From: Brachybacterium sp. SGAir0954
GTDB taxonomy: Bacteria > Actinomycetota > Actinomycetes > Actinomycetales > Dermabacteraceae
Reading direction: 5' to 3'
DNA: 64,000 nt
Assembly (NCBI RefSeq): GCF_005490785.1
Contig: NZ_CP027295.1
Location: 3,038,001 to 3,102,000, forward strand
Shown here: piece by piece, positions 1 through 64,000 of the stretch
How positions within the stretch are numbered: the first letter of the stretch is position 1
Layout: each line of letters opens with the position of its first letter
Notes under the pieces: generated by a model
Database searches by the model: none
Seen by the model: only the letters and a program-made list of their open reading frames with translations
Told to the model about the DNA's origin: nothing
Translations under genes and position numbers: made by a program

Positions 1-8
1 CCCTCCCC
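1..8 (-). promoter_or_regulatory. possible ribosome binding site of a gene starting outside the window
   Basis: On the minus strand the last bases of the window read GGGGAGGG, a good Shine-Dalgarno match. The gene after nusA in actinobacteria is normally ylxR or infB, so this may be its ribosome binding site, with the coding region beyond the edge. A GTG near position 35 also opens a frame to the edge, but its residues do not resemble YlxR or IF2. Confidence 0.35.
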
Positions 9-36
9 GGTGACGATCCGCCTCCCCGGAGGGCAC

Positions 37-71
37 GGACCAGCCAGGAATCCTGGAAGGACAGCTGGTCC
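37..71 (-). other. stem-loop at the predicted 5' end of the transcript downstream of nusA
   Basis: Arms GGACCAGC (37-44) and GCTGGTCC (64-71) form a perfect 8-bp inverted repeat. A second, nearly perfect dyad (CCAGGAATCCTGG, 44-56) lies inside it. The structure begins just after a predicted start point on the minus strand, so it would be the first thing transcribed. It could stabilise the mRNA or attenuate transcription; this is inference. Confidence 0.35.
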
Positions 72-77
72 AGTGTA
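72..77 (-). promoter_or_regulatory. -10 element of a promoter between nusA and the next gene
   Basis: The minus strand reads TACACT, the same hexamer seen before ffh and ileS in this window. Transcription would start near 65 and run off the window edge. No convincing -35 box is visible. Confidence 0.4.
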
Positions 78-134
78 GCGGACACGCCCGGGGCGCCGGG
101 CACCGGGGAGTCGTGCGACACACCACCCCGCGCA

Positions 135-151
135 CGGGCCCGCCGGGCCCG
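135..151 (-). terminator. hairpin after nusA
   Basis: A 7-bp GC stem (CGGGCCC/GGGCCCG) with loop GCC lies about 10 nt after the nusA stop on the minus strand. There is no U-tract. With a promoter just downstream, a partial terminator is plausible. Confidence 0.35.
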
Positions 152-160
152 CGGCGCCGG

Positions 161-1150
161 TCAGGCGCCCGCGTCCTCCGCGGGGGCCGGGCCGTCGGGG
201 TGGATGTCGATCTTCCAGCCGGTCAGCTTCGCCGCCAGACGCGCGTTCTGTCCGTCCTTGCCGATCGCGAGCGAGAACTGGGTCGCGGGGACCGTCGCGC
301 GGACCGCCCGACCGACCTCGTCGACCACGACGACGCTCGTGACCTTCGAGGGCGAGAGCGCGTTGGCGACGTAGGTGGTCGGGTCCTCCGAGTAGTCGAC
401 GATGTCGATCTTCTCGCCGCTGAGCTCGCTCATCACGGCGCGCACGCGGGCGCCCATCGGGCCGATGCAGGCGCCCTTGGCGTTCAGTCCCGGCACGGTC
501 GCGCGGACCGCCATCTTGGTGCGGTGCCCCGCCTCGCGGGCGATCCCGGCGATCTCGACGGAGCCGTCGGCGACCTCGGGGACCTCGAGGGCGAACAGCC
601 GCCGCACGAGGTTCGGGTGGGAGCGCGAGAGCGTGATCTGGGGACCCTTGGGGCCGCGACGGGCCTCGGTGACGTACGCGCGCAGGCGCTTGCCGTGGGA
701 GTAGTCCTCCCCGGGGACGCGCTCGTGCGGCGGGAGCACCGCCTCGACCTCGCCGAGGTCCACGAGCACCATCCGCGGGTCGCGGCCCTGCTGGATGATG
801 CCCGAGACGATGTCGTCCTCGCGATCCGCGTACGTGCCGAGCACGGCGTCGTCCTCGAGGTCGCGGATGCGCTGGAAGATCACCTGGCGCGCGGTGGAGG
901 CGGCGACGCGACCGAAGTTCTCCGGGGTGTCGTCCCACTCCTCGAGGACGTTGCCCTCGGCGTCGCGCTCGCGGGCGATGACGGCGACCTCACCGGTGCG
1001 CTCGTCGATCAGCACCTCGGAGTCCCGCACGGGGTGGTCGGTGTGGAGGTACGCGGCGTGGAGCGCGGAGCGGATGGCGTCCAGCAGCACGGGCAGGCTG
1101 ATCTCGCGCTCGCGCTCGAGCGCGCGCAGCGCCCCCATGTCGATGTCCAT
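161..1150 (-). CDS. nusA: transcription termination/antitermination factor NusA
   Basis: NusA binds RNA polymerase and nascent RNA and modulates pausing, termination and antitermination. The 329 residues show the N-terminal polymerase-binding domain (about 1-110), an S1 domain (about 115-185) and two KH domains. [10 protein letters not shown] is the GxxG-type loop of KH1, and [20 protein letters not shown] is the KH2 signature. The protein ends soon after KH2 without the acidic repeats of the Escherichia coli protein, which is normal for actinobacteria. It starts 1 nt after the rimP stop, so the two are translationally coupled in the usual rimP-nusA order. Confidence 0.97.
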
Positions 1151-1151
1151 C

Positions 1152-1733
1152 TCAACTCTCCTTCGGTGCGGTGTGGCCGGCCTCGGCGAGCAGCTGCTCG
1201 AGATCGGCGGGCGGGTCGAACTCGATCTGCACCCGTGCCGACTCGACCTCGGCCACGGGGATCTCGAGGCGGTCGGGGGTGCCGGCGGGCAGCCTGCGCG
1301 GCCGGCCGCGGTCGTCGCGGCCCGCCTCCGGGCGCAGGAGCACCGCCTCGGCCTCGGTCACGGCGAGGATCCGGGCACGGTGCTCCTCGCCCTGCGCGGT
1401 GCGCAGCTCGACGAGGCGGCCGCGGGCGCGACGGAAGTGGCGAGCGGCGGTGAGCGGGCGGTCCACACCGGGCGTGGTCACCTCGAGCAGCGCGGGATCG
1501 GGGCCCAGCAGCGCATCGTCCTCGTCGACCATGTCGTTCAGCGCACGGGAGACGAGGGCGACGGTGTCGAGGTCCACGCTGCCCGAGCGGTCCTCGGGGA
1601 GGTCGACGACGATGCGGATCTCCGGCGTCCCGGAGCGGGGCCGCACCTCGATGTCCTCGAGCACGAGATCGTGGTCCGCGAGCAGGCGCTCCGCGGCCTC
1701 CCGCAGGGCCGGATACGGGTCGAGGGTGCTCAT
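1152..1733 (-). CDS. rimP: ribosome maturation factor RimP
   Basis: RimP is needed for maturation of the 30S ribosomal subunit. I place the start at the ATG at 1733 (193 residues, [10 protein letters not shown]) because a strong AGGAGGAG lies about 9 nt upstream; the frame stays open further upstream but without a ribosome site. The N-terminal RimP domain includes [20 protein letters not shown] and [20 protein letters not shown], the family hallmark, followed by the SH3-like C-terminal domain. It is the first gene of the rimP-nusA unit. A weak -10 (TATCCT, 1823-1818) lies upstream and would give a leader of about 80 nt. Confidence 0.93.
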
Positions 1734-1865
1734 CGGCGCTCTTCTCCTCCTGCGTATGGCACCCGCGCGGGGCGGGGCGTGGGGTCCGGGCGCCGGGGTG
1801 CCGGCGGGGACCGCTCCAGGATAGTGGTCCACCGCCCTGAACGCGCCCCGGGAGGCCTCCGGTGC

Positions 1866-1871
1866 GACAAT
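1866..1871 (+). promoter_or_regulatory. -10 element, leaderless promoter of the DUF4439 gene
   Basis: GACAAT ends exactly 6 nt before the GTG at 1878. No Shine-Dalgarno lies between. Transcription would therefore start at the start codon itself. Confidence 0.55.
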
Positions 1872-1877
1872 CCTCCC

Positions 1878-3002
1878 GTGCTCCGCATGCTCGCCGATCC
1901 CTCAGACCCCGGCCGTCCGGCCCCCGGCCGCCGGGCGACGCCCGCCCGCCCGGCCCCGGTGCCGCGGCCGGGGCGCCGCGCCGTGCTCCTGGCCGGGGCG
2001 TCGACCGGTCTGCTCGCGCTCGCGGGCTGCGGCACGGTGCGCCTGGGCGGGCCGGCCCCCTACACCCCTCCCCCTCCCGGCATCGACGACCTCTACCGCG
2101 AGGACCTGCTCGCCTCCCTCGAGACCTGCCTCGCCGGGGCCCGGGCCGTCGAGGAGGCGACGGATCCGGGGACCGACGCGGCGGCCGCCGAGGTGCTCTC
2201 CGAGCTCGTGGGCGTCCTGCCGGCGCAGCGGGACTCCCTGCGCACCGGCGCGGAGCTCGAGGACGCCGCGAGCGCCGAGGCCGCCGGCTCCCCGACGGCG
2301 ACGGTCTCCCCCTCCGCCTCCCCCGCCGCCGACGCCGCCGCCCTCGTCGCGGCGCTGTCCGATCTGCGCGTGCTGTGCACCGCGGCCGCACGCCAGGTCT
2401 CCGGCTCCCTCGCCCGGCCCGTCGCCGCCATCGGCGCGCACGTGCACTGGGCGGCGCTGCGGCTCGTCGCGGCGAGCGGATCGGGCGAGGTCGCCGCGCT
2501 GCCCCCGGCAGAGGAGATCGTCCCCACCCGGACCGTGCCCGAGACCGACCCGCCGTCCATCGGCGCCGAGTCCGACTACCACCTCACGATCGAGGCGGCG
2601 CAGGACCAGGAGTGGTACGCCGGATACGTGCACGAGGTCCTCGCAGCGCGCACCGCGGACGAGGAGCGCACCGCGCACGAGGAGGCGAGCACGCTGCACC
2701 GGGACCGGGCGGCGGCCCTCGCGGCGGCCGCGCAGGAGGACGGCGCCCCCGTGGTGGAGCGGAAGGCGGTCTACGCCCTGCCGGTCGAGCCCCTCGACGA
2801 GGACACCGCGGCGAAGCTCCCCGCACAGGTCTCCACGGCGCTTCTCGACGCGCATCTCGCCCTCACCGGCGCGGCGCCCTTCGCTCGGCGCCCGCTCGGC
2901 ATCGCGGCCGCGCTCGCGGAGGCGGGCGTGCTCGCCCCGCTCACCGGCGCGATGGATCCGCTGCCCTCCCTGGACATCACGCAGCGGGGCGCCGACGGCT
3001 GA
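1878..3002 (+). CDS. lipoprotein with a DUF4439 ferritin-like domain
   Basis: A predicted exported lipoprotein of 374 residues. The N-terminus is Pro/Arg-rich, then GRRAVLLAG (a twin-arginine-like n-region), a hydrophobic stretch and the lipobox LAGC with the lipidated cysteine near residue 51. The rest is alanine- and glutamate-rich helix (DLYREDLLASLETCL, then HLTIEAAQDQEWYAGYVHEVL), which fits the four-helix DUF4439 domain. A low-complexity Ser/Pro/Thr linker lies around residues 140-160. DUF4439 genes often sit between rimP and proS in actinobacteria, but their function is unknown. The start could also be the ATG at 1887; the spacing of the -10 box favours GTG 1878. Confidence 0.8.
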   Translation: MLRMLADPSDPGRPAPGRRATPARPAPVPRPGRRAVLLAGASTGLLALAGCGTVRLGGPAPYTPPPPGIDDLYREDLLASLETCLAGARAVEEATDPGTDAAAAEVLSELVGVLPAQRDSLRTGAELEDAASAEAAGSPTATVSPSASPAADAAALVAALSDLRVLCTAAARQVSGSLARPVAAIGAHVHWAALRLVAASGSGEVAALPPAEEIVPTRTVPETDPPSIGAESDYHLTIEAAQDQEWYAGYVHEVLAARTADEERTAHEEASTLHRDRAAALAAAAQEDGAPVVERKAVYALPVEPLDEDTAAKLPAQVSTALLDAHLALTGAAPFARRPLGIAAALAEAGVLAPLTGAMDPLPSLDITQRGADG

Positions 3003-3016
3003 GCCGTCGGCGCCCC
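2986..3016. terminator. bidirectional hairpin terminator built around a stop codon
   Basis: A perfect 14-bp stem (GGGGCGCCGACGGC/GCCGTCGGCGCCCC) has a 3-nt loop, TGA, which is the stop codon of the DUF4439 gene. It lies between convergent genes, 23 nt from the proS stop, and can serve both strands. No U-tract follows on either side. Confidence 0.7.
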
Positions 3017-3038
3017 GGGCGTCGTCCCGTCCGTGGGA

Positions 3039-4820
3039 TCAGGCGTCGGCGAGCGCGCGCACCGTCCCGACGACGGCCTCGGGCGCGACCTCCTGGACGG
3101 ATCCCGCGACGCGGTCGCGGACCTCGACGATGCCCTCGGCGAGCCCGCGGCCCACGACCACGGTGGTGGGGATGCCGATGAGCTCGGCGTCCTTGAACTT
3201 CACGCCCGGCGAGACCTTGGGACGGTCGTCGTAGAGCACGTCGTAGCCGGCGGCCTCGAGCTGCTCCGCGAGCTCCGCGGCCTTCGCGAAGATCGCCTCG
3301 TCCTTGCCCGTCGCGAGCACGTGCACGTCCATCGGTGCGACGGAGCGCGGCCACGCGAGGCCCTTGTCGTCGTGGTGCAGCTCGGCGATCGCGGCGACCG
3401 CACGGGTCACACCGATCCCGTAGGAGCCCATCGTGACCGTGACGGCCTTGCCGTTCACGTCGAGGACCTTGACGTCGAGCGCCTCGGCGTACTTGCGGCC
3501 CAGCTGGAAGATGTGGCCCATCTCCATGCCGCGGGTCAGGCGCAGCGGACCGGAGCCGTCGGGCGCGGGGTCGCCGTCGCGCACCTCGGCCGCCTCGATC
3601 ATGCCGTCGGCCGTGAAGTCGCGGCCGAAGACGAGGTCGTAGACGTGCTTGCCGGCCTCGCCCGCGCCGGCGACCCAGCGCGTCCCCTCGGAGACCCGCG
3701 GGTCCACGACGTAACGGATCTTCGACGTCGACTCCAGGCCCAGGCCCGCCGGGCCGATGTACCCCTTGGCGAGCACGGGGTGACGGGCGAAGTCCTCCTC
3801 CGTGAAGGGCGCGGCGACCGCCGGGGCGACCGCGACCTCGAGGCGCTTCTCGTCGATCTCGCGATCGCCGGGCAGCGCGATGACGAGCGGCTCGGTGCTG
3901 CCGTCGGGGTAGGTGAGCAGGTAGACGAGGTGCTTGAGCATCTCGTAGCGGGTCCAGCTGCCGTCCTCCGCGACGTAGCCGCCACCGGGGTATGTCGCGT
4001 TGGAGAAGTCGGTGAGCGCCGCGATGGTCGAGGCGCCGGGGGTCTCCTCGACATGGGCCGCGGGCAGCGCGGCGATCTCCTCCGCGGACAGCGGCGCCGG
4101 TGCCACGGTCGTCACGGCCTCGACGTTCGCGGCGTAGCCGCCGTCGGTCACCACGAAGGTGTCCTCGCCGACGGGCGTGGGGTGGAGAAACTCCTCGGAG
4201 CGGGAGCCGCCCATGGCGCCCGCGTCCGCCTGGCAGATGACGACGGGCAGGCCCAGGCGCGAGAAGGTCCGCTGGTACGCCTGGCGCTGACGGTCGTAGG
4301 AGGCGTCGAGACCGGCGTCGTCGACGTCGAAGGAGTAGGCGTCCTTCATGACGAACTCGCGCACGCGCAGGAGCCCGGCGCGGGGGCGCGCCTCGTCGCG
4401 GTACTTGTGCTGGACCTGGTAGAGCATGACCGGGAGGTCCTTGTAGGAGCTGAACAGGTCCTTCACCGCGAGGGCGAACATCTCCTCGTGGGTGGGGGCG
4501 AGGAGGTAGTCCGCGCCCTTGCGGTCCTGGAGACGGAACAGCGTGGGCCCGTACTCCTCCCAGCGACCGGTCGCCTCATAGGGCTCGCGGGGCTGCAGCG
4601 CGGAGAACAGCAGCTCCTGGGCTCCGATCGCGTCCTGCTCCTCGCGCACGATCTGCTCGACCTTGCGCATCACCTTCAGGCCCAGCGGGAGCCAGGTGTA
4701 CACACCCGGGGCGGAGCGGCGGATGTACCCGGCGCGCACCAGCAGCTTGTGGCTCGCGACCTCGGCATCCGACGGGTCCTCGCGCAGCGTGCGGACGAAC
4801 GAGGAGGACATGCGGATCAT
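3039..4820 (-). CDS. proS: prolyl-tRNA synthetase, bacterial type with editing domain
   Basis: Charges tRNA-Pro with proline and, through its inserted domain, clears Ala-tRNA-Pro. The class II motifs are present: motif 1 ([14 protein letters not shown]), motif 2 ([18 protein letters not shown]) with the nearby THEEMF, and motif 3 ([13 protein letters not shown]). The roughly 170-residue insertion between motifs 2 and 3 is the INS editing domain, and the anticodon-binding domain follows motif 3. The start is set at the ATG at 4820 (593 residues, [16 protein letters not shown]) because that is the conserved N-terminus and AAAGG lies 7 nt upstream. It is divergent from the GH15-like gene. Confidence 0.97.
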
Positions 4821-4874
4821 GGAGGGGCCTTTCGGACGTGGGGGGCGGCCGGCTCTCGCGCGGGCACCGGGACC

Positions 4875-4880
4875 ATGGTA
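4875..4880 (-). promoter_or_regulatory. -10 element of proS
   Basis: The minus strand reads TACCAT, giving a predicted start near 4868 and a leader of about 48 nt. It lies in the 113-bp divergent region shared with the GH15-like gene. Confidence 0.4.
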
Positions 4881-4892
4881 AGGGCGCGCACG

Positions 4893-4898
4893 TACGCT
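4893..4898 (+). promoter_or_regulatory. -10 element of the GH15-like gene
   Basis: TACGCT, followed by a leader of about 29 nt that carries GGGAGGTG before the ATG at 4934. The two divergent -10 boxes are only about 12 bp apart, so the promoters overlap. Confidence 0.4.
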
Positions 4899-4933
4899 GG
4901 TGCGCACGCGCGACGAGCAGGGAGGTGCATGCC

Positions 4934-6235
4934 ATGGAGGGGACCTCCTCCCTCCCTGCCCGCCGGTCGCTGCTCCTGGGCGGCGGGCTGCTCGGGGCGG
5001 GCGCGCTCGGCGCCGGGGCCCTCGCCCTGCGCGAGGATCCCCGCACCGAGGCGCCGCTGCTCTCGGCGACCGTCGCGATCGCCGCGGACGGTCGCCGCCA
5101 CCTGGTGGGCGGCGACTCCTCGATCCCCGCCTCCCGACTGCGACCGGGCACCCGGCTGCTCGCCTCCGTCCCCGAGGACGCCGCGCCCGCCCGCCGCGCC
5201 GACGCGTTCATGGCGACGGCACGGCCGTGGCTGGACACGGTGCCCGCGGCGCACGCCGAGCTCGCCGCCTCCGCCCTCGCGGACCTCTGGGTGCTGGGCG
5301 ACGACGCCCCCGCCCCGGTCGCCGGATGGTCGCGCAGCTGGCGCTACCTGTGGCCGCGCGACGGCGCCTTCTGCGCGGTCGCCCTCGCCCGCGCCGGGCT
5401 GCACGACGAGGCGCTCGGCATCCTCTCCCACCTGCAGTCCCTGCAGCGGGAGGGGAGCTGGTTCGAGGCCCGCTACGACCTCGCCACCGGCCGTGCCCCG
5501 GACGACCGGCCCCCGCAGTTCGACGGGACCGGGCTCGTCCTCTGGGCGGTGGCGGAGGTCCTGGAGGCGCTGCCGACCCCCGAGCGGCGCGCGACCGCCG
5601 CCGCCGGGCTCGAGCGCCTCGTCACCCGCTCGCGGGACCTGCTGCGCTCGGGCACCGGCCACGGCGAGCAGCTGCCGCCCGTCTCCCCCGACTACTGGGA
5701 GCTGCGCGAGCGCTCGGTGACGCTCGCCCTGATGGCGACGACCCTCGCCGGCTGGCAGGCCGCTGCGACCGTCACCGGCGAGAGCGGGGACGCCGAGGCC
5801 GCGGAGGCCTTCACCGCGCTGCTGCGCGAGGAGTTCGGGCCGGCCGGGTACCAGCGCTACGCCCGGCGCGGGGGCGCCGACTCCGCCCTTGCCCTGCCGA
5901 CGGCGCTCGGCGCCGCGGACCTCGTCCCCACCGCTGACCTCACGCGTCTCGGGGACCTGCTCCGCCGGCCCGCCGGCGGCATCGCCCCCGGGGCCCGCTG
6001 GAAGCAGGACGGCATCAGCTGGACCCCGTCCACGAGCCTGCTCGCCCTGGGCCTCGCCCGCGCCGGCGCCGACGACGAGGCGGGCTCGCTCCTGACCTGG
6101 CTCGCCGAGCACCGCACCGCCGCCGGCTCGCTCAGCGAGAAGGTGCTCTACGACGGGCGCCCCGCGGCCGTCGCCCCGCTCGCCTGGACGGCCGCGAACA
6201 CGATCCTCACGATCGACGCGCTGCGCGAGGGCTGA
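4934..6235 (+). CDS. exported glycoside hydrolase family 15-like protein
   Basis: A 433-residue protein whose N-terminus ([10 protein letters not shown] followed by a Gly/Ala/Leu stretch) looks like a Tat signal or membrane anchor. The body fits the (alpha/alpha)6 barrel of GH15 (glucoamylase, trehalase and related hydrolases). [11 protein letters not shown] matches the GH15 substrate-site signature, PDYWELRE could hold the first catalytic glutamate, and LSEKVLYDG followed by APLAWTAAN matches the region of the second. The start is chosen for its GGGAGGTG ribosome site. The substrate cannot be read from sequence; most bacterial GH15 enzymes are cytoplasmic, so an exported one is notable. No sugar transporter or regulator lies beside it. 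Confidence 0.75.
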
Positions 6236-6259
6236 CCTCCCGACCCTGACCGTTGTCAC

Positions 6260-6279
6260 GGTGCCGCCATGACGGCACC
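6260..6279 (+). promoter_or_regulatory. dyad upstream of the 195-residue membrane protein gene
   Basis: GGTGCCG and CGGCACC flank a 6-nt loop, a perfect 7-bp inverted repeat between the GH15-like stop and the next start. It may be a weak terminator for the first gene or an operator for the second; the sequence does not decide. Confidence 0.35.
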
Positions 6280-6317
6280 CACGGCGGGAGGCGCGCTCGC
6301 CCAGCGAGGCTGAGGTC

Positions 6318-6905
6318 ATGCGCACTGATCCCTCGCCCGCGACCCCGCTCCTGCCGATGGCCCTGTTCATGGGCGTCATGACCTGTGCCTGGTCCACGAA
6401 CGCCTGGCAGGCATCTCCGATCCTCTCCGCGCTCGGCCTGCTCGCCGGGGCCGGCGTCGCGCTGGCCGCCGTGCTGGGGACCGGCCGGCGCGGGCGCCAG
6501 GACCCGCCGGCGGGGACTCCAGGGCGCGCCGGGTCCAGGGGCGTCCCCGGCCCGGTCGTCGGGCTCTTCGCGCTCATCGAGGTCGTCGTGATCGCCGGGG
6601 TGACCCTGCTGCTCGCCCGCGCCGGACGCGGAGAGCTCGTGATGCCCGCCGTCGCCCTCGTCGTCGCAGCGCACTTCGCCCTGTTCCGGCTGGTCCAGCG
6701 CTCCCGCCTGCACCTGCTCACCACGGCCCTCGGCGTCGCGGGCGCGGGTGCCGCCCTGCTGCTCGCCACGACCGGCGCCCTCGACGCGGCCGCGGCGCGT
6801 GCCCTCGCGGGGCTCTCGCTCGCCGCGTGCACCCTCGCCTACGGCGCCGTGTTCCTCGTCGCCGACCGCGGCTCCCGGCCCCGGACGGGGCTCGGCACCC
6901 GGTGA
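6318..6905 (+). CDS. multi-spanning membrane protein, unknown function
   Basis: 195 residues with about six hydrophobic segments (for example LLPMALFMGVMTCAW, LSALGLLAGAGVALAAVLG, VVGLFALIEVVVIAGVTLLL and ALAGLSLAACTLAYGAVFLV), with a Gly/Arg/Pro-rich loop after the second. I do not recognise the family. The ribosome site is weak (GAGG close to the ATG). It lies 82 bp after the GH15-like gene on the same strand and converges on the GNAT gene 15 bp away. Confidence 0.65.
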   Translation: MRTDPSPATPLLPMALFMGVMTCAWSTNAWQASPILSALGLLAGAGVALAAVLGTGRRGRQDPPAGTPGRAGSRGVPGPVVGLFALIEVVVIAGVTLLLARAGRGELVMPAVALVVAAHFALFRLVQRSRLHLLTTALGVAGAGAALLLATTGALDAAAARALAGLSLAACTLAYGAVFLVADRGSRPRTGLGTR

Positions 6906-6920
6906 GGAGGCGCTCACCGC

Positions 6921-7766
6921 TCAGAACAGGATCGTGGAGAGCTCCCCGGCCTCGTGGAACCCGGCCGCCGCATAGGCACGGCGCGCGGGCTCGTTGAAGT
7001 CGTTCACGTAGAGGGAGACCTGCGGGGCGAGGTCCGCGCGCACCTGCGAGACGAGCTGCGCCATCGCCGCCCGCCCGAGGCCGCGGCTGCGGTGCCCCGG
7101 TCGCACCCACACGCCGTGCACCTGGGCGACCGGACCGAAGATCGCGCCGACGTCGGCCTTGAACAGCACGAGCCCGTCGTGCATGACGACGTAGGTGCGG
7201 CCCGCGCGGATGAGCTCGGTGACGCGGTTCCCGTAGGAGCGGCCGCCGTCGCCGCGCGTGGGATCGGCGCCCACCTCCTCGCGGAACATCGCGACCGCGG
7301 CGGGGAACACGGCGGACTCCTCCCCCGGGCGCGCGCGGCGCAGGCCGACGTCCGCGAGGGCCGCGGGCGTCTCGTCCGCGACGAGCAGCGGCTGGCTCCA
7401 GCGGTACTCCCGCACCTGGCCCGCCCAGGTGGGCGCCATCGGTGCCCACATCGCCTCGACCGCCTGCCGCGGGCCCACCACGGAGCTCGAGCGCCGGGAG
7501 CGGCCCGCGAGATGGCGGCCGAACTCCTCGAGCGCCTCGGTCCCTGCCCCGAGCGGCGACAGGTTCACCCCGTGCCAGAGCAGACCCTCGGGGGCGTCGT
7601 CCTCGCCCAGCACGGAGAACTCGGCGGCGGTGCTGCCGGCACGGGCGAGCTCCGCGAGGCGCGCACCGCCCAGGGTGTTGAGCACGGGCTCCTCGAGCGC
7701 GAGGGAGAGGGCGGGGTCGACCGCCGCGCCCCGCAGCGGGCGCACGCGGCCCCCGCGGCGGAACAC
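6921..7766 (-). CDS. GNAT family acetyltransferase with N-terminal DUF4081 domain
   Basis: 281 residues. The C-terminal half is a GNAT fold with the acetyl-CoA loop in VWVRPGHRSRGLGRAAM and the late motif YVNDFNEPARRAYAAAGF. The N-terminal half (VDPALSLALEEPVLNTLGGARLAEL region) fits DUF4081. This pair is common in actinobacteria directly downstream of ispG, as here; the substrate is unknown. The start is the GTG at 7766, 8 nt after the ispG stop with GAGG upstream. The frame remains open far upstream, but that part is the antisense-free shadow of ispG. Confidence 0.85.
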   Translation of the reverse strand: MFRRGGRVRPLRGAAVDPALSLALEEPVLNTLGGARLAELARAGSTAAEFSVLGEDDAPEGLLWHGVNLSPLGAGTEALEEFGRHLAGRSRRSSSVVGPRQAVEAMWAPMAPTWAGQVREYRWSQPLLVADETPAALADVGLRRARPGEESAVFPAAVAMFREEVGADPTRGDGGRSYGNRVTELIRAGRTYVVMHDGLVLFKADVGAIFGPVAQVHGVWVRPGHRSRGLGRAAMAQLVSQVRADLAPQVSLYVNDFNEPARRAYAAAGFHEAGELSTILF

Positions 7767-7774
7767 CGGTGACC

Positions 7775-8929
7775 TCAGCTCACGGAGACGGACGGCGCGC
7801 CCTCGGCGCCCTCGCCCATCTCGGCGGCGATGCGGTTCGCCTCTGCGAGCAGGGTCTCGACGATCTCCGCCTCCGGCACGGTCTTGATGACCTCTCCCTT
7901 GACGAAGATCTGGCCCTTGCCGTTGCCGGACGCGACGCCGAGATCCGCCTCGCGCGCCTCGCCCGGCCCGTTGACGACGCAGCCCATGACGGCGACGCGC
8001 AGCGGGACCTCGAGGTGCTTGAGGCCCTCGGTGACCTCCTCGGCCAGCGTGTACACGTCGACCTGGGCGCGGCCGCAGGAGGGGCAGGAGACGATGTCGA
8101 GCTTGCGCGGCTTGAGGTTCAGCGACTGCAGGATCTGGTTGCCGACCTTGACCTCCTCCACCGGCGGGGCGGAGAGGGACACGCGGATCGTGTCGCCGAT
8201 GCCCTCGCCGAGCAGGATGCCGAAGGCGACGGAGGACTTGATGGTGCCCTGGAAGGCGGGGCCGGCCTCGGTGACACCGAGGTGGAGCGGCCAGTCGCCC
8301 TCCGCGGAGAGCTGCCGGTAGGCCTCGACCATGATCACCGGGTCGTTGTGCTTCACGGAGATGCCGAAGTCGTGGAAGTCGTGCTCCTCGAACAGCGAGG
8401 CCTCCCACTTCGCGGAGGCCACGAGCGCCTCCGGGGTGACCCGGTCGCCCTTCATCATGCGGGGGTCGATCGAGCCGGCGTTCACGCCGATCCGCAGGGC
8501 CGTGCCGTGGTCCTTCGCGGCCTTCGCGATGTCCTTGATCTGGTCGTCGAAGCGACGGATGTTGCCGGGGTTCACGCGGACCCCCGCGCAGCCCGCCTCG
8601 ATCGCGGCGAAGACGTACTTGGGCTGGAAGTGGATGTCCGCGATCACGGGGATCGGGGACTTCGCGGCGATCGCGACGAGCGCGTCGGCGTCCTCCTGCC
8701 GGGGGCACGCGACGCGGACGATGTCGCAGCCCGCGGCGGTCAGCTCCGCGATCTGCTGGAGCGTCGCGTTGATGTCGTGGGTGGGGGTCGTCGTCATCGA
8801 CTGCACCGTGATCGGCGCGTCGCCGCCCACGAAGATGTCGCCCAGCTTGACCTTGCGGGTCCTCCGCCGGGGGGCGAGGACCGGCGGGGGCGTCTTGACG
8901 GAGGGGATGCCGAGGCTCACGGAAGTCAC
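7775..8929 (-). CDS. ispG: 4-hydroxy-3-methylbut-2-enyl diphosphate synthase
   Basis: Penultimate-step enzyme of the MEP isoprenoid pathway, an iron-sulfur protein that converts MEcPP to HMBPP. The 384 residues include the TIM-barrel start ([14 protein letters not shown]), the conserved RVNPGNI and [10 protein letters not shown] segments, and the [4Fe-4S] ligands in CPSCGR and [11 protein letters not shown]. dxr of the same pathway lies 1.4 kb upstream in this direction. The GTG at 8929 is preceded by GATAAT at exactly 6 nt, so the mRNA is probably leaderless. Confidence 0.97.
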
Positions 8930-8935
8930 CGCTCC

Positions 8936-8941
8936 ATTATC
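8936..8941 (-). promoter_or_regulatory. -10 element, leaderless promoter of ispG
   Basis: The minus strand reads GATAAT, then 6 nt (GGAGCG), then the GTG start. This is one of the best -10 matches in the window. No -35 hexamer is evident. Confidence 0.6.
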
Positions 8942-9041
8942 GCCCCACCGCGCCCCGAGGGGGAGGCGAGGTGCGACACCTCCACCACTCCCCCACGCCC
9001 CGCGTGGCCCCGCGCACAGCCGACATCGCGTCGGCCCCGCC

Positions 9042-10379
9042 TCAGAACAGCGTGATCGGGTTGACGACGTCCGCGTAGATCAGCAGCACCGTCATCCCGA
9101 TGAACAGCAGGGCGACCGCGTTGGTGAGCGGCAGCATCCGCGACATGTCCACGGGGCCCGGGTCCGGACGGCCGCGCAGCCGGGCGAACGCACGGCGCAC
9201 GCCCTCGATGAGCGCGCCCAGCACGTGCCCGCCGTCCAGGGGCAGCAACGGCACCAGGTTGAACACGAACAGGGCCATGTTCAGCGAGGCCAGCATCGAG
9301 ATCAGCGACGCGACCTTCTGCTGGAGGGCGAAGCCCGGCTCGTCGGCCGCGACGATCTCCCCCGCGAGACGGGAGACGCCCACGACACCGACGGGGCCGT
9401 TCGGATCCCGCTCCCCGGAGCCGAAGGCAGCGACGGCCACGTCGTACAGGCGCACCGGGAGGGTCACGACGACCTTCGCCGTGCCGACGAAGGCGCTGCC
9501 CACCATGCCCGGCACCTCGAGCGGGGACTGGCGCACGAGCGCCGGGGTGCCGGAGACCCCGAGGAAGCCGACCTCCTCGGTGACGTACTCACCGTTCTCG
9601 TCGGTCTCCGCGCTCCCGTCCGCCGCGTAGACGGGGCGGTCGTCGAGGATCGGGGTCGCCGTGAGGTCCAGGCGCTCCCCGTCCCGCTCGACGACCACGT
9701 CGATCTCGCGGCCGCCCGCGGCGCGCACCGCGGTGGTGACGTCGTCCCAGGTGGAGATCTCGGCGCCGTCGATCCGGAGGATCTCGTCCCCGGGGCGGAT
9801 GCCTGCGGCCATCGCCGGGGCCTCCTGCTCGCCGGCGCAGGAGGCGTCGGCCGCGGCGTCCGCCGGCAGCACGCACTGCGAGACCGACTGCACCCGGGGC
9901 GTGACCTCCGGCATGCCGATCCCGCAGGCGAGGACCGTCATGAGCATGGTCGCGATGAGCAGGTTCATGACCGGCCCGCCGAGCATCACCACGAGCTTGC
10001 GGGGCACGCTGAGGGCGACGAAGGTGCGGTGCGCGTCCTCCGGCCCGTACTGGGAGGACTCGTACTCCTTCGCATCGTCCGCGAGCTGCTGGAACATGCC
10101 GGTGGAGTCCTCGCGGACGGTGCCCTCGGGCTCCCCCTTGTGCGGCGGGTACATGCCGATCATGCGGATGTAGCCGCCGAGCGGGATCGCCTTGAGGCCG
10201 TACTCGGTCTCCCCGCGGCGCCAGGAGCGGACCGTGGGGCCGAAGCCGATCATGTACTGCGTGACCTTGACGCCGAAGCGCTTGGCGGGCAGGAGGTGCC
10301 CGAGCTCGTGGAGCGCGATCGACACCCCGAGACCGAGGGCGACCAGCACGATGCCCAGCACGAAGAGCAGGACGCTCAC
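9042..10379 (-). CDS. site-2 type membrane zinc protease (M50, RseP/Rip family)
   Basis: A 445-residue intramembrane metalloprotease of the family that cleaves anti-sigma factors and signal-peptide remnants. The zinc site HELGH is in the first membrane segment ([17 protein letters not shown]). A single PDZ domain follows around residues 180-260 ([19 protein letters not shown]), and the LDG element is in [18 protein letters not shown] near the C-terminus. The GTG at 10379 overlaps the dxr stop as GTGA, so translation is coupled to dxr, the standard dxr-rseP pairing. Confidence 0.93.
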
Positions 10380-11587
10380 GAGGCGGACCCCGCGAGCGCG
10401 ATCTGCTCCTGCGCGGCACGGCGGGCCCAGGCCTCGACCTCGAGCAGCGCGGCGGCGCCGCCCGCGAGATCGGCACGGGGGCGGTCGGGGCGGGAGAGGA
10501 CCTCCGCGACCAGGTCGACGATGCCGAGGAAGCCGAGCCGACCCTCGAAGAAGGCGTCGACGGCCTCCTCGTTGGCGGCGTTCAGCACGGCCATCGCACC
10601 GCCGCCCTCGCGGTGGGCGCCGCGGGCGAGGCGGATCGCCGGGAAGGTCTCCTCGTCCACCGGCTCGAAGGTCCAGGACTGCGCCGCCGTGAAGTCGAGC
10701 GGCGCCGCGAGGCCGGGCAGCTTCTCGGGATGCGCGAGGGCCCAGCCGATCGCGTGGCGCATGTCCGGCGGGCTCGCCTGCGCGATCGTCGAGCCGTCCA
10801 CGAGCGTCGCCATGGAGTGCACGATCGACTGCGGGTGCACGACGACGTCGACGCGGTCCTCGGGCAGGTCGAAGAGGAAGCAGGCCTCGATCACCTCGAG
10901 CGCCTTGTTCACGAGTGTCGCGGAGTTCGTGGTGATCACGCGCCCCATCGCCCAGGTGGGATGGGCGAGCGCCTGATCGGGGGTGACGTCGGCGAGCTCG
11001 GCCCGCGTGCGGCCGCGGAAGGGGCCGCCGGAGGCGGTGACGACGAGCCGGCCCACCTGGTCGGGTCGCACGCCCGCGAGGGCCTGCGCGATCGCGGTGT
11101 GCTCGGAGTCCACGGGGAGGATCTGCCCGGGGGCCGCGGCGCGCGTGACGAGGGGGCCGCCCACGACAAGCGACTCCTTGTTCGCGAGGGCGAGCCGTGC
11201 GCCGGAGTCGAGCGCGGCGAGGGTGGGCAGCAGGCCCACCGAGCCGGTCACGGCGTTGAGGACCACGTCCCCGTCGCCGAGCGCGCCCGCGAGGGCGGTC
11301 ACCTGCTCCTGCCCGGCGTCCAGGTGCGGGGCGGGGATCCCCTCCGCGGTGCACGCGGAGGTCACGGCCGCGGCGACCGCGTCGAGCTGTGCGGCATCGG
11401 CGACGACGACCCGCTCCGGGCGGTGCGCGAGGACCTGCTCGGCCACAAGCTCCGGGCGGGAGCCGCCAACGGCGAGGCCGTGGACGCGGGCCGTGCCCGG
11501 GTAGCGGGAGACGACATCGAGGGTCTGCGTGCCGATCGAGCCGGTCGAGCCGAGCAGGACGAGCCGGCGTGACGGGGCGGAGGTCAC
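10376..11587 (-). CDS. dxr: 1-deoxy-D-xylulose 5-phosphate reductoisomerase
   Basis: Catalyses the first committed step of the MEP pathway using NADPH and a divalent metal. The 403 residues show the NADPH loop LGSTGSIGTQTL, the substrate and metal segments DSEHTAI, TASGGPFRGR and HPTWAMG, VHPQSIVHSM, and NAANEEAVDAF. The GTG start overlaps the stop of the DivIVA-like gene as GTGA, and its own stop overlaps the protease gene the same way, so all three are co-translated. Confidence 0.97.
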   Translation of the reverse strand: MTSAPSRRLVLLGSTGSIGTQTLDVVSRYPGTARVHGLAVGGSRPELVAEQVLAHRPERVVVADAAQLDAVAAAVTSACTAEGIPAPHLDAGQEQVTALAGALGDGDVVLNAVTGSVGLLPTLAALDSGARLALANKESLVVGGPLVTRAAAPGQILPVDSEHTAIAQALAGVRPDQVGRLVVTASGGPFRGRTRAELADVTPDQALAHPTWAMGRVITTNSATLVNKALEVIEACFLFDLPEDRVDVVVHPQSIVHSMATLVDGSTIAQASPPDMRHAIGWALAHPEKLPGLAAPLDFTAAQSWTFEPVDEETFPAIRLARGAHREGGGAMAVLNAANEEAVDAFFEGRLGFLGIVDLVAEVLSRPDRPRADLAGGAAALLEVEAWARRAAQEQIALAGSAS

Positions 11588-12132
11588 GGCACGGAGGCCA
11601 TCACGTCCGCGACGTGGTCGAGGTACACGTCGACGACGGCCTCGCGGTAGCCGTCACCGCCGCGGCGCCGACGGAAGGCGGCGCGGCGCACGTCGTCCAC
11701 GCTCATCGGGTGCCCCTCGGTGAAGTACGCGACGAGCTGGTCGCAGAGGGCGTCGACGTCGGCCCGGTCGTACGCGGCCTCGCCGTCGGCCCCCGGGGCG
11801 AAGCGCTCCCCGGCGGGACGCTCGAGGCGCTCCTTGAGGACCTCCGCGCGCTCGGTGAGCTCCGCGATCCAGGACTCCTCGCCCTTCTCCGCGATCGCAT
11901 CGTCACGGGCCTGCAGGGCGAAGGCGTCGGAGAGACGGTCCAGCGCCTCGTCGACGACGCGCATGTCGTAGCCGCCGCGCTCGGTGCCGAAGCTCGCGGA
12001 GGTGATGTCCGCCCCGTCGAAGCCGGCCTCGCGGCCCTCGTAGGCGGTGCGGGCACGGGCCAGGAACTCGTCGACCTCGTGCATGTCGTACCCGACGCTG
12101 AACCGCGAGACGCGCTCGAACGATGTGCTCAC
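11584..12132 (-). CDS. small DivIVA-domain repeat protein
   Basis: 182 residues. Two copies of the motif GYDMxxVDE occur at about residues 14-22 and 54-62 (VGYDMHEVDEFLARA and GGYDMRVVDEALDRL), which is the repeated DivI1A-type motif of actinobacterial proteins. The remainder is charged helix without a long coiled coil, unlike full-length DivIVA/Wag31. The GTG at 12132 is chosen because GAGGAAGGA precedes it. It is the first gene of the unit with dxr and the M50 protease; a role at the pole or septum is inferred only from the motif. Confidence 0.8.
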   Translation of the reverse strand: MSTSFERVSRFSVGYDMHEVDEFLARARTAYEGREAGFDGADITSASFGTERGGYDMRVVDEALDRLSDAFALQARDDAIAEKGEESWIAELTERAEVLKERLERPAGERFAPGADGEAAYDRADVDALCDQLVAYFTEGHPMSVDDVRRAAFRRRRGGDGYREAVVDVYLDHVADVMASVP

Positions 12133-12166
12133 CAGATGGGTCCTTCCTCGGTGCTGTCGGTGCCCC

Positions 12167-12172
12167 ACTGTA
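12167..12172 (-). promoter_or_regulatory. -10 element of the DivIVA-dxr-protease operon
   Basis: The minus strand reads TACAGT, with a predicted start near 12160 and a leader of about 28 nt carrying GAGGAAGGA. Confidence 0.45.
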
Positions 12173-12187
12173 GCGGCGGGGCCGGGG

Positions 12188-12204
12188 GCCGCCTGGGAGG
12201 CGGC
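12188..12204 (-). terminator. hairpin after rlmN
   Basis: GCCGCC and GGCGGC pair around a 5-nt loop, 8 nt after the rlmN stop. The hairpin core CCGCCTGGGAGGCG is an exact 14-bp copy of the end of the rlmN coding region (12217-12230). Confidence 0.5.
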
Positions 12205-12211
12205 GCGGCGG

Positions 12212-13474
12212 TCACTCCGCCTGGGAGGCGACGGCCTCGACGCGGGCGACGCGGGCCTCGCGGTCCGCGCGGTGCTCGTCGGTCTCGATGACCTCGGCGG
12301 CGAGCTGGCCGCAGGCGCCGTCGATGTCGCTGCCGCGGGTGTCGCGGATCGTCGCCGAGATCCCGTTCTCCCGCAGGATCTCCACGAAGCGCTTCTCGTC
12401 CCGCGGGTCCGAGGCCGTCCACTTGGACCCCTTCACGGGGTTCAGCGGGATCGGGTTCACGTGGATCCAGTGGGCGCCGCCGTGCGCGATCAGGCGGTCC
12501 GCGAGCAGCTGGGCCCGGTGCGCCTGGTCGTTGATGTCCCGGATGAGGGCGTACTCGATGCTCACCCGCCGGCCGGTCGCCTCGAAGTACTCGAAGGCCG
12601 CGTCGAGGATCTCGTCGACGTCGAAGCGCGTGTTGATCGGGACGAGCTCGTTGCGCAGCTCGTCGTCCGGGGCGTGGAGGGAGACGGCGAGGGTCACCGG
12701 GATCTCCTCCTTGATCAGCTTCCGCACGGCCGGCGCGAGGCCGACGGTGGAGACGGTGATGTGGCGGGCGCCGATGCCGAAGCCCTCCGGCGCGGGCGCG
12801 TTCAGCCGCTTGCAGGTGGTCGCGACGGGGCGGTAGTTCGCGAGCGGCTCCCCCATGCCCATGAAGACGATGTTCGAGACGCGGCCCGGGCCGCCCGGCA
12901 GCTCGCCGCTCGCGAGCAGCCTGTTCGCCACCCGGACCTGCTCGAGGATCTCCGCGGCGGAGAGGTTGCGGGTCAGGCCCATCTGCCCCGTCGCGCAGAA
13001 GGGGCAGTTCATGCCGCAGCCGGCCTCGGAGGAGATGCACAGCGTGACCCGGTCGCTGTAGCGCATGAGCACGGACTCCACGAGGGAGCCGTCGAACAGC
13101 TTCCACAGGAACTTCTGGGTCGCTCCGTGATCCGCGGACTGCCGGGAGACCGGCTCCAACAGCGTCGGGAAGAAGCGCTCCACGAGGCGCTCGCGGAGGT
13201 CCTTGGGGATGTCCGTGAGGTCCTCGGGGTCGGTCGTGAAGTGCTCGAAGTAGTGCACGGAGAGCTGCTTGGCCCGGAAGCCCGGGAGACCCATCTCCTT
13301 CACCGCCTCGACGCGCTCGGCGAGGGTGAGGTCCGCGAGGTGGGCCGGCGGCTTGCCGCGGCGCGTGGGGCGCAGCTGCAGCTGCCCCGGCGCGAGCGCG
13401 ATCGCCTGGCCGGGGACGGCCTCGCGGGAGAGGTCCGGGTTGCCGCCGGGGGCGGCGGAGGACGGACTGGTCAT
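12212..13474 (-). CDS. rlmN: dual-specificity 23S rRNA/tRNA adenine-C2 methyltransferase
   Basis: Radical-SAM enzyme that methylates A2503 of 23S rRNA and A37 of some tRNAs. The 420 residues carry the cluster motif CxxxCxxC in [11 protein letters not shown], the GMGEP SAM segment ([11 protein letters not shown]) and the C-terminal cysteine region [16 protein letters not shown]. The ATG at 13474 overlaps the cdsA stop (ATGA). The N-terminus has about 25 extra Pro/Ala/Gly-rich residues. It is the last gene of the pyrH-frr-cdsA-rlmN run. Confidence 0.96.
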
Positions 13475-14397
13475 GGCAGGAGGACCTCCAGCAGGATGAA
13501 CGTGGTGGGAGCGGCGAGGAGGATCGAGTCGATGCGGTCCAGCACGCCGCCGTGGCCGGGGAGCAGGTGGCCCATGTCCTTGATGCCCAGGTCTCGCTTG
13601 AGCAGGGACTCGGCGAGGTCGCCGCAGGTAGAGATCACGACGAGGACCACGCCGAGCACGGCGCCGATCCACCAGTCGAGGTCCAGGGCGAGGACGGAGA
13701 TGCCGATCGCGATGCCTGTGCCGAGCACGAGGGAGCCCGCGAACCCCTCCCAGCTCTTCTTGGGGCTGATGCTCGGCGCCATGGGGTGCGAGCCGAAGAG
13801 CACGCCGGAGATGTAGCCGCCCACGTCGTTGCCGACAGGGACGAAGATCGCGAGCAGGACGAGGACCGCCCCGTCCTCGCGGTCGTGGAGCAGGAGGATG
13901 AAGGAGCCGAGGAAGGCGACCCAGGCGAGGGCGAACACGCCGCCGGTGACGTCCCGCAGCGCGGAGAGCCCCATGGACTCCGTGACGCGCCACAGGATGA
14001 TCACGCAGACCGCCGCGGCCGTCGCGATGAGCAGCCCCTCCGGTCCGAGCACCACGGTCGAGACGACGATCCCGGCGATCCCCACGAGCAGGGGCACCGG
14101 CGGGACCCGCAGGCCGCCCTCGCCGAGCGCGCGCACGAGCTCGAGCCCCGCGAGGACCATCGCGATCCCGACGAGCACCGGGAAGGCTTGCGGGACGACG
14201 AAGAGGCTCACGAGCACGACGGCGACGAGCACGAGGCCGACGGCGATCGCGGCCGGGAGGTTGCGTCCCGGTCCGCGCCGCTTCGGCGCCTCCTCGCTCA
14301 CCGCTCCCCCGCCGCTCCCCTCGCCGGGCACGGCGACGGCCGCCCCGAGGGTCATCGGGGCGGCCGGTCGGCCCGCGGGCTCAGCGGTCGCAGTCAT
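13471..14397 (-). CDS. cdsA: phosphatidate cytidylyltransferase
   Basis: Makes CDP-diacylglycerol from phosphatidate and CTP, the branch point for phospholipid synthesis, in the inner membrane. Several transmembrane segments lead to the family signature near the C-terminus ([20 protein letters not shown] followed by GVLDRIDS). The start is uncertain: the ATG at 14397 lies 13 nt after the frr stop but has no Shine-Dalgarno, while a GTG at 14301 with GGGGGAG 3 nt ahead would remove 32 low-complexity residues. I keep the longer form. Confidence 0.95.
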
Positions 14398-14410
14398 CGC
14401 AGGAGGACGG

Positions 14411-14977
14411 TCAGACCGTCGCGAGCTCCGTCTCCTTGGCGGCGAGCGCCTCGTCGATCTGCTCGATGTGCTTCTTGGTCAGCGCCTCGAGCTCCTTCTC
14501 GGCGCGCGTGCCCTCGTCCTCGCCGATCTCCTTGTCCTTGACCAGCTTCTCGATGGCCTTCTTCGCGTTGCCGCGCGAGCCGCGGATGGCGACACGGCCG
14601 TCCTCCGCCTTGTTCTTCGCGAGCTTGATGTAGTCGCGGCGGCGCTCCTCGGTGAGGGCGGGCAGGACGACGCGGAGGTTGTCACCGTTGTTCGTGGGAT
14701 TCACGCCGAGATCGGACTCGCGCAGCGCCGTCTCCACCGCGGTCGTGGCGGTCTTGTCGTACGGGGTGACGATGACGGTGCGCGCCTCGGGGAACTGCAG
14801 GGAGGCGAGCTGGTTCAGCGGCGTCGGCGCGCCGTAGTACTCGACGTCGATGCCCTGGAACATGGCGGCCGTCGCCCGCCCGGTGCGGATCGCGGTGAAC
14901 TCGTCCTTGGTCACCTCGATGGACTTGCTCATCTTGGACTCGGCGTCCTTGAGGATGCCGGGGATGTCGTCGCTCAT
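14411..14977 (-). CDS. frr: ribosome recycling factor
   Basis: Splits post-termination ribosomes together with EF-G. The 188 residues match the usual length and contain the hallmarks EFTAIRTGRATAAMFQGIDVEYYG, split across domains I and II, and EERRRDYIKLAKNKAEDGRVAIR. GAGGA lies about 10 nt upstream of the ATG. It lies 107 nt downstream of pyrH in the common pyrH-frr-cdsA order. Confidence 0.97.
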   Translation of the reverse strand: MSDDIPGILKDAESKMSKSIEVTKDEFTAIRTGRATAAMFQGIDVEYYGAPTPLNQLASLQFPEARTVIVTPYDKTATTAVETALRESDLGVNPTNNGDNLRVVLPALTEERRRDYIKLAKNKAEDGRVAIRGSRGNAKKAIEKLVKDKEIGEDEGTRAEKELEALTKKHIEQIDEALAAKETELATV

Positions 14978-15084
14978 GTCGTTGTGTCCTCGTTCTGCTC
15001 AGAATCTGCTCGTGGATCAGGTCCATTGTCCCGCATGCGCCGGTGCGCGCGGGGACGACCCGGTGGGAAGCCGGGAACGCGGGG

Positions 15085-15840
15085 TCAGTCGCCGGTGACG
15101 ACCGTGCCGATGCGCTCGCCGAGCATGGCCCGGGTGATGTTGCCGGGGGCGTCCAGGCCGAACACCATCATCGGCTGGCTGTTGTCCATGCACAGGCTGA
15201 AGGCGGTGGCGTCGACGACCTTGAGACCCTTCTGCAGGGCCTCGTTGTAGGTGATGGCGGAGAGCTTGGTCGCGCTCGGGTCGGTGCGCGGATCCGCGGT
15301 GTAGACGCCGTCGACGCCGTTCTTCGCCATCAGCACCTCCTGGCAGCCGATCTCGAGCGCACGCTGCACGGCGACGGTGTCGGTGGAGAAGTAGGGCATG
15401 CCGGCCCCGGCGCCGAAGATGACGACGCGGCCCTTCTCGAGGTGGCGCACGGCGCGCAGCGGCAGGTAGGGCTCCGCGACCTGGCCCATCGTGATGGCGG
15501 TCTGGACGCGCGTGGTGACGCCCTTCTGCTCGAGGAAGTCCTGGAGCGCGAGGCAGTTCATGACGGTGCCGAGCATGCCCATGTAGTCGGCGCGCTGGCG
15601 GTCCATGCCGCGCTGGGAGAGCTCGGCGCCGCGGAAGAAGTTCCCGCCGCCGACGACGATCGCGCACTCGACGCCCTGGGCGACGCCCTCGGCGATCTCT
15701 GCTGCGATCCTGGAGATGACGTCGGGATCGACGCCGACCTTCCCGCCGCCGAACGCCTCGCCGGAGAGCTTGAGGAGGACGCGGCGTCCCCCCTGCTTCC
15801 TCGGGAGGACGGGGAGGGTGGAGGTGATGGTCTGGGTCAT
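15085..15840 (-). CDS. pyrH: UMP kinase
   Basis: Phosphorylates UMP to UDP with ATP; a bacterial hexameric amino-acid-kinase-fold enzyme unrelated to eukaryotic UMP kinases. The 251 residues show [37 protein letters not shown] and the C-terminal METMDNS-equivalent region [14 protein letters not shown]. The ATG at 15840 has GGAAGGA 6 nt upstream. A promoter between it and tsf suggests pyrH-frr-cdsA-rlmN is transcribed separately from rpsB-tsf. Confidence 0.97.
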
Positions 15841-15873
15841 GACGATCCTTCCGCGCGCACTGGGTCCTGGGCG

Positions 15874-15879
15874 AGGATA
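15874..15879 (-). promoter_or_regulatory. -10 element of the pyrH operon
   Basis: The minus strand reads TATCCT, placing the start near 15867 and giving a leader of about 27 nt. It lies just after the tsf hairpin. Confidence 0.45.
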
Positions 15880-15883
15880 CCGG

Positions 15884-15914
15884 AGCGGCCCCGCACCGAT
15901 GGTGCGGGGCCGCT
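15884..15914. terminator. long hairpin terminating rpsB-tsf
   Basis: A perfect 14-bp stem (AGCGGCCCCGCACC and its complement) with a 3-nt loop lies about 42 nt after the tsf stop. No U-tract follows. Its length and place at the end of a ribosomal operon support termination. Confidence 0.65.
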
Positions 15915-15955
15915 CGCGGGTGGGCACGCTCACGCGCGCCGGGTGATGCTGGGTG

Positions 15956-16780
15956 TCAGCTGCCGACGCGGAAGCGGACGAAACCGGTGACGGTGCCGCC
16001 GACGGCCTCGACGACCTTGCCGACCGTCTGCTTCGGGTCCTTGGCGAACGCCTGGTCGAGCAGGACGTTCTCCTTGTAGTAGCCGTTGAGGCGACCCTCG
16101 ACGATCTTGGGGATCGCCTTCTCGGGCTTGCCCTCGTTCTCGGCGGTCTCCTGGGCGATGCGACGCTCGTTCTCGACGACGTCCGCGGGGACCTCGTCGC
16201 GCGTGAGGTAGGTCGGGGAGTACGCGGCGATGTGCATCGCCACGTCGCGCGCCACCTCGGCGCCGGCCTTGTCGGTCGCGACGAGGACGCCGACCTGCGG
16301 GGGCAGGTCCTTGTTCGTGCGGTGCATGTACGAGGAGACGGCCTCGCCGGAGACGCGGCCGATGCGGCGCACCTCGATCTTCTCGCCCATCGTGGCGCCG
16401 GCGTTGGTGAGCGCCTCGCCGAAGGGGGTCTCCGCCAGCTCGGCCGGCTCGGAGGCGCCGGACTCGACGGCGGCGGCCACGGCCTCGTCGCCGAGGGCGA
16501 CGAACTTGTCGTTCTTCGCCACGAAGTCGGTCTCGGAGTTGATCTCGACGAGGGTGCCGGTCTGGCCACCCTCGGTGTCGCGCACGTCGACGGCGATGAG
16601 GCCCTCGGAGGCGGTGCGGCCCTCGCGCTTGGCGATGCCCTTGAGACCCTTGATGCGGATGAGCTCGACGGCCTTGGCCTTGTCGCCATCGGCCTCGTCC
16701 AGAGCCTTCTTGACGTCGAGCATGCCCGCGCCGGTGGACTCGCGGATCTCCTTGATGTCGGCTGCCGTGTAGTTAGCCAT
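15956..16780 (-). CDS. tsf: elongation factor Ts
   Basis: Guanine-nucleotide exchange factor for EF-Tu. The 274 residues have the N-terminal module ([21 protein letters not shown]), the EF-Tu contact [13 protein letters not shown] with the diagnostic TDFV, and two dimerisation/core subdomains. It lies 99 nt downstream of rpsB, the universal rpsB-tsf arrangement, with two hairpins between them. Confidence 0.97.
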
Positions 16781-16820
16781 GGTCCTCTTCCTGGTGGGAG
16801 GTGCGTGGTGAGGGGAGGGG

Positions 16821-16837
16821 CCGGGCGGAGCGCCCGG
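16821..16837 (-). other. second hairpin of the rpsB-tsf spacer
   Basis: CCGGGCG and CGCCCGG pair around a 3-nt loop, about 40 nt upstream of the tsf start. It follows the larger hairpin at 16840-16873. Confidence 0.5.
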
Positions 16838-16839
16838 AG

Positions 16840-16873
16840 GGGGACGGGGGCGCCGGGCGGCGTCCCCGTCCCC
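16840..16873 (-). other. large hairpin in the rpsB-tsf spacer
   Basis: Two 15-nt arms pair with one mismatch around a 4-nt loop, 6 nt after the rpsB stop. With the 16821-16837 hairpin it nearly fills the 99-nt spacer. An attenuator or an RNA processing site that sets the S2:Ts ratio is plausible. Confidence 0.55.
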
Positions 16874-16879
16874 GCCGGG

Positions 16880-17794
16880 TCACTCGGCGGCGGGAGCCTC
16901 GGTGGACTCGGCGGCCTCCGCGGCCGGGGCCTCGGCGGCCGGGGCCTCCGCGGTCTCGGCGGCGGGCGCCTCGGCCTCGACCGACTTCTCGGCCGGGGCA
17001 TCCTGCTGCTGGACCTCGGACTGGGCCAGGAGCTCGCGCTCCCACTCGGCCAGCGGCTCGGCGTCGACGGCGGAGACGTTCTTCTCGCCGCCGGTGGACT
17101 TCGCGTGACGCTCCTGCAGGCCGGCGGCCACGGCATCGGCGATGACGCGGGTCAGCAGGGTGACGGAGCGGATCGCGTCGTCGTTGCCCGGGATCGGGTA
17201 CGCGACCTCGTCGGGATCGCAGTTGGTGTCCAGGATCGCGACGACGGGGATGTTGAGCTTCTGCGCCTCGTCGACGGCCAGGTGCTCCTTGTTGGTGTCC
17301 ACGACCCACACGGCGCTCGGCGCCTTGCCCATGTCGCGGATGCCGCCGAGGGTCTTCTCGAGCTTCTCCTTCTCGCGGCGCATCATCAGCAGCTCCTTCT
17401 TGGTGCGGCCGGAGGAGGCCACATCGTCGAAGTCGATCTGCTCGAGCTCCTTGAGGCGGTTGACCCGCTGGGAGACGGTCTGCAGGTTGGTGAGCATGCC
17501 GCCCAGCCAGCGCTGGTTCACGTAGGGCATGCCCACGCGGGTGGCCTGCTCCTGGATGGACTCCTGGGCCTGCTTCTTGGTGCCGACGAACAGCACGGTG
17601 CCGCCGTGGGCGACGGTCTGGCGCACGAACTCGTAGGCCTTGTCGATGTACGACAGGGTCTGCATGAGGTCGACGATGTAGATGCCGTTGCGCTCCGTGA
17701 AGATGAAGCGGCGCATCTTGGGGTTCCAACGACGGGTCTGGTGCCCGAAGTGCACGCCGCTCTCCAGGAGCTGGCGCATGGTGACGACTGCCAT
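16880..17794 (-). CDS. rpsB: 30S ribosomal protein S2
   Basis: The 304 residues begin with the conserved [20 protein letters not shown] and contain [29 protein letters not shown] and [20 protein letters not shown]. The last 60 or so residues are Ala/Glu/Pro-rich repeats (EAPAAE units), typical of actinobacterial S2. The start at 17794 has GAGGA about 9 nt upstream. It is the first gene of rpsB-tsf, with a long leader. Confidence 0.97.
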
Positions 17795-18054
17795 GATCGG
17801 TGTCCTCTTCTGGCCCTGGGCTCGCACGGCGTACCTGTCGGGGCATCCGTGGTCCTCGCGCAGGACCTGCATTCTCGGTTGTTCCCCGCGACCGGGTGGT
17901 GCGGGGCCTGGTGCCCGGGTCACCGGCCGCCTCGTCCCGCCCCGGTCACCGATCCGGGGATCAGCGGCTCCGAGGACGATCGAGGACCGTCGGCCGGCGG
18001 ACCCTGGTGGGCACGCGAAGTCATCCGGACGGACCGGATGCTGGGAGCAGTCTA
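17795..18054 (-). promoter_or_regulatory. rpsB promoter and long leader
   Basis: The -10 TAGACT lies at 18054-18049, giving a leader of about 250 nt before rpsB. Near its 5' end CATCCGG and CCGGATG form a 7-bp stem-loop (18022-18040). Long structured leaders are usual for autoregulated ribosomal-protein operons. I cannot assign this one to a known RNA family. No gene is seen in the whole 17795-18214 stretch. Confidence 0.5.
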
Positions 18055-18214
18055 TCCGACGCCGAGGCACCGCATGGCGCGTCCTGCGTCACGTGGCGGC
18101 GGTGGATGCGCATGCCCCGGGGAGGGACGGCCGGTCTCTCCTCCCCCGGCGCGCACCGTCCACCGCCGGGCTCCCCGGGGACCGCGATGCGCCCCGGCCC
18201 GCTTCGATGGCGGC

Positions 18215-18949
18215 ATGCCCCGGTCACGCCTGCCCTCCCCGCACCCGCCGATGCCGCCCCTCCGGCCTCTCCCCCGCCCGGCGCCCCCGCCTGTGCTGCG
18301 GCGGCTCCTCGTGGTGGTCGTGCTCGTCGCGCTCACCCTCCTCGCGCTCCCCGAGCCCGGGGCCGGCGCGGAGGGGTCGGACCGGTGGCGCTGGCCCGCC
18401 GCCCCTCCGCACCCCGTGCTGCGCGCCTTCGAGGCCCCGGAGCACCGCTACGGAAGCGGCCACCGCGGTATCGACGTCGGCGTCCCGGCAGGGGCCGAGG
18501 TCCATGCCGTGGAGGCGGGCACCGTGCACTTCGCGGGGAAGGTCGCCGGACGGGGCGTGGTCTCGGTGCGCCATGCCGACGGGCTGCTGTCCACCTACGA
18601 GCCCGTGGCGGCGACGGTCTCCGCCGGGGACCCGGTGGGGGCGGGGTCGACGCTCGGGACGATCGGGGCGGTCGACGGTGCACTGTCGCACTGCGCCCCG
18701 TCGACCTGCCTGCACCTCGGGGCGCGACGCGGGGAGGAGTACCTCGACCCGCTGCTCCTGCTCGGGATGCGCGGGCCGAGCGTGCTCGTGCGCTGGGACG
18801 GGGTCGGCTCGGGCGGCGCCGGGGCGGGGCCCGCTCCCCTGCTCAGCGGGGATGCGCTCGCCACCGCCGGGCCCTCGTCGTCACGGGTGGCCCCTGTTCC
18901 GGGAGGGTCGTCGGTGCGCGCTGGTGGCCGCGCGGCGACCGCGGACTGA
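18215..18949 (+). CDS. exported M23-like (LytM fold) protein, possibly inactive
   Basis: 244 residues: a Pro-rich cytoplasmic start, a hydrophobic segment (LLVVVVLVALTLLAL) as signal peptide or anchor, then an M23 domain. The first zinc motif is present as HRGID (His near 83, Asp near 87). The second motif, normally HxH, reads CLH (Cys near 165, His near 167), so the usual catalytic histidine is replaced by cysteine. LGARRGEEYLDPLLLL completes the fold. It may bind rather than cut peptidoglycan, or activate an amidase. The start is uncertain: no ribosome site is visible, and an ATG 12 codons later is possible. Confidence 0.75.
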   Translation: MPRSRLPSPHPPMPPLRPLPRPAPPPVLRRLLVVVVLVALTLLALPEPGAGAEGSDRWRWPAAPPHPVLRAFEAPEHRYGSGHRGIDVGVPAGAEVHAVEAGTVHFAGKVAGRGVVSVRHADGLLSTYEPVAATVSAGDPVGAGSTLGTIGAVDGALSHCAPSTCLHLGARRGEEYLDPLLLLGMRGPSVLVRWDGVGSGGAGAGPAPLLSGDALATAGPSSSRVAPVPGGSSVRAGGRAATAD

Positions 18950-19000
18950 CACGGCACCGCTGCCGACGCCCGCTCCTCGTGCGGCCGGCGCCCACTCCGC

Positions 19001-19023
19001 CCGGGGCACGCGATCGGCCCCGG
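19001..19023. terminator. hairpin between the M23-like gene and xerC
   Basis: CCGGGGC and GCCCCGG pair around a 9-nt loop, 1 nt after the xerC stop and between convergent genes. No U-tract. Confidence 0.45.
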
Positions 19024-19024
19024 A

Positions 19025-20041
19025 TCACGCCCGGGGGTGGGCCTGCTCGACGGTGCGCCGGAGCCGCTCGGCGCTGACGTGCGTGTAGATCTGCGTGGTC
19101 TGCAGGGAGGAGTGGCCCAGGAAGTCCTGGACGCTGCGCAGGTCCGCACCGCCCTCCACCAGATGCGTGGCAGCGCTGTGGCGGAGCGTGTGCGGGCTGA
19201 TCCGCTTGTCGATCCCGGCAGCCCTCGCGGAGCGGTCCACGATCGTGCGCACGGCGCGATCCCCGAGCCGTGCCCCCCGGGCGCCGAGGAAGAGCGCCTC
19301 CCCCGATCGGCCCGGTCCGGCCGCGAGCACGGGGCGGCCCTCCTGCTCCCAGAGGGCGATCGCCGCGAGCGCGGGCCGCCCGACGGGCACCACCCGCTCC
19401 TTGTCCCCCTTGCCGCGGACGCGCACCGTGCCGCGATCGCGGTCGATGCCGCGCAGATCCAGCGCCACGAGCTCCGAGACGCGCAGTCCGGAGGAGTAGA
19501 GGAGCTCGAGCACGGCGGCGTCGCGCAGCGCGAGCGCCCGCTCCGTCGGGTCCGCGGTCTCCGGGGTCTCCGTCGCCTCTCCGCGCTCGGAGTGCCCGGA
19601 ATGCTCGCGGGGCTGGACGCGCCCGGAGGGCTCGGGATGCTCGGTGTCGTCGAGCAGGTGCCCGGCCTGCTGGGCGGAGAGCACCGTGGGCAGGTGCCGG
19701 CCCCGCTGCGGGGCGCGGAGGCGGGAGCCGACGTCGTGGGGAGTCCGTCCCGAGGCGGCGAGCCAGGTGCAGAAGGTGCGTGCGGCGGCGGCGGAGCGGG
19801 CGAGCGTCGAGGGGCTCGCCCCGGTCTCCGCGCGGGCGGAGAGCCAGGAGCGCAGCGCCATGATGTCGATACCCGCGAGGTCGATCCGCTCGACCTCTCG
19901 CAGATGGGCGAGGAGATCCGCCGCCTCGCGCCGGTACGCGCGCACGGTGTGCTCGGAGCGGCCGCGCTCGAGCTGGAGGTGGTCGGCGAAGGCCTCGAGG
20001 ACGCGGAGGTCCTCGGGATGCTCCTCGCGGGTGGCGGACAT
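19025..20041 (-). CDS. xerC: tyrosine recombinase XerC
   Basis: Resolves chromosome dimers at dif with XerD. The 338 residues have the N-terminal SAM-like core-binding domain and the catalytic set: Arg in SSGLRVSE (near 187), Lys in VRGKGDKERVVPV, HTLRHSAATH (His-x-x-Arg), then GHSSLQTTQIYTH with the final His and nucleophilic Tyr. A hydrophilic insertion of about 35 residues (about 132-166, rich in Glu, Pro and Thr) sits between the two domains. The ATG at 20041 is chosen from the domain start and from GACACT ending 6 nt before it. It precedes dprA by 130 bp in the common actinobacterial order. Confidence 0.93.
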   Translation of the reverse strand: MSATREEHPEDLRVLEAFADHLQLERGRSEHTVRAYRREAADLLAHLREVERIDLAGIDIMALRSWLSARAETGASPSTLARSAAAARTFCTWLAASGRTPHDVGSRLRAPQRGRHLPTVLSAQQAGHLLDDTEHPEPSGRVQPREHSGHSERGEATETPETADPTERALALRDAAVLELLYSSGLRVSELVALDLRGIDRDRGTVRVRGKGDKERVVPVGRPALAAIALWEQEGRPVLAAGPGRSGEALFLGARGARLGDRAVRTIVDRSARAAGIDKRISPHTLRHSAATHLVEGGADLRSVQDFLGHSSLQTTQIYTHVSAERLRRTVEQAHPRA

Positions 20042-20047
20042 GGCTCC

Positions 20048-20053
20048 AGTGTC
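20048..20053 (-). promoter_or_regulatory. -10 element, probable leaderless promoter of xerC
   Basis: The minus strand reads GACACT, then 6 nt, then ATG at 20041. Confidence 0.45.
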
Positions 20054-20173
20054 CCCCACGTGCCCTGCCGGGGCCGGCACCCCGCTCCTGTGGCGTCTCC
20101 GGCGACTCGGTCGTCCCGTTCCGCGGCCGACGCCGCGGACGCTCCCCGACGGAGGCGGCGTCCGGGCCATGCC

Positions 20174-21352
20174 CTACTCCCGCCGCTCCGGCCGGGGGCG
20201 CCGGATCCGGTCCCCGGCGTGCTCCACGTGGCCCAGGAGCTCGAGCCTCGCGATCGCTCCGGCCACCTGCGGCTCGGGGAGCGCGACCTCGCGGACGATG
20301 CCGGCCAGGTCGAGGGAGGAGCGGGGAGGCACCGCGTCGAGGACCCGGCGGTCCGCGGGTTCGAGAAGGTCCAGCCGGTCCTGCACGGCGAAGCCGCCCT
20401 CCCCCGCGGGGTCCCCGCCGGGCAGCAGCTCGAGGACGTCCTGCACCTCGGTCACGAGCACGGCGTCGCTCTCCCGCAGCAGCCGGTGGCAGCCGGCGCT
20501 CGCCGCGGAGGTCACCGGTCCGGGCACGGCCGCGACCACGCGTCGCAGGGAATCGGCCCGGCGCGCGGTGGAGAGCGCCCCGGAGCGCCAGGACGCCTCG
20601 ACCACCACGGTCGCGTCCGCGAGCGCCGCGATGAGGCGGTTGCGGGCGAGGAACCGCCAGCGCGTGGGGGCCGTACCCGGCGGCGCCTCGGAGATCAGCA
20701 CGTGGCGCGCGGCGATCCGCTCGAGCAGGTCGCTGTTGCCCCGCGGGTACAGGCGGTCCAGCCCGCCCGCGAGCACCGCCGCCGTCGCGCCGCCGGTCGC
20801 ATGGAGCGCTCCGCGGTGCGCGGAGGCGTCGATCCCGTAGGCGCCGCCGGAGAGGACGGCCGCACCCCTCGCCGCGAGACCGGCGGCGAACGAGGTCGCG
20901 ACGTCCTCCCCATAGCGGGTCGAGGCGCGGGAGCCCACGATCGCCGCGACGGGGCGTCCCAGCAGCTCGCCGAGGTCGCCGTCCCCGCGCAGCCACAGGC
21001 AGGACGGCTGCTCGTGCGCGAGGTCCGCGAGCCGCTGCCCGGGCCAATCGGGGGCCTCGGGGGTGAGCACCCGCAGCCGGCGCCGGCCCGCGTCGGCGAG
21101 CACCGCGCCGACGTCGAGCGAGCTCAGCCGGTGCCGCCAGCGGGAGAGCGCCTCCGTCGCCGCGCGCTCGGCACCCGGTCTCGGCTCTGTCCCGGTGCGG
21201 CGCAGGAGCTCCCGGGCGGTCCCGGTGCGGGCCAGGTCGAGGGCGTCGACCGGCCCGCAGTGCCGGCGCAGCGCGAGGGCGACCTCGTCGAGGGGCTCGG
21301 CGATGAGTGACCAGGTGACGCGGGCCAGGAGGTCCGGGGAGGGGCCGCTCAT
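20174..21352 (-). CDS. dprA: DNA-processing protein DprA (Smf)
   Basis: Loads RecA on incoming single-stranded DNA during natural transformation; widespread also in bacteria not known to be competent. The 392 residues have an N-terminal SAM-like region, then the Rossmann-like core with IVGSRASTRYGEDVA, LSGGAYGIDASAHRGAL and VVVEASWRSGALSTAR, and a C-terminal winged-helix segment (IVREVALPEPQVAGAIARLE). The ATG overlaps the comM stop (ATGA). Confidence 0.95.
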   Translation of the reverse strand: MSGPSPDLLARVTWSLIAEPLDEVALALRRHCGPVDALDLARTGTARELLRRTGTEPRPGAERAATEALSRWRHRLSSLDVGAVLADAGRRRLRVLTPEAPDWPGQRLADLAHEQPSCLWLRGDGDLGELLGRPVAAIVGSRASTRYGEDVATSFAAGLAARGAAVLSGGAYGIDASAHRGALHATGGATAAVLAGGLDRLYPRGNSDLLERIAARHVLISEAPPGTAPTRWRFLARNRLIAALADATVVVEASWRSGALSTARRADSLRRVVAAVPGPVTSAASAGCHRLLRESDAVLVTEVQDVLELLPGGDPAGEGGFAVQDRLDLLEPADRRVLDAVPPRSSLDLAGIVREVALPEPQVAGAIARLELLGHVEHAGDRIRRPRPERRE

Positions 21353-22917
21353 CGTCGGTCCTCGTCACGGAGGGTGAGGGCGGTGCCGACGTGCTCGGCC
21401 TCGGGCCTCTCGGCGCCGGTGAGATCCGCAAGGGTCCAGGCGAGGCGCAGCACGCGGTCGTGGCCGCGCAGCGAGAGCCGTCCCTGGGCGAGGGCGTGGT
21501 CGAGCAGTCGGGACTGGGAGGGCTCGGGGGCGAGGTCACGGCGCAGGTCCGGCCCGGGGATCTGGCAGTTCAGGTGCCAGGGCCTGTCGGCGAAGCGCCG
21601 TCGCTGGCGCTCGCGGGCCGCGGCGACCCGGAGCGCGATCTCGGCGGAGGACTCCCCCGCCGCGCCGTCGAGGAGGTGCACGTCCACGGGTGGGACGTCG
21701 AGGCGCATGTCGATGCGGTCCATGATCGGGCCCGAGAGGCGGTGGAGGTACCGGCGGCGCTGAAGGGGCGAGCAGCTGCAGGCCTCCCCGTGCCCGTACG
21801 ACATGCCGCAGGGGCACGGGTTGGCGGCAAGCACGAGCTGGAAGCGTGCGGGATAGCGGGCGGCGCCGCCCGAGCGGTGGAGCGTGATGTCGCCGGTCTC
21901 GAGCGGCTCCCGCAGCGCCTCGAGCACCCGCGCCGGGAACTCCGGCGCCTCGTCGAGCAGGAGCACGCCGGCGTGGGCGCGGGAGATCGCACCGGGCAGG
22001 GCGATCCCCGATCCGCCTCCCACTACGGCGGCGGCCGTGGCGGTGTGGTGGGGGCTCTCGAACGGCGGGCGCCGTCGCAGCCCCTGGCGCGCGTCGAAGC
22101 GCCCGCAGACGGAGTGGATGGCGGAGACCGCGAGGGAGTCCTCGGTATCGAGATCGGGGAGGATCCCGGGGATCCGGGCGGCGATCATCGTCTTCCCCGC
22201 TCCGGGCGGCCCGGTGAGCAGCAGGTGATGGCCGCCCGCGGCGGCGACCTCGGCGGCGAAGCGGGCCTGCTCCTGCCCGAGCACGTCGCGGAAGTCCAGG
22301 GTGGAGCGGGGACCGGTGCCGTCGGCGTCCGCCCCGTCCCTCCCATCGGGGCCGCCGTCGTCGCCCCCGCCCGGACGGTCCGTGGGGTCCGGGCCCGGGG
22401 TGATCCGGGCGCCCCAGCGGTGCAGGACCGTCGCGAGGTCCCCGGCGGCGTCCACCGAGATGCCGTCCACGAGCCGGGCCTCGGCGAGGTTCTCCAGCGG
22501 CACCACGGCACGGTCGATCCCGAGGCCGCGGGCGGCGACGAGTGCGGGGAGCACACCGGGGACGGGCCGCAGCCGGCCGTCGAGACCCAGCTCGCCGAGG
22601 TGGACGGTGCGCTCGATGCCCCGGGAGGGCAGGTCGCCCTGCGCGGCGACGAGGGCGATCGCGATCGCGAGGTCGAAGCCCGATCCGTGCTTGGGGATCC
22701 AGGCGGGGGTCATGTTGACCGTCAGCCGGCGCTGGGCGAGGTGGATCCCGCTGCGCGCGGAGGCGGCCCGCACCCGCTCACGGGCCTGCAGCGTCGAGGG
22801 TCCGGGCAGTCCCACGAGGGAGAAGGCGGGGAGCCCCGGGGAGACGTCGGCCTCGATCTCGACGAGCGTCCCCTCGAGCCCCGTGAGCGCGACCGAGAGC
22901 GTGCGCGCCTGGCCCAT
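21349..22917 (-). CDS. comM: YifB/ComM family Mg-chelatase-like AAA ATPase
   Basis: Related to ComM, a hexameric helicase that promotes branch migration during transformation. The 522 residues show an N-terminal Lon-like fold (LVGLPGPSTLQARERVRAA), Walker A LTGPPGAGKTMIA, Walker B GVLLLDEAPEF, sensor ANPCPCG and a cysteine cluster (CPCG...CSCSP), as usual for this family. An acidic Gly/Asp linker lies around 185-215. It sits between yraN and dprA and is coupled to dprA by a 4-nt overlap. Confidence 0.93.
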   Translation of the reverse strand: MGQARTLSVALTGLEGTLVEIEADVSPGLPAFSLVGLPGPSTLQARERVRAASARSGIHLAQRRLTVNMTPAWIPKHGSGFDLAIAIALVAAQGDLPSRGIERTVHLGELGLDGRLRPVPGVLPALVAARGLGIDRAVVPLENLAEARLVDGISVDAAGDLATVLHRWGARITPGPDPTDRPGGGDDGGPDGRDGADADGTGPRSTLDFRDVLGQEQARFAAEVAAAGGHHLLLTGPPGAGKTMIAARIPGILPDLDTEDSLAVSAIHSVCGRFDARQGLRRRPPFESPHHTATAAAVVGGGSGIALPGAISRAHAGVLLLDEAPEFPARVLEALREPLETGDITLHRSGGAARYPARFQLVLAANPCPCGMSYGHGEACSCSPLQRRRYLHRLSGPIMDRIDMRLDVPPVDVHLLDGAAGESSAEIALRVAAARERQRRRFADRPWHLNCQIPGPDLRRDLAPEPSQSRLLDHALAQGRLSLRGHDRVLRLAWTLADLTGAERPEAEHVGTALTLRDEDRR

Positions 22918-22918
22918 C

Positions 22919-23416
22919 TCAGCCGACCGCCCGCAGGTGCTCGACGAGCACCGTGCCGTCGAGGTGCACGTGCACGGCGATCACGTCGATGCGCACGTCG
23001 CGATGCGGGGTCGAGCGCTCCATCAGATAGGTGCCGACCAGGCGGCGCAGCCGCGCGAGCTTGTCCGGGGTGACCGCGGCCTGCGGGACCCCGGTGACGA
23101 AGCTGCGGCGCGTCTTCACCTCGACGAAGACGAGGGTGTCCCCGTCCAGGGCGATGATGTCGAGCTCGCCGCGCCGGCCGAGGCGCAGGTTCCGCTCCAC
23201 GACGAGCCATCCCTCGGCCTCGAGACGCTCAGCGGCGATGTCCTCCCCGCGGCGGCCGAGCTCCGCCGTGGAGAGGGAGCGTAGGGGGCGGGGAGGACGC
23301 GGCGGCAGGGGCGGCGGGACGAGGGCAGGAGCGGGCCCCTGCGCGGTCGGTGGTCGCCCTGCGGCATGGGAGGGGGCCTCGGTCCGGGGTCCGCCGGCGG
23401 CGGTGGCGCTGTTCAT
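22919..23416 (-). CDS. UPF0102 (YraN) endonuclease-like protein
   Basis: A restriction-endonuclease-like fold protein of unknown role found next to rnhB and comM. The core shows LGRRGEDIAAERLEAEGW, then RRGELDIIALDGDTLVFVEV followed by KTR, the ExD...ExK-type active-site pattern. The first 45 or so residues are Pro/Ala-rich and not part of the family, so the true start may be further in; no strong ribosome site is seen before the ATG at 23416. It ends 1 nt before comM starts. Confidence 0.88.
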   Translation of the reverse strand: MNSATAAGGPRTEAPSHAAGRPPTAQGPAPALVPPPLPPRPPRPLRSLSTAELGRRGEDIAAERLEAEGWLVVERNLRLGRRGELDIIALDGDTLVFVEVKTRRSFVTGVPQAAVTPDKLARLRRLVGTYLMERSTPHRDVRIDVIAVHVHLDGTVLVEHLRAVG

Positions 23417-23509
23417 GCGGGACAGCCTGGGCGGTGCCAGGCTCCCGCGCCCGCTCGGATCCCGGACTGGGGACGGAGGGCCGTTGGGGAGGAACGATCG
23501 GATGCCGCG

Positions 23510-23812
23510 TCAGGGCAGCGAGATGTCCGGCTTGGACAGCTCCTCGATGTTCACGTCCTTGAAGGTCACCACGCGCACGGACCGCACGAAGCGGTGGGAG
23601 CGGTAGATGTCCCACACCCAGACGTCCGCGAGGCGCAGCTCGTAGAAGACCTCGCCGCCCGCGGAGCGCACCTGCAGATCCACCTGGTTGGCGAGGTAGA
23701 AGCGGCGCTCCGTCTCGACCACGTAGGTGAAGAGGCTGACGACGTCGCGGTACTCCCGGAAGAGCTGAAGCTCGAGATCCGACTCGTAGTTCTCGAGGTC
23801 CTGACTGTTCAC
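23510..23812 (-). CDS. DUF2469 family protein
   Basis: A 100-residue acidic protein conserved across actinobacteria (MNSQDLENYESDLELQLFRE, then YRDVVSLFTYVVETERRFYL). The function is unknown. The GTG start overlaps the rnhB stop as GTGA. The DUF2469-rnhB-lepB order is typical of the phylum. Confidence 0.93.
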   Translation of the reverse strand: MNSQDLENYESDLELQLFREYRDVVSLFTYVVETERRFYLANQVDLQVRSAGGEVFYELRLADVWVWDIYRSHRFVRSVRVVTFKDVNIEELSKPDISLP

Positions 23813-24627
23813 TCTCGCTCCTCCACGCCGGTCCCGGGATCAGGGTCGTCCCACAGTACGCCAGTGAGAGGGGCCTGCCTCACCGGAGCCTGGACGCGCG
23901 CCGACGACCGGACCGGAGCGGGGGCAGGTGACCGGGCGGGCTTCGGCGCGGAGCCCAGGCGCCAGCTGCGGCGGTGGTGGTCACTCGCACCGAGGGCGTC
24001 GATCGCCTCCCGGTGGGCGGCGGAGCCGTAGCCCTTGTTCCCCGCCCAGCCGTAGGCGGGCAGCTCCTCGTCCAGCGCGACCATGTGGGCGTCCCGCGCG
24101 ACCTTCGCGACGACGCTCGCCGCGGCGACGCTCGCGCAGTCGCGGTCGGCGCTGACCTGCAGCGCGATCCGCGGGACGTGCCCGCCGCGGGAGACGAGCG
24201 CGGGGGTGAGCACGTCGGCGTCGCCGTCGAGCAGGATCGCGTCGATCCGTGCGCCGTCGGGGAGCTCGAGGCCGTCCAGCGCTCGCAGCGCGGCCCGGGT
24301 GAGGGCCGTCATGATGCCCGCCTCGTCGATCTCCGCGGCGCTCGCCCAGCCGGTCGCGACGGCGAGGGCGCTCTCGCGGATCGGCTCCACGAGCGCCTCG
24401 CGGCGACGCGCGGTGAGGCGCTTGGAGTCGCGGACCCCTGCGGGTAGCGGCGTGATCTCGCCGTCCACGGCGCGCACGGCGCAGGCGCCGAGGGTCACGG
24501 GGCCCGCGAGGGCGCCGCGGCCCACCTCGTCGATGCCGACGACGATCCGCTCCCCCGGGCCGCAGGCGGCGGCGAGGGCGCGCTCGACGTCGAGAGTGGG
24601 GACGACGGCCGGGCCGGCCGGGCTCAC
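23809..24627 (-). CDS. rnhB: ribonuclease HII
   Basis: Removes ribonucleotides and RNA from DNA duplexes. The 272 residues contain the catalytic GIDEVGRGALAGPV (DEXGRG motif), the second acidic region AILLDGDAD, and the SVVAKVARD segment. A Pro/Arg/Ala-rich tail of about 55 residues follows the catalytic domain and is not part of the family. The GTG at 24627 overlaps the lepB stop as GTGA; reading through from further upstream would be lepB shadow. Confidence 0.95.
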   Translation of the reverse strand: MSPAGPAVVPTLDVERALAAACGPGERIVVGIDEVGRGALAGPVTLGACAVRAVDGEITPLPAGVRDSKRLTARRREALVEPIRESALAVATGWASAAEIDEAGIMTALTRAALRALDGLELPDGARIDAILLDGDADVLTPALVSRGGHVPRIALQVSADRDCASVAAASVVAKVARDAHMVALDEELPAYGWAGNKGYGSAAHREAIDALGASDHHRRSWRLGSAPKPARSPAPAPVRSSARVQAPVRQAPLTGVLWDDPDPGTGVEERE

Positions 24628-25394
24628 GGCTGGTCGGGGACGTCGGAGAAGGCGTCGTGGCCGTCGTTCAGACCCGTCCAGCGGCTCGCGGGCCAGAAGA
24701 CGACCTCGGCGGTGCCGGTGACGTCGTCGAGGGGGACGAAGCCGTCCTCGCCCTGGATCTCGTGCCAGGCCGAATCGGCGGAGGCGTGCCGGTTGTCGCC
24801 CATGACCCACACCTTCCCCTCGGGCACCGTGACGTCGAAGGCGCCCTGGCAGGCGGTGGTCGCCGGGTTGATGTAGGGCTCGTCGAGGGCGACGCCGTTC
24901 ACCTCGAGCTGCGAGTCCGCGGACTCGCAGACGACGTGGTCGCCCGGGAGGCCGATGAGGCGCTTGACGAGGTGGTCCTGGGAGGGATCCGGTGCGAGGC
25001 CGACGAGGCTCAGCAGCATCATCAGACGCACCCGCGGGGTGGGGTCCTCCGTCGCGTCCCCCTCGACCCAGTTCCCCGGGTCCGCGAAGACGACGACGTC
25101 GCCGCGCTGGAGGTCGAAGACCCCGGGGGTCAGCTTGGAGACGAGGATCTTGTCGTTCGTCTCGAGGGTGGGGCTCATCGACTCGGACGGGATGTAGAAC
25201 GGCTGGATCAGGAAGGTCTTCACGAGCACCGCGATGACCAGTGCGACCGCCATGGTGACGACCATGTCGAGCCAGAGCGGCATCCGTCGGCGCTCGCGGG
25301 CCGCCCGCGGGGCGCCGGCGCGGTGGGAGTGCTCGGCGTCGCCGTGCGCCTCCGGGGAGGTCACGTCGCTGCGGGGTTCATCGGGCTCGTTCAT
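24624..25394 (-). CDS. lepB: signal peptidase I, first copy
   Basis: Cleaves Sec and Tat signal peptides on the outer face of the membrane. The 256 residues have a charged cytoplasmic start, one transmembrane segment (LDMVVTMAVALVIAVLV), the catalytic serine in IPSESMSPTL, the catalytic lysine in VKRLIGLPGD, and the MGDNRHASADSAWH box. The ATG at 25394 is 7 nt after a TAGGAT -10 box, so the message is probably leaderless, although AGGA within that box could also act as a ribosome site. Confidence 0.94.
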   Translation of the reverse strand: MNEPDEPRSDVTSPEAHGDAEHSHRAGAPRAARERRRMPLWLDMVVTMAVALVIAVLVKTFLIQPFYIPSESMSPTLETNDKILVSKLTPGVFDLQRGDVVVFADPGNWVEGDATEDPTPRVRLMMLLSLVGLAPDPSQDHLVKRLIGLPGDHVVCESADSQLEVNGVALDEPYINPATTACQGAFDVTVPEGKVWVMGDNRHASADSAWHEIQGEDGFVPLDDVTGTAEVVFWPASRWTGLNDGHDAFSDVPDQP

Positions 25395-25401
25395 CACCGC
25401 G

Positions 25402-25407
25402 ATCCTA
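25402..25407 (-). promoter_or_regulatory. -10 element of lepB-rnhB-DUF2469
   Basis: The minus strand reads TAGGAT, ending 7 nt before the lepB ATG. Confidence 0.45.
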
Positions 25408-25472
25408 GCCGCGGTTCCTGCATGGCCCCGCCGCGCCACGGCGAGGGACACCGCGTGACCCGATCACCCCGG

Positions 25473-26057
25473 TCAGAGCGCGCCGCGGCGCGAGAGCGGC
25501 CAGGCGATCGCGTCGACGCTCCCCACGACCCGCGAGACGGGGATCATCCCGCCGCCGGGCGCGCCGAGCAGGTTCCGCGAATCCGTGGAATCGCCCCGGT
25601 TGTCGCCGAGCACGAACATGCGCCCCTGGGGCACCTCGAGGTCGAAGGGGATCTCGCTCGGGACGGTGCCCGCGGGGAGGTACGGCTCCTCGAGCGCCTC
25701 CCCGTTCACCGTGATCGCCCCGGCGTCCGTGCAGCAGGTGACGCGGTCACCGCCCACGGCGATCACCCTCTTCACCCAGAAGCGGCCGCTCGCCCCGGCG
25801 CCGTCGGTCCCGAAGTAGCCGGAGCCGTCGAACACGACGACCTGGCCGCGCTCGGCGGTGTCGCGGTCGGAGCGGTCCGCGAGGATCAGGTCGCCGGGCT
25901 GCAGGGCGGGCTCCATCGAGGCCGAGGGCACCGTGAACGGCTGGGCCACGAACTGGCGCACCAGCAGGGCGCCGAGCAGGAGCAGCACGACGAGGACGGC
26001 GGCGACCGCCACCGTGAGGTGGGATCGCCGCCGTCCGTCGTGGACCTGATCGGTCAC
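25473..26057 (-). CDS. lepB: signal peptidase I, second copy
   Basis: A shorter paralogue (194 residues). One transmembrane segment (LTVAVAAVLVVLLLLGALLV), catalytic serine in VPSASMEPAL, catalytic lysine in VKRVIAVGGD, and the LGDNRGDSTDSR box are all intact, so it should be active. It differs clearly from the neighbouring copy 78 bp away, so it is an old paralogue rather than a recent duplication. The GTG start lies 15 nt after the rplS stop without a clear ribosome site, suggesting coupling to rplS. Confidence 0.92.
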   Translation of the reverse strand: MTDQVHDGRRRSHLTVAVAAVLVVLLLLGALLVRQFVAQPFTVPSASMEPALQPGDLILADRSDRDTAERGQVVVFDGSGYFGTDGAGASGRFWVKRVIAVGGDRVTCCTDAGAITVNGEALEEPYLPAGTVPSEIPFDLEVPQGRMFVLGDNRGDSTDSRNLLGAPGGGMIPVSRVVGSVDAIAWPLSRRGAL

Positions 26058-26072
26058 CGGGAGAGCCGTGGC

Positions 26073-26423
26073 TCAGGAGTGCTCGCGCTTCTCCTTGATG
26101 CGGGCCTTCTTGCCGGTGAGCTTGCGCAGGTAGTACAGCTTCGCGCGGCGCACGTCGCCGCGGGTGACGACCTCGATCTTCTCGATGGTCGGGGCGTGCA
26201 CGGGGAACACGCGCTCCACGCCGACGCCGAAGGAGATCTTGCGGACCCGGAAGGTCTCGCCCACGCCGTGGCCCTGGCGGCCGATGACGTAGCCCTGGAA
26301 GACCTGGACACGGGAGCGGTTGCCCTCGATGACCTTCACGTGGACCTTGACGTTGTCACCGGCGCGGAACGCGGGGATGTCCTCGCGCAGGGACGCCTTG
26401 TCGAGCTCGTCGAGCTTCTGCAT
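26073..26423 (-). CDS. rplS: 50S ribosomal protein L19
   Basis: The 116 residues match the family: [40 protein letters not shown] and [20 protein letters not shown]. The ATG at 26423 has GGAG about 9 nt upstream. It follows trmD by 278 bp and has its own promoter and a leader of about 200 nt. Confidence 0.97.
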
Positions 26424-26589
26424 CGTTCTTCTCCAGCCCTCCGCCTCAGGTCGGACAGCATGTTCGCGGGTCTCCCGGGACGGGGGACCGTGATGAACCA
26501 TCGATCCGGCGAGGGGCGGACCCCTCGTGCCGGTGTGCTGGGCCTCTGGCGGCGACTCCCATCGCCACGGACCTGCCCGGCCGCTTCCT

Positions 26590-26620
26590 GCGCCCCTCCC
26601 CTGAGGCAGGGGGGCGCGCG
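26590..26620 (-). other. hairpin near the 5' end of the rplS leader
   Basis: An imperfect, very GC-rich stem built from GCGCCCC and GGGGCGC type arms with a CCT-type loop starts about 10 nt after the predicted rplS transcription start. It could be an attenuator or an L19-type leader element. No member of a known leader family was recognised. Confidence 0.35.
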
Positions 26621-26636
26621 ACACGCACGAGGACCC

Positions 26637-26665
26637 ATTGTGCCAGCGCACACGGGCCGCGGCAA
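26637..26665 (-). promoter_or_regulatory. rplS promoter
   Basis: On the minus strand -35 TTGCCG and -10 CACAAT are separated by exactly 17 bp, the clearest two-box promoter in the window. The start would be near 26630, leaving a leader of about 207 nt before rplS. Confidence 0.6.
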
Positions 26666-26701
26666 GCATCGGGCCCGCCGAACACGCTGGTCAGCGGGCG
26701 G

Positions 26702-27472
26702 TCACCGTGTCGGCTTGGTCACGGCCCCGGCGTCGCCGCGCCGCTCGGACGCCTCGAGGAGGTCCGGCCGGCGCTGCGCGGTGCGGGCGAGGGACTGCTC
26801 GCGCCTCCAGGCGGCGATGCGGCCGTGGTCCCCCGAGAGCAGGATCTCCGGCGCCTCGCGGAGGGTGCCGTCGGGATCCGTCCAGGACGCCGGACGGGTG
26901 TACAGCGGGTACTCGAGCAGGCCCTCCGAGTGGGACTCCTCGACGAGGCTCTCCGCGTTGCCGACGACGCCCGGCACCAGGCGCACGATCGCCTCGGTGA
27001 TCGCGAGCACCGCGACCTCGCCGCCGTTGAGGACGTAGTCGCCGAGGCTCGCGAGGGCCACCTCGACGCCGCCGTCCGCGAGATGCTCGTAGACGCGCTC
27101 GTCGATGCCCTCGTAGCGCCCGCAGGCGAAGACGATCCAGTCCCGCCCCGACCACTCCTGGGCGGTCGCCTGCGCGAAGGGCGCCCCGGCCGGGTTCGGG
27201 AAGACGACCAGCGGGCGTGCCTGCTCGCCCAGCTCCGCGCGGCCCGCGGCCTGCACGGCCGCGAAGGCCTCCGCCCACGGCTCGGGCTTCATGACCATGC
27301 CGGCGCCGCCGCCGAGCGGCGTGTCGTCCACGGTGCGGTGGCGGTCGTGGGTGAAGTCCCGCAGCTGGTGGACGTGGAGGTCCACGATCCCCTCGCGACG
27401 GGCCTTCCCGATCAGCGAGAGCTCGAGCGGGGCGAGGTACTCCGGGAAGAGCGTGAGGACGTCGATGCGCAC
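26702..27472 (-). CDS. trmD: tRNA (guanine37-N1)-methyltransferase
   Basis: SPOUT-family enzyme making m1G37 in tRNA, which prevents frameshifting. The 256 residues contain [47 protein letters not shown] and [14 protein letters not shown], the SAM-binding knot. The GTG start is 3 nt after the rimM stop. The rpsP-KH-rimM-trmD-rplS arrangement is conserved; here a lipoprotein gene is inserted between KH and rimM. Confidence 0.97.
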
Positions 27473-27475
27473 GGG

Positions 27476-28036
27476 TCAGCCCCGACCGGCTTCGTCATCG
27501 ACGTCGGCGGGCAGCTCCTCGAAGAGGCCGCCCGGGGGGTCGGCGATCACCACACCGGACTCGAGGTCGACCTCCGGCACGAGCTCCTCGACGAGCGGCA
27601 GTTGCACGCGGGCGCGCTGAGGGGTGCGCACCACGAGCAGGTCCTGGGCCGGGTAGTGCTGGACGTCGACGACGGTGCCCAGCTCGCGACCGTCCACGTG
27701 GCGCACCGCGAGGCCCGTCAGCTGATCGGGGTACCAGGCGTCGGGGTCCTCCTCCGCCTCGACCTCCTCGTCGACGGTCATCGGGAGCTCGACGCCGCGC
27801 AGCGACTCGGCGTCGGTGCGGTCGGCGACCTCGTCGAAGCGCACGTACCAGCGGTCCTGCTGGCTGCGCACCGAGGCCACGGTGAGCGTGCGCTCCCCTC
27901 CCGCGGTCACCGCGGTGAAGACGGCGCCGGGGACGATGCGCTCCTCGGGAACGTCGGTGCGCAGGATCAGCCCCACCTCCCCGCGCAGTCCGTGGGCGCG
28001 GGCGATCGTCGCGACGATGACCTCTCGGGTGCTCAT
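27476..28036 (-). CDS. rimM: ribosome maturation factor RimM
   Basis: 16S rRNA processing factor that binds S19. The 186 residues have the N-terminal RimM domain (IARAHGLRGEVGLILRTDVP) and a C-terminal PRC barrel (DAWYPDQLTGLAVRHVDGRE, then VVIADPPGGLFEELP). The ATG overlaps the stop of the lipoprotein gene (ATGA). Confidence 0.95.
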   Translation of the reverse strand: MSTREVIVATIARAHGLRGEVGLILRTDVPEERIVPGAVFTAVTAGGERTLTVASVRSQQDRWYVRFDEVADRTDAESLRGVELPMTVDEEVEAEEDPDAWYPDQLTGLAVRHVDGRELGTVVDVQHYPAQDLLVVRTPQRARVQLPLVEELVPEVDLESGVVIADPPGGLFEELPADVDDEAGRG

Positions 28037-28950
28037 GCGGTTCCTCCGTCGGAAGGGTCGGGGTCCGCGCCCGCGAGCGGGTCGGGGACGTCGTAGCCGG
28101 CCGCGGTGCAGGCCGCGCCGAGCTCGGTGAGGGGGTCGTGGAGCCCGGGCGAGTCGAGGTCTCCCTGCAGCGCGTCCTGGAAGGGGGTGCGCACCTCGCG
28201 CAGCGCGGCGGCGACCGCGGGATCGTCCACGGCGACGCTCTGCGCGGTGAGCAGGTCGGAGGCCTCGGCGACCTCGGTCGCGGCGCTCTTGGGGACGGCC
28301 TGCGGGGAGGCGCCGGCGATCGCGGTCAGGTGCGGGGCGACCTGCTCGCGGTCCGCGAAGACGCTCAGCGTGCTGGGGGCCGTGAAGGTCTCCGCGCACA
28401 CGAGCGCCGCGGGCTTGGCGCCCTGCTGGCCGTGGCCGGCGGCCCAGGTGGCCGCCGTCGAGTCGGGGGTGCAGGACTCGGCGAGACCCCGCCAGGTGAC
28501 CGCGAAGGTGTCGAGGTCGGCGTGCTCCCCCGGGGCGGGAGCGGTGCGCAGCCAGGTCGCGACGTCGGCCGCGGCCCCACGGGTGTCCTCCGGGGCGTCG
28601 GCGAAGGCGGTCTCGACCCCGCTCGCGACGGCGGTCGCCGGGCTGCCGTCGGAGGGGCCGTCATCGGTGGAGGTGATCACGGCGGCGGCCTCGAGAACGC
28701 GCCAGGCCGGGGCCTCGTCGTAGTCGGCGTCCCCGAAGAAGCGTGTGCACGCGGCGGTGCGGGACGGGTCCGTGGAGGGACCGGTGCTCCCGGCCCCCGC
28801 GTCGGAGCCGCCGGTCGCGCCGACGGGGTCGCAGCCGGAGATCAGCGCGGCCGCGGTGAGGACGGCGAGCGTCCCCGTCACCGTCCGGGAGAGCGAGGCC
28901 CTCCGGCCGGGCAACGCACGAGAGCGGCATCGCCGGGCGGACCCGGCCAT
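28033..28950 (-). CDS. lipoprotein, unknown function, inserted in the rpsP-rimM operon
   Basis: 305 residues from the ATG at 28950. The signal peptide ends in the lipobox ISGC, followed by a Gly/Ser/Thr linker and an alanine-rich helical body (FGDADYDEAPAWRVLEAAAV, LDTFAVTWRGLAESC and similar). I do not recognise a domain; the spaced cysteines after the lipobox may form disulfides. The start is uncertain: the ATG and its weak GAGAG site are inside a 12-bp inverted repeat, and a TTG at 28914 would give a more ordinary signal peptide. It is coupled to rimM by ATGA. Confidence 0.7.
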   Translation of the reverse strand: MAGSARRCRSRALPGRRASLSRTVTGTLAVLTAAALISGCDPVGATGGSDAGAGSTGPSTDPSRTAACTRFFGDADYDEAPAWRVLEAAAVITSTDDGPSDGSPATAVASGVETAFADAPEDTRGAAADVATWLRTAPAPGEHADLDTFAVTWRGLAESCTPDSTAATWAAGHGQQGAKPAALVCAETFTAPSTLSVFADREQVAPHLTAIAGASPQAVPKSAATEVAEASDLLTAQSVAVDDPAVAAALREVRTPFQDALQGDLDSPGLHDPLTELGAACTAAGYDVPDPLAGADPDPSDGGTA

Positions 28951-28960
28951 GCCGCTCTCG
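28919..28960 (-). promoter_or_regulatory. 12-bp inverted repeat burying the lipoprotein start codon
   Basis: CGAGAGCGGCAT (28919-28930 on the plus strand) and its exact complement (28949-28960) flank an 18-nt spacer that itself pairs (CCGGG/CCCGG). In the mRNA this hairpin includes the GAGAG ribosome site and most of the ATG at 28950. It also lies 18 nt after the KH-gene stop, so a terminator for rpsP-KH is the alternative. Confidence 0.6.
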
Positions 28961-28978
28961 TGAGAGGGGTGAGGCACC

Positions 28979-29221
28979 TCAGCGCCGGTCGACGTCGACG
29001 ATGTCCACACGCACGTCATCGTCCGACAGCGCCGCCGTGACGGTGCGCAGGGCCCGGGCGGTGCGGCCCGAGCGCCCGATCACGCGACCGAGGTCGGCGG
29101 GGCCGACCCGCACCTCGAGCAGCGGACCGCGACGGGTGGACTTCTCGGTCACCTGGACCTCGTCGGGGCTGTCGACGATCCCGCGGACCAGATGGTCGAG
29201 GGCTTCGGCGCGAGAGCTCAT
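28979..29221 (-). CDS. KH-domain RNA-binding protein (KhpA/YlqC family)
   Basis: An 80-residue single KH domain with LEVRVGPADLGRVIGRSGRT, the GxxG loop being GRSG. In other bacteria this small protein pairs with the Jag/KhpB protein and affects cell elongation. It starts 1 nt after the rpsP stop, its usual place. Confidence 0.92.
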   Translation of the reverse strand: MSSRAEALDHLVRGIVDSPDEVQVTEKSTRRGPLLEVRVGPADLGRVIGRSGRTARALRTVTAALSDDDVRVDIVDVDRR

Positions 29222-29222
29222 C

Positions 29223-29705
29223 TCAGGCCTCGTCGGCGGCGGCCGCGGCGTCCTCGGTGGACTCACCCTCGGCGGGGGCCTCCTCGGAGCCGGCCTCGAC
29301 CTCGTCGGCGGCCGCGGGGGCCTCCGCCTCGGCCTTGGCCTTCTTCGCGCCCTCACGGGACGTGGAGGCGGCCTTGTCGGCCTCCGCGATGAGCTCCTCG
29401 GCGGACTTCTTCGCCTCCGCGGTCTTCAGGGTGCCGGCGGCGTCGCCCTCACCCTTGAACTTCTGCCAGTCGCCGGTGATCTTCAGCAGCGCGGCGACCT
29501 GCTCGGTGGGCTGCGCGCCCACGCCGAGCCAGTAGAGCGCACGCTCGGACTGGATCTCGATGAACGAGGGGTTCTCGGTGGGGTGGTACTTGCCGATCTC
29601 CTCGATCACGGCACCGTCGCGCTTCTTGCGCGAATCGGCCACCACGACGCGGTAGAACGGTGCACGGATCTTGCCCATGCGCTTCAGACGGATCTTGACA
29701 GCCAC
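29223..29705 (-). CDS. rpsP: 30S ribosomal protein S16
   Basis: 160 residues. The first 80 or so are the S16 core ([40 protein letters not shown]); the remainder is a Lys/Ala then Glu/Ala-rich tail, common in actinobacteria. The GTG at 29705 has GGAGAG about 10 nt upstream. It heads the rpsP-KH-(lipoprotein)-rimM-trmD unit. Confidence 0.96.
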
Positions 29706-29834
29706 GTGTGTGGACTCTCCTTCAGGATGTTCGGGTGAGTCCCGCCGCTGCCTGTGGGGTATGCGGGCGCTGACGGTGCTCGGGGTGCTGTGCCGCGACG
29801 GGTAGAGGGCCGGTCGCGGCGCATACAGGGAGTG

Positions 29835-29840
29835 ATTATG
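29835..29840 (-). promoter_or_regulatory. -10 element of the rpsP operon
   Basis: The minus strand reads CATAAT, with a predicted start near 29828 and a leader of about 123 nt. A GGAACC lies 17 bp upstream but is a poor -35 match. Confidence 0.5.
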
Positions 29841-29917
29841 CCAGCTCGCCCCCGACCGGTTCCACCCGGGAGGGATGTGCGGCGGGGCACAGCGCTCCGC
29901 CGCTCCCCCGCACCCGG

Positions 29918-31237
29918 TCAACCGGCGATCGCATCGACGAGCTGATTGACGCCGAGCACCACGAACAGCAGCGTCACGACGCCGAGGACGATGTTCCCCA
30001 GCGGGCGGTTGCGCCAGGCCGCGGGCATGTGCCGGGAGTTCATGAGCACGAGCAGCGTGATCGCGAGGAAGGGCATGAAGAACGAGCCCAGCACGCCGTA
30101 GGCGATGATCACCTGCACCGGCTTTCCGAGCAGCAGCAGGAGCATCGGCGGGAAGGTGAGCCAGAGGATGTAGAAGCGGTAGTAGCGCCCGCCGATCTGC
30201 CGGTCCGGATGCCCCTCCTCCTTGCCGCGCACGTGGCCCCAGAAGTCCGCGAACATGATCGACACGCCGTTCCAGACGCCGAGCACGGAGGAGAACGACG
30301 AGGCCCAGAACCCCAGCAGGAACACCCAGCTGAAGGCGGTGCCGTAGCGCGCGGCGAGCACGTCGGAGAGGTCGAGCAGACCGCGGTCGCCCTCGTCGAT
30401 CGCGACGCCGGAGGAGTACAGCAGCTCCGCACCCACGATCAGCATCGCGACGACGAAGACGCCGGAGATGACGTAGGCCATCGCGTTGTCGATCCGCATG
30501 ACCTTCATCCAGCGCGGCGTGGACCAGCCCTTCTCCGCGAGCCAGTAGCCGTAGGCGGCGAGCGTGATCGTGCCGCCGACGCCGCCCGCGATGGAGAGCG
30601 TGTAGAGCAGGCCTCCGTCGGGGATGCGCGGGACGAGCCCGCCGATGATCTGCGGGATGTTCGGCAGGGTCACGACGGCGGCGCCGACGACCGTGAGGAA
30701 CATGATGCCGACGAGCACCGCGACGAGATTCTCGAGCCGGTGGTAGCGGCCCATCCAGACGAGCGCGGCGCCGATCAGGCCCGAGAGGATCGCGTAGACG
30801 ATGAAGGGCATGTCCGCGATCCAGCCGACGTCCCCGAGTCCCGGCAGCTGCGGGACCAGCGCCGCGAGCGGCAGGGCGGAGGCGCTCATGGCGGTCGCCC
30901 CGTACACGAAGCCCCAGATCATGATGTAGGGCCCGAAGTACCAGGAGGTCCAGCGGCCCACGCGCCGCCAGCCCTCGAAGATCGTGTGCCCGGTGGCGAG
31001 GGTCCAGCGGCCCGCGCCCTCGACGAGCACGATCTTGATGATCACGCCCGCGACGGCCGCCCACAGCAGGGCGTAGCCGTAGCGGGAGCCCGCGACGAGG
31101 GTCGCGACGAGGTCGCCCGCGCCGATCCCGGTCGCGGCGACCACCAGGCCGGGGCCGATGAGCTTCCAGCGGGGCGGGGGCATCGTGTCGGTCCCTCCGG
31201 TGGTCGGGCCGGGGTGCGCTGCGTCGTCGGAGTGCAT
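29918..31237 (-). CDS. Nramp-family-like membrane transporter lacking the canonical metal motifs
   Basis: 439 residues and about eleven hydrophobic segments, with the LeuT-like layout of Nramp proteins. The first segment reads [20 protein letters not shown]: where classical Nramp has DPGN there is GAGD. The sixth segment, which should hold MPH, reads [17 protein letters not shown]. Substrate may therefore not be Mn2+ or Fe2+. Two starts compete: the ATG at 31237 sits 6 nt after TAGCGT (leaderless), while the ATG at 31183 has GGAGGG 9 nt upstream and removes 18 residues. It lies 25 bp after the amidohydrolase gene. Confidence 0.8.
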
Positions 31238-31243
31238 CCCTGC

Positions 31244-31249
31244 ACGCTA
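31244..31249 (-). promoter_or_regulatory. -10 element upstream of the Nramp-like gene
   Basis: The minus strand reads TAGCGT, 6 nt before the ATG at 31237 and inside the short gap after the amidohydrolase stop. Confidence 0.4.
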
Positions 31250-31262
31250 CCGTGCCCCGGGC

Positions 31263-32456
31263 TCAGGCCACGACGCGACCTGCGAGGACGACGTGGCGGC
31301 GCTCGCGCAGCACCCGGTGGTCGGTCCGCGGGTCGCCGGGCAGGACGAGCAGGTCCGCGGGGTCGCCGTCCTCGAGGCCGGGCACGCCCAGGTAGGCGCG
31401 CGGCGCCCAGGTGGCCGCGTCGAGGATCGCGGCGGCGTCCAGCCCGCAGGCGGCAAGGGCGTCGAGCTCGTCGTGGATGATGCCGTGGCCGAGCACTCCC
31501 CCGGCATCGGTGCCGGTCAGCAGCTGCACTCCGGCGTCGTGCGCGTCGCGAGTGCGCTCGTGGCGGGCCGCGCGCAGGCGCCGCATGTGGGCGGCGTAGG
31601 CGGGGAACTTCCGCTCGCCCTGGCTCGCGTACGTCTCGAACTCGTCGACGTTCACGAGCGTGGTGACGACCGGGACGCCGGCCGCGGCGGCGCGGGAGAT
31701 CGTCCCCGCGGTGAGGCCGGTCGCGTGCTCGAGGCAGTCGAAGCCGGCGTCGAGGACGAGCGGGAGCGTCTCCTCGTCGAAGGTGTGGGTGGTGATGCGG
31801 GCGCCGTGGGCGTGCGCGGCCTCGGCGGCGGCCCGGAAGTCCTCCCCGGACCAGGTGGGCGTCAGGTCCCCCACGCCTCGGTCGATCCAGTCCCCCACGA
31901 GCTTCACCCAGCCGTCGCCGCGCTCCGCCTCGGCGGCGACCGTCGCGGGCAGGTCCTCGGGGTCCACCTCGTGGGCGTAGCCGATGAGGTAGCGGCGGGT
32001 GCGGGCCACGTGCCGGCCGGCGCGGATGATCCGCGGGAGGTCCGTCTCCCCCTGCAGGGGTGCGGTGTCGGTGATCGATCCGGCGTCGCGTATTAGCAGC
32101 ACCCCGGTGTCGCGGTCGGTGCGGGCCTGCGCCCTGGCCTCGTCGAGGCTCGTGGCAGTGCCCTCGTCGCTGATGCCGATGTGGCAGTGCAGGTCCGCGA
32201 GGCCGGGGACGACGACGCCGTCGATCTCCCGGATCTCCGTCCCGGCGGGCAGCTCGGGGCGCTCGTGGTGGATCCTGCCTCCGACGACCCAGGCGCCGCC
32301 GATCTCCTGATCGGGGCCGGTCAGGACCGGGCCCGTGAGGTGGAGAACGGTGTGGTCCGGCGCCTCCCGTGCGTAGGACGGGCTCTCCGTACCGGGGCGG
32401 AGCCCGGCGGAGAAGGCCTCACGGGCGGCGTGTGCGGAGCGTGCTTCGGTGCGCAT
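31263..32456 (-). CDS. metal-dependent amidohydrolase
   Basis: A 397-residue amidohydrolase-superfamily TIM barrel. HxH is in GLADLHCHIG, the lysine that bridges the metals is probably in GWVKLVGD, histidines follow in ITTHTFDEE and CLEHATG, and the catalytic Asp is in LTGTDAGG. This set resembles imidazolonepropionase/prolidase-like members, but the substrate is not readable. The ATG is 6 nt after TAGCCT, so probably leaderless. The Nramp-like gene follows 25 bp later. Confidence 0.85.
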   Translation of the reverse strand: MRTEARSAHAAREAFSAGLRPGTESPSYAREAPDHTVLHLTGPVLTGPDQEIGGAWVVGGRIHHERPELPAGTEIREIDGVVVPGLADLHCHIGISDEGTATSLDEARAQARTDRDTGVLLIRDAGSITDTAPLQGETDLPRIIRAGRHVARTRRYLIGYAHEVDPEDLPATVAAEAERGDGWVKLVGDWIDRGVGDLTPTWSGEDFRAAAEAAHAHGARITTHTFDEETLPLVLDAGFDCLEHATGLTAGTISRAAAAGVPVVTTLVNVDEFETYASQGERKFPAYAAHMRRLRAARHERTRDAHDAGVQLLTGTDAGGVLGHGIIHDELDALAACGLDAAAILDAATWAPRAYLGVPGLEDGDPADLLVLPGDPRTDHRVLRERRHVVLAGRVVA

Positions 32457-32462
32457 GCCCCG

Positions 32463-32468
32463 AGGCTA
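32463..32468 (-). promoter_or_regulatory. -10 element, leaderless promoter of the amidohydrolase
   Basis: The minus strand reads TAGCCT, then CGGGGC, then the ATG at 32456. Confidence 0.5.
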
Positions 32469-32500
32469 GCGACTCCCGCCGCCCGGAGGCGCCGACGGGC

Positions 32501-34084
32501 TCAGCGGCCGCCGAGCAGCTTCTGCATCTCCGGCGGGAGCTGGCCGGGGTCGAAGTCCGCCACGTCCTGGCCGGACGGGGCGCCGCCACCGAAGGCGGAT
32601 CCGCCCTGGCCCTCGCCGGACCTCGCCTTCTTCGCGGCCTCGGCCTGCTCGCGCGCGGCCTTCGCCGGGTTCTTCGACTTGGCCTTCTTGGCCTGCTTGG
32701 GCGCCTGCTGCTTGCCGCGGGACTTCTTGCCCATGCCCATGCCGGGGCCGCCGGGCATCCCCGGCATGCCGCCGCCGGCCATGCCCTTGCCCATGGTGCG
32801 CATCATCTGCTGGGCCTGCTTGAACCGCTCGAGGAGCTGGTTGACGGCCTGCACGGTGGTGCCGGAGCCCTTGGCGATGCGGTTGCGGCGCGAGCCGTTG
32901 ATGATCTTGGGGTCGTTGCGCTCCGCGGGGGTCATCGAGCGGATCATCGCCTCGATGCGGTCCACCTCGCGCTCGTCGAAGCTGTCCAGCGCCTCGCGGT
33001 ACTGGCCCATGTTCGGCAGCATGCCCAGCATCTTCTTGATGCTGCCCATGTTCTTGATCTGCTGCATCTGGGTCAGGAAGTCGTCGAGGGTGAAGTCCTC
33101 GCCGCTCGCGAGCTTCTTCGCGGCCTTCTCGGCCTCCGCCTGGTCGAAGCTCTTCTCCGCCTGCTCGATGAGGGTGAGCACGTCGCCCATGTCGAGGATG
33201 CGGTTGGCCATGCGGTCCGGGTGGAAGCGCTCGAAGTCCTCGAGGCCCTCACCGGTGGAGGCGAAGAGGATCGGCCGCTCGGTGACCCCGGTGATCGAGA
33301 GCGCCGCACCGCCGCGGGCGTCCCCGTCGAGCTTGGAGAGGACCACGCCGGAGAAGCCGACGCCGTCGCGGAACGCCTCGGCCACGCGGGCGGCGTCCTG
33401 GCCGATCATCGCGTCGACGACGAACAGGGTCTCGTGCGGGTTGACGGCGTCGCGGATGTCCCGCGCCTGCTGCATCATCTCCTCGTCGATGCCGAGGCGG
33501 CCCGCGGTGTCGACGATGACGACGTCGTGCTGCTGGAACTGGGCGGTGGAGACGCCGTTCATGGCGACGAGCACGGGGTTGCCCACGCCGTTGCCGGGCT
33601 CCGGCGCGAAGACCGGCACGCCGGCCCGCTCACCGACGATCTGCAGCTGGTTGACGGCGTTGGGTCGCTGGAGGTCCGCCGCGACGAGCATCGGCGTGTG
33701 GCCCTCGGACTTCATCCAGCGGGCGAGCTTGCCCGCGAGGGTCGTCTTGCCGGCGCCCTGGAGGCCCGCGAGCATGATCACGGTGGGCGGGTTCTTGGCG
33801 AAGTGGAGCTCGCCGGTGGCGCCGCCGAGGATCTGCACCAGCTCGTCGTTGACGATCTTGACGACCTGCTGCGCCGGGTTGAGGGCCTTGGAGACCTCCT
33901 CGCCCAGCGCGCGCTCGCGCACCCGGGCGGTGAACTCGCGCACCACCGGGACGGCGACGTCGGCGTCCAGCAGGGCGCGGCGGATCTCGCGGACGGTCTT
34001 GTCGACGTCGGCCTCGGTGAGACGGCCGTGACCGCGCAGCCCCTTGAGGCTGGCGGTGATGCGATCGGAGAGGTTGTTGAACAC
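32501..34084 (-). CDS. ffh: signal recognition particle protein Ffh
   Basis: GTPase subunit of SRP that delivers nascent membrane proteins to FtsY. The 527 residues have the N domain, the G domain with GLQGAGKTTLAGKLARW, DTAGRLGIDEEMM and SKLDGDARGGAAL, and the methionine-rich M domain (MMRTMGKGMAGGGMPGMPGG) with SGTTVQAVNQLLERF for 4.5S RNA binding. A Lys/Ala-rich extension of about 60 residues precedes a short conserved end (FDPGQLPPEMQKLLGGR). The start is a GTG at 34084. Confidence 0.97.
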   Translation of the reverse strand: MFNNLSDRITASLKGLRGHGRLTEADVDKTVREIRRALLDADVAVPVVREFTARVRERALGEEVSKALNPAQQVVKIVNDELVQILGGATGELHFAKNPPTVIMLAGLQGAGKTTLAGKLARWMKSEGHTPMLVAADLQRPNAVNQLQIVGERAGVPVFAPEPGNGVGNPVLVAMNGVSTAQFQQHDVVIVDTAGRLGIDEEMMQQARDIRDAVNPHETLFVVDAMIGQDAARVAEAFRDGVGFSGVVLSKLDGDARGGAALSITGVTERPILFASTGEGLEDFERFHPDRMANRILDMGDVLTLIEQAEKSFDQAEAEKAAKKLASGEDFTLDDFLTQMQQIKNMGSIKKMLGMLPNMGQYREALDSFDEREVDRIEAMIRSMTPAERNDPKIINGSRRNRIAKGSGTTVQAVNQLLERFKQAQQMMRTMGKGMAGGGMPGMPGGPGMGMGKKSRGKQQAPKQAKKAKSKNPAKAAREQAEAAKKARSGEGQGGSAFGGGAPSGQDVADFDPGQLPPEMQKLLGGR

Positions 34085-34117
34085 GAAGAGCTTCCCCTAG
34101 GTCGTGTGGACCGCCCC

Positions 34118-34123
34118 AGTGTA
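34118..34123 (-). promoter_or_regulatory. -10 element of ffh
   Basis: The minus strand reads TACACT, giving a leader of about 28 nt with AGGGGAAG before the GTG. The rest of 34124-34357 shows no gene I can support. Confidence 0.45.
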
Positions 34124-34340
34124 GTGGCCATGCCCGGGGAGACCGAGGCGCACGGTGCCCGCGGAGTCGAGGGACACAGGAGCGCCCTCGCGCCTGGTGC
34201 CCGTCGCCGGCGGCCCGTGGGGGCGTGATCGCCCTGGAGCTGGAGGGGGAGGGCGCGAGGTGCGGTAACCGGGCGGCGCCGGGTCCGACGGTTGGCCGTC
34301 GCCGATGTCACGCCGTGCATCGGCCTGGTCCGCCGCCCCT

Positions 34341-34371
34341 CCGACCGTCGGGAGCGGTCAGGACCGGTCGG
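34341..34371 (-). terminator. hairpin over the end of the 74-residue gene
   Basis: CCGACCG (34341-34347) and CGGTCGG (34365-34371) form a 7-bp stem that includes the stop codon of the small gene in its loop side. A weak terminator is possible. Confidence 0.35.
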
Positions 34372-34582
34372 CCGGCGCGTCTCCCTCGTCGGACGCCGAC
34401 GTGGTGAGCGTGATCGTCCCGCTGTCCAGGAACGACGATCCCGTTGTCGGGTCGACGTGCTCCGTCGCCCCGGACTCGTAGGCGATCTCGATGCCGTCGG
34501 CCCGCTCGTTCTGCCCCGGGAACACCTCGGGCAGCGACGGTGCGCGCCGCAGCCGGGGCCTCCGGCTCTCCTGCTCCTGCAT
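34358..34582 (-). CDS. small acidic hypothetical protein
   Basis: 74 residues with a basic N-terminus and an acidic, Ser/Thr-rich C-terminal half (ADGIEIAYESGATEHVDP, then SGTITLTTSASDEG). No family recognised and no membrane segment or signal. A strong GAGGAGG lies 9-10 nt before the ATG and third-position GC is high, which supports a real gene. It lies between ffh and glnD with its own spacers on both sides. Confidence 0.55.
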   Translation of the reverse strand: MQEQESRRPRLRRAPSLPEVFPGQNERADGIEIAYESGATEHVDPTTGSSFLDSGTITLTTSASDEGDAPADRS

Positions 34583-34664
34583 CGCCGACCGCCTCCTCGC
34601 GATGGTCCGTCCCGTGCCCAGGACCCTACCCCCGGGGAGCTGCTCCCCGGGGACGGGAGCCCGA

Positions 34665-37010
34665 TCAGGTCGCGGCGGCGTCCATGAGGCCGGCGATGAT
34701 GCGGCCGACGGTCGGCGCGTCCAGCGCGCGACCCCGCTCGTCGGTCAGGTACAGCACGTCGATCGCGCGCTGACCCAGCGTCATCACGTGCGCGCTGCGC
34801 AGCTGCAGGCGGTGCACCGTGATCGTCTCCGCGACGTCCGCGAGCAGGCTCGGACGGTTGCGGGCGTTGACCTGCACGACGGTCGCCTCGCTCGAGGCGC
34901 CCGGCAGCAGGGTGACGACGGGCGTGTCGTCCGTGGTGCGGGGCGGCGGGGCGGGCGGCAGCTCGAGCACGCGGGCGTCCGCCCGGTCGCGGTGCTTGAG
35001 CTCCCGATCCAGCGCCTGGCGCAGCACGGTGGGGTGCGGGAGGTCCTCCTGCGTGCCGGAGACCCACCAGGTGTTCACCGCGATCCCGTTCATCGTGACG
35101 ACGACGGCGCTGCGCACGTCGATCCGCTGGCGGGCGAGCACACGCGCCATGGCCGCGAACACGCCGGCACCATCGGGCGCGCCCAGGCAGATCTGCGAGA
35201 TCGGCTCGTCCTCGGTGGGCGCCGGGTACAGCACCTGCGCGCTGCCGCTGCGCTCCACGGAGGCACGCACCGCCTCCTGCACCGAGCGCTGCGGCGTGAG
35301 CAGCAGGCGCGGGGCGGGAGAGCTGCCCGTGAGGGCGTCCCGGGCGAGGTCCGTGAGGTGGTCGACGAGGGTCGAGCGCCAGGTGGACCAGGCGGCGGGG
35401 CCGGCCGCGATGGCGTCCGCCTCGGTGAGCGCGCGGAGCAGCTCGAGGATCGTCGGGTCGAAGCGGATCTTCGTCAGCAGGTCCTGGAGCGTCGCCGGAT
35501 CGGCGAGGTCGCGGCCCGTCGCGAGCGCCACGAGGGTCAGGTGCTCACGCACGAGGGTCGTGATGGTGCGCGTGTCCGTCTCGTCGAAGCCGAGGTGACG
35601 GGCGGCGGCCTCCGCGAGCGGAGCACCCTCCGCGGCATGGTCGCGGGCGTCGGCCCGCTTGCCGAGGTCGTGGACGAGCGCGGTGATGAGCAGGAGGTCC
35701 GGTCGGGCGACCTTCGGCAGGAAGCGCTGGACCTCCTTGACCGTCTCGATCTGGTGGCGGTCCACGGTGAAGCGGTGCACCGCGGAGCGCTGCGGGCGGT
35801 TGCGCACGTCGTGCCAGCCCGGCACCCAGCGCTCGAAGATGCCCTTGACGTCGAGGGCCTCGTAGACGTCGGCGATGTGCTCCCCTGCGAGGGCGTCGAC
35901 GAACACGTCCCGCTGGGCGGCGGAGAGCGGACGCTCGGGGCTCTGGGCGATGCGGTCCAGGGTCGCGTCCGCGAGCGGCAGGCCCGTGGTCGCGGCGTGA
36001 CGGACCGCGGCGAGGTCTCGCAGCGGGTCGGTGCCGCGCGGGTCCACGGAGATCTCCCCCGCCTGCACGATCACACCGTTGCCCACGCGCGTGATCGCGG
36101 GCCGGCGCTCGGAGCCCTGGCCGCGGGTCGAGGAGCCGCCGGGGGCGACGGCCGCCTCCGCGGCGCGGATCGTGCGGTGCAGCTCCCAGCTCACCGCGCG
36201 GGCGGCCTCGGCGAGCACCGCGAGGTGGTCGTCCGCGGTGGCGTGGCCGGTGAGCGCGGCGACGGCGTCCTGGTCAGCGCGGCCCAGCCGCGTCCCGGAC
36301 TTCCCGGTGACGGCCTGCAGCGCGTCCCGGGCGTCGAGCAGGACCCGGGCGGCGGAGTCGACCACCGCGTGGTCGTGGTCCGCGAGCCAGCTCTCCGCGA
36401 TCGCGCGGATCACGGTCACGTCCCGCAGGCCGCCGCGATCGGACTTGAGGTTCGGCTCCGTGGAGTGGGCGAGGGGGCCGTACCGGTCGGAGCGGTCGTG
36501 GGCGAGGTCCACGAGCTCACCGATGCGGCGTCGCGCCCCGCGCCGCCACTGCCCGCGCACGCGGTGCGCGGCGTCGTCCACGAGCTCCGCCTGCCCCGCG
36601 ACGAGCCGCAGGTCCAGGAGGGAGATCGCGGCGCGGAGGTCCTCACGGGCCACCTGCTCGCACTCGAGCGGGCTGCGCATCGCATGGTCGAGCGAGGTGC
36701 CGGAGTCCCAGATCGGGTACCACAGGGCGCTCGCGAGCCGGGCGGACTCCTCGGCGCTCATCACCTCGGTGTCCACGAGGAGCACGAGGTCCAGGTCGCT
36801 GCCGGGGCCCAGGTCGCGCCGGCCCAGCGAGCCGATCGCCGCGAGCGCCGCGCCGGACGCGGGGGCGCCGGCCCCCTGCCAGAGCTCGATCAGCCAGGAG
36901 TCGACGAGCGACGCCTGATCGAGCCTGCGCTGGGGGCCGGCGGTGGGATCCGCGAAGCCGGCGTGGAGGACCTGGGTCAACCGGCGGCCGGGGAGCTCCT
37001 CAGAGGGCAT
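34665..37010 (-). CDS. glnD: PII nucleotidylyltransferase / nucleotidylyl-removing enzyme GlnD
   Basis: Modifies and demodifies the PII protein according to nitrogen status; in studied actinobacteria the modification of GlnK is adenylylation. From the ATG at 37010 it has 781 residues: the nucleotidyltransferase domain with [19 protein letters not shown], the HD domain with [11 protein letters not shown] and [15 protein letters not shown], and two C-terminal ACT domains ([20 protein letters not shown] region and [19 protein letters not shown]). The start lies inside the glnK end (11-nt overlap); an ATG 9 codons earlier is possible. Last gene of amtB-glnK-glnD. Confidence 0.95.
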
Positions 37011-37338
37011 CCGCGTCCCGCTCACCGGTGCGGACACGGACGACGGTGCCGACCTCGGTGGTCCACACCTTCCCGTCGCCGATGCGGCCGGTGCGGGAGG
37101 AGGCGACGACGAGGTCGATGATGTCCTTCTCGTCGGCGGGATCGGCGAGCACCTCGACCTTCACCTTGGGGATGGTGTCGATCGTGTACTCCGCGCCCCG
37201 GTAGACCTCGGTGTGACCGCCCTGGCGGCCCCATCCGGCGACCTCCGTGATGGTCAGACCGCTGACGCCGTACTCGCGCAGGGAGTCGGTGACCGCCTGC
37301 AGGGCGTGCGGCTGGATGATGGCGGTGATGAGCTTCAT
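37000..37338 (-). CDS. glnK: PII signal protein GlnK
   Basis: Trimeric sensor of 2-oxoglutarate and ATP/ADP that controls AmtB. The 112 residues include the start MKLITAIIQPHALQAVTDSL, the T-loop VYRGAEYTIDTIPKVKVEVL with the modifiable tyrosine, and the C-terminal RTGRIGDGKVWTTEVGTVVR. Overlaps amtB by 4 nt (ATGA) and glnD by 11 nt. Confidence 0.97.
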   Translation of the reverse strand: MKLITAIIQPHALQAVTDSLREYGVSGLTITEVAGWGRQGGHTEVYRGAEYTIDTIPKVKVEVLADPADEKDIIDLVVASSRTGRIGDGKVWTTEVGTVVRVRTGERDADAL

Positions 37339-38699
37339 CGGGCGTCTCCTGCGGTGGCGGGCTGCGGGTCCTCGGTGGTCGACGGGGTGGGCGCCGAGCC
37401 GGTCGGCGCGGCGGGGGCCGCCGGTGCCGGGGCGATGCGGTCACGCCGGGTGATCAGCGAGCTGCCCAGATCGTATCCGGACTCCGCATGGTGGGTGATG
37501 TCGATGCCGGCGGCCTCGTCGGCCTCGGAGATCCTCCAGCCCATCGTGTACTTCAGGGCCAGGGCGATCACCAGGGTGAGCACGCCGGAGAAGACGAGCG
37601 CGGAGGCCGCGACGAGGATCTGCACCAGCAGCAGGCTCACGCCGCCGCCGAAGATCAGGCCGCCGTCGGAGGCGAGGACGCCGATGAGCACGGTGCCCAC
37701 GAGGCCGCCCACGAGGTGGACGCCCACGACGTCGAGCGAGTCGTCGATGCCGAAGCGGTACTTCAGGCCCACGGCGAGGGCGCAGGCGATGCCGGCGACG
37801 AGACCCAGGACGATCGAGGTGACCGGGTTCAGCGCGGCGGCCGCCGGGGTGATCGCGACCAGACCGGCGACGACGCCCGAGGCCATGCCGAGGCTCGTCA
37901 CGTGGCGGTCGCGGATCTTCTCGATGAGCGCCCAGCCGAGCATGGCGCCCGCGGTCGCGACGGTCGTGTTGACCCAGGCGAGGCCCGCGGTGCCGTCGGC
38001 CGTGCCGGCGGAGCCGGCGTTGAAGCCGAACCAGCCGAACCACAGCAGCGCGGCGCCGAGCATGACCAGCGGCAGGTTGTGGGGCTTCATCGGCTCCTTG
38101 CCGAAGCCCTTGCGGGCGCCGACGACGATCGCGAGGACGAGGCCCGCCATGCCGGCGTTGATGTGGACCACGGTGCCGCCGGCGAAATCGACGGGCTCCG
38201 CGATCGAGGCGAAGATGCCGTCGGCGCCGAGCAGGCCGCCGCCCCACACCATGTGCGCGAGGGGTGCATACACGACGAGCACCCACACGAGCGCGAAGAC
38301 CATCCAGGTGCCGAACTTGACGCGATCGGCGATCGCGCCGGAGATCAGCGCGGTGGAGATGATCGCGAAGGTCATCTGGAACCCGGCGGCGACGAGGAAG
38401 GGCACGCCGCTCCCGGCGAGGATCGACTGCTCGTCGGTGCCGGAGAGGCCGAGGAACTCGAGCGGGTTGCCGAAGAGCCCGCCGATGTCGCTGCCGAAGG
38501 CGATCGAGTAGCCGCCGAGGACCCAGGCGATCGCGACGACGGCCATCGCCCCGAAGGACATCAGCATCATGTTGAGGACGGTGCGCGCACGCACCATGCC
38601 TCCGTAGAACAGGGAGAGACCGGGGGTCATCAGCAGCACCAGGGCGGCACTGACGAGGATCCACGCGGTCGCCCCCGTGTCGAGGGTGAAGGACTCCAT
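37335..38699 (-). CDS. amtB: ammonium transporter
   Basis: Trimeric channel for ammonium. 454 residues with about eleven membrane segments. Landmarks are YGGMVRARTVLNMM, the first pore histidine in YAPLAHMVWGGG, LLWFGWFGFNAGSAG and the second pore histidine in DVVGVHLVGGLVG. Encoded first in amtB-glnK-glnD, the standard nitrogen-scavenging operon. A pair of direct repeats lies 120-137 bp upstream. Confidence 0.96.
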   Translation of the reverse strand: MESFTLDTGATAWILVSAALVLLMTPGLSLFYGGMVRARTVLNMMLMSFGAMAVVAIAWVLGGYSIAFGSDIGGLFGNPLEFLGLSGTDEQSILAGSGVPFLVAAGFQMTFAIISTALISGAIADRVKFGTWMVFALVWVLVVYAPLAHMVWGGGLLGADGIFASIAEPVDFAGGTVVHINAGMAGLVLAIVVGARKGFGKEPMKPHNLPLVMLGAALLWFGWFGFNAGSAGTADGTAGLAWVNTTVATAGAMLGWALIEKIRDRHVTSLGMASGVVAGLVAITPAAAALNPVTSIVLGLVAGIACALAVGLKYRFGIDDSLDVVGVHLVGGLVGTVLIGVLASDGGLIFGGGVSLLLVQILVAASALVFSGVLTLVIALALKYTMGWRISEADEAAGIDITHHAESGYDLGSSLITRRDRIAPAPAAPAAPTGSAPTPSTTEDPQPATAGDAR

Positions 38700-38818
38700 G
38701 TCGGCTCCAGATTGTTCAGTGGGCGGTGCCGGCGCGCCTGCGCACGGACCGTCCGACCGGATCGGTCGTGTGTCTCATGGTGTGAGCACTGCCGAGATTC
38801 GCCTATGCCGAGAGGGCG

Positions 38819-38836
38819 CCGTGATCATTCCGTGAT
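38819..38836 (-). promoter_or_regulatory. direct repeats upstream of amtB, possible nitrogen-regulator site
   Basis: CCGTGAT occurs at 38819-38825 and 38830-38836, an 11-bp period, i.e. one helical turn, in the most AT-rich part of the amtB upstream region. GlnR of actinobacteria binds such 11-bp-spaced half sites before amtB, but the bases match the published GlnR half site only partly. Confidence 0.4.
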
Positions 38837-38900
38837 ACGACGATCCGGACGGTGGACACGACAGGGTCTCCCCGGGGCCCCGGAGCCCGGGGGACGAGGA

Positions 38901-38942
38901 AGGGCCGGTGCGCGCCCCTGGCCGGGGACGCGCACCGGCCCT
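38901..38942 (-). terminator. terminator of ftsY
   Basis: A perfect 14-bp stem (AGGGCCGGTGCGCG and complement) with a 14-nt loop lies 15 nt after the ftsY stop. On the minus strand it is followed by TTCCTCGT, a partial U-tract, making it the most complete intrinsic terminator in the window. Confidence 0.75.
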
Positions 38943-38957
38943 CGCCGGATCCGTGGC

Positions 38958-40412
38958 TCAGTCGCCCAGCAGGGCGTCCACGAAGGAGTAGGTGTCGAAG
39001 GGGGTGAGGTCGTCCATCCCCTCGCCGAGGCCCACCATCTTCACGGGCACGCCGAGCTCGCGCTGCACGTTGACGACGATGCCGCCCTTCGCGGTGCCGT
39101 CGAGCTTGGTGAGGACGATGCCGGTGATGTTCACGGCCTCGGAGAACACGCGCGCCTGCTGCATGCCGTTCTGCCCGGTGGTGGCGTCGATGACGAGCAG
39201 GACCTCGGCGACCTGGTCGCCGTGCAGGCCCTTCTCCGCGACCCGGCGTACCTTGCCGAGCTCGTCCATGAGGCCCTTCTTGTTCTGCAGGCGCCCCGCG
39301 GTGTCGATGATGACGACGTCGACGCCCTGGTCGATGCCCTGCTTCACGGCGTCGAAGGCGACGGCGGCGGGATCGGCGCCGTCCTTGTCCGAGCGCACGG
39401 TGTCGACCCCCACGCGGGAGCCCCAGGTGGCGAGCTGGTCCGCGGCGGCGGCGCGGAAGGTGTCCGCCGCGCCGAGGACGACGCTGCGCTCCGCGGCCAC
39501 GAGCACGCGGGCGAGCTTGCCGACGGTCGTGGTCTTGCCGGTGCCGTTGACACCCACCATGAGGATGACGGAGGGGACGGTCTCGCCGTCCGGCGCGGTG
39601 CGCACGGTCGCGGCGATCCGGCGGTCCAGCTGCGGGTCCACGAGGCCCACGAGCTCCTCGCGGAGCACCTCGCGCACGGCGGCCGGGTCCTCGGTGCCGA
39701 GCACCTGGATGCGGCGGCGGAGGTTCGCGAGCAGCTCGTCGGTCGCGTCGGGGCCGAGGTCCGCGAGCAGCAGCGTCTCCTCGATCTCGTCCCAGGTGGA
39801 CTCGTCGACGGTGGAGCGGGTGAGCAGCCCGAGGATGCCGCGGCCGATCGAGCCGGAGCGGGAGAGCCGGTCGCGGAGGCGGACCATGCGGTCCTGCGGG
39901 GCCTCGGGGGTCTCGATGACCGCGACCGACGGGCGCTCGGTGGTGGGGGTGCCGGCGACGTCCTCGACCGGGGCGGACTCCTCGGCCGACTCCTGCGCGG
40001 AGGGCTGCGCGGCAGGCTCCGCGGCATCGGGCTCGACGGCCGCCGTCGCGGGCTCCGCCGCGGTGGGCGCGTCGGCGCGGGTCGCCTCGTCGCCCGCCGG
40101 TGCGGCGGTCTGCTCGGGCGCCTCGGCGGTCGGGGCGTCCTCGGTGGGGGCGGCGGCGGTGTCCTCGGCGGGCGGCGCCGCGGGCTCGGCCGGTGCGGAG
40201 AGCGTGTCCGCCCAGGTGGGCGCCGCGGGGCGCTCCTTCGTGGCGGTCGGCGCCCCGGTCGAGCCGGTGCCCTCGGGGCCCTGCTGGTCGTCCGTGCCGG
40301 CGTCGGGGCTCTTGCCGCCCCGGCCGCGCAGCACGGCCCAGGCGCCGGCGCCGATCACCAGGAAGACGCCACCGCCTCCGGCGATCAGGGCGAGGATGTC
40401 GTTCGGATCCAC
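38958..40412 (-). CDS. ftsY: signal recognition particle receptor FtsY
   Basis: SRP receptor at the membrane. 484 residues: an N-terminal hydrophobic anchor (IAGGGGVFLVIGAGAWAVL), a long Ala/Pro/Glu-rich region (about 35-160), then NG domains with LMVGVNGTGKTTTVGKLA, IIDTAGRLQNKKGLMDEL and LTKLDGTAKGG. The GTG start has GGAGGTGA upstream. Anchored FtsY with an acidic linker is typical of actinobacteria. Confidence 0.97.
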   Translation of the reverse strand: MDPNDILALIAGGGGVFLVIGAGAWAVLRGRGGKSPDAGTDDQQGPEGTGSTGAPTATKERPAAPTWADTLSAPAEPAAPPAEDTAAAPTEDAPTAEAPEQTAAPAGDEATRADAPTAAEPATAAVEPDAAEPAAQPSAQESAEESAPVEDVAGTPTTERPSVAVIETPEAPQDRMVRLRDRLSRSGSIGRGILGLLTRSTVDESTWDEIEETLLLADLGPDATDELLANLRRRIQVLGTEDPAAVREVLREELVGLVDPQLDRRIAATVRTAPDGETVPSVILMVGVNGTGKTTTVGKLARVLVAAERSVVLGAADTFRAAAADQLATWGSRVGVDTVRSDKDGADPAAVAFDAVKQGIDQGVDVVIIDTAGRLQNKKGLMDELGKVRRVAEKGLHGDQVAEVLLVIDATTGQNGMQQARVFSEAVNITGIVLTKLDGTAKGGIVVNVQRELGVPVKMVGLGEGMDDLTPFDTYSFVDALLGD

Positions 40413-40503
40413 GGGTCACCTCCGAGGTCGGGGAAGCCGGTCGAAGCGGCGGGCCAGCGGCCAGTCTAGGCGGCGGTCCCCGGGAGGCGTCCCGGACCCG
40501 GGA

Positions 40504-40722
40504 TCAGGAATCCGCGGTCCCCGAGCGTCCGGAGACGTCCGTGCGGGAGGTGCGCGAGCTGTGACGCGCGGCGGAGCGGCGCTCCGCGCTCGCCTGGAAA
40601 TACGCGGCAGGATCCCCGTCGCGGTCACCGCGCAGGTTGGGCAGCGCGACGGCGGCGAGGATCACCAGGGCCACCACCAGGGCGACCAGGAGGAAGACGA
40701 CGGTCACCAGCGTCATGGTCAT
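40504..40722 (-). CDS. small single-span membrane protein
   Basis: 72 residues from the ATG at 40722: a hydrophobic helix (LVTVVFLLVALVVALVILAAVAL) followed by a hydrophilic, Ser/Arg-rich cytoplasmic or extracellular tail. No family recognised. The start is set by CACAAT ending exactly 6 nt upstream, the leaderless pattern of this window. It lies between ndk and ftsY, each with its own spacer. Confidence 0.6.
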   Translation of the reverse strand: MTMTLVTVVFLLVALVVALVILAAVALPNLRGDRDGDPAAYFQASAERRSAARHSSRTSRTDVSGRSGTADS

Positions 40723-40728
40723 TCCCAC

Positions 40729-40734
40729 ATTGTG
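40729..40734 (-). promoter_or_regulatory. -10 element, leaderless promoter of the small membrane protein
   Basis: The minus strand reads CACAAT, then GTGGGA, then ATG at 40722. Confidence 0.5.
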
Positions 40735-40742
40735 CACGCCGA

Positions 40743-40773
40743 GCCCGCCCGTGACCGGGAGATCCGGGCGGGC
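40743..40773 (-). terminator. hairpin between ndk and the small membrane protein gene
   Basis: GCCCGCCCG and CGGGCGGGC pair over 9 bp around a 13-nt loop, ending just before the next -10 box. It may also overlap that promoter's -35 region. Confidence 0.45.
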
Positions 40774-40807
40774 GCGGCGCAGTGCGACGGAGTTCTCATC
40801 GCTCGGT

Positions 40808-40823
40808 GGGCGCCGGAGCGCCC
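40808..40823 (-). terminator. hairpin after ndk
   Basis: GGGCGC and GCGCCC pair around CGGA, 13 nt after the ndk stop. Short, no U-tract. Confidence 0.4.
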
Positions 40824-40836
40824 GGGACGGGGCGGA

Positions 40837-41262
40837 TCAGCCCAGCTCGGGGAACCAGATGCCGATCTCGCGAGCGGCGGACTCCTCGGAGTCGGAGCCG
40901 TGCACGAGGTTCTGGATGACGGGGAGGTCCTGCTCGCGGGCGAGGTCGCCGCGGATGGTCCCCGGGGCGGCGGCGGTGGGGTTGGTCGCCCCGGCGAGGG
41001 AGCGGAAGCCCGCGATGACCTCGACGCCCTCGACGACGAGGGCGACGAGCGGGGCGGCGCCCATGTACTCCACGAGGCCGGGGTAGAAGGGCTTGCCCTC
41101 GTGCTCGGCGTAGTGGGCGGCGAGCTCCTCGGCGGTGGCGGTGCGCTGGGCGAGGGCGACGATGTCGTAGCCCTTCGCCTCGATGCGACGGATGATCTCC
41201 CCACGCAGGCCGCGCTGGACGGCGTCGGGCTTGAGCAGGACGAGGGTGCGCTGTGCGGTCAT
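40837..41262 (-). CDS. ndk: nucleoside diphosphate kinase
   Basis: Balances nucleoside triphosphate pools through a phosphohistidine. The 141 residues include LVLLKPDAVQRGLRGEIIRR, AGATNPTAAAPGTIRGDLAR and the active-site histidine in NLVHGSDSEESA. The ATG is 6 nt after TACCCT, suggesting a leaderless message separate from DUF4233-folC 76 bp upstream. Confidence 0.96.
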   Translation of the reverse strand: MTAQRTLVLLKPDAVQRGLRGEIIRRIEAKGYDIVALAQRTATAEELAAHYAEHEGKPFYPGLVEYMGAAPLVALVVEGVEVIAGFRSLAGATNPTAAAPGTIRGDLAREQDLPVIQNLVHGSDSEESAAREIGIWFPELG

Positions 41263-41268
41263 GGCACC

Positions 41269-41274
41269 AGGGTA
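41269..41274 (-). promoter_or_regulatory. -10 element, leaderless promoter of ndk
   Basis: The minus strand reads TACCCT, then GGTGCC, then ATG at 41262. Confidence 0.5.
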
Positions 41275-41338
41275 CCGGCGACGCGGACTGGGACGGCCGA
41301 CGCCCCTCCCCCGACGCCGGGCGCCGAGGGGACGGAGC

Positions 41339-41800
41339 TCAGCGGTCGGCGTCCTCGGCGCCGTCGGCCCCGCGCTCGGCGAGGACCCGGGCGTCCACGG
41401 CGTCCTTCTCCGCGTCGAAGCGGTGCCCCGCGAACAGGCCGTAGACGTAGAGCAGGGCGAAGAAGGTGCCGACCACCCACATCAGCCCCACCTGGAGCCC
41501 CAGCAGGATGACGGGCACCTGCAGCGCGACGCCCACCAGGTAGGGCCACGCGCCGCGCCGCAGCAGGCCGCCGCAGGCGACGAGCGCGAGCACGGTGAGC
41601 AGACCCCAGGTCCAGGTGAGGGCGCGCTCGTCCGGCACCAGCTGGTGCGCGACGAGGACGGCGAAGAACACGACGACCGCCTCGACGGTGAGCGTCGTCG
41701 CGGCGAACATGCGCTGGGCGCCGTGCGCGCGCCCCGAGGGCGCGAGCGCGGCGAGCGGGGAGCGGCGGGGCGCGCCGGCGGTGCGATCGGCCATGGTCAC
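41339..41800 (-). CDS. DUF4233 membrane protein
   Basis: 153 residues with four hydrophobic segments (LTVEAVVVFFAVLVAHQL, WGLLTVLALVACGGLL, YLVGVALQVPVILLGLQVGL, VVGTFFALLYVYGLFAG). The folC-DUF4233-ndk order is conserved in actinobacteria; function unknown. The GTG at 41800 overlaps the folC stop (GTGA); an ATG two codons later is the alternative. Confidence 0.9.
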   Translation of the reverse strand: MTMADRTAGAPRRSPLAALAPSGRAHGAQRMFAATTLTVEAVVVFFAVLVAHQLVPDERALTWTWGLLTVLALVACGGLLRRGAWPYLVGVALQVPVILLGLQVGLMWVVGTFFALLYVYGLFAGHRFDAEKDAVDARVLAERGADGAEDADR

Positions 41801-43167
41801 TCCCCCTCCGCGCCGAGCAGCTCGCGGACCTCGGCGGCGAGGGTCACCGACCCGGCGACGACGACGCCGCCGAACTGGTCGCCCTCCTGCTCGGCGAGGT
41901 CCACCGCGAGCTGGATCGCGTCGGGCAGGCTCGCGGTGTCGACGACCCGGTCCTCGTCGTCGAACACGTCCCGGGCGAGGTCGGCGAGGACGTCGGCCGG
42001 GATGGCGCGCGGGGAGGAGGACGCCGTCACGACGACCTGGTCCAGGAGCGGCTCGAGCACGGCCAGGATCTGCTCGGCGTCCTTCTCCTGGAGGATGCCG
42101 ACGATGCCGACGGTGCGGGTGAAGCGGAAGTTCTCGCGGACGGTCGCGACGAGGGTCTCCGCGCCCGCCGGGTTGTGGGCGGCGTCGACGATCATGGTCG
42201 GCGACTGCCGCACGACCTCGGCGCGACCCGGCGAGGTCACCGTCGAGAGCGCGGCGGAGAGCATCTCGCCGTCCAGCGGGATCGTGCCCCCGCCCAGCAG
42301 CGCCTCCGCGGCGGCGACCGCGAGCAGCGCGTTGCTCGCCTGGTGCTCGCCGAGCAGCGACAGGAACACCTCCTCGTAGCGACCCGCGATCCCCTGGAGC
42401 GTGAGCATCTGGCCGCCCACGCCCGGGGTGCGGGCGATGACGCCGATCTGCTCGTCCTGCACGGCGGCCTCCGCGCCGAGCTCCGTGACCCGCTCGCGCA
42501 GCACGTCCATGGCCTCGGGCTCGACCTGCGCCCCGAGCACGGCGATGGCGCGCTCGGTGAGGATCCCGGCCTTCTCCCCCGCGATCAGCTCGATCGTGTC
42601 CCCCAGGTACTCCTGGTGGTCCAGACCGATCGGGGTGATCACGGCGACGTCCGGATCCGCGACACCGGTCGCGTCCCAGGTCCCGCCGAGGCCCGTCTCG
42701 ACGACGGCCACGTCCACGGGGGCGGAGGCGAAGGCCTGGAACGCCATGGCGGTGAGGTACTCGAAGAAGGTCAGCGGGGGGCCGCCCGCCGCGGCGGACT
42801 CCTCGTCGACGATCAGCGCGAAGGGCAGGACGTCCTCGTAGGCCTGGACGAAGCCCTCGTCGTCGATCGCCTCGCCGTCGATCGCGATCCGCTCCGCCGG
42901 GGAGTGCAGGTGCGGGCTCGTGGTGCGACCCGTGCGCAGGCCCGCCTCGCGGAGGATCCGCTCGAGGATCCGCGCGGTCGTGGTCTTGCCGTTCGTCCCG
43001 GCGATGCGCACGGTGCGGTAGGAGCGCTGCGGGTCCCCCATGAGCTCCATGACCCTCCGGATGCGGGAGAGGTCCGGCTCGATGCGGTTCTCGGGGGCGC
43101 GCCGGAGGAGCGCGGCGTAGACCTCGCGCAGCTCGGGAGAGAGGACCCGATGGGACTTCGGGGGCAC
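41797..43167 (-). CDS. folC: folylpolyglutamate synthase / dihydrofolate synthase
   Basis: Adds glutamate to dihydropteroate and folates. The 456 residues contain the ATP loop in IAGTNGKTTTARILE, TSPHLHSPAERIAIDG, VETGLGGTWDATGV and the C-terminal AHNPAGAETL. The GTG at 43167 is chosen because AAGGAG lies 8 nt upstream and the family N-terminus starts there. Unlike many relatives, valS is not upstream; the divergent accessory cassette is. Confidence 0.95.
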   Translation of the reverse strand: MPPKSHRVLSPELREVYAALLRRAPENRIEPDLSRIRRVMELMGDPQRSYRTVRIAGTNGKTTTARILERILREAGLRTGRTTSPHLHSPAERIAIDGEAIDDEGFVQAYEDVLPFALIVDEESAAAGGPPLTFFEYLTAMAFQAFASAPVDVAVVETGLGGTWDATGVADPDVAVITPIGLDHQEYLGDTIELIAGEKAGILTERAIAVLGAQVEPEAMDVLRERVTELGAEAAVQDEQIGVIARTPGVGGQMLTLQGIAGRYEEVFLSLLGEHQASNALLAVAAAEALLGGGTIPLDGEMLSAALSTVTSPGRAEVVRQSPTMIVDAAHNPAGAETLVATVRENFRFTRTVGIVGILQEKDAEQILAVLEPLLDQVVVTASSSPRAIPADVLADLARDVFDDEDRVVDTASLPDAIQLAVDLAEQEGDQFGGVVVAGSVTLAAEVRELLGAEGE

Positions 43168-43204
43168 GGAGGGGCTCCTTCGACGGCTGAGCGGGACGCC
43201 GGCC

Positions 43205-43210
43205 AGTCTA
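43205..43210 (-). promoter_or_regulatory. -10 element of folC-DUF4233
   Basis: The minus strand reads TAGACT, identical to the rpsB -10, with a leader of about 30 nt. The rest of the 233-bp divergent region to 43400 shows no further gene. Confidence 0.5.
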
Positions 43211-43400
43211 CGAGGGCGGCCCCGGCCGCCGGCGGTGCGGGAGCGGCCGTGTGACGAGGCGGACCCCGCGGCCGTTCCTCCCCATCGTCCTTGCGTCCAC
43301 ACGGGGAGTTCTCCCCATGGGCCGGCGGCGGGCGCGACCGTAGCCTCGGCCGGGAGCACAGCATCCGGGACCGCCCGGGTCGGGAGCGAGGAGGCGCACG

Positions 43401-44216
43401 ATGAGCCAGCTGCAGGTCACGCTCGAGGAGGCCGCCGCCCGGGCGGTCGCCGGCGGCGTCCCTCCGGAGGATCTCCACCCCGTGTACCGGGCCCTGCTGG
43501 ACCGTCGCGGCGAGCATGCCCCGGCGTCCCCGGGCACGGCACCGAGCGGGGCGACCGCCGGCCCCGGCTCGCCCGAGGAGCTCGCGCTGATCACCGCGCA
43601 GCTGACCGCACGGGCCCTGCTCGTGCTCGCCGTGACGGATCGCGAGGGCACGCACCGGCTGCGCGCCTCGCTCGCCCCGCAGCGGGTCACGCTCGAGCAG
43701 TCCCACGGGGCGGGGACCGCGCTCCTGGAGCATGCGGAGCTCGAGGCGCTCCCCGCGCGGATCACCGCCCTGCTCGACCGGGCGGGGATCGCCCCATCGG
43801 TGCCCCGGCAGGAGGTGGGACGCGAGGCGGAGGCGCTGCGCCTGACCGATGAGCAGGTCGCGAGCGCCCGGGAGTCCCTCGCCCGTGGGGCGTCCCCGGA
43901 GGCGGCCTTCGGCGCCCTCGGGGACCTCCCCTCCCCGCTGCGGGACGCGCTCACCGCGCGGGGCCCTCGGCTCGCGGCCTCCCTCACGCTGCACGACCCG
44001 CGCCACCGCGCCCTCGCTGGACCGGTCAGCTGGTCGCGGCTGTGGGTGCGCGGAGCGCGCGGCCTGTACCGCACCGACGCGAGCGACGCTCCTCTCGGCC
44101 CGGTCCTCCCCGTGGACGACGGGGACGTGACGGGCAGCCTGCTGGCCGTCATCGAGGAGGGCGTGCGCTTCGCCGCCGCCGCGACGACCGCCCCGAGCAC
44201 GGGCGATCGGCGATGA
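43401..44216 (+). CDS. hypothetical protein, possible EspG-like partner of a type VII substrate
   Basis: 271 residues, no signal peptide or membrane segment. The layout is two alpha/beta halves joined by helix: LVLAVTDREGTHRLRASLAP with HAELEALPARITALLDRAGI in the first, LWVRGARGLYRTDASDAPLG with GSLLAVIEEGVRFAAA in the second. This order resembles the EspG chaperones of mycobacterial ESX systems, but I see no diagnostic motif, so this is inference. GAGGAGG lies 7 nt before the ATG. It overlaps the WXG100-hydrolase gene by 4 nt, the expected place for a dedicated chaperone; an immunity or lipase-partner role is the alternative. Confidence 0.6.
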   Translation: MSQLQVTLEEAAARAVAGGVPPEDLHPVYRALLDRRGEHAPASPGTAPSGATAGPGSPEELALITAQLTARALLVLAVTDREGTHRLRASLAPQRVTLEQSHGAGTALLEHAELEALPARITALLDRAGIAPSVPRQEVGREAEALRLTDEQVASARESLARGASPEAAFGALGDLPSPLRDALTARGPRLAASLTLHDPRHRALAGPVSWSRLWVRGARGLYRTDASDAPLGPVLPVDDGDVTGSLLAVIEEGVRFAAAATTAPSTGDRR

Positions 44217-45742
44217 GCGCGTTCTGCGGCATGGACCCCGCGCAGGTGCGCGACCATGCCCGGCACCTGCAGGACTCCTCGGCCCAGGTCGAGCAGCTCC
44301 GCCTCCGGCTCGACGCCGCCGTGCACGCCGTCGCCTGGGAGGGCGAGGACGCCCACGCCTTCCGCGAGCGCTGGGAGCACGTGGCCACGACGCGCCTGCG
44401 CGATCTCGGCGAGCAGCTCTCGGCGCGCTCGCTCCGCTCGCTCGCGGAGGCCGACGCCCAGGACGCCGCCTCCCGCGACGACGCCGGGCTGCCCGGCGGG
44501 GACGCTCCCCGGTCACCGGGCGCGCCCGGTCCCGGGGCGGACGGTCCGGGCGCAGGCGACGGCCCCCTCGCGGACCTCGCCGGCGCCGCCTCCGACGCCC
44601 TGGGGCACGGGCTGGATGCCGGCATCGACCTGCTCGAAGGCGGGCTCGACGCGCTCGGGATGCGCACCGAGGGCATCGCGCAGTTCCAGCGGGACGCCGA
44701 CCACCTGGGCGGCATCCTCGAGGACTGGGTGACCGGCGAGCGCGTGCCCACCCTCGCCGAGCTGGGCGCCGCCTCCCTGCTCACCGCGGGATCCGCCGGG
44801 GTCGGGCTCTACGAGGCGGCGACCGGGCAGGACACCCCGTTCCTCGACGACCGCCCCGGCGGCATCGTCACGGACGTCCGCACCGAGCCGCTGCCCGCGC
44901 AGGGACCGCGGACCCTGCAGGACCTCGTCGTCGCGAACGACGCCCTGCGACCGGGCGGCGCGGCCGCCGTCGAGGCCGGGCAGATCGGGATCCAGCGGAT
45001 CCGGCCGGCCGACGGCGGCGAGAGCGTCTACCTCGTGCAGGTCCCGCCCACCGAGGGATCCGGGATCACCGAGGTCCCCGGCGCCTACGGCGGCCAGGGC
45101 AACTCCCGCGACTGGGGATCGAACCTGCGTCTCGTCGCGGGGCAGGACCCGGCCGCGATGGACGACGTGCGTGCCGCGCTCACCGCGGCGCAGGTGCCGG
45201 ACGGCGCCGAGGTCATGATCGTCGGCCACTCCCAGGGCGGGATCATCGCGAGCCATCTGGCCGCCGATCCCACGTTCAACAGCGCGAGCGGGGCGCCCGG
45301 CAGCTACGACGTCACGCACACCTTCTCCGTCGGCTCCCCGATCCAGACCGTCGTCCCCGCCCAGGCCGGCACGCAGAGCGTGAACGTGGGACATGAGGCC
45401 TCGCTCGGCGCGGGCGGGTTCGGCGGCGACCTCATCGCGGAGACGGACCTCGGCGGGCTGCAGGTCGACGGCGGCCACCTCACCGCACCGAACCGTCACG
45501 AGGTGACGCTGGACCCGTACCCGGGCACGAGCTGGAACCCGGTGCCGGTGCTCGAGCGGAACCACGACACCGTCGGGCCCGGTCACGACCCCGATCAGGG
45601 CTACGCCGGCAGCGTGGGCCGGGCGACCGCGGGCGATCCCACACTCTCCGCGCTGCAGCGGGACCTCACCGGCACGTACCTCGGCGAGGGGACGGAGGTG
45701 CTCTCCTCCCAGGTCGTGACCGTGGGGCGCGGGGAGCCGTGA
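44213..45742 (+). CDS. WXG100-like / alpha-beta hydrolase fusion protein
   Basis: 509 residues. The first 70 form a helical hairpin (MDPAQVRDHARHLQDSSAQV and VAWEGEDAHAFRERWEHV) with Trp42-Glu43-Gly44 at the turn, the WXG signature of type VII secretion substrates. A Gly/Pro/Asp linker (about 80-115) and a helical segment follow. The C-terminal domain is an alpha/beta hydrolase with the nucleophile elbow VGHSQGG (Ser near 340), preceded by NSRDWGSNLRLVAG; candidate His residues are in PNRHEV and ERNHDTVGPGH. It probably is an exported lipase or esterase. The start overlaps the upstream stop (ATGA). No EccC or other secretion gene is in the window. Confidence 0.75.
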   Translation: MSAFCGMDPAQVRDHARHLQDSSAQVEQLRLRLDAAVHAVAWEGEDAHAFRERWEHVATTRLRDLGEQLSARSLRSLAEADAQDAASRDDAGLPGGDAPRSPGAPGPGADGPGAGDGPLADLAGAASDALGHGLDAGIDLLEGGLDALGMRTEGIAQFQRDADHLGGILEDWVTGERVPTLAELGAASLLTAGSAGVGLYEAATGQDTPFLDDRPGGIVTDVRTEPLPAQGPRTLQDLVVANDALRPGGAAAVEAGQIGIQRIRPADGGESVYLVQVPPTEGSGITEVPGAYGGQGNSRDWGSNLRLVAGQDPAAMDDVRAALTAAQVPDGAEVMIVGHSQGGIIASHLAADPTFNSASGAPGSYDVTHTFSVGSPIQTVVPAQAGTQSVNVGHEASLGAGGFGGDLIAETDLGGLQVDGGHLTAPNRHEVTLDPYPGTSWNPVPVLERNHDTVGPGHDPDQGYAGSVGRATAGDPTLSALQRDLTGTYLGEGTEVLSSQVVTVGRGEP

Positions 45743-45824
45743 CGACGGCGGGCGGCACGGGGCGCGTGCCCGGAGCCGTGCACGGCGCCGGGGGCACGGT
45801 CGGTGCGCAGGTGGACGCGGGCGC

Positions 45825-46253
45825 TCAGCCCTCGAAGTCGGACAGGAGCACCCCGTCGAGCCGCCCGCGCTCGGCCTCGAGCTCCGGGCGCAGGTCCCAC
45901 ATGTCGTACTCGGCGCCCGACGCGTCGAGCAGGGTGATCGCCCCCGCCTGCCGGTCGCGCTGCTCCTCGCGACCGCTGTGCTCGTAGGCCGCGGCGACGA
46001 TCGCCGCCATCACCGCGCCGAAGGTCTCCAGCGCCTCCTCCGCGGACGCGGCGGAGGTCTCGACGCTCCCGCGCACGTACCGGCGGAACTCGGCCTCGAA
46101 GCCGACCTCGAGGCCGGCGGAGGTCACGCCGTCGACGTCCTCGGCGGCGCGGTTCAGCGCCTTCTCGAGCGAGACCTTCCCCAGGCCGCATCCGCTCAGC
46201 AGCAGCGCCGCCGCCGTGGCGGCGCCGCCCAGGAGTCCGCGTCGTGCCACCAT
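45825..46253 (-). CDS. small lipoprotein, unknown function
   Basis: 142 residues with a signal peptide (MVARRGLLGGAATAAALLLS) and lipobox LSGC. The mature part starts with LEKALNRAAEDVDGVTSAGLEV and continues as one small alpha/beta domain. Two ATGs in tandem (46256, 46253) follow GAGGAGG; the second has the better spacing. It converges on the WXG100-hydrolase gene 82 bp away, so it could be part of that cassette, for example as an immunity or lipid-binding partner, but strand and family do not prove it. Confidence 0.7.
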   Translation of the reverse strand: MVARRGLLGGAATAAALLLSGCGLGKVSLEKALNRAAEDVDGVTSAGLEVGFEAEFRRYVRGSVETSAASAEEALETFGAVMAAIVAAAYEHSGREEQRDRQAGAITLLDASGAEYDMWDLRPELEAERGRLDGVLLSDFEG

Positions 46254-46464
46254 CATCGCCTCCTCGTCAGGTCCTGGTCCGAGCATCGCATCCCCCGGCC
46301 TACTGCGCGCGGCCTGCCCGAGGATGTGGACGACCGCGCTGCCCGGCGGGTCCGCCGCGCACGAGGTCTCCGCCCGGCGGCCCGCGACGGCCGGGAGGAC
46401 GCCGAGCGGAGAGCCCCCGGAACGGGAGGGCCCCGCGCGCAGCCCCTGACGGGGTGCGGCGCGG

Positions 46465-46478
46465 GGTCCCCGGGGACC
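46465..46478. terminator. short palindrome after ileS
   Basis: GGTCCCCGGGGACC is a perfect 14-bp palindrome 5 nt after the ileS stop. It can fold only with a tight loop, so its strength as a terminator is doubtful. The rest of 46257-46483 shows no gene. Confidence 0.35.
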
Positions 46479-46483
46479 GTCGC

Positions 46484-49400
46484 TCAGGACAGGAGCGCCA
46501 CCGACACGGTCACCGTGCCGCCCGCGACCTTCTCGGTCGCGGCATGGGCGCCCGCGGCAGGATCGGCGGGCACCTCGAGCTGCGTCGCGAGCACCTCGCC
46601 GGCCACCAGGTCGCGGTGCGCGGAGACCGCGGCGACGACCGCCTCGTCCCCGGCGACCGTGAGGGCGATGCGGTCGGAGACGTCGAGCCCCGCCTCGCGG
46701 CGCGCCTGCTGGATCGCACGGACCACGTCGCGCGCGATGCCCTCCGCCTCGAGCTCCGGCGTGACCTCGGTGTCGAGCACGAGGAAGTCGCCGCCGCGGA
46801 GCACGCCGATCGCCCGGCCCTGCGTCGCGGAGCCGGAGCCCGCGACGAGGTCCAGGGTGTACTCGCCCTCGACCAGGTCGATGCCGCCGGAGGTGACAGT
46901 GCCGTCCTCCGCCTGGGACCAGTCCCCGCTCTTCGCGCCCTTGATGACGACCTGCACCTGCTTGCCGAGCCGCGGCCCCGCCGCACGGGCGTTGACGCTC
47001 AGCCGCTGCTCCACGCCCATCTCGCGGGCCTCGTCGCCGGAGGCGTCGAGCAGCCGCACGGACTTGACGTTGAGCTCGTCGGCGAGGATCTCGGTGAACG
47101 CCTCGAGGGACGCGGGATCCTGGTGGACCACCGTGAGCTCCGCGAGCGGGAGGCGGGCCCGCAGGCCCGCCTTCTTGCGCACCGCGTTGCCGGCGCTCGC
47201 GATCGCGCGGACGTCGTCCATCTGCACCACGAGCGCCTCGTCCCGCGGGAAGAGGGCGTCGTCCGGCCAGTCCGTGAGGTGCACGGAGCGGCCGCCCGTG
47301 AGCTGCTTCCAGATCTCCTCGGTGACCATCGGCAGCAGGGGCGCGGCGACCCGCAGCAGGGTCTCCAGGCACGTGGAGAGCACGTCGATCGCCTGCTCGT
47401 CGCCCTCCCAGAACCGGTCGCGCGAGCGGCGCACGTACCAGTTGGTGAGCATGTCCAGGTGGTCCTGGATCTGCTCGGCGGCGTCCGCGATCGCGAGCTC
47501 CCGCAGGGACGTGCGCACGACCCGCACGAGGTCCCCGGTGCGGGAGAGCAGGTAGCGGTCCATGACGTCGTCCGACTCGTGCCGCTCCCGGCCGGTGTAC
47601 CCGGTGGGCCGGCCCTCGGCGTCCTTCTCCCCCGCCGCGTTCGCGTAGAGCGCCAGGAAGTACCAGACGTTCCACAACGGGAGCACCACCTGACGGGTGG
47701 CCTCACGGATCTTCGGCTCGTCGACCACGAGGTTGCCGCCGCGCAGGATCGGCGAGGACATGAGGAACCAGCGCATCGCGTCGGCCCCGTAGGTCTCGAA
47801 CATCTCGCGCACGTCGGGGTAGTTGCGCAGGGACTTGGACATCTTCTGCCCGTCCTCGCCCAGCACGATGCCGTGGCAGATCACCGAGGTGAACGCCGGG
47901 CGGTCGAACAGCGCCGTGGAGAGCACGTGCATCATGTAGAACCAGCCGCGGGTCTGCCCGATGTACTCGACGATGAAGTCCGCCGGGTTGTGGGACTCGA
48001 ACCACTCGGTGTTCTCGAAGGGGTAGTGCACCTGCGCGAAGGGCATCGACCCGGAGTCGAACCAGACGTCGAACACCTCGGGGATGCGGCGCATGGTGGA
48101 GCGGCCCGTCGGGTCGTCCGGGTTCGGGCGGGTGAGCTCGTCGATGTAGGGGCGGTGGAGGTTCACCTCGCCGTGCTCGTCCCGCGGGAGGGTCCCAAAG
48201 GCCTCCTCGAGCTCCGCGAGGGAGCCGTACACCTCGACGCGCGGGTGGTTCGGGTCGTCGCTCTTCCACACCGGGATCGGCGAGCCGAAGTACCGGTTGC
48301 GGGAGATCGCCCAGTCGCGGGCACCCTCGAGCCACTTGCCGAACTGGCCGTGCTTGACGTTGCCGGGCACCCAGTCGATCTGCTCGTTCAGCTCGAGCAT
48401 GCGCTCGCGCTGATCGGCGACCTTCACGTACCAGGAGCTGACGGCCTTGTAGATCAGCGGCTTCCGGCAGCGCCAGCAGTGCGGGTAGGAGTGCACGTAG
48501 GACTGCTCGCGCAGCAGCCGCCCCTGCCGCTGCAGGATGCGGATGATCGGGCGGTTCGCGTCGAACACCTGCAGCCCGGCGATCTCGTCGAGGGCCGTGC
48601 CGCGGAAGTAGTCCAGGAACTGGGCGCCGTCGTCCACGGAGACGATGACGGGGATGCCGTACTCGGCGTTGACCTGCTGGTCGACCTCACCGTAGGCGGT
48701 GGCCTGGTGGACCACGCCGGTGCCGTCGTCCGTGGAGACGTAGTCCGCGACGGTGACGATCCACGCGTTCTGCGTGCCCCACTGCTCGCGGTCCTCGGAG
48801 TAGACGGTCCACAGCGGCTCGTAGGCCATGTGCTCGAGCTCGGCGCCGCGATAGGTGCGCGGCTCGATCGCGGCGACGGCCTCCTCGGCGTCGGCGTAGC
48901 CGAGCTCCTTGGCGTGCGCGCCGACGAGCGCCGCGGCGAGCAGGAAGCGGCCCTCCCCCGCGGCGGTGCCGTCGGCCGCGCCGAGCGGACCGGCGGGCAG
49001 CACCGCGTAGCCGAGCTCGGGGCCCACGGCGAGGGAGAAGTTCGTGGGCAGGGTCCACGGGGTCGTCGTCCACGCGAGGGCCTTGACGCCGGCGAGACCG
49101 AGCTCCTCCGCCTTCTGACCGGTGAAGGGGAAGGTGACGGTGACGGTCTGGTCCTGGCGGTCCTGGTAGACGTCGTCGTCCATGCGCAGCTCGTGGGAGC
49201 TGAGCGGCGTCTGGTCGTTCCAGCAGTAGGGCAGCACGTAGTAGCCCTCGTAGGCGCGGCCCTTGTCGTGGAGGGTCTTGAAGGCCCACAGCACGGACTC
49301 CATGAAGGAGACGTCGAGGGTCTTGTAGTCGTTCTCGAAGTCGACCCAGCGGGCCTGGCGGGTGACGTAGTCCTCCCACTCCTTCGTGTACTTCAGGACG

Positions 49401-49783
49401 GAGGAGCGCGCCGCGTTGTTGAACGCCTGGACGCCCATCTCCTCGATCTCCGCCTTCTCCGTCATGCCCAGCTCGCGCATGGCCTCGAGCTCGGCGGGGA
49501 GACCGTGGGTGTCCCAGCCGAAGCGGCGGTCCACCTTGAGGCCGTCCATGGTGCGGAAGCGCGGGATGACGTCCTTGACGAAGCCCGTGAGCAGGTGCCC
49601 GTAGTGCGGGAGGCCGTTGGCGAAGGGCGGGCCGTCGTAGAAGACGAACTCCTCGGCGTCCTCGCGCCGCGCGATCGAGGCGCGGAAGGTGTCGTCGGTG
49701 CGCCAGAACTCCTGGATCGCGTTCTCCAGGGCGGGCAGGTTCGGCGAGGGGACGAGCGGGTCGCCGGAGACCGGGTAGACCAT
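46484..49783 (-). CDS. ileS: isoleucyl-tRNA synthetase
   Basis: Class I synthetase charging tRNA-Ile. The 1099 residues include the HIGH-like motif in [16 protein letters not shown], the CP1 editing domain (about 190-400), KMSKS in [15 protein letters not shown], and the anticodon-binding region ([20 protein letters not shown]). Length and the WDTHGLP segment fit the longer, eukaryote-like IleRS2 type. The ATG at 49783 has GGAGGT 7 nt upstream and lies at the end of a T-box leader. Confidence 0.97.
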
Positions 49784-50031
49784 GGGGGGACCTCCGAGGA
49801 AGCACAGGGGACGGCGGCGGGACATCTGCTGCCCGAGGACGCTCCCGGCGCGGGGCCGGTGGCGCGGTACCACCTCGGTTGGCGTCCCTCGCCGGCCGTG
49901 CCGGTGCGGGGCGCCCCCTTGTTCCTCAGCTGTGACGGGCTGGTCCCGGCGGGTTCTACTGGGCGCGCGGCACGGGGCCGGTGCGCTGTTCTTCCCGCGG
50001 CTCTCCGGTGATGGCCGGGTCGGTGCCGATG
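49784..50031 (-). promoter_or_regulatory. T-box riboswitch leader of ileS
   Basis: The minus-strand leader contains TGGTACCGCG (49872-49863), the core T-box sequence that pairs with the uncharged tRNA acceptor end. Upstream, a stem region carries ATC (50012-50010), an isoleucine codon, as specifier. The leader is about 250 nt and runs to the GGAGGT ribosome site at 49796-49790 without an obvious terminator, which fits the translational T-boxes known upstream of actinobacterial ileS. Confidence 0.88.
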
Positions 50032-50037
50032 CGCGAC

Positions 50038-50043
50038 AGTGTA
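50038..50043 (-). promoter_or_regulatory. -10 element of ileS
   Basis: The minus strand reads TACACT, placing the start near 50031, just before the T-box leader. Confidence 0.5.
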
Positions 50044-50044
50044 C

Positions 50045-50058
50045 GCGCGGCGCCGCGC
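50045..50058 (-). terminator. palindrome after the histidine kinase gene
   Basis: GCGCGGCGCCGCGC is a perfect palindrome 4 nt after the kinase stop and directly upstream of the ileS -10 box. Confidence 0.35.
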
Positions 50059-50062
50059 ACGG

Positions 50063-51610
50063 TCATCCCGCGCCGAGCGGAAGAGACAGGGTGAACACGG
50101 TGCGGCCGGGCCGGGAGGCGACCTCGACCGTGCCCCCGTGCGCCTCGGCGATCGCGCGGACGATCGACAGGCCCAGGCCCGTCGTGTTCTCGCTCCCGGA
50201 GCGGGCGCGATCGGCGCGGGTGAAACGTGAGAAGACGTCCGGCAGGATCTCGGGGTCGATGCCCGGGCCGTCGTCCTCGACCTCGAGCACCGCCCGCTCC
50301 CCCGCGACCCGGAGCCGCACGGAGACGTGGGTGCCGGCAGGGGTGTGCTTGCGGGCGTTGGAGAGCAGGTTGACGATCACCTGCGTGAGCTGGCGGGCGT
50401 CACCCCGGACGGTGACGGGGGCGTCGGGCACGTGGACGTCGACGCGGTGCTCGCGGGCCGTCGCACGGGCGTCCATGACGCTCTCGAGCGCGATCTCGCC
50501 GAGGTCGACCTCCTCGTGCTGGCGCGGGGCGTCCTCCTCGAGCCGGGCGAGCAGCAGGAGGTCCTCGACGAGCGAGGTCATGCGCGCGGACTGCGCGTCG
50601 AGACGGTCCACGGAGCGCCCGCCCTGCTCGGTGAGGTCCTCCGTGAGCCGCAGCATCTGCGTGTAGCCGCGGATCGCGGTGAGCGGGGTGCGCAGCTCGT
50701 GGGAGGCGTCCGCGACGAAGCGGCGCATGCGCTCCTCGCTGCGGTGGCGGGTGTCGATCGCCCCCTCGACGTTGTCCAGCAGGTGGTTCAGGGCGCGGCC
50801 CACCTCCCCCACCTCGGTGCCGGGCACGGCGTAGCGCTCGGGGACCCGCTCGGTGAGGGTCACGCTGCCGCGGTCCAGCGGGGTGCGGGCGACGTCCCCC
50901 GCGAGCCGGGCCACGCCGTCGAGCGGGCGCAGCGTGCGGCGCACGAGGGCGGAGCCGCCGATCCCCGCGGCGGCGAGCGCGGCGAGGGTGGCGACCAGGA
51001 GGGTGAGGTCCAGGCGCAGCAGGGTCTCGCGGACGGGGTCCACGGGCAGGCCGGTCGCGATCGCGGTGGCGTCCGCGCCGGCACCGGATCCTCCCGTGCC
51101 GGCGCCGCCGTCGTCGGAGCCTCCGGCCCCGGAACCGCCGTCGGTCAGCAGCACCCGGTAGGTCCCGATGCTCAGGGACACGGTGGTGCGTCCGTCGTGC
51201 CCGGTCGAGCCGATCGGGGTGGGGTCGAGGTCCGCGAGGGCCGTGCGCAGCGTGGCGAGGTCCTCCGCGCCCAGGTCCTTCAGGTCCCCGGACTGGTCGC
51301 GCCAGGTGGCGGAGGTGACCTCGCCGTCCTCCAGCGCGACGGTCAGCTCGTACTCGCCGCTGCCGGGGTCCCCGCCCGTCGGCGCGGAGGGCAGACCGGA
51401 GGGGTCCGGTCCGTCCTGCGGCGTCGTGACCACGCCCTCGCGGACCAGCGCCCGGGAGGCGGCGCGCTCGAGCTGGCCGTCGAGCTCGTCGTAGAGCTGG
51501 CCGCGCACGGAGACGTGGGCGATCACCCCGATCGCGAGGCACACCACGGCGACCGTCGCGGCGAGCAGGGCGAGGAGCCGCGCTCGCAGGGTCAGCGGGC
51601 GGCGCCTCAT
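50063..51610 (-). CDS. sensor histidine kinase
   Basis: 515 residues. Two membrane segments (LLALLAATVAVVCLAIGVIA near the N-terminus and LLVATLAALAAAGIGGSAL near 210) enclose an extracellular sensor of about 160 residues with a Gly/Ala/Ser-rich stretch. HAMP, HisKA with SHELRTPLTAIRGY, and HATPase boxes NLLSNARKHTP, DDGPGIDPE and TTGLGLSIVRAI follow. The ATG overlaps the response regulator stop (ATGA). The signal is unknown; the layout resembles TcrY/TrcS-type actinobacterial kinases. Confidence 0.93.
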   Translation of the reverse strand: MRRRPLTLRARLLALLAATVAVVCLAIGVIAHVSVRGQLYDELDGQLERAASRALVREGVVTTPQDGPDPSGLPSAPTGGDPGSGEYELTVALEDGEVTSATWRDQSGDLKDLGAEDLATLRTALADLDPTPIGSTGHDGRTTVSLSIGTYRVLLTDGGSGAGGSDDGGAGTGGSGAGADATAIATGLPVDPVRETLLRLDLTLLVATLAALAAAGIGGSALVRRTLRPLDGVARLAGDVARTPLDRGSVTLTERVPERYAVPGTEVGEVGRALNHLLDNVEGAIDTRHRSEERMRRFVADASHELRTPLTAIRGYTQMLRLTEDLTEQGGRSVDRLDAQSARMTSLVEDLLLLARLEEDAPRQHEEVDLGEIALESVMDARATAREHRVDVHVPDAPVTVRGDARQLTQVIVNLLSNARKHTPAGTHVSVRLRVAGERAVLEVEDDGPGIDPEILPDVFSRFTRADRARSGSENTTGLGLSIVRAIAEAHGGTVEVASRPGRTVFTLSLPLGAG

Positions 51611-52350
51611 CCGGCGGGCTTGAGGACGTACCCGGCGCCGCGCACCGTGTGGATCATCGGCTCCCGGCCCGCGTCGATCCGCTTGCGCAGATAGGAGATG
51701 TACAGCTCGACGATGTTCGCCTGCCCGCCGAAGTCGTAGTTCCACACCGCCTCGAGGATCTGCGCCTTGGAGAGCACGCGCTGCGGGTTCTCCATGAGGT
51801 ACTGCAGCAGCTGGTACTGGGTCGCGGTCAGCGGGACGACCTCCCCGCCGCGGGTCACCTCGTGGGTGTCGACGTTCATGACGAGGTCGCCGACGACGAG
51901 CTCCTCCGCCCCCTGGGCGACGACGCCGGAGCGCTGCACGAGGCGGTGCAGGCGCAGCAGCACCTCCTCGATCGTGAAGGGCTTGGTGACGTAGTCGTCC
52001 GCCCCGGCGGCGAGGCCCTCGATGCGGTCCGTGGGAGCGTCCATCGCGGTGAGCATGAGGGCCGGGATGTCCGGGTGCAGGGCGCGCACGCGGCGCAGCA
52101 CCTCGACCCCGTCGATCCCGGGGAGCATGCGGTCCAGGACGAGGACGTCCGGCCGCAGCTCACGGGCCTGGCGCACGGCGTCGAGGCCGTCCCCCGAGAG
52201 GTGCACGTCCCAGCCGGTCATCTGCAGCGGGAAGCGCAGGAGATCGGCGATGGTGGGCTCGTCCTCGACGACGAGCACGCGGACGGGGCTGCCGTCGGGG
52301 TGCTCGAGGCGCGGAAGCGCGGCGAGGGCGGCGAGGGCGTTGTCGGGCAC
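51607..52350 (-). CDS. OmpR-family response regulator
   Basis: 247 residues. The receiver has the acidic pair VVEDEPT, phosphoacceptor Asp in LVLDRMLPG, Thr in LTAMDAP and Lys in YVTKPF. The winged-helix domain includes LTATQYQLLQYLMENPQRVL and IHTVRGAGYVLKP. The start is the GTG at 52350 with AGGAGGT 7 nt upstream. First gene of the regulator-kinase pair. Confidence 0.94.
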   Translation of the reverse strand: MPDNALAALAALPRLEHPDGSPVRVLVVEDEPTIADLLRFPLQMTGWDVHLSGDGLDAVRQARELRPDVLVLDRMLPGIDGVEVLRRVRALHPDIPALMLTAMDAPTDRIEGLAAGADDYVTKPFTIEEVLLRLHRLVQRSGVVAQGAEELVVGDLVMNVDTHEVTRGGEVVPLTATQYQLLQYLMENPQRVLSKAQILEAVWNYDFGGQANIVELYISYLRKRIDAGREPMIHTVRGAGYVLKPAG

Positions 52351-52379
52351 GGGGGACCTCCTGGCGGGATGCTGCTCAG

Positions 52380-52385
52380 AGACTA
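52380..52385 (-). promoter_or_regulatory. -10 element of the two-component operon
   Basis: The minus strand reads TAGTCT, giving a leader of about 23 nt that carries the AGGAGGT site. Confidence 0.45.
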
Positions 52386-52465
52386 ATCGGCGATCGCGCC
52401 CGGGACACCGGCGACCCAGCAGGTCACAGCGACCGCTGGCGGTCCCCACAGCGCGCGCACAGGCG

Positions 52466-54334
52466 TCAGCTCCGCCCGACCCGCTCCCAGCCGTCCGCGC
52501 TGACGGCGGCGGCATCCGCCTCGCGGTCGGTGTCCAGCAGCGTCTCCCCTCCCCGCGTGATCGCGATCCGGCCGACGAGCGCGCCGAGACCGCGGACGGC
52601 CTTGTCGGTCGTGACGGCGGCGCGCACCTGCACCTCCCCGGCGAGCGCGGCGCCGCCGGCGTCGACGAGGTCGAATCCGCCGCGCCAGGTGAGGCGGCCG
52701 CCCCAGCCGGTGACGACGCCGTCCGGGAGCTCGATCCGCTCCTCGACGAGGTCCTCCACGGGCCGGCCCCGGTCGCGGTCGCGGCGCTCGAGCGCACCGG
52801 CGAGGGGCGCCCAGGTGGCGCCGCCGTCGGCGCTGGCCTCGATGCGCAGGGTGTCGTAGGCGGTCTCGAGGTGGGCGAAGAGCTCGAGCTCGAGCCGCGC
52901 GGGCTCCGCCGCCGCCGGGAGGTCGGCGGCGACGGTGAGCGTCGCGGTGCGGGCGTCCTCCTGGCCGGCGAGCCATCCGGCCTCCGCGGACAGCAGGCCG
53001 TGGGCACGGGCGACGGCGGTCGAGACCTCGCGGCGCACGGCGTTGGTGCTGGACCACTCGCGGGTGGGGTGCACGGCGTTGGTGAGGAGCACGATGACGG
53101 TGTCGGTGAGCGGGTCGATCACGAGCGAGGTTCCGGTGAAGCCGGTGTGGGCACCGCTGAAGGGGCTCGTGAGCCCTGCGTGGTAGGACCAGGCGGCGAG
53201 CTCCGGGCCGAGGCCGCGCCGTGCCCCGCCCTCCCCGGTGATCCCCGCGATGCGGTCGGTGAACATGTCCTGGACGGTGGCCCGCTCGAGCACGCGGGCG
53301 CCGCGGTGCTTTCCGCCGCCCAGCAGCATGCTCGCGAAGACCGCGACGTCCTTCGCGGTGGAGAAGACGCCCGCGTGGCCCGCGACGCCGCCCAGGGCGT
53401 AGGCGTTCTCGTCGTGGACGCGGCCGTGCACGAGCTCGCCGTAGAACTCCTGGTACTCGGTCGCGGCGATGCGGGGGCGCAGGGAGGCGTCCGGGGTGTA
53501 CATCGTGTCCGTCATGCCGAGCGGCGCGGTGATGTGGTCGTGCACGTACGCGTCCAGGCGCTGCCCGCTGAGCTCCTCGACCATCCGGCCGAGCGCGATG
53601 AGGCCCAGGTCGCTGTAGAGGTACCCCTCCTCCGGGGCTGCGGCCGGGGTCGCCGTGAGCGCCGCGTCCCAGCGCGAGGCCTCGTCCGGCCAGTCGCTGT
53701 ACAGCGGCAGGAAGGCGGGCAGCCCGCCGGTGTGGGTGAGGAGGTGGCGCACGAGGATCTGCTGCTCGCCGTTCTCGCCGAAGCGGGGCACGTGCCGGGC
53801 CACCGGGTCCTCGAGGGAGACGCGGCCCTGCTCGACGAGCTGGAGCACGGCCGTCGCCGTGAAGAGCTTCGAGAGGGAGGCGAGGTCGAAGATCGTGTCC
53901 GTGCGGGCGGGGATCCGCTCGGTCTCCGGGAGCTGCGTGGTGGCGTCCGCCCAGCGCAGGGCGTCGCCCTCCGCGTGCTCGAGGACGATGCCGCCGCCGA
54001 CGGCGACCAGCACGCTCGCCCCAGCGAAGCGCGGCGGGTCCTGCGCGATCGCGGCCCGCAGGATCCCCGGGACCTTCTCGATCCACGCCTCGTCGAGGCC
54101 GGCGGCGCGCGGCGAGGAGGGATGCAGGGGGTGCCCCGGTCGTCGGTCCCACGGGTGACGGCCGGCGGGGCGACGCCCGCGGTCCCAGGCGGGCACGGCG
54201 GCCGCAGCGGCGGCCCGCGGGCTCGGCTTGGGCGGCGAGGGGTCGCCCATCGCGAGGGCGGGGACGGGCGCGGCGAGCCCTGCGGCGAAGGCGGCGGCCA
54301 TGAGGCCCGTGCGACGAGGGAAGGAGGAGGTCAT
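52466..54334 (-). CDS. exported serine hydrolase of the beta-lactamase/penicillin-binding-protein fold
   Basis: 622 residues with a signal peptide (TGLMAAAFAAGLAAPVPALA). The catalytic domain has SxxK as SLSK (Ser153, Lys156), the YxN-equivalent YSD in GYLYSDLGLIALGRM, and the KTG-equivalent HTG in FSGAHTGFTGTS, the class C-like esterase/peptidase set. A C-terminal region of about 170 residues (DARTATLTVAADLPAAAEPA onward, with DTLRIEASADGGATW) is a beta-sandwich-like accessory domain. Substrate could be an ester or a peptidoglycan peptide. Confidence 0.87.
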   Translation of the reverse strand: MTSSFPRRTGLMAAAFAAGLAAPVPALAMGDPSPPKPSPRAAAAAAVPAWDRGRRPAGRHPWDRRPGHPLHPSSPRAAGLDEAWIEKVPGILRAAIAQDPPRFAGASVLVAVGGGIVLEHAEGDALRWADATTQLPETERIPARTDTIFDLASLSKLFTATAVLQLVEQGRVSLEDPVARHVPRFGENGEQQILVRHLLTHTGGLPAFLPLYSDWPDEASRWDAALTATPAAAPEEGYLYSDLGLIALGRMVEELSGQRLDAYVHDHITAPLGMTDTMYTPDASLRPRIAATEYQEFYGELVHGRVHDENAYALGGVAGHAGVFSTAKDVAVFASMLLGGGKHRGARVLERATVQDMFTDRIAGITGEGGARRGLGPELAAWSYHAGLTSPFSGAHTGFTGTSLVIDPLTDTVIVLLTNAVHPTREWSSTNAVRREVSTAVARAHGLLSAEAGWLAGQEDARTATLTVAADLPAAAEPARLELELFAHLETAYDTLRIEASADGGATWAPLAGALERRDRDRGRPVEDLVEERIELPDGVVTGWGGRLTWRGGFDLVDAGGAALAGEVQVRAAVTTDKAVRGLGALVGRIAITRGGETLLDTDREADAAAVSADGWERVGRS

Positions 54335-54513
54335 GCCCGCCCACCGTAGGGCGGAGCCCGCCCTGTGGCAACCGTCACACCCGCACCCCTGGCCGGTGCG
54401 GCACGCTCTCAGGGAACCGGCCCTCCTCGCACAGAGCCCCCACAGGTCGCGACGGTCGGATGGACCACGTCGACGGGGCAGCCGCCTCGTCGCCCCGATC
54501 ACCGGAGGTCCCG

Positions 54514-54921
54514 ATGAGCAGTCCGCGCGAGCCCGACCCCCCGCTCCGCCCCTCTCCCGCCCACATGCCTGCGAGCTCCCACGCGCTCGCCCGCGCGGCG
54601 GGTGCGCACTCCGGCGGTGCGCACGCGCAGCCCGTGGCCGCCGCCGTCGAGGCGCCGCTCGCCGAGGTCGTGCAGCCGACGGGACGGTCGATGTCGACCC
54701 TCGCCCGCGCCGCCCTCGGCGCCGGCGCCGCCTCGCTGGGCGCCGCCGCGCTGCTCGTGATGACCTTCGGGCCGGCCGCCCTGGCCCTCGAGCCGAGCAC
54801 GCTCGCCTCCTCGCCGCCCTCCGCCTCGGCGGAGGCCCCCCATCCCGTGCGCGCGGCCGACTGGGTCGATGCCGCGCCCGAGGCCGCCGTGACGCAGCGC
54901 GAGCAGGAGCTCGAGGCCTGA
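54514..54921 (+). CDS. hypothetical single-span membrane protein
   Basis: 135 residues, Pro/Ala/His-rich cytoplasmic part, one hydrophobic stretch (AALGAGAASLGAAALLVMTF, then GPAALAL) and a short Pro/Ala/Glu tail. The ATG at 54514 has GGAGGT 5 nt upstream. No family recognised. The opposite strand also has a frame, but it is Gly/Arg-rich without a ribosome site. Confidence 0.5.
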   Translation: MSSPREPDPPLRPSPAHMPASSHALARAAGAHSGGAHAQPVAAAVEAPLAEVVQPTGRSMSTLARAALGAGAASLGAAALLVMTFGPAALALEPSTLASSPPSASAEAPHPVRAADWVDAAPEAAVTQREQELEA

Positions 54922-54945
54922 TCCGCCGCTGCGCGGCGCCGCGGG

Positions 54946-54962
54946 TGAGGTGATCCTCACCT
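54946..54962 (+). promoter_or_regulatory. DtxR/IdeR-like iron box upstream of the ferredoxin gene
   Basis: TGAGGTGATCCTCACCT matches the first 17 positions of the DtxR/IdeR consensus (TTAGGTTAGSCTAACCT) at 13 places, including both AGGT/ACCT arms. It lies 83 bp before the ferredoxin ATG. A weak -10 (GATGCT, 54985-54990) with CTGCGA 18 bp ahead would place the box against the -35 region, as expected for repression by iron. Confidence 0.55.
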
Positions 54963-55045
54963 GCGACGCAGGGGCCGTGCGTGGGATGCTGGTGCGACGG
55001 CGCCCGGCATCGGCCGGGGCCCGGATCGACCATCAAGGAGCGAGG

Positions 55046-55318
55046 ATGTCGCTGTTCGGAGAGCCCTTCACCGCCAAGTGCCTGAAGTCGGGGGTCACTG
55101 TCGAGGTCGCCGAGGGCCAATCCCTGCTCCAGGCGCTCCTCGACGCCGGCATCTCGATGGACTACTCCTGCGAGGGCGGCGTGTGCGGCACCTGCGTCGT
55201 GCCGCTGGTCTCCGGCGAGGTCGAGCACCTCGACGAGTTCCTCATGGACGACGAGCACGACACCCAGATGACCACGTGCGTCTCTCGTGGCGTGGGCGAG
55301 ATCGAGATCGACGTCTGA
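55046..55318 (+). CDS. [2Fe-2S] ferredoxin, plant/VanB-reductase C-terminal type
   Basis: 90 residues. Cysteines 42, 47, 50 and 78 (SCEGGVCGTCVVPLVSGEVE and MTTCVSR) form the C-x4-C-x2-C...C cluster of plant-type ferredoxins. It resembles the ferredoxin domain at the end of phthalate-dioxygenase-type reductases, here as a stand-alone protein. AAGGAG lies 6 nt before the ATG. The partner is not in the window; the upstream iron box suggests expression when iron is scarce. Confidence 0.9.
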   Translation: MSLFGEPFTAKCLKSGVTVEVAEGQSLLQALLDAGISMDYSCEGGVCGTCVVPLVSGEVEHLDEFLMDDEHDTQMTTCVSRGVGEIEIDV

Positions 55319-55330
55319 TCCTTCGCTGAA

Positions 55331-55352
55331 CCCCGCCGGTCATCCGGCGGGG
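55331..55352. terminator. bidirectional hairpin between the ferredoxin and kinase genes
   Basis: CCCCGCCGG and CCGGCGGGG pair perfectly around TCAT between the convergent stops at 55318 and 55360. Confidence 0.65.
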
Positions 55353-55359
55353 AGCGCGA

Positions 55360-56463
55360 TCAGCGGGCCGGGCCCGCCGATCGGGCGGCGTGCTCGGCCG
55401 CGAGCCGGAGCGCCCCGTGGACGGGCTCAGCGCCCCGCGCCGTCCTGAGCCCCCGCATCTCGAGCCCGGCCCGGACGCCCGCGCGGACCGTCCCGCTGCG
55501 CTCGAGCACGGATCCCGTCATGACGACGGTCCCTCCGACCCCTGCTCCGGTGTCCCGCACCGCGTCGAGCGTGCCGAGCAGCGCCTCCGCGGCCCCATCG
55601 AGGATCCTCGCCGCGACGGCGTCACCGGCGGCCGCCGCCTCGCTCGCGCGCGGTGCGAAGCGCCCCCAGGCGGCCGGGGCGAGCGGGTCGACGGCCGCGA
55701 TCATCGCCTGGCGCACGTCACCCGCCCCCGGCTCCCTCGGCGCAGGGAGACCGAGCTCCCCGAGCACCGCCGTCGTGAGCGCCGTGGAGGGGCCGCGCCG
55801 GTCGAGGTCCGCGGCCGCCGCACGCAGCACCTCCCGGCCGATCCACACCGCGGAGCCCGCGTCGCCGAGCAGCCAGCCCATCCCGTCGGACCGCTCCACC
55901 GGGCGGTGGCCCGCGAAGCGCACCGCCGCGGCGCCCGTGCCGGCGAGCAGGAGCAGGCCGTCCCCGCCGGTCCCGCCCGCGGCGAAGGCCGTGACCATGT
56001 CGTCCACGACGTGCACGTCAGCCGGGTCCAGCAGGTCCTGATCACACGGCGCCGAGGAACGGGCGGCGAGCCGCTGCCCGAGTCCCTCCCGCACGGCGCG
56101 CTCGACCCACCCGTGCCGGGCCGGCCCGGCCCCGGCGATGCCGAGCACGACCACCGCGCGCACCGCAGGTCCTGCACCCTCGGCCCACGATGGACCGGGG
56201 CCGCTCGGGGCGGCGCCCTCGGGATCCGCCCCGGCGAGGAGGGCGGCGCCCTCGACGAGCGCGGCGGCGACGAGGTCCAGCAGCGCCTCGAGCGCCCCGG
56301 GGGCCGCGGAGCCGGGGTTCGCGCCGGGCCCCTCGCGGCGCAGGAGCTCCTCCCCCGCCTCCCCGCTGCGGGGGTCGAGGAGGTGGAGCCGCAGGCGGGC
56401 GTGGGTCCCGCCGACGTCCGCCCCGAGCAGCAGCGTGCTCCCCCGGCTCGTCCCGCCGCCCAT
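55360..56463 (-). CDS. BadF/BadG-family amino-sugar kinase (GlcNAc/MurNAc kinase-like)
   Basis: 367 residues of the ASKHA fold. The phosphate-1 loop is LGADVGGTHARLRLHL, then VVDDMVTAFAAG, LAGTGAAAVRF, MGWLLGDAGSAVWIGRE and the adenosine loop VVMTGSVLERSG, a set typical of N-acetylglucosamine kinases. Divergent from murQ and rpiR, so it probably phosphorylates GlcNAc or MurNAc from recycled peptidoglycan. GAGGAGG lies 4 nt before the ATG. Its -10 (TAGCAT) overlaps the operator region. Confidence 0.85.
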   Translation of the reverse strand: MGGGTSRGSTLLLGADVGGTHARLRLHLLDPRSGEAGEELLRREGPGANPGSAAPGALEALLDLVAAALVEGAALLAGADPEGAAPSGPGPSWAEGAGPAVRAVVVLGIAGAGPARHGWVERAVREGLGQRLAARSSAPCDQDLLDPADVHVVDDMVTAFAAGGTGGDGLLLLAGTGAAAVRFAGHRPVERSDGMGWLLGDAGSAVWIGREVLRAAAADLDRRGPSTALTTAVLGELGLPAPREPGAGDVRQAMIAAVDPLAPAAWGRFAPRASEAAAAGDAVAARILDGAAEALLGTLDAVRDTGAGVGGTVVMTGSVLERSGTVRAGVRAGLEMRGLRTARGAEPVHGALRLAAEHAARSAGPAR

Positions 56464-56514
56464 CGCGCCTCCTCGTCCATGGCCGGGGTGTCTCCTGGAG
56501 ATCCCCGATCCCGC

Positions 56515-56523
56515 ATGCTATTT
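56515..56523. promoter_or_regulatory. overlapping divergent -10 elements of the kinase and murQ
   Basis: The minus strand reads TAGCAT (56520-56515) toward the kinase and the plus strand TATTTT (56518-56523) toward murQ. This is one of the very few AT-rich spots in the window. Confidence 0.45.
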
Positions 56524-56529
56524 TCCTGC

Positions 56530-56555
56530 GAAGTCTTTCATCCGAAAGTTCTTTC
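56530..56555. promoter_or_regulatory. putative RpiR operator between the kinase gene and murQ
   Basis: GAAGTCTTTC (56530-56539) and the perfect palindrome GAAAGTTCTTTC (56544-56555) are two copies of a GAAAG/CTTTC dyad, 4 nt apart. They lie just inside the murQ transcript start and over the -35 region of the kinase, ideal for joint repression. The long murQ leader (to 56795) otherwise shows no gene. Confidence 0.55.
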
Positions 56556-56795
56556 CGCACGGTGGCGGTCCCGTCGCCGGCCACGCGTGCGCGCCGCACC
56601 CCGTCCCGGAGGTGACCATCATGAAGGATCGTCCGCCCCGGGGAGCCGCGCCGGCGACCGTCGTGCCTCCCCACCCGGAGGCACACGCACCATCCCGTGG
56701 ACAGCACGCGCCCCGGACGGCCGGCACGCGATGATGTGCGGCACGACCACGCAGCGGCGCCCCGTCCCGGTGCGTGCGACGGAAGGAGACCGGCG

Positions 56796-57749
56796 ATGAG
56801 CTCATGGCAGTCGCTGCTGGACCTCGCCTCCCCCACCGAGGAGCGCAATCCGGCGACCGAGGACCTCGACACGCTGCCGGCCGCCGAGCTCACCGCGAGG
56901 ATCCTCGAGGCGGACGCCGCCGTGATCACCGCCGTGCAGTCGCTCTCCGCGCCGCTCGCCGCGCTCGTCGAGGACTGCGTGGCCGCGATCGCCGCCGGCG
57001 GCACCGTGCACTACGTGGGCGCGGGCACCTCGGGGCGTCTGGCCGTGCTCGACGCCGCCGAGCTCCCGCCCACGTTCAACGTGGGCCCCGACCACTTCAC
57101 CGCGCACCTCGCGGGCGGTCCGCGCGCGATGGTCGTCGCCGGCGAGGGCGCCGAGGACTCCGCCGAGGACGGCGCCGCGCTCGTGCGCGAGCAGTGCGGC
57201 CCCCGCGACGTCGTGATCGGGCTCGCCGCCTCCGGCCGCACGCCCTACGTGGGCGGCGCGCTGACCGCCGCCCGGGAGAAGGGACTGGTCACCGCCCTGA
57301 TCGCCGCGAATCCTCAGGCCCCGCTCGCCGATCTCGCCGATCACGCCCTGCTCGCCGACGTCGGCCCCGAGGTCGTCACCGGCTCCACCCGTATGAAGGC
57401 CGGGACCGCGCAGAAGCTGCTGCTGAACGCCCTCTCCACCGCGACGATGGTCCGGCTGGGGAAGACCTACTCGAACCTCATGATCGACATGCGGGCGAGC
57501 AATCAGAAGCTGCGCGCCCGCAGCGTCCGCATGCTCGTGCAGGCGAGCGGCGCGGCGCCCGAGCACGCCGCCGAGGTGCTCGAGGAGGCGGAGGGCTCGA
57601 TCCGGGTGGCGCTCGTCGCCCTGCTCGCGGGGGCCGAGGTCCCCGCCGCCCGGGACGCCGCCGCCGCCCGGCCCCCCGATCCCTCGCGGGCGGGCGACCC
57701 GGCCGGGATCCGCGCCGCGGTCGCGCTGCTGACGGAGGCGCGCCGATGA
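56796..57749 (+). CDS. murQ: N-acetylmuramic acid 6-phosphate etherase
   Basis: Splits MurNAc-6-phosphate into GlcNAc-6-phosphate and D-lactate in cell-wall recycling. The 317 residues contain the SIS domain with VGAGTSGRLAVLDAAELPPT, VVIGLAASGRTPYVGGAL and VVTGSTRMKAGTAQKLLLN, which includes the catalytic region. GGAAGGAG lies about 8 nt before the ATG at 56796. It overlaps rpiR by 4 nt (ATGA). Confidence 0.95.
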   Translation: MSSWQSLLDLASPTEERNPATEDLDTLPAAELTARILEADAAVITAVQSLSAPLAALVEDCVAAIAAGGTVHYVGAGTSGRLAVLDAAELPPTFNVGPDHFTAHLAGGPRAMVVAGEGAEDSAEDGAALVREQCGPRDVVIGLAASGRTPYVGGALTAAREKGLVTALIAANPQAPLADLADHALLADVGPEVVTGSTRMKAGTAQKLLLNALSTATMVRLGKTYSNLMIDMRASNQKLRARSVRMLVQASGAAPEHAAEVLEEAEGSIRVALVALLAGAEVPAARDAAAARPPDPSRAGDPAGIRAAVALLTEARR

Positions 57750-58651
57750 CCGCCGCCGGGCACGAGCAGGTGCTCACGACGCTGCGCGCGATCGCCCCCG
57801 GGATGCAGGGGGCGCTGCGCCGCATCGCCGACGTCATGCTCGCCGATCCCGCGGCCGCCGCGGAGCTGTCCATCGACCGTCTCGCCGAGGCCGCGGACTC
57901 CTCCCCCGCCTCCGTCGTGCGCCTCGCCCGGGACCTCGGCTTCTCCGGCTACCGGGAGCTGCGCTTCGCCCTGCGCGCGGACCTCGCCTACGCCTCCGGC
58001 CGCGACGCCTCGAACGGGGGATCCGCGGAACTCCACCGCGACATCGATCCCACCGACTCCCTGGACCAGGTGATCGCCAAGATCGCCTTCGCGGACTCCC
58101 GCGCCGTGACCGAGACCTGCGAGCGCGTCGACACCGGCGAGCTCGCCGCGATCACGGCGCTGCTCTCCTCCGCTCGCCGGGTCGCGACCTTCGGGGTGGG
58201 CGCCTCCGCCTTCGCCGCCACGGACCTCCAACAGAAGCTCTCCCGGATCGGCCTGTGGGCGGCCGCCTACAGCGACGCCCACGAGGGCCTGCCCGCCGCC
58301 TCGCTGCTCGGCGAGGGGGACGTCGCCGTGGGCATCTCCCACGGCGGCGACACGATCGACGTCGTCGACGCGCTGCGGATCGCGCAGGAGGCGGGGGCGC
58401 GGACGGTCGCGCTGAGCAACACCGCCGGCTCCCCGCTCGTCTCCCTCGCGGACCATGCTCTGCTCACCGCGGCCCAGGAGTCGCCCTTCCGCTCCGGCGC
58501 GACGGCCTCCCGCCTCGCGCAGCTGACCCTCGTGGACATCATCTTCGTGACGGTCGCGCAGCGGCACCACGAGGAGGCGGGCAGGGCGCTCGACCGGACC
58601 CGCGAGGCGATCGCGGCGCGCCGCCTGGACCGGGGCGGCCGCCGCCGCTGA
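57746..58651 (+). CDS. RpiR-family transcriptional regulator (MurR-like)
   Basis: 301 residues: an N-terminal HTH_6 domain (ALRRIADVMLADPAAAAELS, SSPASVVRLARDLGFSGYRE) and a C-terminal SIS sugar-phosphate domain (VGASAFAATDLQQKLSRIGL, GISHGGDTIDVVDALRIAQE). Co-translated with murQ, so its effector is likely MurNAc-6-phosphate or GlcNAc-6-phosphate, and the divergent palindromes at 56530-56555 are its most likely binding site. Confidence 0.92.
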   Translation: MTAAGHEQVLTTLRAIAPGMQGALRRIADVMLADPAAAAELSIDRLAEAADSSPASVVRLARDLGFSGYRELRFALRADLAYASGRDASNGGSAELHRDIDPTDSLDQVIAKIAFADSRAVTETCERVDTGELAAITALLSSARRVATFGVGASAFAATDLQQKLSRIGLWAAAYSDAHEGLPAASLLGEGDVAVGISHGGDTIDVVDALRIAQEAGARTVALSNTAGSPLVSLADHALLTAAQESPFRSGATASRLAQLTLVDIIFVTVAQRHHEEAGRALDRTREAIAARRLDRGGRRR

Positions 58652-58670
58652 GCCGGGCCCCGTCGGTGCT

Positions 58671-58721
58671 CACGGCCCACGGCCCACGGCCCACGGCCCA
58701 CGGCCCACGGCCCACGGCCCA
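58671..58721. repeat. heptanucleotide tandem repeat
   Basis: CACGGCC is repeated seven times without error plus a partial copy. It lies in the 176-bp convergent gap between rpiR and the phosphotransferase gene. The rest of the gap holds a 6-bp dyad (AGCATG/CATGCT) around 58739-58760 but no gene. Confidence 0.9.
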
Positions 58722-58827
58722 GTATTGGCACGTCAGGAAGCATGATCGGCCCGCCATGCTCCCTGAGGTGCCCATCGCCTCTGGGGTGCCGATGGCCCCT
58801 GGGCTCCGGTGGCGACGCGGACCCGGC

Positions 58828-59649
58828 TCAGGAGCAGAGCGCGTCGCGCCAGATCTCCGCGTGCCGCTCGAGGTGCGCGGCCACTCCCGCCCAGTGCGCG
58901 CCGTGGCCCTCGAGGTACATCGAGCCCCACGGCTCCCAGCCGCTGCGGTGGGCGCGCTCGAGGTGGTCGTGCATCGCCTGCGCCCGGCGCGGCAGCAGGG
59001 CCGCGAGCTCGGCCCGCAGCGCGGCATCGGCACCGTAGCCCCGCCCGGTGGTCCCGTCGGCCGCGTCGGCCTCGTGTCCCCGTCCTGCCGTCCCGTCGGC
59101 CCCGTCGACGCCGAGCACGAAGGCGCGGAGGTCCTCGGCGGCGCGGTGCGGATCGGCGGTGACGTCGTTGAGCGTGAAGGCCTGCGCGGAGTAGGCGAGG
59201 TCCCAGGCGCGGGTGCTCAGGCCGGCGCCGTCCCAGTCGATGAAGACCCACCGCGGCCCGAGCACGAGGTTCCAGGGGGTGAGGTCCCCGTGGCAGACGA
59301 GGTCCGCGTCGGCGACGGGGATGAGGGCCGGCCCGAGGCCCAGCTCCTGGGCGCTCAGCCCGGCGCAGGCGTCATGGATGAGGCGCACCATGGCCCCGAC
59401 CTCGGCGAGCTGCGGGCGGCTCAGCGGCGGGGAGTCCATCGCGAGGGCGCCGGGCACGTACTCGGTCACCATGCGGCCCTGCTCGTCCTGCCCGAGCGGC
59501 GCCGGCAGGTCCACGCCGCGGTCCCGCAGCGTGCCCATGAGCGCGAGCACCCCCGGCGAGTGCCGGGTCCAGGGCTTGCGCACGGTGTCCCCCACCCGCA
59601 TGACGCCCGCGCTGGCGTTCCCGCCCGCGAGCGGGATCTCCGGTTCCAT
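58828..59649 (-). CDS. aminoglycoside-phosphotransferase-family protein
   Basis: 273 residues of the APH/choline-kinase fold. The catalytic loop is CHGDLTPWNLVL (HGD...N) and the metal Asp is in FIDWDGAG. A lid insertion around 185-212 contains two copies of DGTxGRG. The family covers antibiotic kinases, but also many sugar or metabolite kinases; nothing here shows an antibiotic target. The ATG at 59649 is 6 nt after TACGCT, so leaderless. Confidence 0.87.
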   Translation of the reverse strand: MEPEIPLAGGNASAGVMRVGDTVRKPWTRHSPGVLALMGTLRDRGVDLPAPLGQDEQGRMVTEYVPGALAMDSPPLSRPQLAEVGAMVRLIHDACAGLSAQELGLGPALIPVADADLVCHGDLTPWNLVLGPRWVFIDWDGAGLSTRAWDLAYSAQAFTLNDVTADPHRAAEDLRAFVLGVDGADGTAGRGHEADAADGTTGRGYGADAALRAELAALLPRRAQAMHDHLERAHRSGWEPWGSMYLEGHGAHWAGVAAHLERHAEIWRDALCS

Positions 59650-59655
59650 ACTGGG

Positions 59656-59661
59656 AGCGTA
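59656..59661 (-). promoter_or_regulatory. -10 element, leaderless promoter of the phosphotransferase gene
   Basis: The minus strand reads TACGCT, then CCCAGT, then ATG at 59649. Confidence 0.5.
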
Positions 59662-59708
59662 GTGGCGGCCCTGCACGCCCCGGGACGTGGCCGACGGCGG
59701 CGGGGAGG

Positions 59709-60008
59709 TCAGAGGCGGGGGCCGGCGAGCGCCCAGGCGAGGACCACGAGCACCGCGGCGCCCGCGGCGACGGGCATCGCGGCCGCGAGCGGCAGCGCCG
59801 GCCCGGCGACGAGCAGCCCCAGCACGACGAGCGAGGCGACGCTGAGCAGGACGGCGAAGAGCAGCGGACGGCCCATGGCGCGGCGGCCGCCGCGGGTGAG
59901 GGTCGCCCCCTCGCGGAGGTCCGGGTCCTCGTGGTGCGTGAGCGTGGTCATGGTGTCCTCGTCGACGGCAGGGTTCCTCGGGCCGGGAGGCTCGAGGACG
60001 GGCGACAT
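59709..60008 (-). CDS. small two-span membrane protein, unknown function
   Basis: 99 residues with two hydrophobic segments (LLFAVLLSVASLVVLGLLVA and LAAAMPVAAGAAVLVVLAWAL). No family recognised. AGGAGGA lies about 9 nt before the ATG at 60008; an inner ATG at 59951 with GAGGA is the alternative. It follows the ABC transporter by about 100 bp on the same strand. Confidence 0.6.
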   Translation of the reverse strand: MSPVLEPPGPRNPAVDEDTMTTLTHHEDPDLREGATLTRGGRRAMGRPLLFAVLLSVASLVVLGLLVAGPALPLAAAMPVAAGAAVLVVLAWALAGPRL

Positions 60009-60107
60009 GACCCGATCCTCCTCGTCCCCGCCGCCCCGGACATCCCCTCGCCGGAGGAGACGCCGTCATCCTTTCGTCGTACGTCCGACGAGGCGCGCCC
60101 CGCCTCC

Positions 60108-61946
60108 TCAGCGCTCCGCGGGGTCCGTGTCCCGCGCGGCGAGCTCCGCGAAGGCGCCGCCCGCGGCGAGCAGCTCCGCGTAGGTGCCGCGCTCGACGAC
60201 CCGGCCGTGGGAGAGGACGACGATCTGGTCCGCGTCGCGGATCGTGGAGAGCCGGTGGGCGATCGAGATGACGGTGCGGCCGCGGGAGACGGCGTCGAGC
60301 GCCCCGGACATGGCGCGCTCGGTCGCGGTGTCCAGCGCGGAGGTCGCCTCGTCCAGGAGCAGCACGGGCGGGTCCCGCAGGATCGTTCGGGCCAGGGCGA
60401 GGCGCTGCTTCTCGCCGCCGGAGAAGCGATAGCCGCGCTCCCCCACCACGGTCGCGTAGCCGTCGGGGAGGGAGGAGATGTGCTCGTGGATCTGGGCGAT
60501 CTCGCACGCGGCGACGAGCTCGGCGTCGCTCGCGCCGGGGCGGGCGAAGCGCAGGTTCTCCGCGATGCTCGCGTGCAGCAGGTAGGTCTCCTGGGTGACG
60601 ACGCCGAGGCTCGCGGCGAGCGACTCGCGGGTCAGCTCCCGCAGGTCGTGGCCGTCCAGGGTGATCCGCCCGCCGCTCGGGTCGTAGAGCCGGGCGAGCA
60701 GGTAGCCGGTGGAGGTCTTCCCGGAGCCGGTCGTGCCCACGAGCGCCGTGTGCCGGCCCGCGGGGATCGTGAGGTCGATGTCGTGCAGGGACGGGGAATC
60801 CGCTCCGGGGTAGGTGAAGTCGACGTGCTCGAGGCGGATCTCGCCGCGCACCCGTGCGGGGTCCAGGGCGACCGCGCCGGGTGCGTCGACCACCGTGAGC
60901 GGCGCGTCGAGGTACTCGAAGACCCGGGTGAACAGGGCGAGCGAGGAGTTCACCTGCGCCGCGACCCGGAGCATCCCGTTCACCTGGGGGAACAGGCTCG
61001 ACTGGAGGGCGATGAAGGCGACGAGGGTGCCGATCGTGACGCCGCCGCCGGCGAGCAGCAGGTGCCCACCGAGGAGATAGGTGAGCGCCGGGAACAGGGC
61101 CATGAGGGTCGTGAAGACGGCCATGTGCCAGCGACCCGCCATCTCGGAGCGCACCTCGAGGTCCCCGAGGCCGCGGGAGTCCGCGGTGAAGGCGTCCACG
61201 AGCGCGCGGGTGCGGCCCATCGTGAGCCCCAGCAGGATGCCGGAGACGGAGAGGGACTCCTGGATCCCGGCGGAGAGGTCCGCGGCCTTCTCCTGACGCT
61301 GCTTGACGATCACGCGGCGGCGCGATCCCACGCGGCGGTTCATCCATACGGCGAAGGGCAGCGCGATGAGCGAGAAGAGCGTGAGCCGCCAGTCCAGGGC
61401 GAGCATCGCGACGACCGCCATGAGGATCCCGGCGCCGCTCGAGACGATCTGGGTCATGACGTTCGTGACGACGGCCTGCATGGAGCCGATGTCGGAGAAG
61501 ATCCGGGACTGGATCTCGCCGGTGCGGGTGCGGGTGAAGAAGCCGAGGCCCATCCGCTGCAGGTGACCGTAGACGGCGACGCGCAGGTCGTGCATGACGG
61601 ACTGCCCGACGCGGGTGGAGAGCATCGCCTGGGTGACGCCGAGGGCGCTCGAGACGATCGTGACGGCGATCAGCCCGCCGACGGCGTACAGCAGGAGGTC
61701 CTCGCGGCGATCGGGCAGGGCGACGTCGACGATCTCCCGCACGAGGAACGGGGAGACCACGCCGGCGGCGGCGCCGAGGGCGATGAGCGCGAGCACCGCG
61801 AGCAGGGTCCGACGGTAGGGCCGGAACAGGGAGAGCACCCGTCGGACGTCCGCCTTCTGCCCGGGGGCGAGGCGCAGCTCGGGGCCCCCGCGACCGCCTC
61901 CGCCGCCGCCCGTGCCGGGCCCGCCCATGCCGGGGTGGACCGTCAC
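60108..61946 (-). CDS. ABC exporter, fused membrane and ATPase domains
   Basis: 612 residues: a Gly-rich N-terminus, six membrane segments, and an ATPase with Walker A LVGTTGSGKTSTG, signature RFSGGEKQRLALARTIL, Walker B PVLLLDEATSALD and the H-loop in SIAHRLSTI. MsbA/multidrug half-transporter type; it should form a homodimer, since no second half lies beside it. The GTG start overlaps the SDR stop as GTGA. Substrate unknown. Confidence 0.93.
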   Translation of the reverse strand: MTVHPGMGGPGTGGGGGGRGGPELRLAPGQKADVRRVLSLFRPYRRTLLAVLALIALGAAAGVVSPFLVREIVDVALPDRREDLLLYAVGGLIAVTIVSSALGVTQAMLSTRVGQSVMHDLRVAVYGHLQRMGLGFFTRTRTGEIQSRIFSDIGSMQAVVTNVMTQIVSSGAGILMAVVAMLALDWRLTLFSLIALPFAVWMNRRVGSRRRVIVKQRQEKAADLSAGIQESLSVSGILLGLTMGRTRALVDAFTADSRGLGDLEVRSEMAGRWHMAVFTTLMALFPALTYLLGGHLLLAGGGVTIGTLVAFIALQSSLFPQVNGMLRVAAQVNSSLALFTRVFEYLDAPLTVVDAPGAVALDPARVRGEIRLEHVDFTYPGADSPSLHDIDLTIPAGRHTALVGTTGSGKTSTGYLLARLYDPSGGRITLDGHDLRELTRESLAASLGVVTQETYLLHASIAENLRFARPGASDAELVAACEIAQIHEHISSLPDGYATVVGERGYRFSGGEKQRLALARTILRDPPVLLLDEATSALDTATERAMSGALDAVSRGRTVISIAHRLSTIRDADQIVVLSHGRVVERGTYAELLAAGGAFAELAARDTDPAER

Positions 61947-62740
61947 AGCCCCTGGTGCCGGGCCACGCGGTGGGCGGCCGCCTGGGCGAGGGGACGCACG
62001 GTCACGAGGTCGAGGTTCACGTGGTGCGGGGCGTTCAGCGCGTAGGAGAGGACGTCCGCGCAGTCCTCGGCGGTGAGCGGGTTCTCGACCCCGTCGTAGA
62101 CGGCGTCGGCCTTCCCCTGGTCACCGAGCCGCACGAGGGAGAACTCCTCGGTGCGGACCATGCCGGGGGCGATCTCGATGACGCGGATCGGCTCCCCGTT
62201 CAGCTCGAGCCGGAGGGCGGCGGCGAGCATGTGCTCCCCGGCCTTCGCGGCGTTGTAGCCGGAGCCGCCGGGATAGGCCTCGTGCCCGGCGACGGAGGTG
62301 AGGAAGAGGAGGTCGCCGCGGCCGCTGCGGCGCACGGCGGGCAGCAGGGCGCGGGTCACGCGCACGGCGCCGAGCACGTTGGTCTCGTACATGCCCTGCC
62401 ACTTCTCGAGGTCCGCCTCCGCGGCGGGCTCGACGCCGAGGGCGCCGCCGGCGACGTGGACGACGGCGTTGAGCGTGCCGCCGAAGAGCTCCTCGACGCG
62501 GGCGGCGAGGGCGGCGACGGAGTCGTCGGAGGTGACGTCCACGGCGAGCACCTCGCAGCCGGTCTCCTCGGCGAGCGCGGCGAGGCGCTCCTCGCGGCGG
62601 GCGATCGCGAGCACGCGCCAGCCGTCGGCGACGAGGCGGGCGGCGGTCGCGCGGCCGATGCCGGAGGAGGCACCGGTGACGACGGCGGTCAGGGGCGCGG
62701 AGGACGGGGCGGGGCGGTCTGCGGCAGCGGCGGAGGTCAT
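61943..62740 (-). CDS. short-chain dehydrogenase/reductase
   Basis: 265 residues. Rossmann loop VVTGASSGIGRATAA, NVLGAVRVTRALLPAV, catalytic Ser in LTSVAGHEAYPGGSG and the YxxxK pair in YNAAKAG. APGMVRTEEFSLVR matches the YdfG/serine-dehydrogenase-like group that uses NADP. The substrate is unknown. A TAGGCT box ends 7 nt before the ATG. It is coupled to the ABC exporter by a 4-nt overlap. Confidence 0.92.
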   Translation of the reverse strand: MTSAAAADRPAPSSAPLTAVVTGASSGIGRATAARLVADGWRVLAIARREERLAALAEETGCEVLAVDVTSDDSVAALAARVEELFGGTLNAVVHVAGGALGVEPAAEADLEKWQGMYETNVLGAVRVTRALLPAVRRSGRGDLLFLTSVAGHEAYPGGSGYNAAKAGEHMLAAALRLELNGEPIRVIEIAPGMVRTEEFSLVRLGDQGKADAVYDGVENPLTAEDCADVLSYALNAPHHVNLDLVTVRPLAQAAAHRVARHQGL

Positions 62741-62747
62741 GGCGCCG

Positions 62748-62753
62748 AGCCTA
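62748..62753 (-). promoter_or_regulatory. -10 element, probable leaderless promoter of SDR-ABC
   Basis: The minus strand reads TAGGCT, then 7 nt, then ATG at 62740. Confidence 0.45.
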
Positions 62754-62839
62754 CGTCGCAGGGTCGGTGCGCGGCGCCGGCGTCCCGGCGGCGCGGGGAC
62801 GTGCGGGCGGGACAGCGGACCGGGCGGCGGGCGGACGGG

Positions 62840-63757
62840 TCACCACGCGGACTCCTCGTCGGTGCGGTGGGCCTCCGGCTCGATCTGGAGCGTGCAGTGC
62901 TCGAGACCGTGGCGGGTGCGGAGCAGCTCCTGGGCGGCGTCGAGCACGCCGTGGGCGTCCGCCCGCTCCTCGACCCGGAGGTGGGCGGTCGCGACGTCCA
63001 TGCCGGAGGTGAGGGTCCACAGGTGCAGGTCGTGCACCTCGGTGACGCCGTCCAGGGCGGCGAGATCCGCCTGCACCGCCGCGGGGTCGAGGTGGCGTGG
63101 CGTCTCCTGGGCGAGCACGCCGAGCACCTCGCGGCCCAGCATCACGGCGCGCACGGCGACGAAGGCGCCGATCGCGAGGGCGACGACGGTGTCCGCGAGG
63201 GCGCTGCCGGTGAGCGCGACGAGCACACCGGCGACGACGACGCCGATCGAGCCGACGGTGTCCGCGAGGACCTCGAGGTAGGCGCCCTTGACGGCGAGGC
63301 TCTCGCGCGCGCCGCCGGAGAGGATCCGCATGACCACGAGGTTCACGGCGAGTCCCAGCACGCCGACGACGAGCATGCCGGTGGTGCCGATCTCCGGTGC
63401 GGTCCCGAGCCGCCCGATCGCCTCGATGAGCACCCAGGCGGCGACGGCGAGCATGACGAGCACGGCGAAGAGGGAGGCGAAGACCTCGATCCGGTAGAGG
63501 CCGAAGCTGCGGCGCCCGCTGCGGTCCCCGCGGCCGGCGACGGTCGCGGCGCCGAGCGCGGCGGCGAGGGTGAGGACGTCCGCGGCCATGTGACCGGCGT
63601 CGGAGAGCAGCGAGAGCGATCCGGTGAGCAGGGCGGTGACGAGCTCGACGACGAAGAAGCCGCCGATCAGCACCAGGGCGATCGCGAGGCGGGAGCGGTG
63701 GCGGCCGCCGGCGCTCAGCGCCTCCGCACCTCCGCCGTGGGAATGGCTGTGTCCCAT
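62840..63757 (-). CDS. cation diffusion facilitator, zinc/cobalt exporter type
   Basis: 305 residues: a His-rich start (MGHSHSHGGG), six membrane segments and a cytoplasmic C-terminal domain. The metal site is formed by LLSDAGHMAAD and EVLADTVGSIGV (the HxxxD-type pairs), typical of Zn/Co/Cd exporters of the CzcD/ZitB group. The ATG shares one base with the stop of the ArsR gene (TGATG), so sensor and exporter form one operon. Confidence 0.94.
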   Translation of the reverse strand: MGHSHSHGGGAEALSAGGRHRSRLAIALVLIGGFFVVELVTALLTGSLSLLSDAGHMAADVLTLAAALGAATVAGRGDRSGRRSFGLYRIEVFASLFAVLVMLAVAAWVLIEAIGRLGTAPEIGTTGMLVVGVLGLAVNLVVMRILSGGARESLAVKGAYLEVLADTVGSIGVVVAGVLVALTGSALADTVVALAIGAFVAVRAVMLGREVLGVLAQETPRHLDPAAVQADLAALDGVTEVHDLHLWTLTSGMDVATAHLRVEERADAHGVLDAAQELLRTRHGLEHCTLQIEPEAHRTDEESAW

Positions 63758-64000
63758 CAGGCTCCCTCCCCGCGCTCGGGATGGCGCAGCGGCGAGTGCG
63801 CCGTGTGGGTGAGGGCGAGGTCAAGCAGCTCGAGGACGTGCGGGTCCTCGAGCCGGTAGTACATGCGGCGCCCCTCGCGGCGTGGGGTCACGATGCGGTG
63901 GGCGCGCAGCAGCTTCAGGGCGTGCGAGGTCGCGGACTCGGACTGGCCGGCCGTGAGGGCGAGGTCGTGGACGCACAGCTCCCCGCCGCGCAGGGCGAGC
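63757..64000 (-). CDS. ArsR/SmtB-family metal sensor, 5' part outside the window
   Basis: The last 80 residues are visible. GELCVHDLALTAGQSESATS is the DNA-reading helix pair with the ELCV(H)DL metal-box; EGRRMYYRLEDP is the wing. The C-terminal helix carries Asp and His in DPH, then ten residues, then His, two residues and His, exactly the DxHx10HxxH zinc site of CzrA/SmtB-type sensors. It is therefore probably a zinc or cobalt repressor of the CDF gene it overlaps. The window edge cuts the start. Confidence 0.93.
   Translation of the reverse strand, partial: LALRGGELCVHDLALTAGQSESATSHALKLLRAHRIVTPRREGRRMYYRLEDPHVLELLDLALTHTAHSPLRHPERGEGA

What the first reader, a model, noticed from the sequence alone, without database searches (positions are those of the whole stretch)
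43401..46253. A WXG100-like/lipase fusion with an overlapping possible EspG-like partner and a nearby lipoprotein
The gene at 44213-45742 joins an N-terminal WEG helical hairpin to a GHSQGG alpha/beta hydrolase. It overlaps an upstream unrecognised gene by ATGA, and a small lipoprotein converges on its end. Known type VII exported lipases exist in other phyla, with lipoprotein or chaperone partners. This cassette would be an actinobacterial lipase effector or wall-acting enzyme with its own chaperone. The EspG resemblance is only architectural.
Basis: partly seen in the sequence, partly recalled or inferred. Interest (0 to 1): 0.72.

Follow-up and report, generated by a model that had tools for sequence, protein, structure and literature searches.

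The report
EspG-fold chaperone paired with exported lipase
A Brachybacterium-type actinobacterium carries a three-gene set that looks like a lipid-cutting enzyme made for export by a type VII secretion machine, a partner protein with the fold of the mycobacterial chaperone EspG, and a small lipoprotein that probably acts on the enzyme.

Summary
In this Brachybacterium-type genome (genus inferred from named relatives), 43401-44216 and 44213-45742 overlap by ATGA, and a convergent lipoprotein gene lies at 45825-46256. Of 28 fetched genus loci with the first gene, 28 have the lipase and 27 the lipoprotein. The genome holds an FHA-type EccC-like ATPase locus with its own WXG100 genes. The 'only architectural' EspG hunch became a fold match: AlphaFold pLDDT 90.8; all 16 Foldseek hits at E <= 1e-3 are EspG1/3/5; VIA Z 11.5-12.8 against 4.5 for the next fold. 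Sequence homology to Pfam EspG was not found. The lipase has an invariant WxG and an invariant Ser/Asp/His set. The order EspG-like, WXG-lipase, small partner recurs in 7 of 7 Nocardioides, Janibacter and Intrasporangiaceae loci. Best reading: a type VII substrate lipase with a dedicated EspG-fold chaperone and a lipase-directed inhibitor/immunity lipoprotein. The last point is contested: 10 genus genomes keep an intact lipase with neither partner. New variant of a known kind.

The parts
43401..44216 (+). EspG-fold protein, 271 aa (P0001); proposed dedicated chaperone
44213..45742 (+). WXG100-hairpin / alpha-beta hydrolase fusion, 509 aa (P0002); proposed type VII substrate lipase
44213..44216 (+). 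ATGA overlap of the two genes
   Evidence: 4 bp in 24 of 25 aligned loci
44213..44497 (+). N-terminal WXG hairpin with post-helix motif A-x-x-Q-x-x-x-S (A80, Q83, S87), shared with WXG100 proteins of the genome's type VII locus
   Evidence: invariant in 20 of 20 rows: 16 of the 26 lipases, one other WXG fusion, three WXG100s
44894..45739 (+). alpha/beta hydrolase domain (about residues 228-509)
45224..45241 (+). GHSQGG nucleophile elbow, Ser340 at 45230-45232; candidate acids D406 (45428-45430) or D412 (45446-45448); His451 at 45563-45565
45825..46256 (-). lipoprotein, 143 aa (P0003); proposed lipase inhibitor/immunity partner
46188..46199 (-). lipobox LSGC (residues 20-23 of P0003)

Best explanation
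The cassette encodes a type VII secretion substrate, its escort and its regulator. P0002 carries a WXG hairpin with the same post-helix motif as WXG100 proteins of the genome's own FHA-type EccC locus, and a serine alpha/beta hydrolase (lipase/esterase). P0001 has the EspG fold and, encoded just before P0002 in an overlapping gene, most likely binds the hairpin part of P0002 in the cytosol, keeps it soluble and hands it to EccC, as EspG does for PE/PPE and EsaE for EsaD. P0003, anchored outside by its lipid, most likely binds the hydrolase domain and restrains it (immunity or inhibitor). Shown: gene layout, conservation, predicted fold match, invariant catalytic set, presence of an EccC-like machine. 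Inferred: export, lipase activity, binding partners, the role of P0003. The confidence given is for substrate plus chaperone; for P0003 restraining the enzyme I would say about one in two. Rivals 1 and 2 share the core and differ on P0003 and purpose.
For: EspG fold: 16 of 16 Foldseek hits at E <= 1e-3 are EspG; VIA gives 14 EspG entries at Z 11.5-12.8 (208-235 residues aligned, rmsd 5.0-6.0) and the next fold at 4.5. Pairing: 28 of 28 fetched genus loci with P0001 have the lipase; in 7 of 7 loci from other families a P0001-type gene stands directly before the lipase, overlapping by 4 bp in six and 1 bp apart in the seventh. Machine: EccC-like protein of 1488 aa with FHA and FtsK domains, kinase and PP2C genes; an EccC match of E below 1e-78 in 35 of 36 genus genomes. 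Motif: A80, Q83, S87, W42, G44, D46 invariant in 20 of 20 rows including three WXG100s of that locus. Catalytic set invariant. P0003: by genome, a relative at E below 1e-15 in 23 of 24 P0001 genomes and 0 of 10 lipase-only genomes (Fisher p 8e-8; species not independent); more than one copy within one fetched locus at 5 loci (L050, L053, L054, L055, L057). Co-variation given folC+ileS, n = 15: P0001 with hairpin r 0.59, with lipase 0.10; P0003 with lipase 0.60, with hairpin 0.33.
Against: Foldseek's own TM-scores to EspG are only 0.40-0.50 with rmsd 6-11. Profile comparison of the P0001 family with PF14011-type proteins is not significant (prob 4%, E 0.011; reversed controls 0.35-0.43), and PF14011 finds nothing in the genome. 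Ten genus genomes keep an intact lipase with no P0001 and no full-length P0003 relative, so the lipase does not always need the chaperone nor obviously this immunity protein. Five of seven outgroup P0003 relatives show no signal sequence. The lipase domain is conserved (median pairwise identity 64%). Domain specificity of the co-variation fades when three divergent loci are dropped; P0003 also tracks the hairpin weakly; linkage controls folC-P0001 (0.45) and ileS-lipase (0.34) are positive too. No type VII machine gene was seen among the ORFs at 40000-50000. EccC occurs in genomes with and without P0001.
Confidence: 0.7

Rival explanations
1. Antibacterial toxin-immunity cassette in the strict sense: P0002 is a phospholipase that kills neighbours and P0003 is its obligate surface immunity protein, as TslA/TilA in Staphylococcus.
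For: Fast-evolving lipoprotein (median pairwise identity 35% against 64% for the lipase, n = 15) that co-varies with the lipase domain; more than one lipoprotein copy within one locus at 5 loci; TslA/TilA precedent (PMC10730906, passages seen).
Against: Ten genomes have an intact lipase and no full-length P0003 relative; the lipase domain is conserved and the cassette mostly keeps one site between folC and ileS (each found in 21 of 27 loci searched); five of seven outgroup partners lack a signal sequence.
Confidence: 0.35
2. Housekeeping or nutritional exported lipase, like the PE-lipase LipY of ESX-5: P0001 is an export chaperone and P0003 a surface partner (anchor, activator or foldase) of the lipase rather than an immunity protein.
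For: Lipase family at E below 1e-100 in 34 of 36 genus genomes, conserved and mostly syntenic; lipase-only genomes exist; LipY is an ESX-5 secreted triacylglycerol hydrolase (PMC6402100, passages seen).
Against: Extra P0003 copies and P0003 relatives without a signal sequence fit an inhibitor better than an anchor.
Confidence: 0.35
3. The three genes are neighbours by chance or synteny only, and P0001 has an unrelated cytosolic role.
For: The cassette sits in a conserved housekeeping neighbourhood; the folC-P0001 linkage control is positive.
Against: The trio is kept in other families with other neighbours and the third gene in another orientation, occurs at further sites within the genus (L057, L059, L060, L062, L226), and both partners are missing together.
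Confidence: 0.05

Closest known systems
EspG chaperones of mycobacterial ESX systems (EspG1/3/5)
   Same: Predicted fold over most of the chain (VIA Z 11.5-12.8); encoded with a helical-hairpin protein
   Different: No significant sequence match; neighbour is a single-chain WXG-hydrolase, not a PE/PPE pair; encoded beside the substrate, about 1.27 Mb from the EccC-like gene
EsaE of Staphylococcus T7SSb
   Same: EspG fold without sequence homology (reported Dali Z 9.9-10.3 for its model, PMC10653861 passages seen); serves one toxin
   Different: Client EsaD is a nuclease with three small helical partners; no small helical partner gene was seen in this cassette
TslA/TilA lipase toxin and lipoprotein immunity (T7SSb)
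   Same: Type VII lipase with an adjacent lipoprotein (PMC10730906, passages)
   Different: TslA has its helical domain at the C-terminus and Lap partners; here the hairpin is N-terminal and the partner is EspG-fold
LipY, ESX-5 PE-lipase
   Same: N-terminal helical type VII domain, linker, alpha/beta hydrolase; secretion of a LipY fusion depended on ESX-5 in an espG5 transposon mutant (PMC6402100, passages)
   Different: PE domain, not WXG100; no lipoprotein partner in the passages seen; mycobacterial ESX-5 machine

Membership tests
EspG chaperone family | EspG fold | tested here: met
   (predicted model; Foldseek TM 0.40-0.50)
EspG chaperone family | PF14011 sequence profile | tested here: not met
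   no Pfam family for P0001 at E <= 1; none in the genome; profile comparison prob 4%
EspG chaperone family | Binds a type VII substrate's helical domain | not testable with these tools
   only indirect: pairing and co-variation with the hairpin
WXG100 superfamily / type VII substrate | Helical hairpin with W-x-G between the helices | tested here: met
   (PF06013 E 3e-4, under the curated cut-off); P0002 itself was not folded
WXG100 superfamily / type VII substrate | Y-x-x-x-D/E signal after the second helix (motif recalled) | tested here: not met
   read from the alignment: A-x-x-Q-x-x-x-S stands there instead, in the type VII locus WXG100s as well
WXG100 superfamily / type VII substrate | EccC-dependent secretion | not testable with these tools
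   EccC-like gene present
Serine alpha/beta hydrolase (lipase/esterase) | Nucleophile elbow G-x-S-x-G plus conserved Asp and His | tested here: met
   S340, D406, D412, H451 in 26 of 26
Serine alpha/beta hydrolase (lipase/esterase) | Assignment to a curated lipase family over its cut-off | tested here: not met
   only sub-threshold hits
TilA-like immunity lipoprotein | Lipobox-bearing lipoprotein beside the lipase | tested here: met
TilA-like immunity lipoprotein | DUF576 family membership | tested here: not met
   the only Pfam hit up to E 1 is DUF6286 at E 0.008, below cut-off
TilA-like immunity lipoprotein | Inhibits the lipase and protects the cell | not testable with these tools
   lipase-only genomes speak against an obligate role
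T7SSd (Garrett et al. 2024) | FHA-bearing ATPase and Ser/Thr kinase in an actinobacterial locus | tested here: met
   definition from PMC11217815 section 9
T7SSd (Garrett et al. 2024) | TsdH and TsdI (large Ig-like membrane protein); no PPM/PP2C phosphatase | tested here: inconclusive
   PP2C, transglutaminase, RDD and FHA proteins in the locus; no search for TsdH or TsdI was made

The most novel reading that the evidence does not exclude
EspG-fold chaperones are a general partner of single-chain WXG-enzyme substrates, not only of PE/PPE pairs, in an FHA-type actinobacterial type VII system: they recognise the WXG hairpin directly and are encoded as overlapping pairs with their substrate. A second, faster-changing partner family, found as lipoproteins or as forms without a signal sequence, restrains the enzyme domain.
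Probability: 0.5. Interest if true: 0.72.

Novelty: new variant of a known kind. Interest (0 to 1): 0.6.

Why it matters
Garrett et al. 2024 (PMC11217815) name EspG-type chaperones for T7SSa, some T7SSb, T7SSh and T7SSi; their core list for the FHA-type actinobacterial system T7SSd holds none (passages and section 9). A compact chaperone-substrate pair, with natural relatives that have the lipase but lack the chaperone, would let one test what EspG-fold chaperones recognise and why some substrates manage without. It would also add a WXG-first type to the type VII lipases, beside the reversed TslA type and the PE-lipase LipY.

Tried and rejected
Sequence-based EspG membership was tried three ways and failed (PDB profile search, PF14011 in the genome, profile-profile comparison, with 27 of 30 fetched PF14011 loci). 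The P0003 fold search gave a common alpha-beta-beta-alpha-beta arrangement (MamM C-terminal domain Z 8.7, rmsd 2.5, 80 aligned; FliF ring motif E 7e-4); I draw no function from it. PF06259, an alpha/beta hydrolase family I recalled from actinobacteria, does not match the genome. The idea that lipase-only species had lost catalysis, which would have rescued obligate immunity, is wrong: triad and WxG are intact in 12 of 12 (L212-L223).

Limits of the counts. The locus table (28 with, 12 without P0001) covers the loci that I fetched; one search lists further, weaker lipase matches in the genus (such as G029:C22, G025:C1:273580, G016:C23, G008:C1:244828) that were not fetched. One search scored at most 68 candidates per genome and (14 of 297 genomes of the order matched) at most 8, so absence is not proven. 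The other 57 loci (L108-L164, more distant hydrolases) gave no P0001-profile hit at E <= 10 and only weak P0003-profile hits (L123 0.02, L129 7e-4, L154 0.004); L096-L100 gave neither. With the extended P0001 profile an unrelated frame scored E 0.0016, better than L101 (0.005) and L105 (0.012); those two rest on position and on BLAST to L102, L104 and L107 within a seven-protein set.

Mirror-tree caveats: 15 of 25 P0001 loci were used (L048, L050, L051, L054, L057, L059, L060, L062, L063, L066 dropped for a missing partner or for missing or short flanking genes). Without L061, L056 and L052 all pairs correlate at 0.49-0.69, so the domain specificity is tentative. A first run crashed after printing the Fisher test and was rerun with a length filter. 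The gene caller was home-made, trained on four window genes, and mis-started some genes (for example L106 and L210).

Literature: Brachybacterium with type VII secretion gave 1 unrelated paper (listing); 'EspG-like' with type VII secretion gave 0; EspG with Streptomyces gave 5 (listing); WXG100, lipase, EspG and Actinobacteria gave 3 (listing); WXG100, hydrolase and chaperone gave 16, 10 listed; EspG, chaperone and LXG gave 13 (listing). By title and abstract start none describes this cassette. Only open-licence papers are held, so this does not prove absence from print. In PMC11217815 I read sections 9 and 15 and passages; in PMC10730906, PMC10653861 and PMC6402100 passages only.
Full report
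WHAT IS THERE. The window lies at 3038001-3102000 of a single 3,410,111-base contig. The best relatives among named records are Brachybacterium (L085-L095), so the genus is inferred, not given. P0001 (43401-44216, 271 aa) and P0002 (44213-45742, 509 aa) overlap by ATGA; P0003 (45825-46256, minus strand, 143 aa) is a lipoprotein with LSGC. The trio sits between genes that I read as folC and ileS (names by reading, no family scan).

CONSERVATION. P0001 relatives occur in 26 of 58 related genomes: 24 of 36 in the genus and two weak ones outside. Lipase relatives at E below 1e-100 occur in 34 of 36 genus genomes, all but G001 (74% complete) and G024. Profiles of the three families over the genus loci that I fetched gave: P0001 at 28 loci, all with the lipase and 27 with P0003 (L048 lacks it); P0001 absent at 12 lipase loci, of which 2 (L222, L223) have P0003 and 10 have neither (Fisher p 8e-7; related species are not independent). 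L065, a weak P0001 hit from another genus, has none of the three and is not counted. By genome, a P0003 relative at E below 1e-15 is present in 23 of 24 P0001 genomes and 0 of 10 genomes with lipase but no P0001 (Fisher p 8e-8). One of those ten, G020, has a partial match with a stop inside. G001 has a P0003 relative without P0001. At L050, L053, L054, L055 and L057 more than one P0003 relative lies within the fetched locus of a single lipase.

BEYOND THE GENUS. Among the 80 loci of the genome-contig scan, the seven WXG-lipases from Nocardioides (4), Janibacter (2) and an Intrasporangiaceae MAG (1) (L101-L107) each have a gene directly upstream (4-bp overlap in six, 1-bp gap in L107) and a small gene downstream on the same strand (within 42 bp in six; in L106 the start is unsettled). 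L106 and L107 upstream genes match the P0001 profile at 4e-10 and 3e-5. With these two added, L103 matches at 1.9e-25, L104 at 3.5e-6, L102 at 1.6e-5; L101 (0.005) and L105 (0.012) are no better than an unrelated frame (0.0016) but are 47-60% identical to the L102/L104 proteins and match L107 (E 9e-10, 2e-9 in a seven-protein set). Downstream genes match the extended P0003 profile in 7 of 7 at 4.4e-3 or better; L106 and L107 at 3e-13 and 1e-7 with the unextended one. The Nocardioides upstream proteins are short (148-179 aa) and match the profile in patches. Downstream, L106 and L107 have lipobox-like starts (LAAC, ATGC), the other five no signal sequence by eye. In L096-L100 (Dermabacter and relatives) neither partner was found, nor a P0001 relative in the other 57 loci (L108-L164).

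P0001 HAS THE EspG FOLD (PREDICTED). AlphaFold2 on the 25-row family alignment gave pLDDT 90.8 and pTM 0.88. Foldseek against the PDB: 16 chains at E <= 1e-3, all EspG1, EspG3 or EspG5, next hit E 0.023; its TM-scores are modest (0.40-0.50 by query length, rmsd 6-11), as if the parts were shifted. VIA-align: 14 EspG entries at Z 11.5-12.8 over 208-235 residues with rmsd 5.0-6.0, next fold Z 4.5. For scale, the model of EsaE, described as structurally homologous to EspG, was reported at Dali Z 9.9-10.3 (PMC10653861, passages). Sequence similarity is not detectable: no Pfam or NCBIfam family, no PF14011 in the genome, and hhalign with 27 PF14011-type proteins gave prob 4%, E 0.011, against 0.35-0.43 for reversed controls. 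So the fold is met and family membership by sequence is not.

P0002 IS A WXG-FIRST HYDROLASE. W42, G44, D46 and S340, H394, D406, D412, H451 are invariant in 26 of 26 aligned rows. Of 27 further relatives (12 genus loci L212-L223, L096-L107, L224-L226; L224 repeats L106), all keep W-x-G, S340, H394 and H451, and 26 keep both Asp (L097 is gapped there). An alignment of 16 of the lipases with three WXG100s from the type VII locus and one other WXG fusion shows A80, Q83 and S87 after the second helix in 20 of 20 rows; among the 27 further relatives Q83 is kept by all, while six (L213, L223, L097, L100, L103, L107) change A80 or S87. The usual Y-x-x-x-D/E signal (recalled) is not there. EsxA structures are the best PDB profile hits for the hairpin (E 1.4e-4 and 2.8e-3). 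P0002 itself was not folded.

A MACHINE IS PRESENT. At 1,804,035-1,808,501 the genome encodes a 1488-aa protein with FHA and FtsK/SpoIIIE domains, preceded by transglutaminase, RDD/FHA, PP2C, FHA, protein-kinase and one unassigned gene, and followed by five WXG100-type genes. It matches the EccC model at 310 bits, below that model's cut-off of 509, against 100 bits for the next FtsK-type gene. A match of E below 1e-78 exists in 35 of 36 genus genomes, so the machine does not discriminate species with and without P0001. The locus resembles the FHA-type systems named T7SSd/T7SSe (PMC11217815, section 9 read); its assignment is open.

CO-VARIATION. On 15 loci with all genes and full flanks, after removing folC+ileS distance, P0001 tracks the hairpin (r 0.59) and not the lipase domain (0.10), while P0003 tracks the lipase (0.60) more than the hairpin (0.33); hairpin and lipase, though one protein, hardly track each other (0.11). 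P0001-hairpin (0.56-0.69) and P0003-lipase (0.49-0.85) hold in every subset tried, but the contrasts do not: dropping three divergent loci brings all pairs to 0.49-0.69; with 22 loci and the other domain as control P0001 also tracks the lipase (0.54); linkage controls folC-P0001 (0.45) and ileS-lipase (0.34, up to 0.75 in a subset) are positive. This is suggestive of who touches whom, not proof.

WIDER PATTERN. Besides P0002 and the five at the type VII locus the genome has six further WXG proteins. Two of them (2735680 and 900839) are followed by members of a second family, P0004, of similar size to P0001; 26 of 30 fetched P0004-family loci have a WXG fusion within 1.5 kb, against 4 of 30 PF14011 loci.

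MECHANISM AND VERDICT. Most likely P0001 escorts P0002 by its hairpin to the EccC-like machine, and P0003 acts on the hydrolase. The immunity reading of P0003 is favoured by its speed of change, its extra copies and its co-variation with the lipase, and opposed by ten genomes with an intact lipase and no P0003. A regulator or surface partner of a non-lethal lipase remains about as likely; LipY shows that type VII lipases need not be antibacterial toxins (PMC6402100, passages). TslA/TilA is the nearest lipase-lipoprotein precedent (PMC10730906, passages), with the domains reversed. New variant of a known kind; interest 0.6.

Noticed in passing
L208:3542-5462 (genome 2,734,041-2,735,961) and L040:7840-9705: Two other WXG fusions are each followed by a protein of a second family (P0004); 26 of 30 fetched relatives of P0004 lie within 1.5 kb of a WXG fusion. 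Possibly a second chaperone family.
   Followed up: partly
L210:3828-5407 (genome about 2,098,327-2,099,906, minus strand): Another WXG-start protein whose stop overlaps a lipoprotein gene by 4 bp; one search found no second P0003 relative in this genome, so that lipoprotein is of another kind.
   Followed up: no
L038:16749-17352 and 17758-18352: Two WXG100 genes of the type VII locus recur 1000 bp further on as a pair with the same protein sequences, a recent-looking tandem duplication.
   Followed up: no
L038:11036-15502: The EccC-like ATPase has about 100 residues before its FHA domain that look ubiquitin-like by eye; Pfam gave no hit there at E 0.01.
   Followed up: no
L101-L105, downstream gene: P0003 relatives in Nocardioides and Janibacter melonis lack an evident signal sequence, unlike the lipoprotein form in Brachybacterium, L106 and L107.
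   Followed up: partly
L057, L059, L060, L062, L226: A second form of the cassette with a shorter region between hairpin and lipase; in G034, G026 and G160 it occurs beside the usual form in the same genome.
   Followed up: partly
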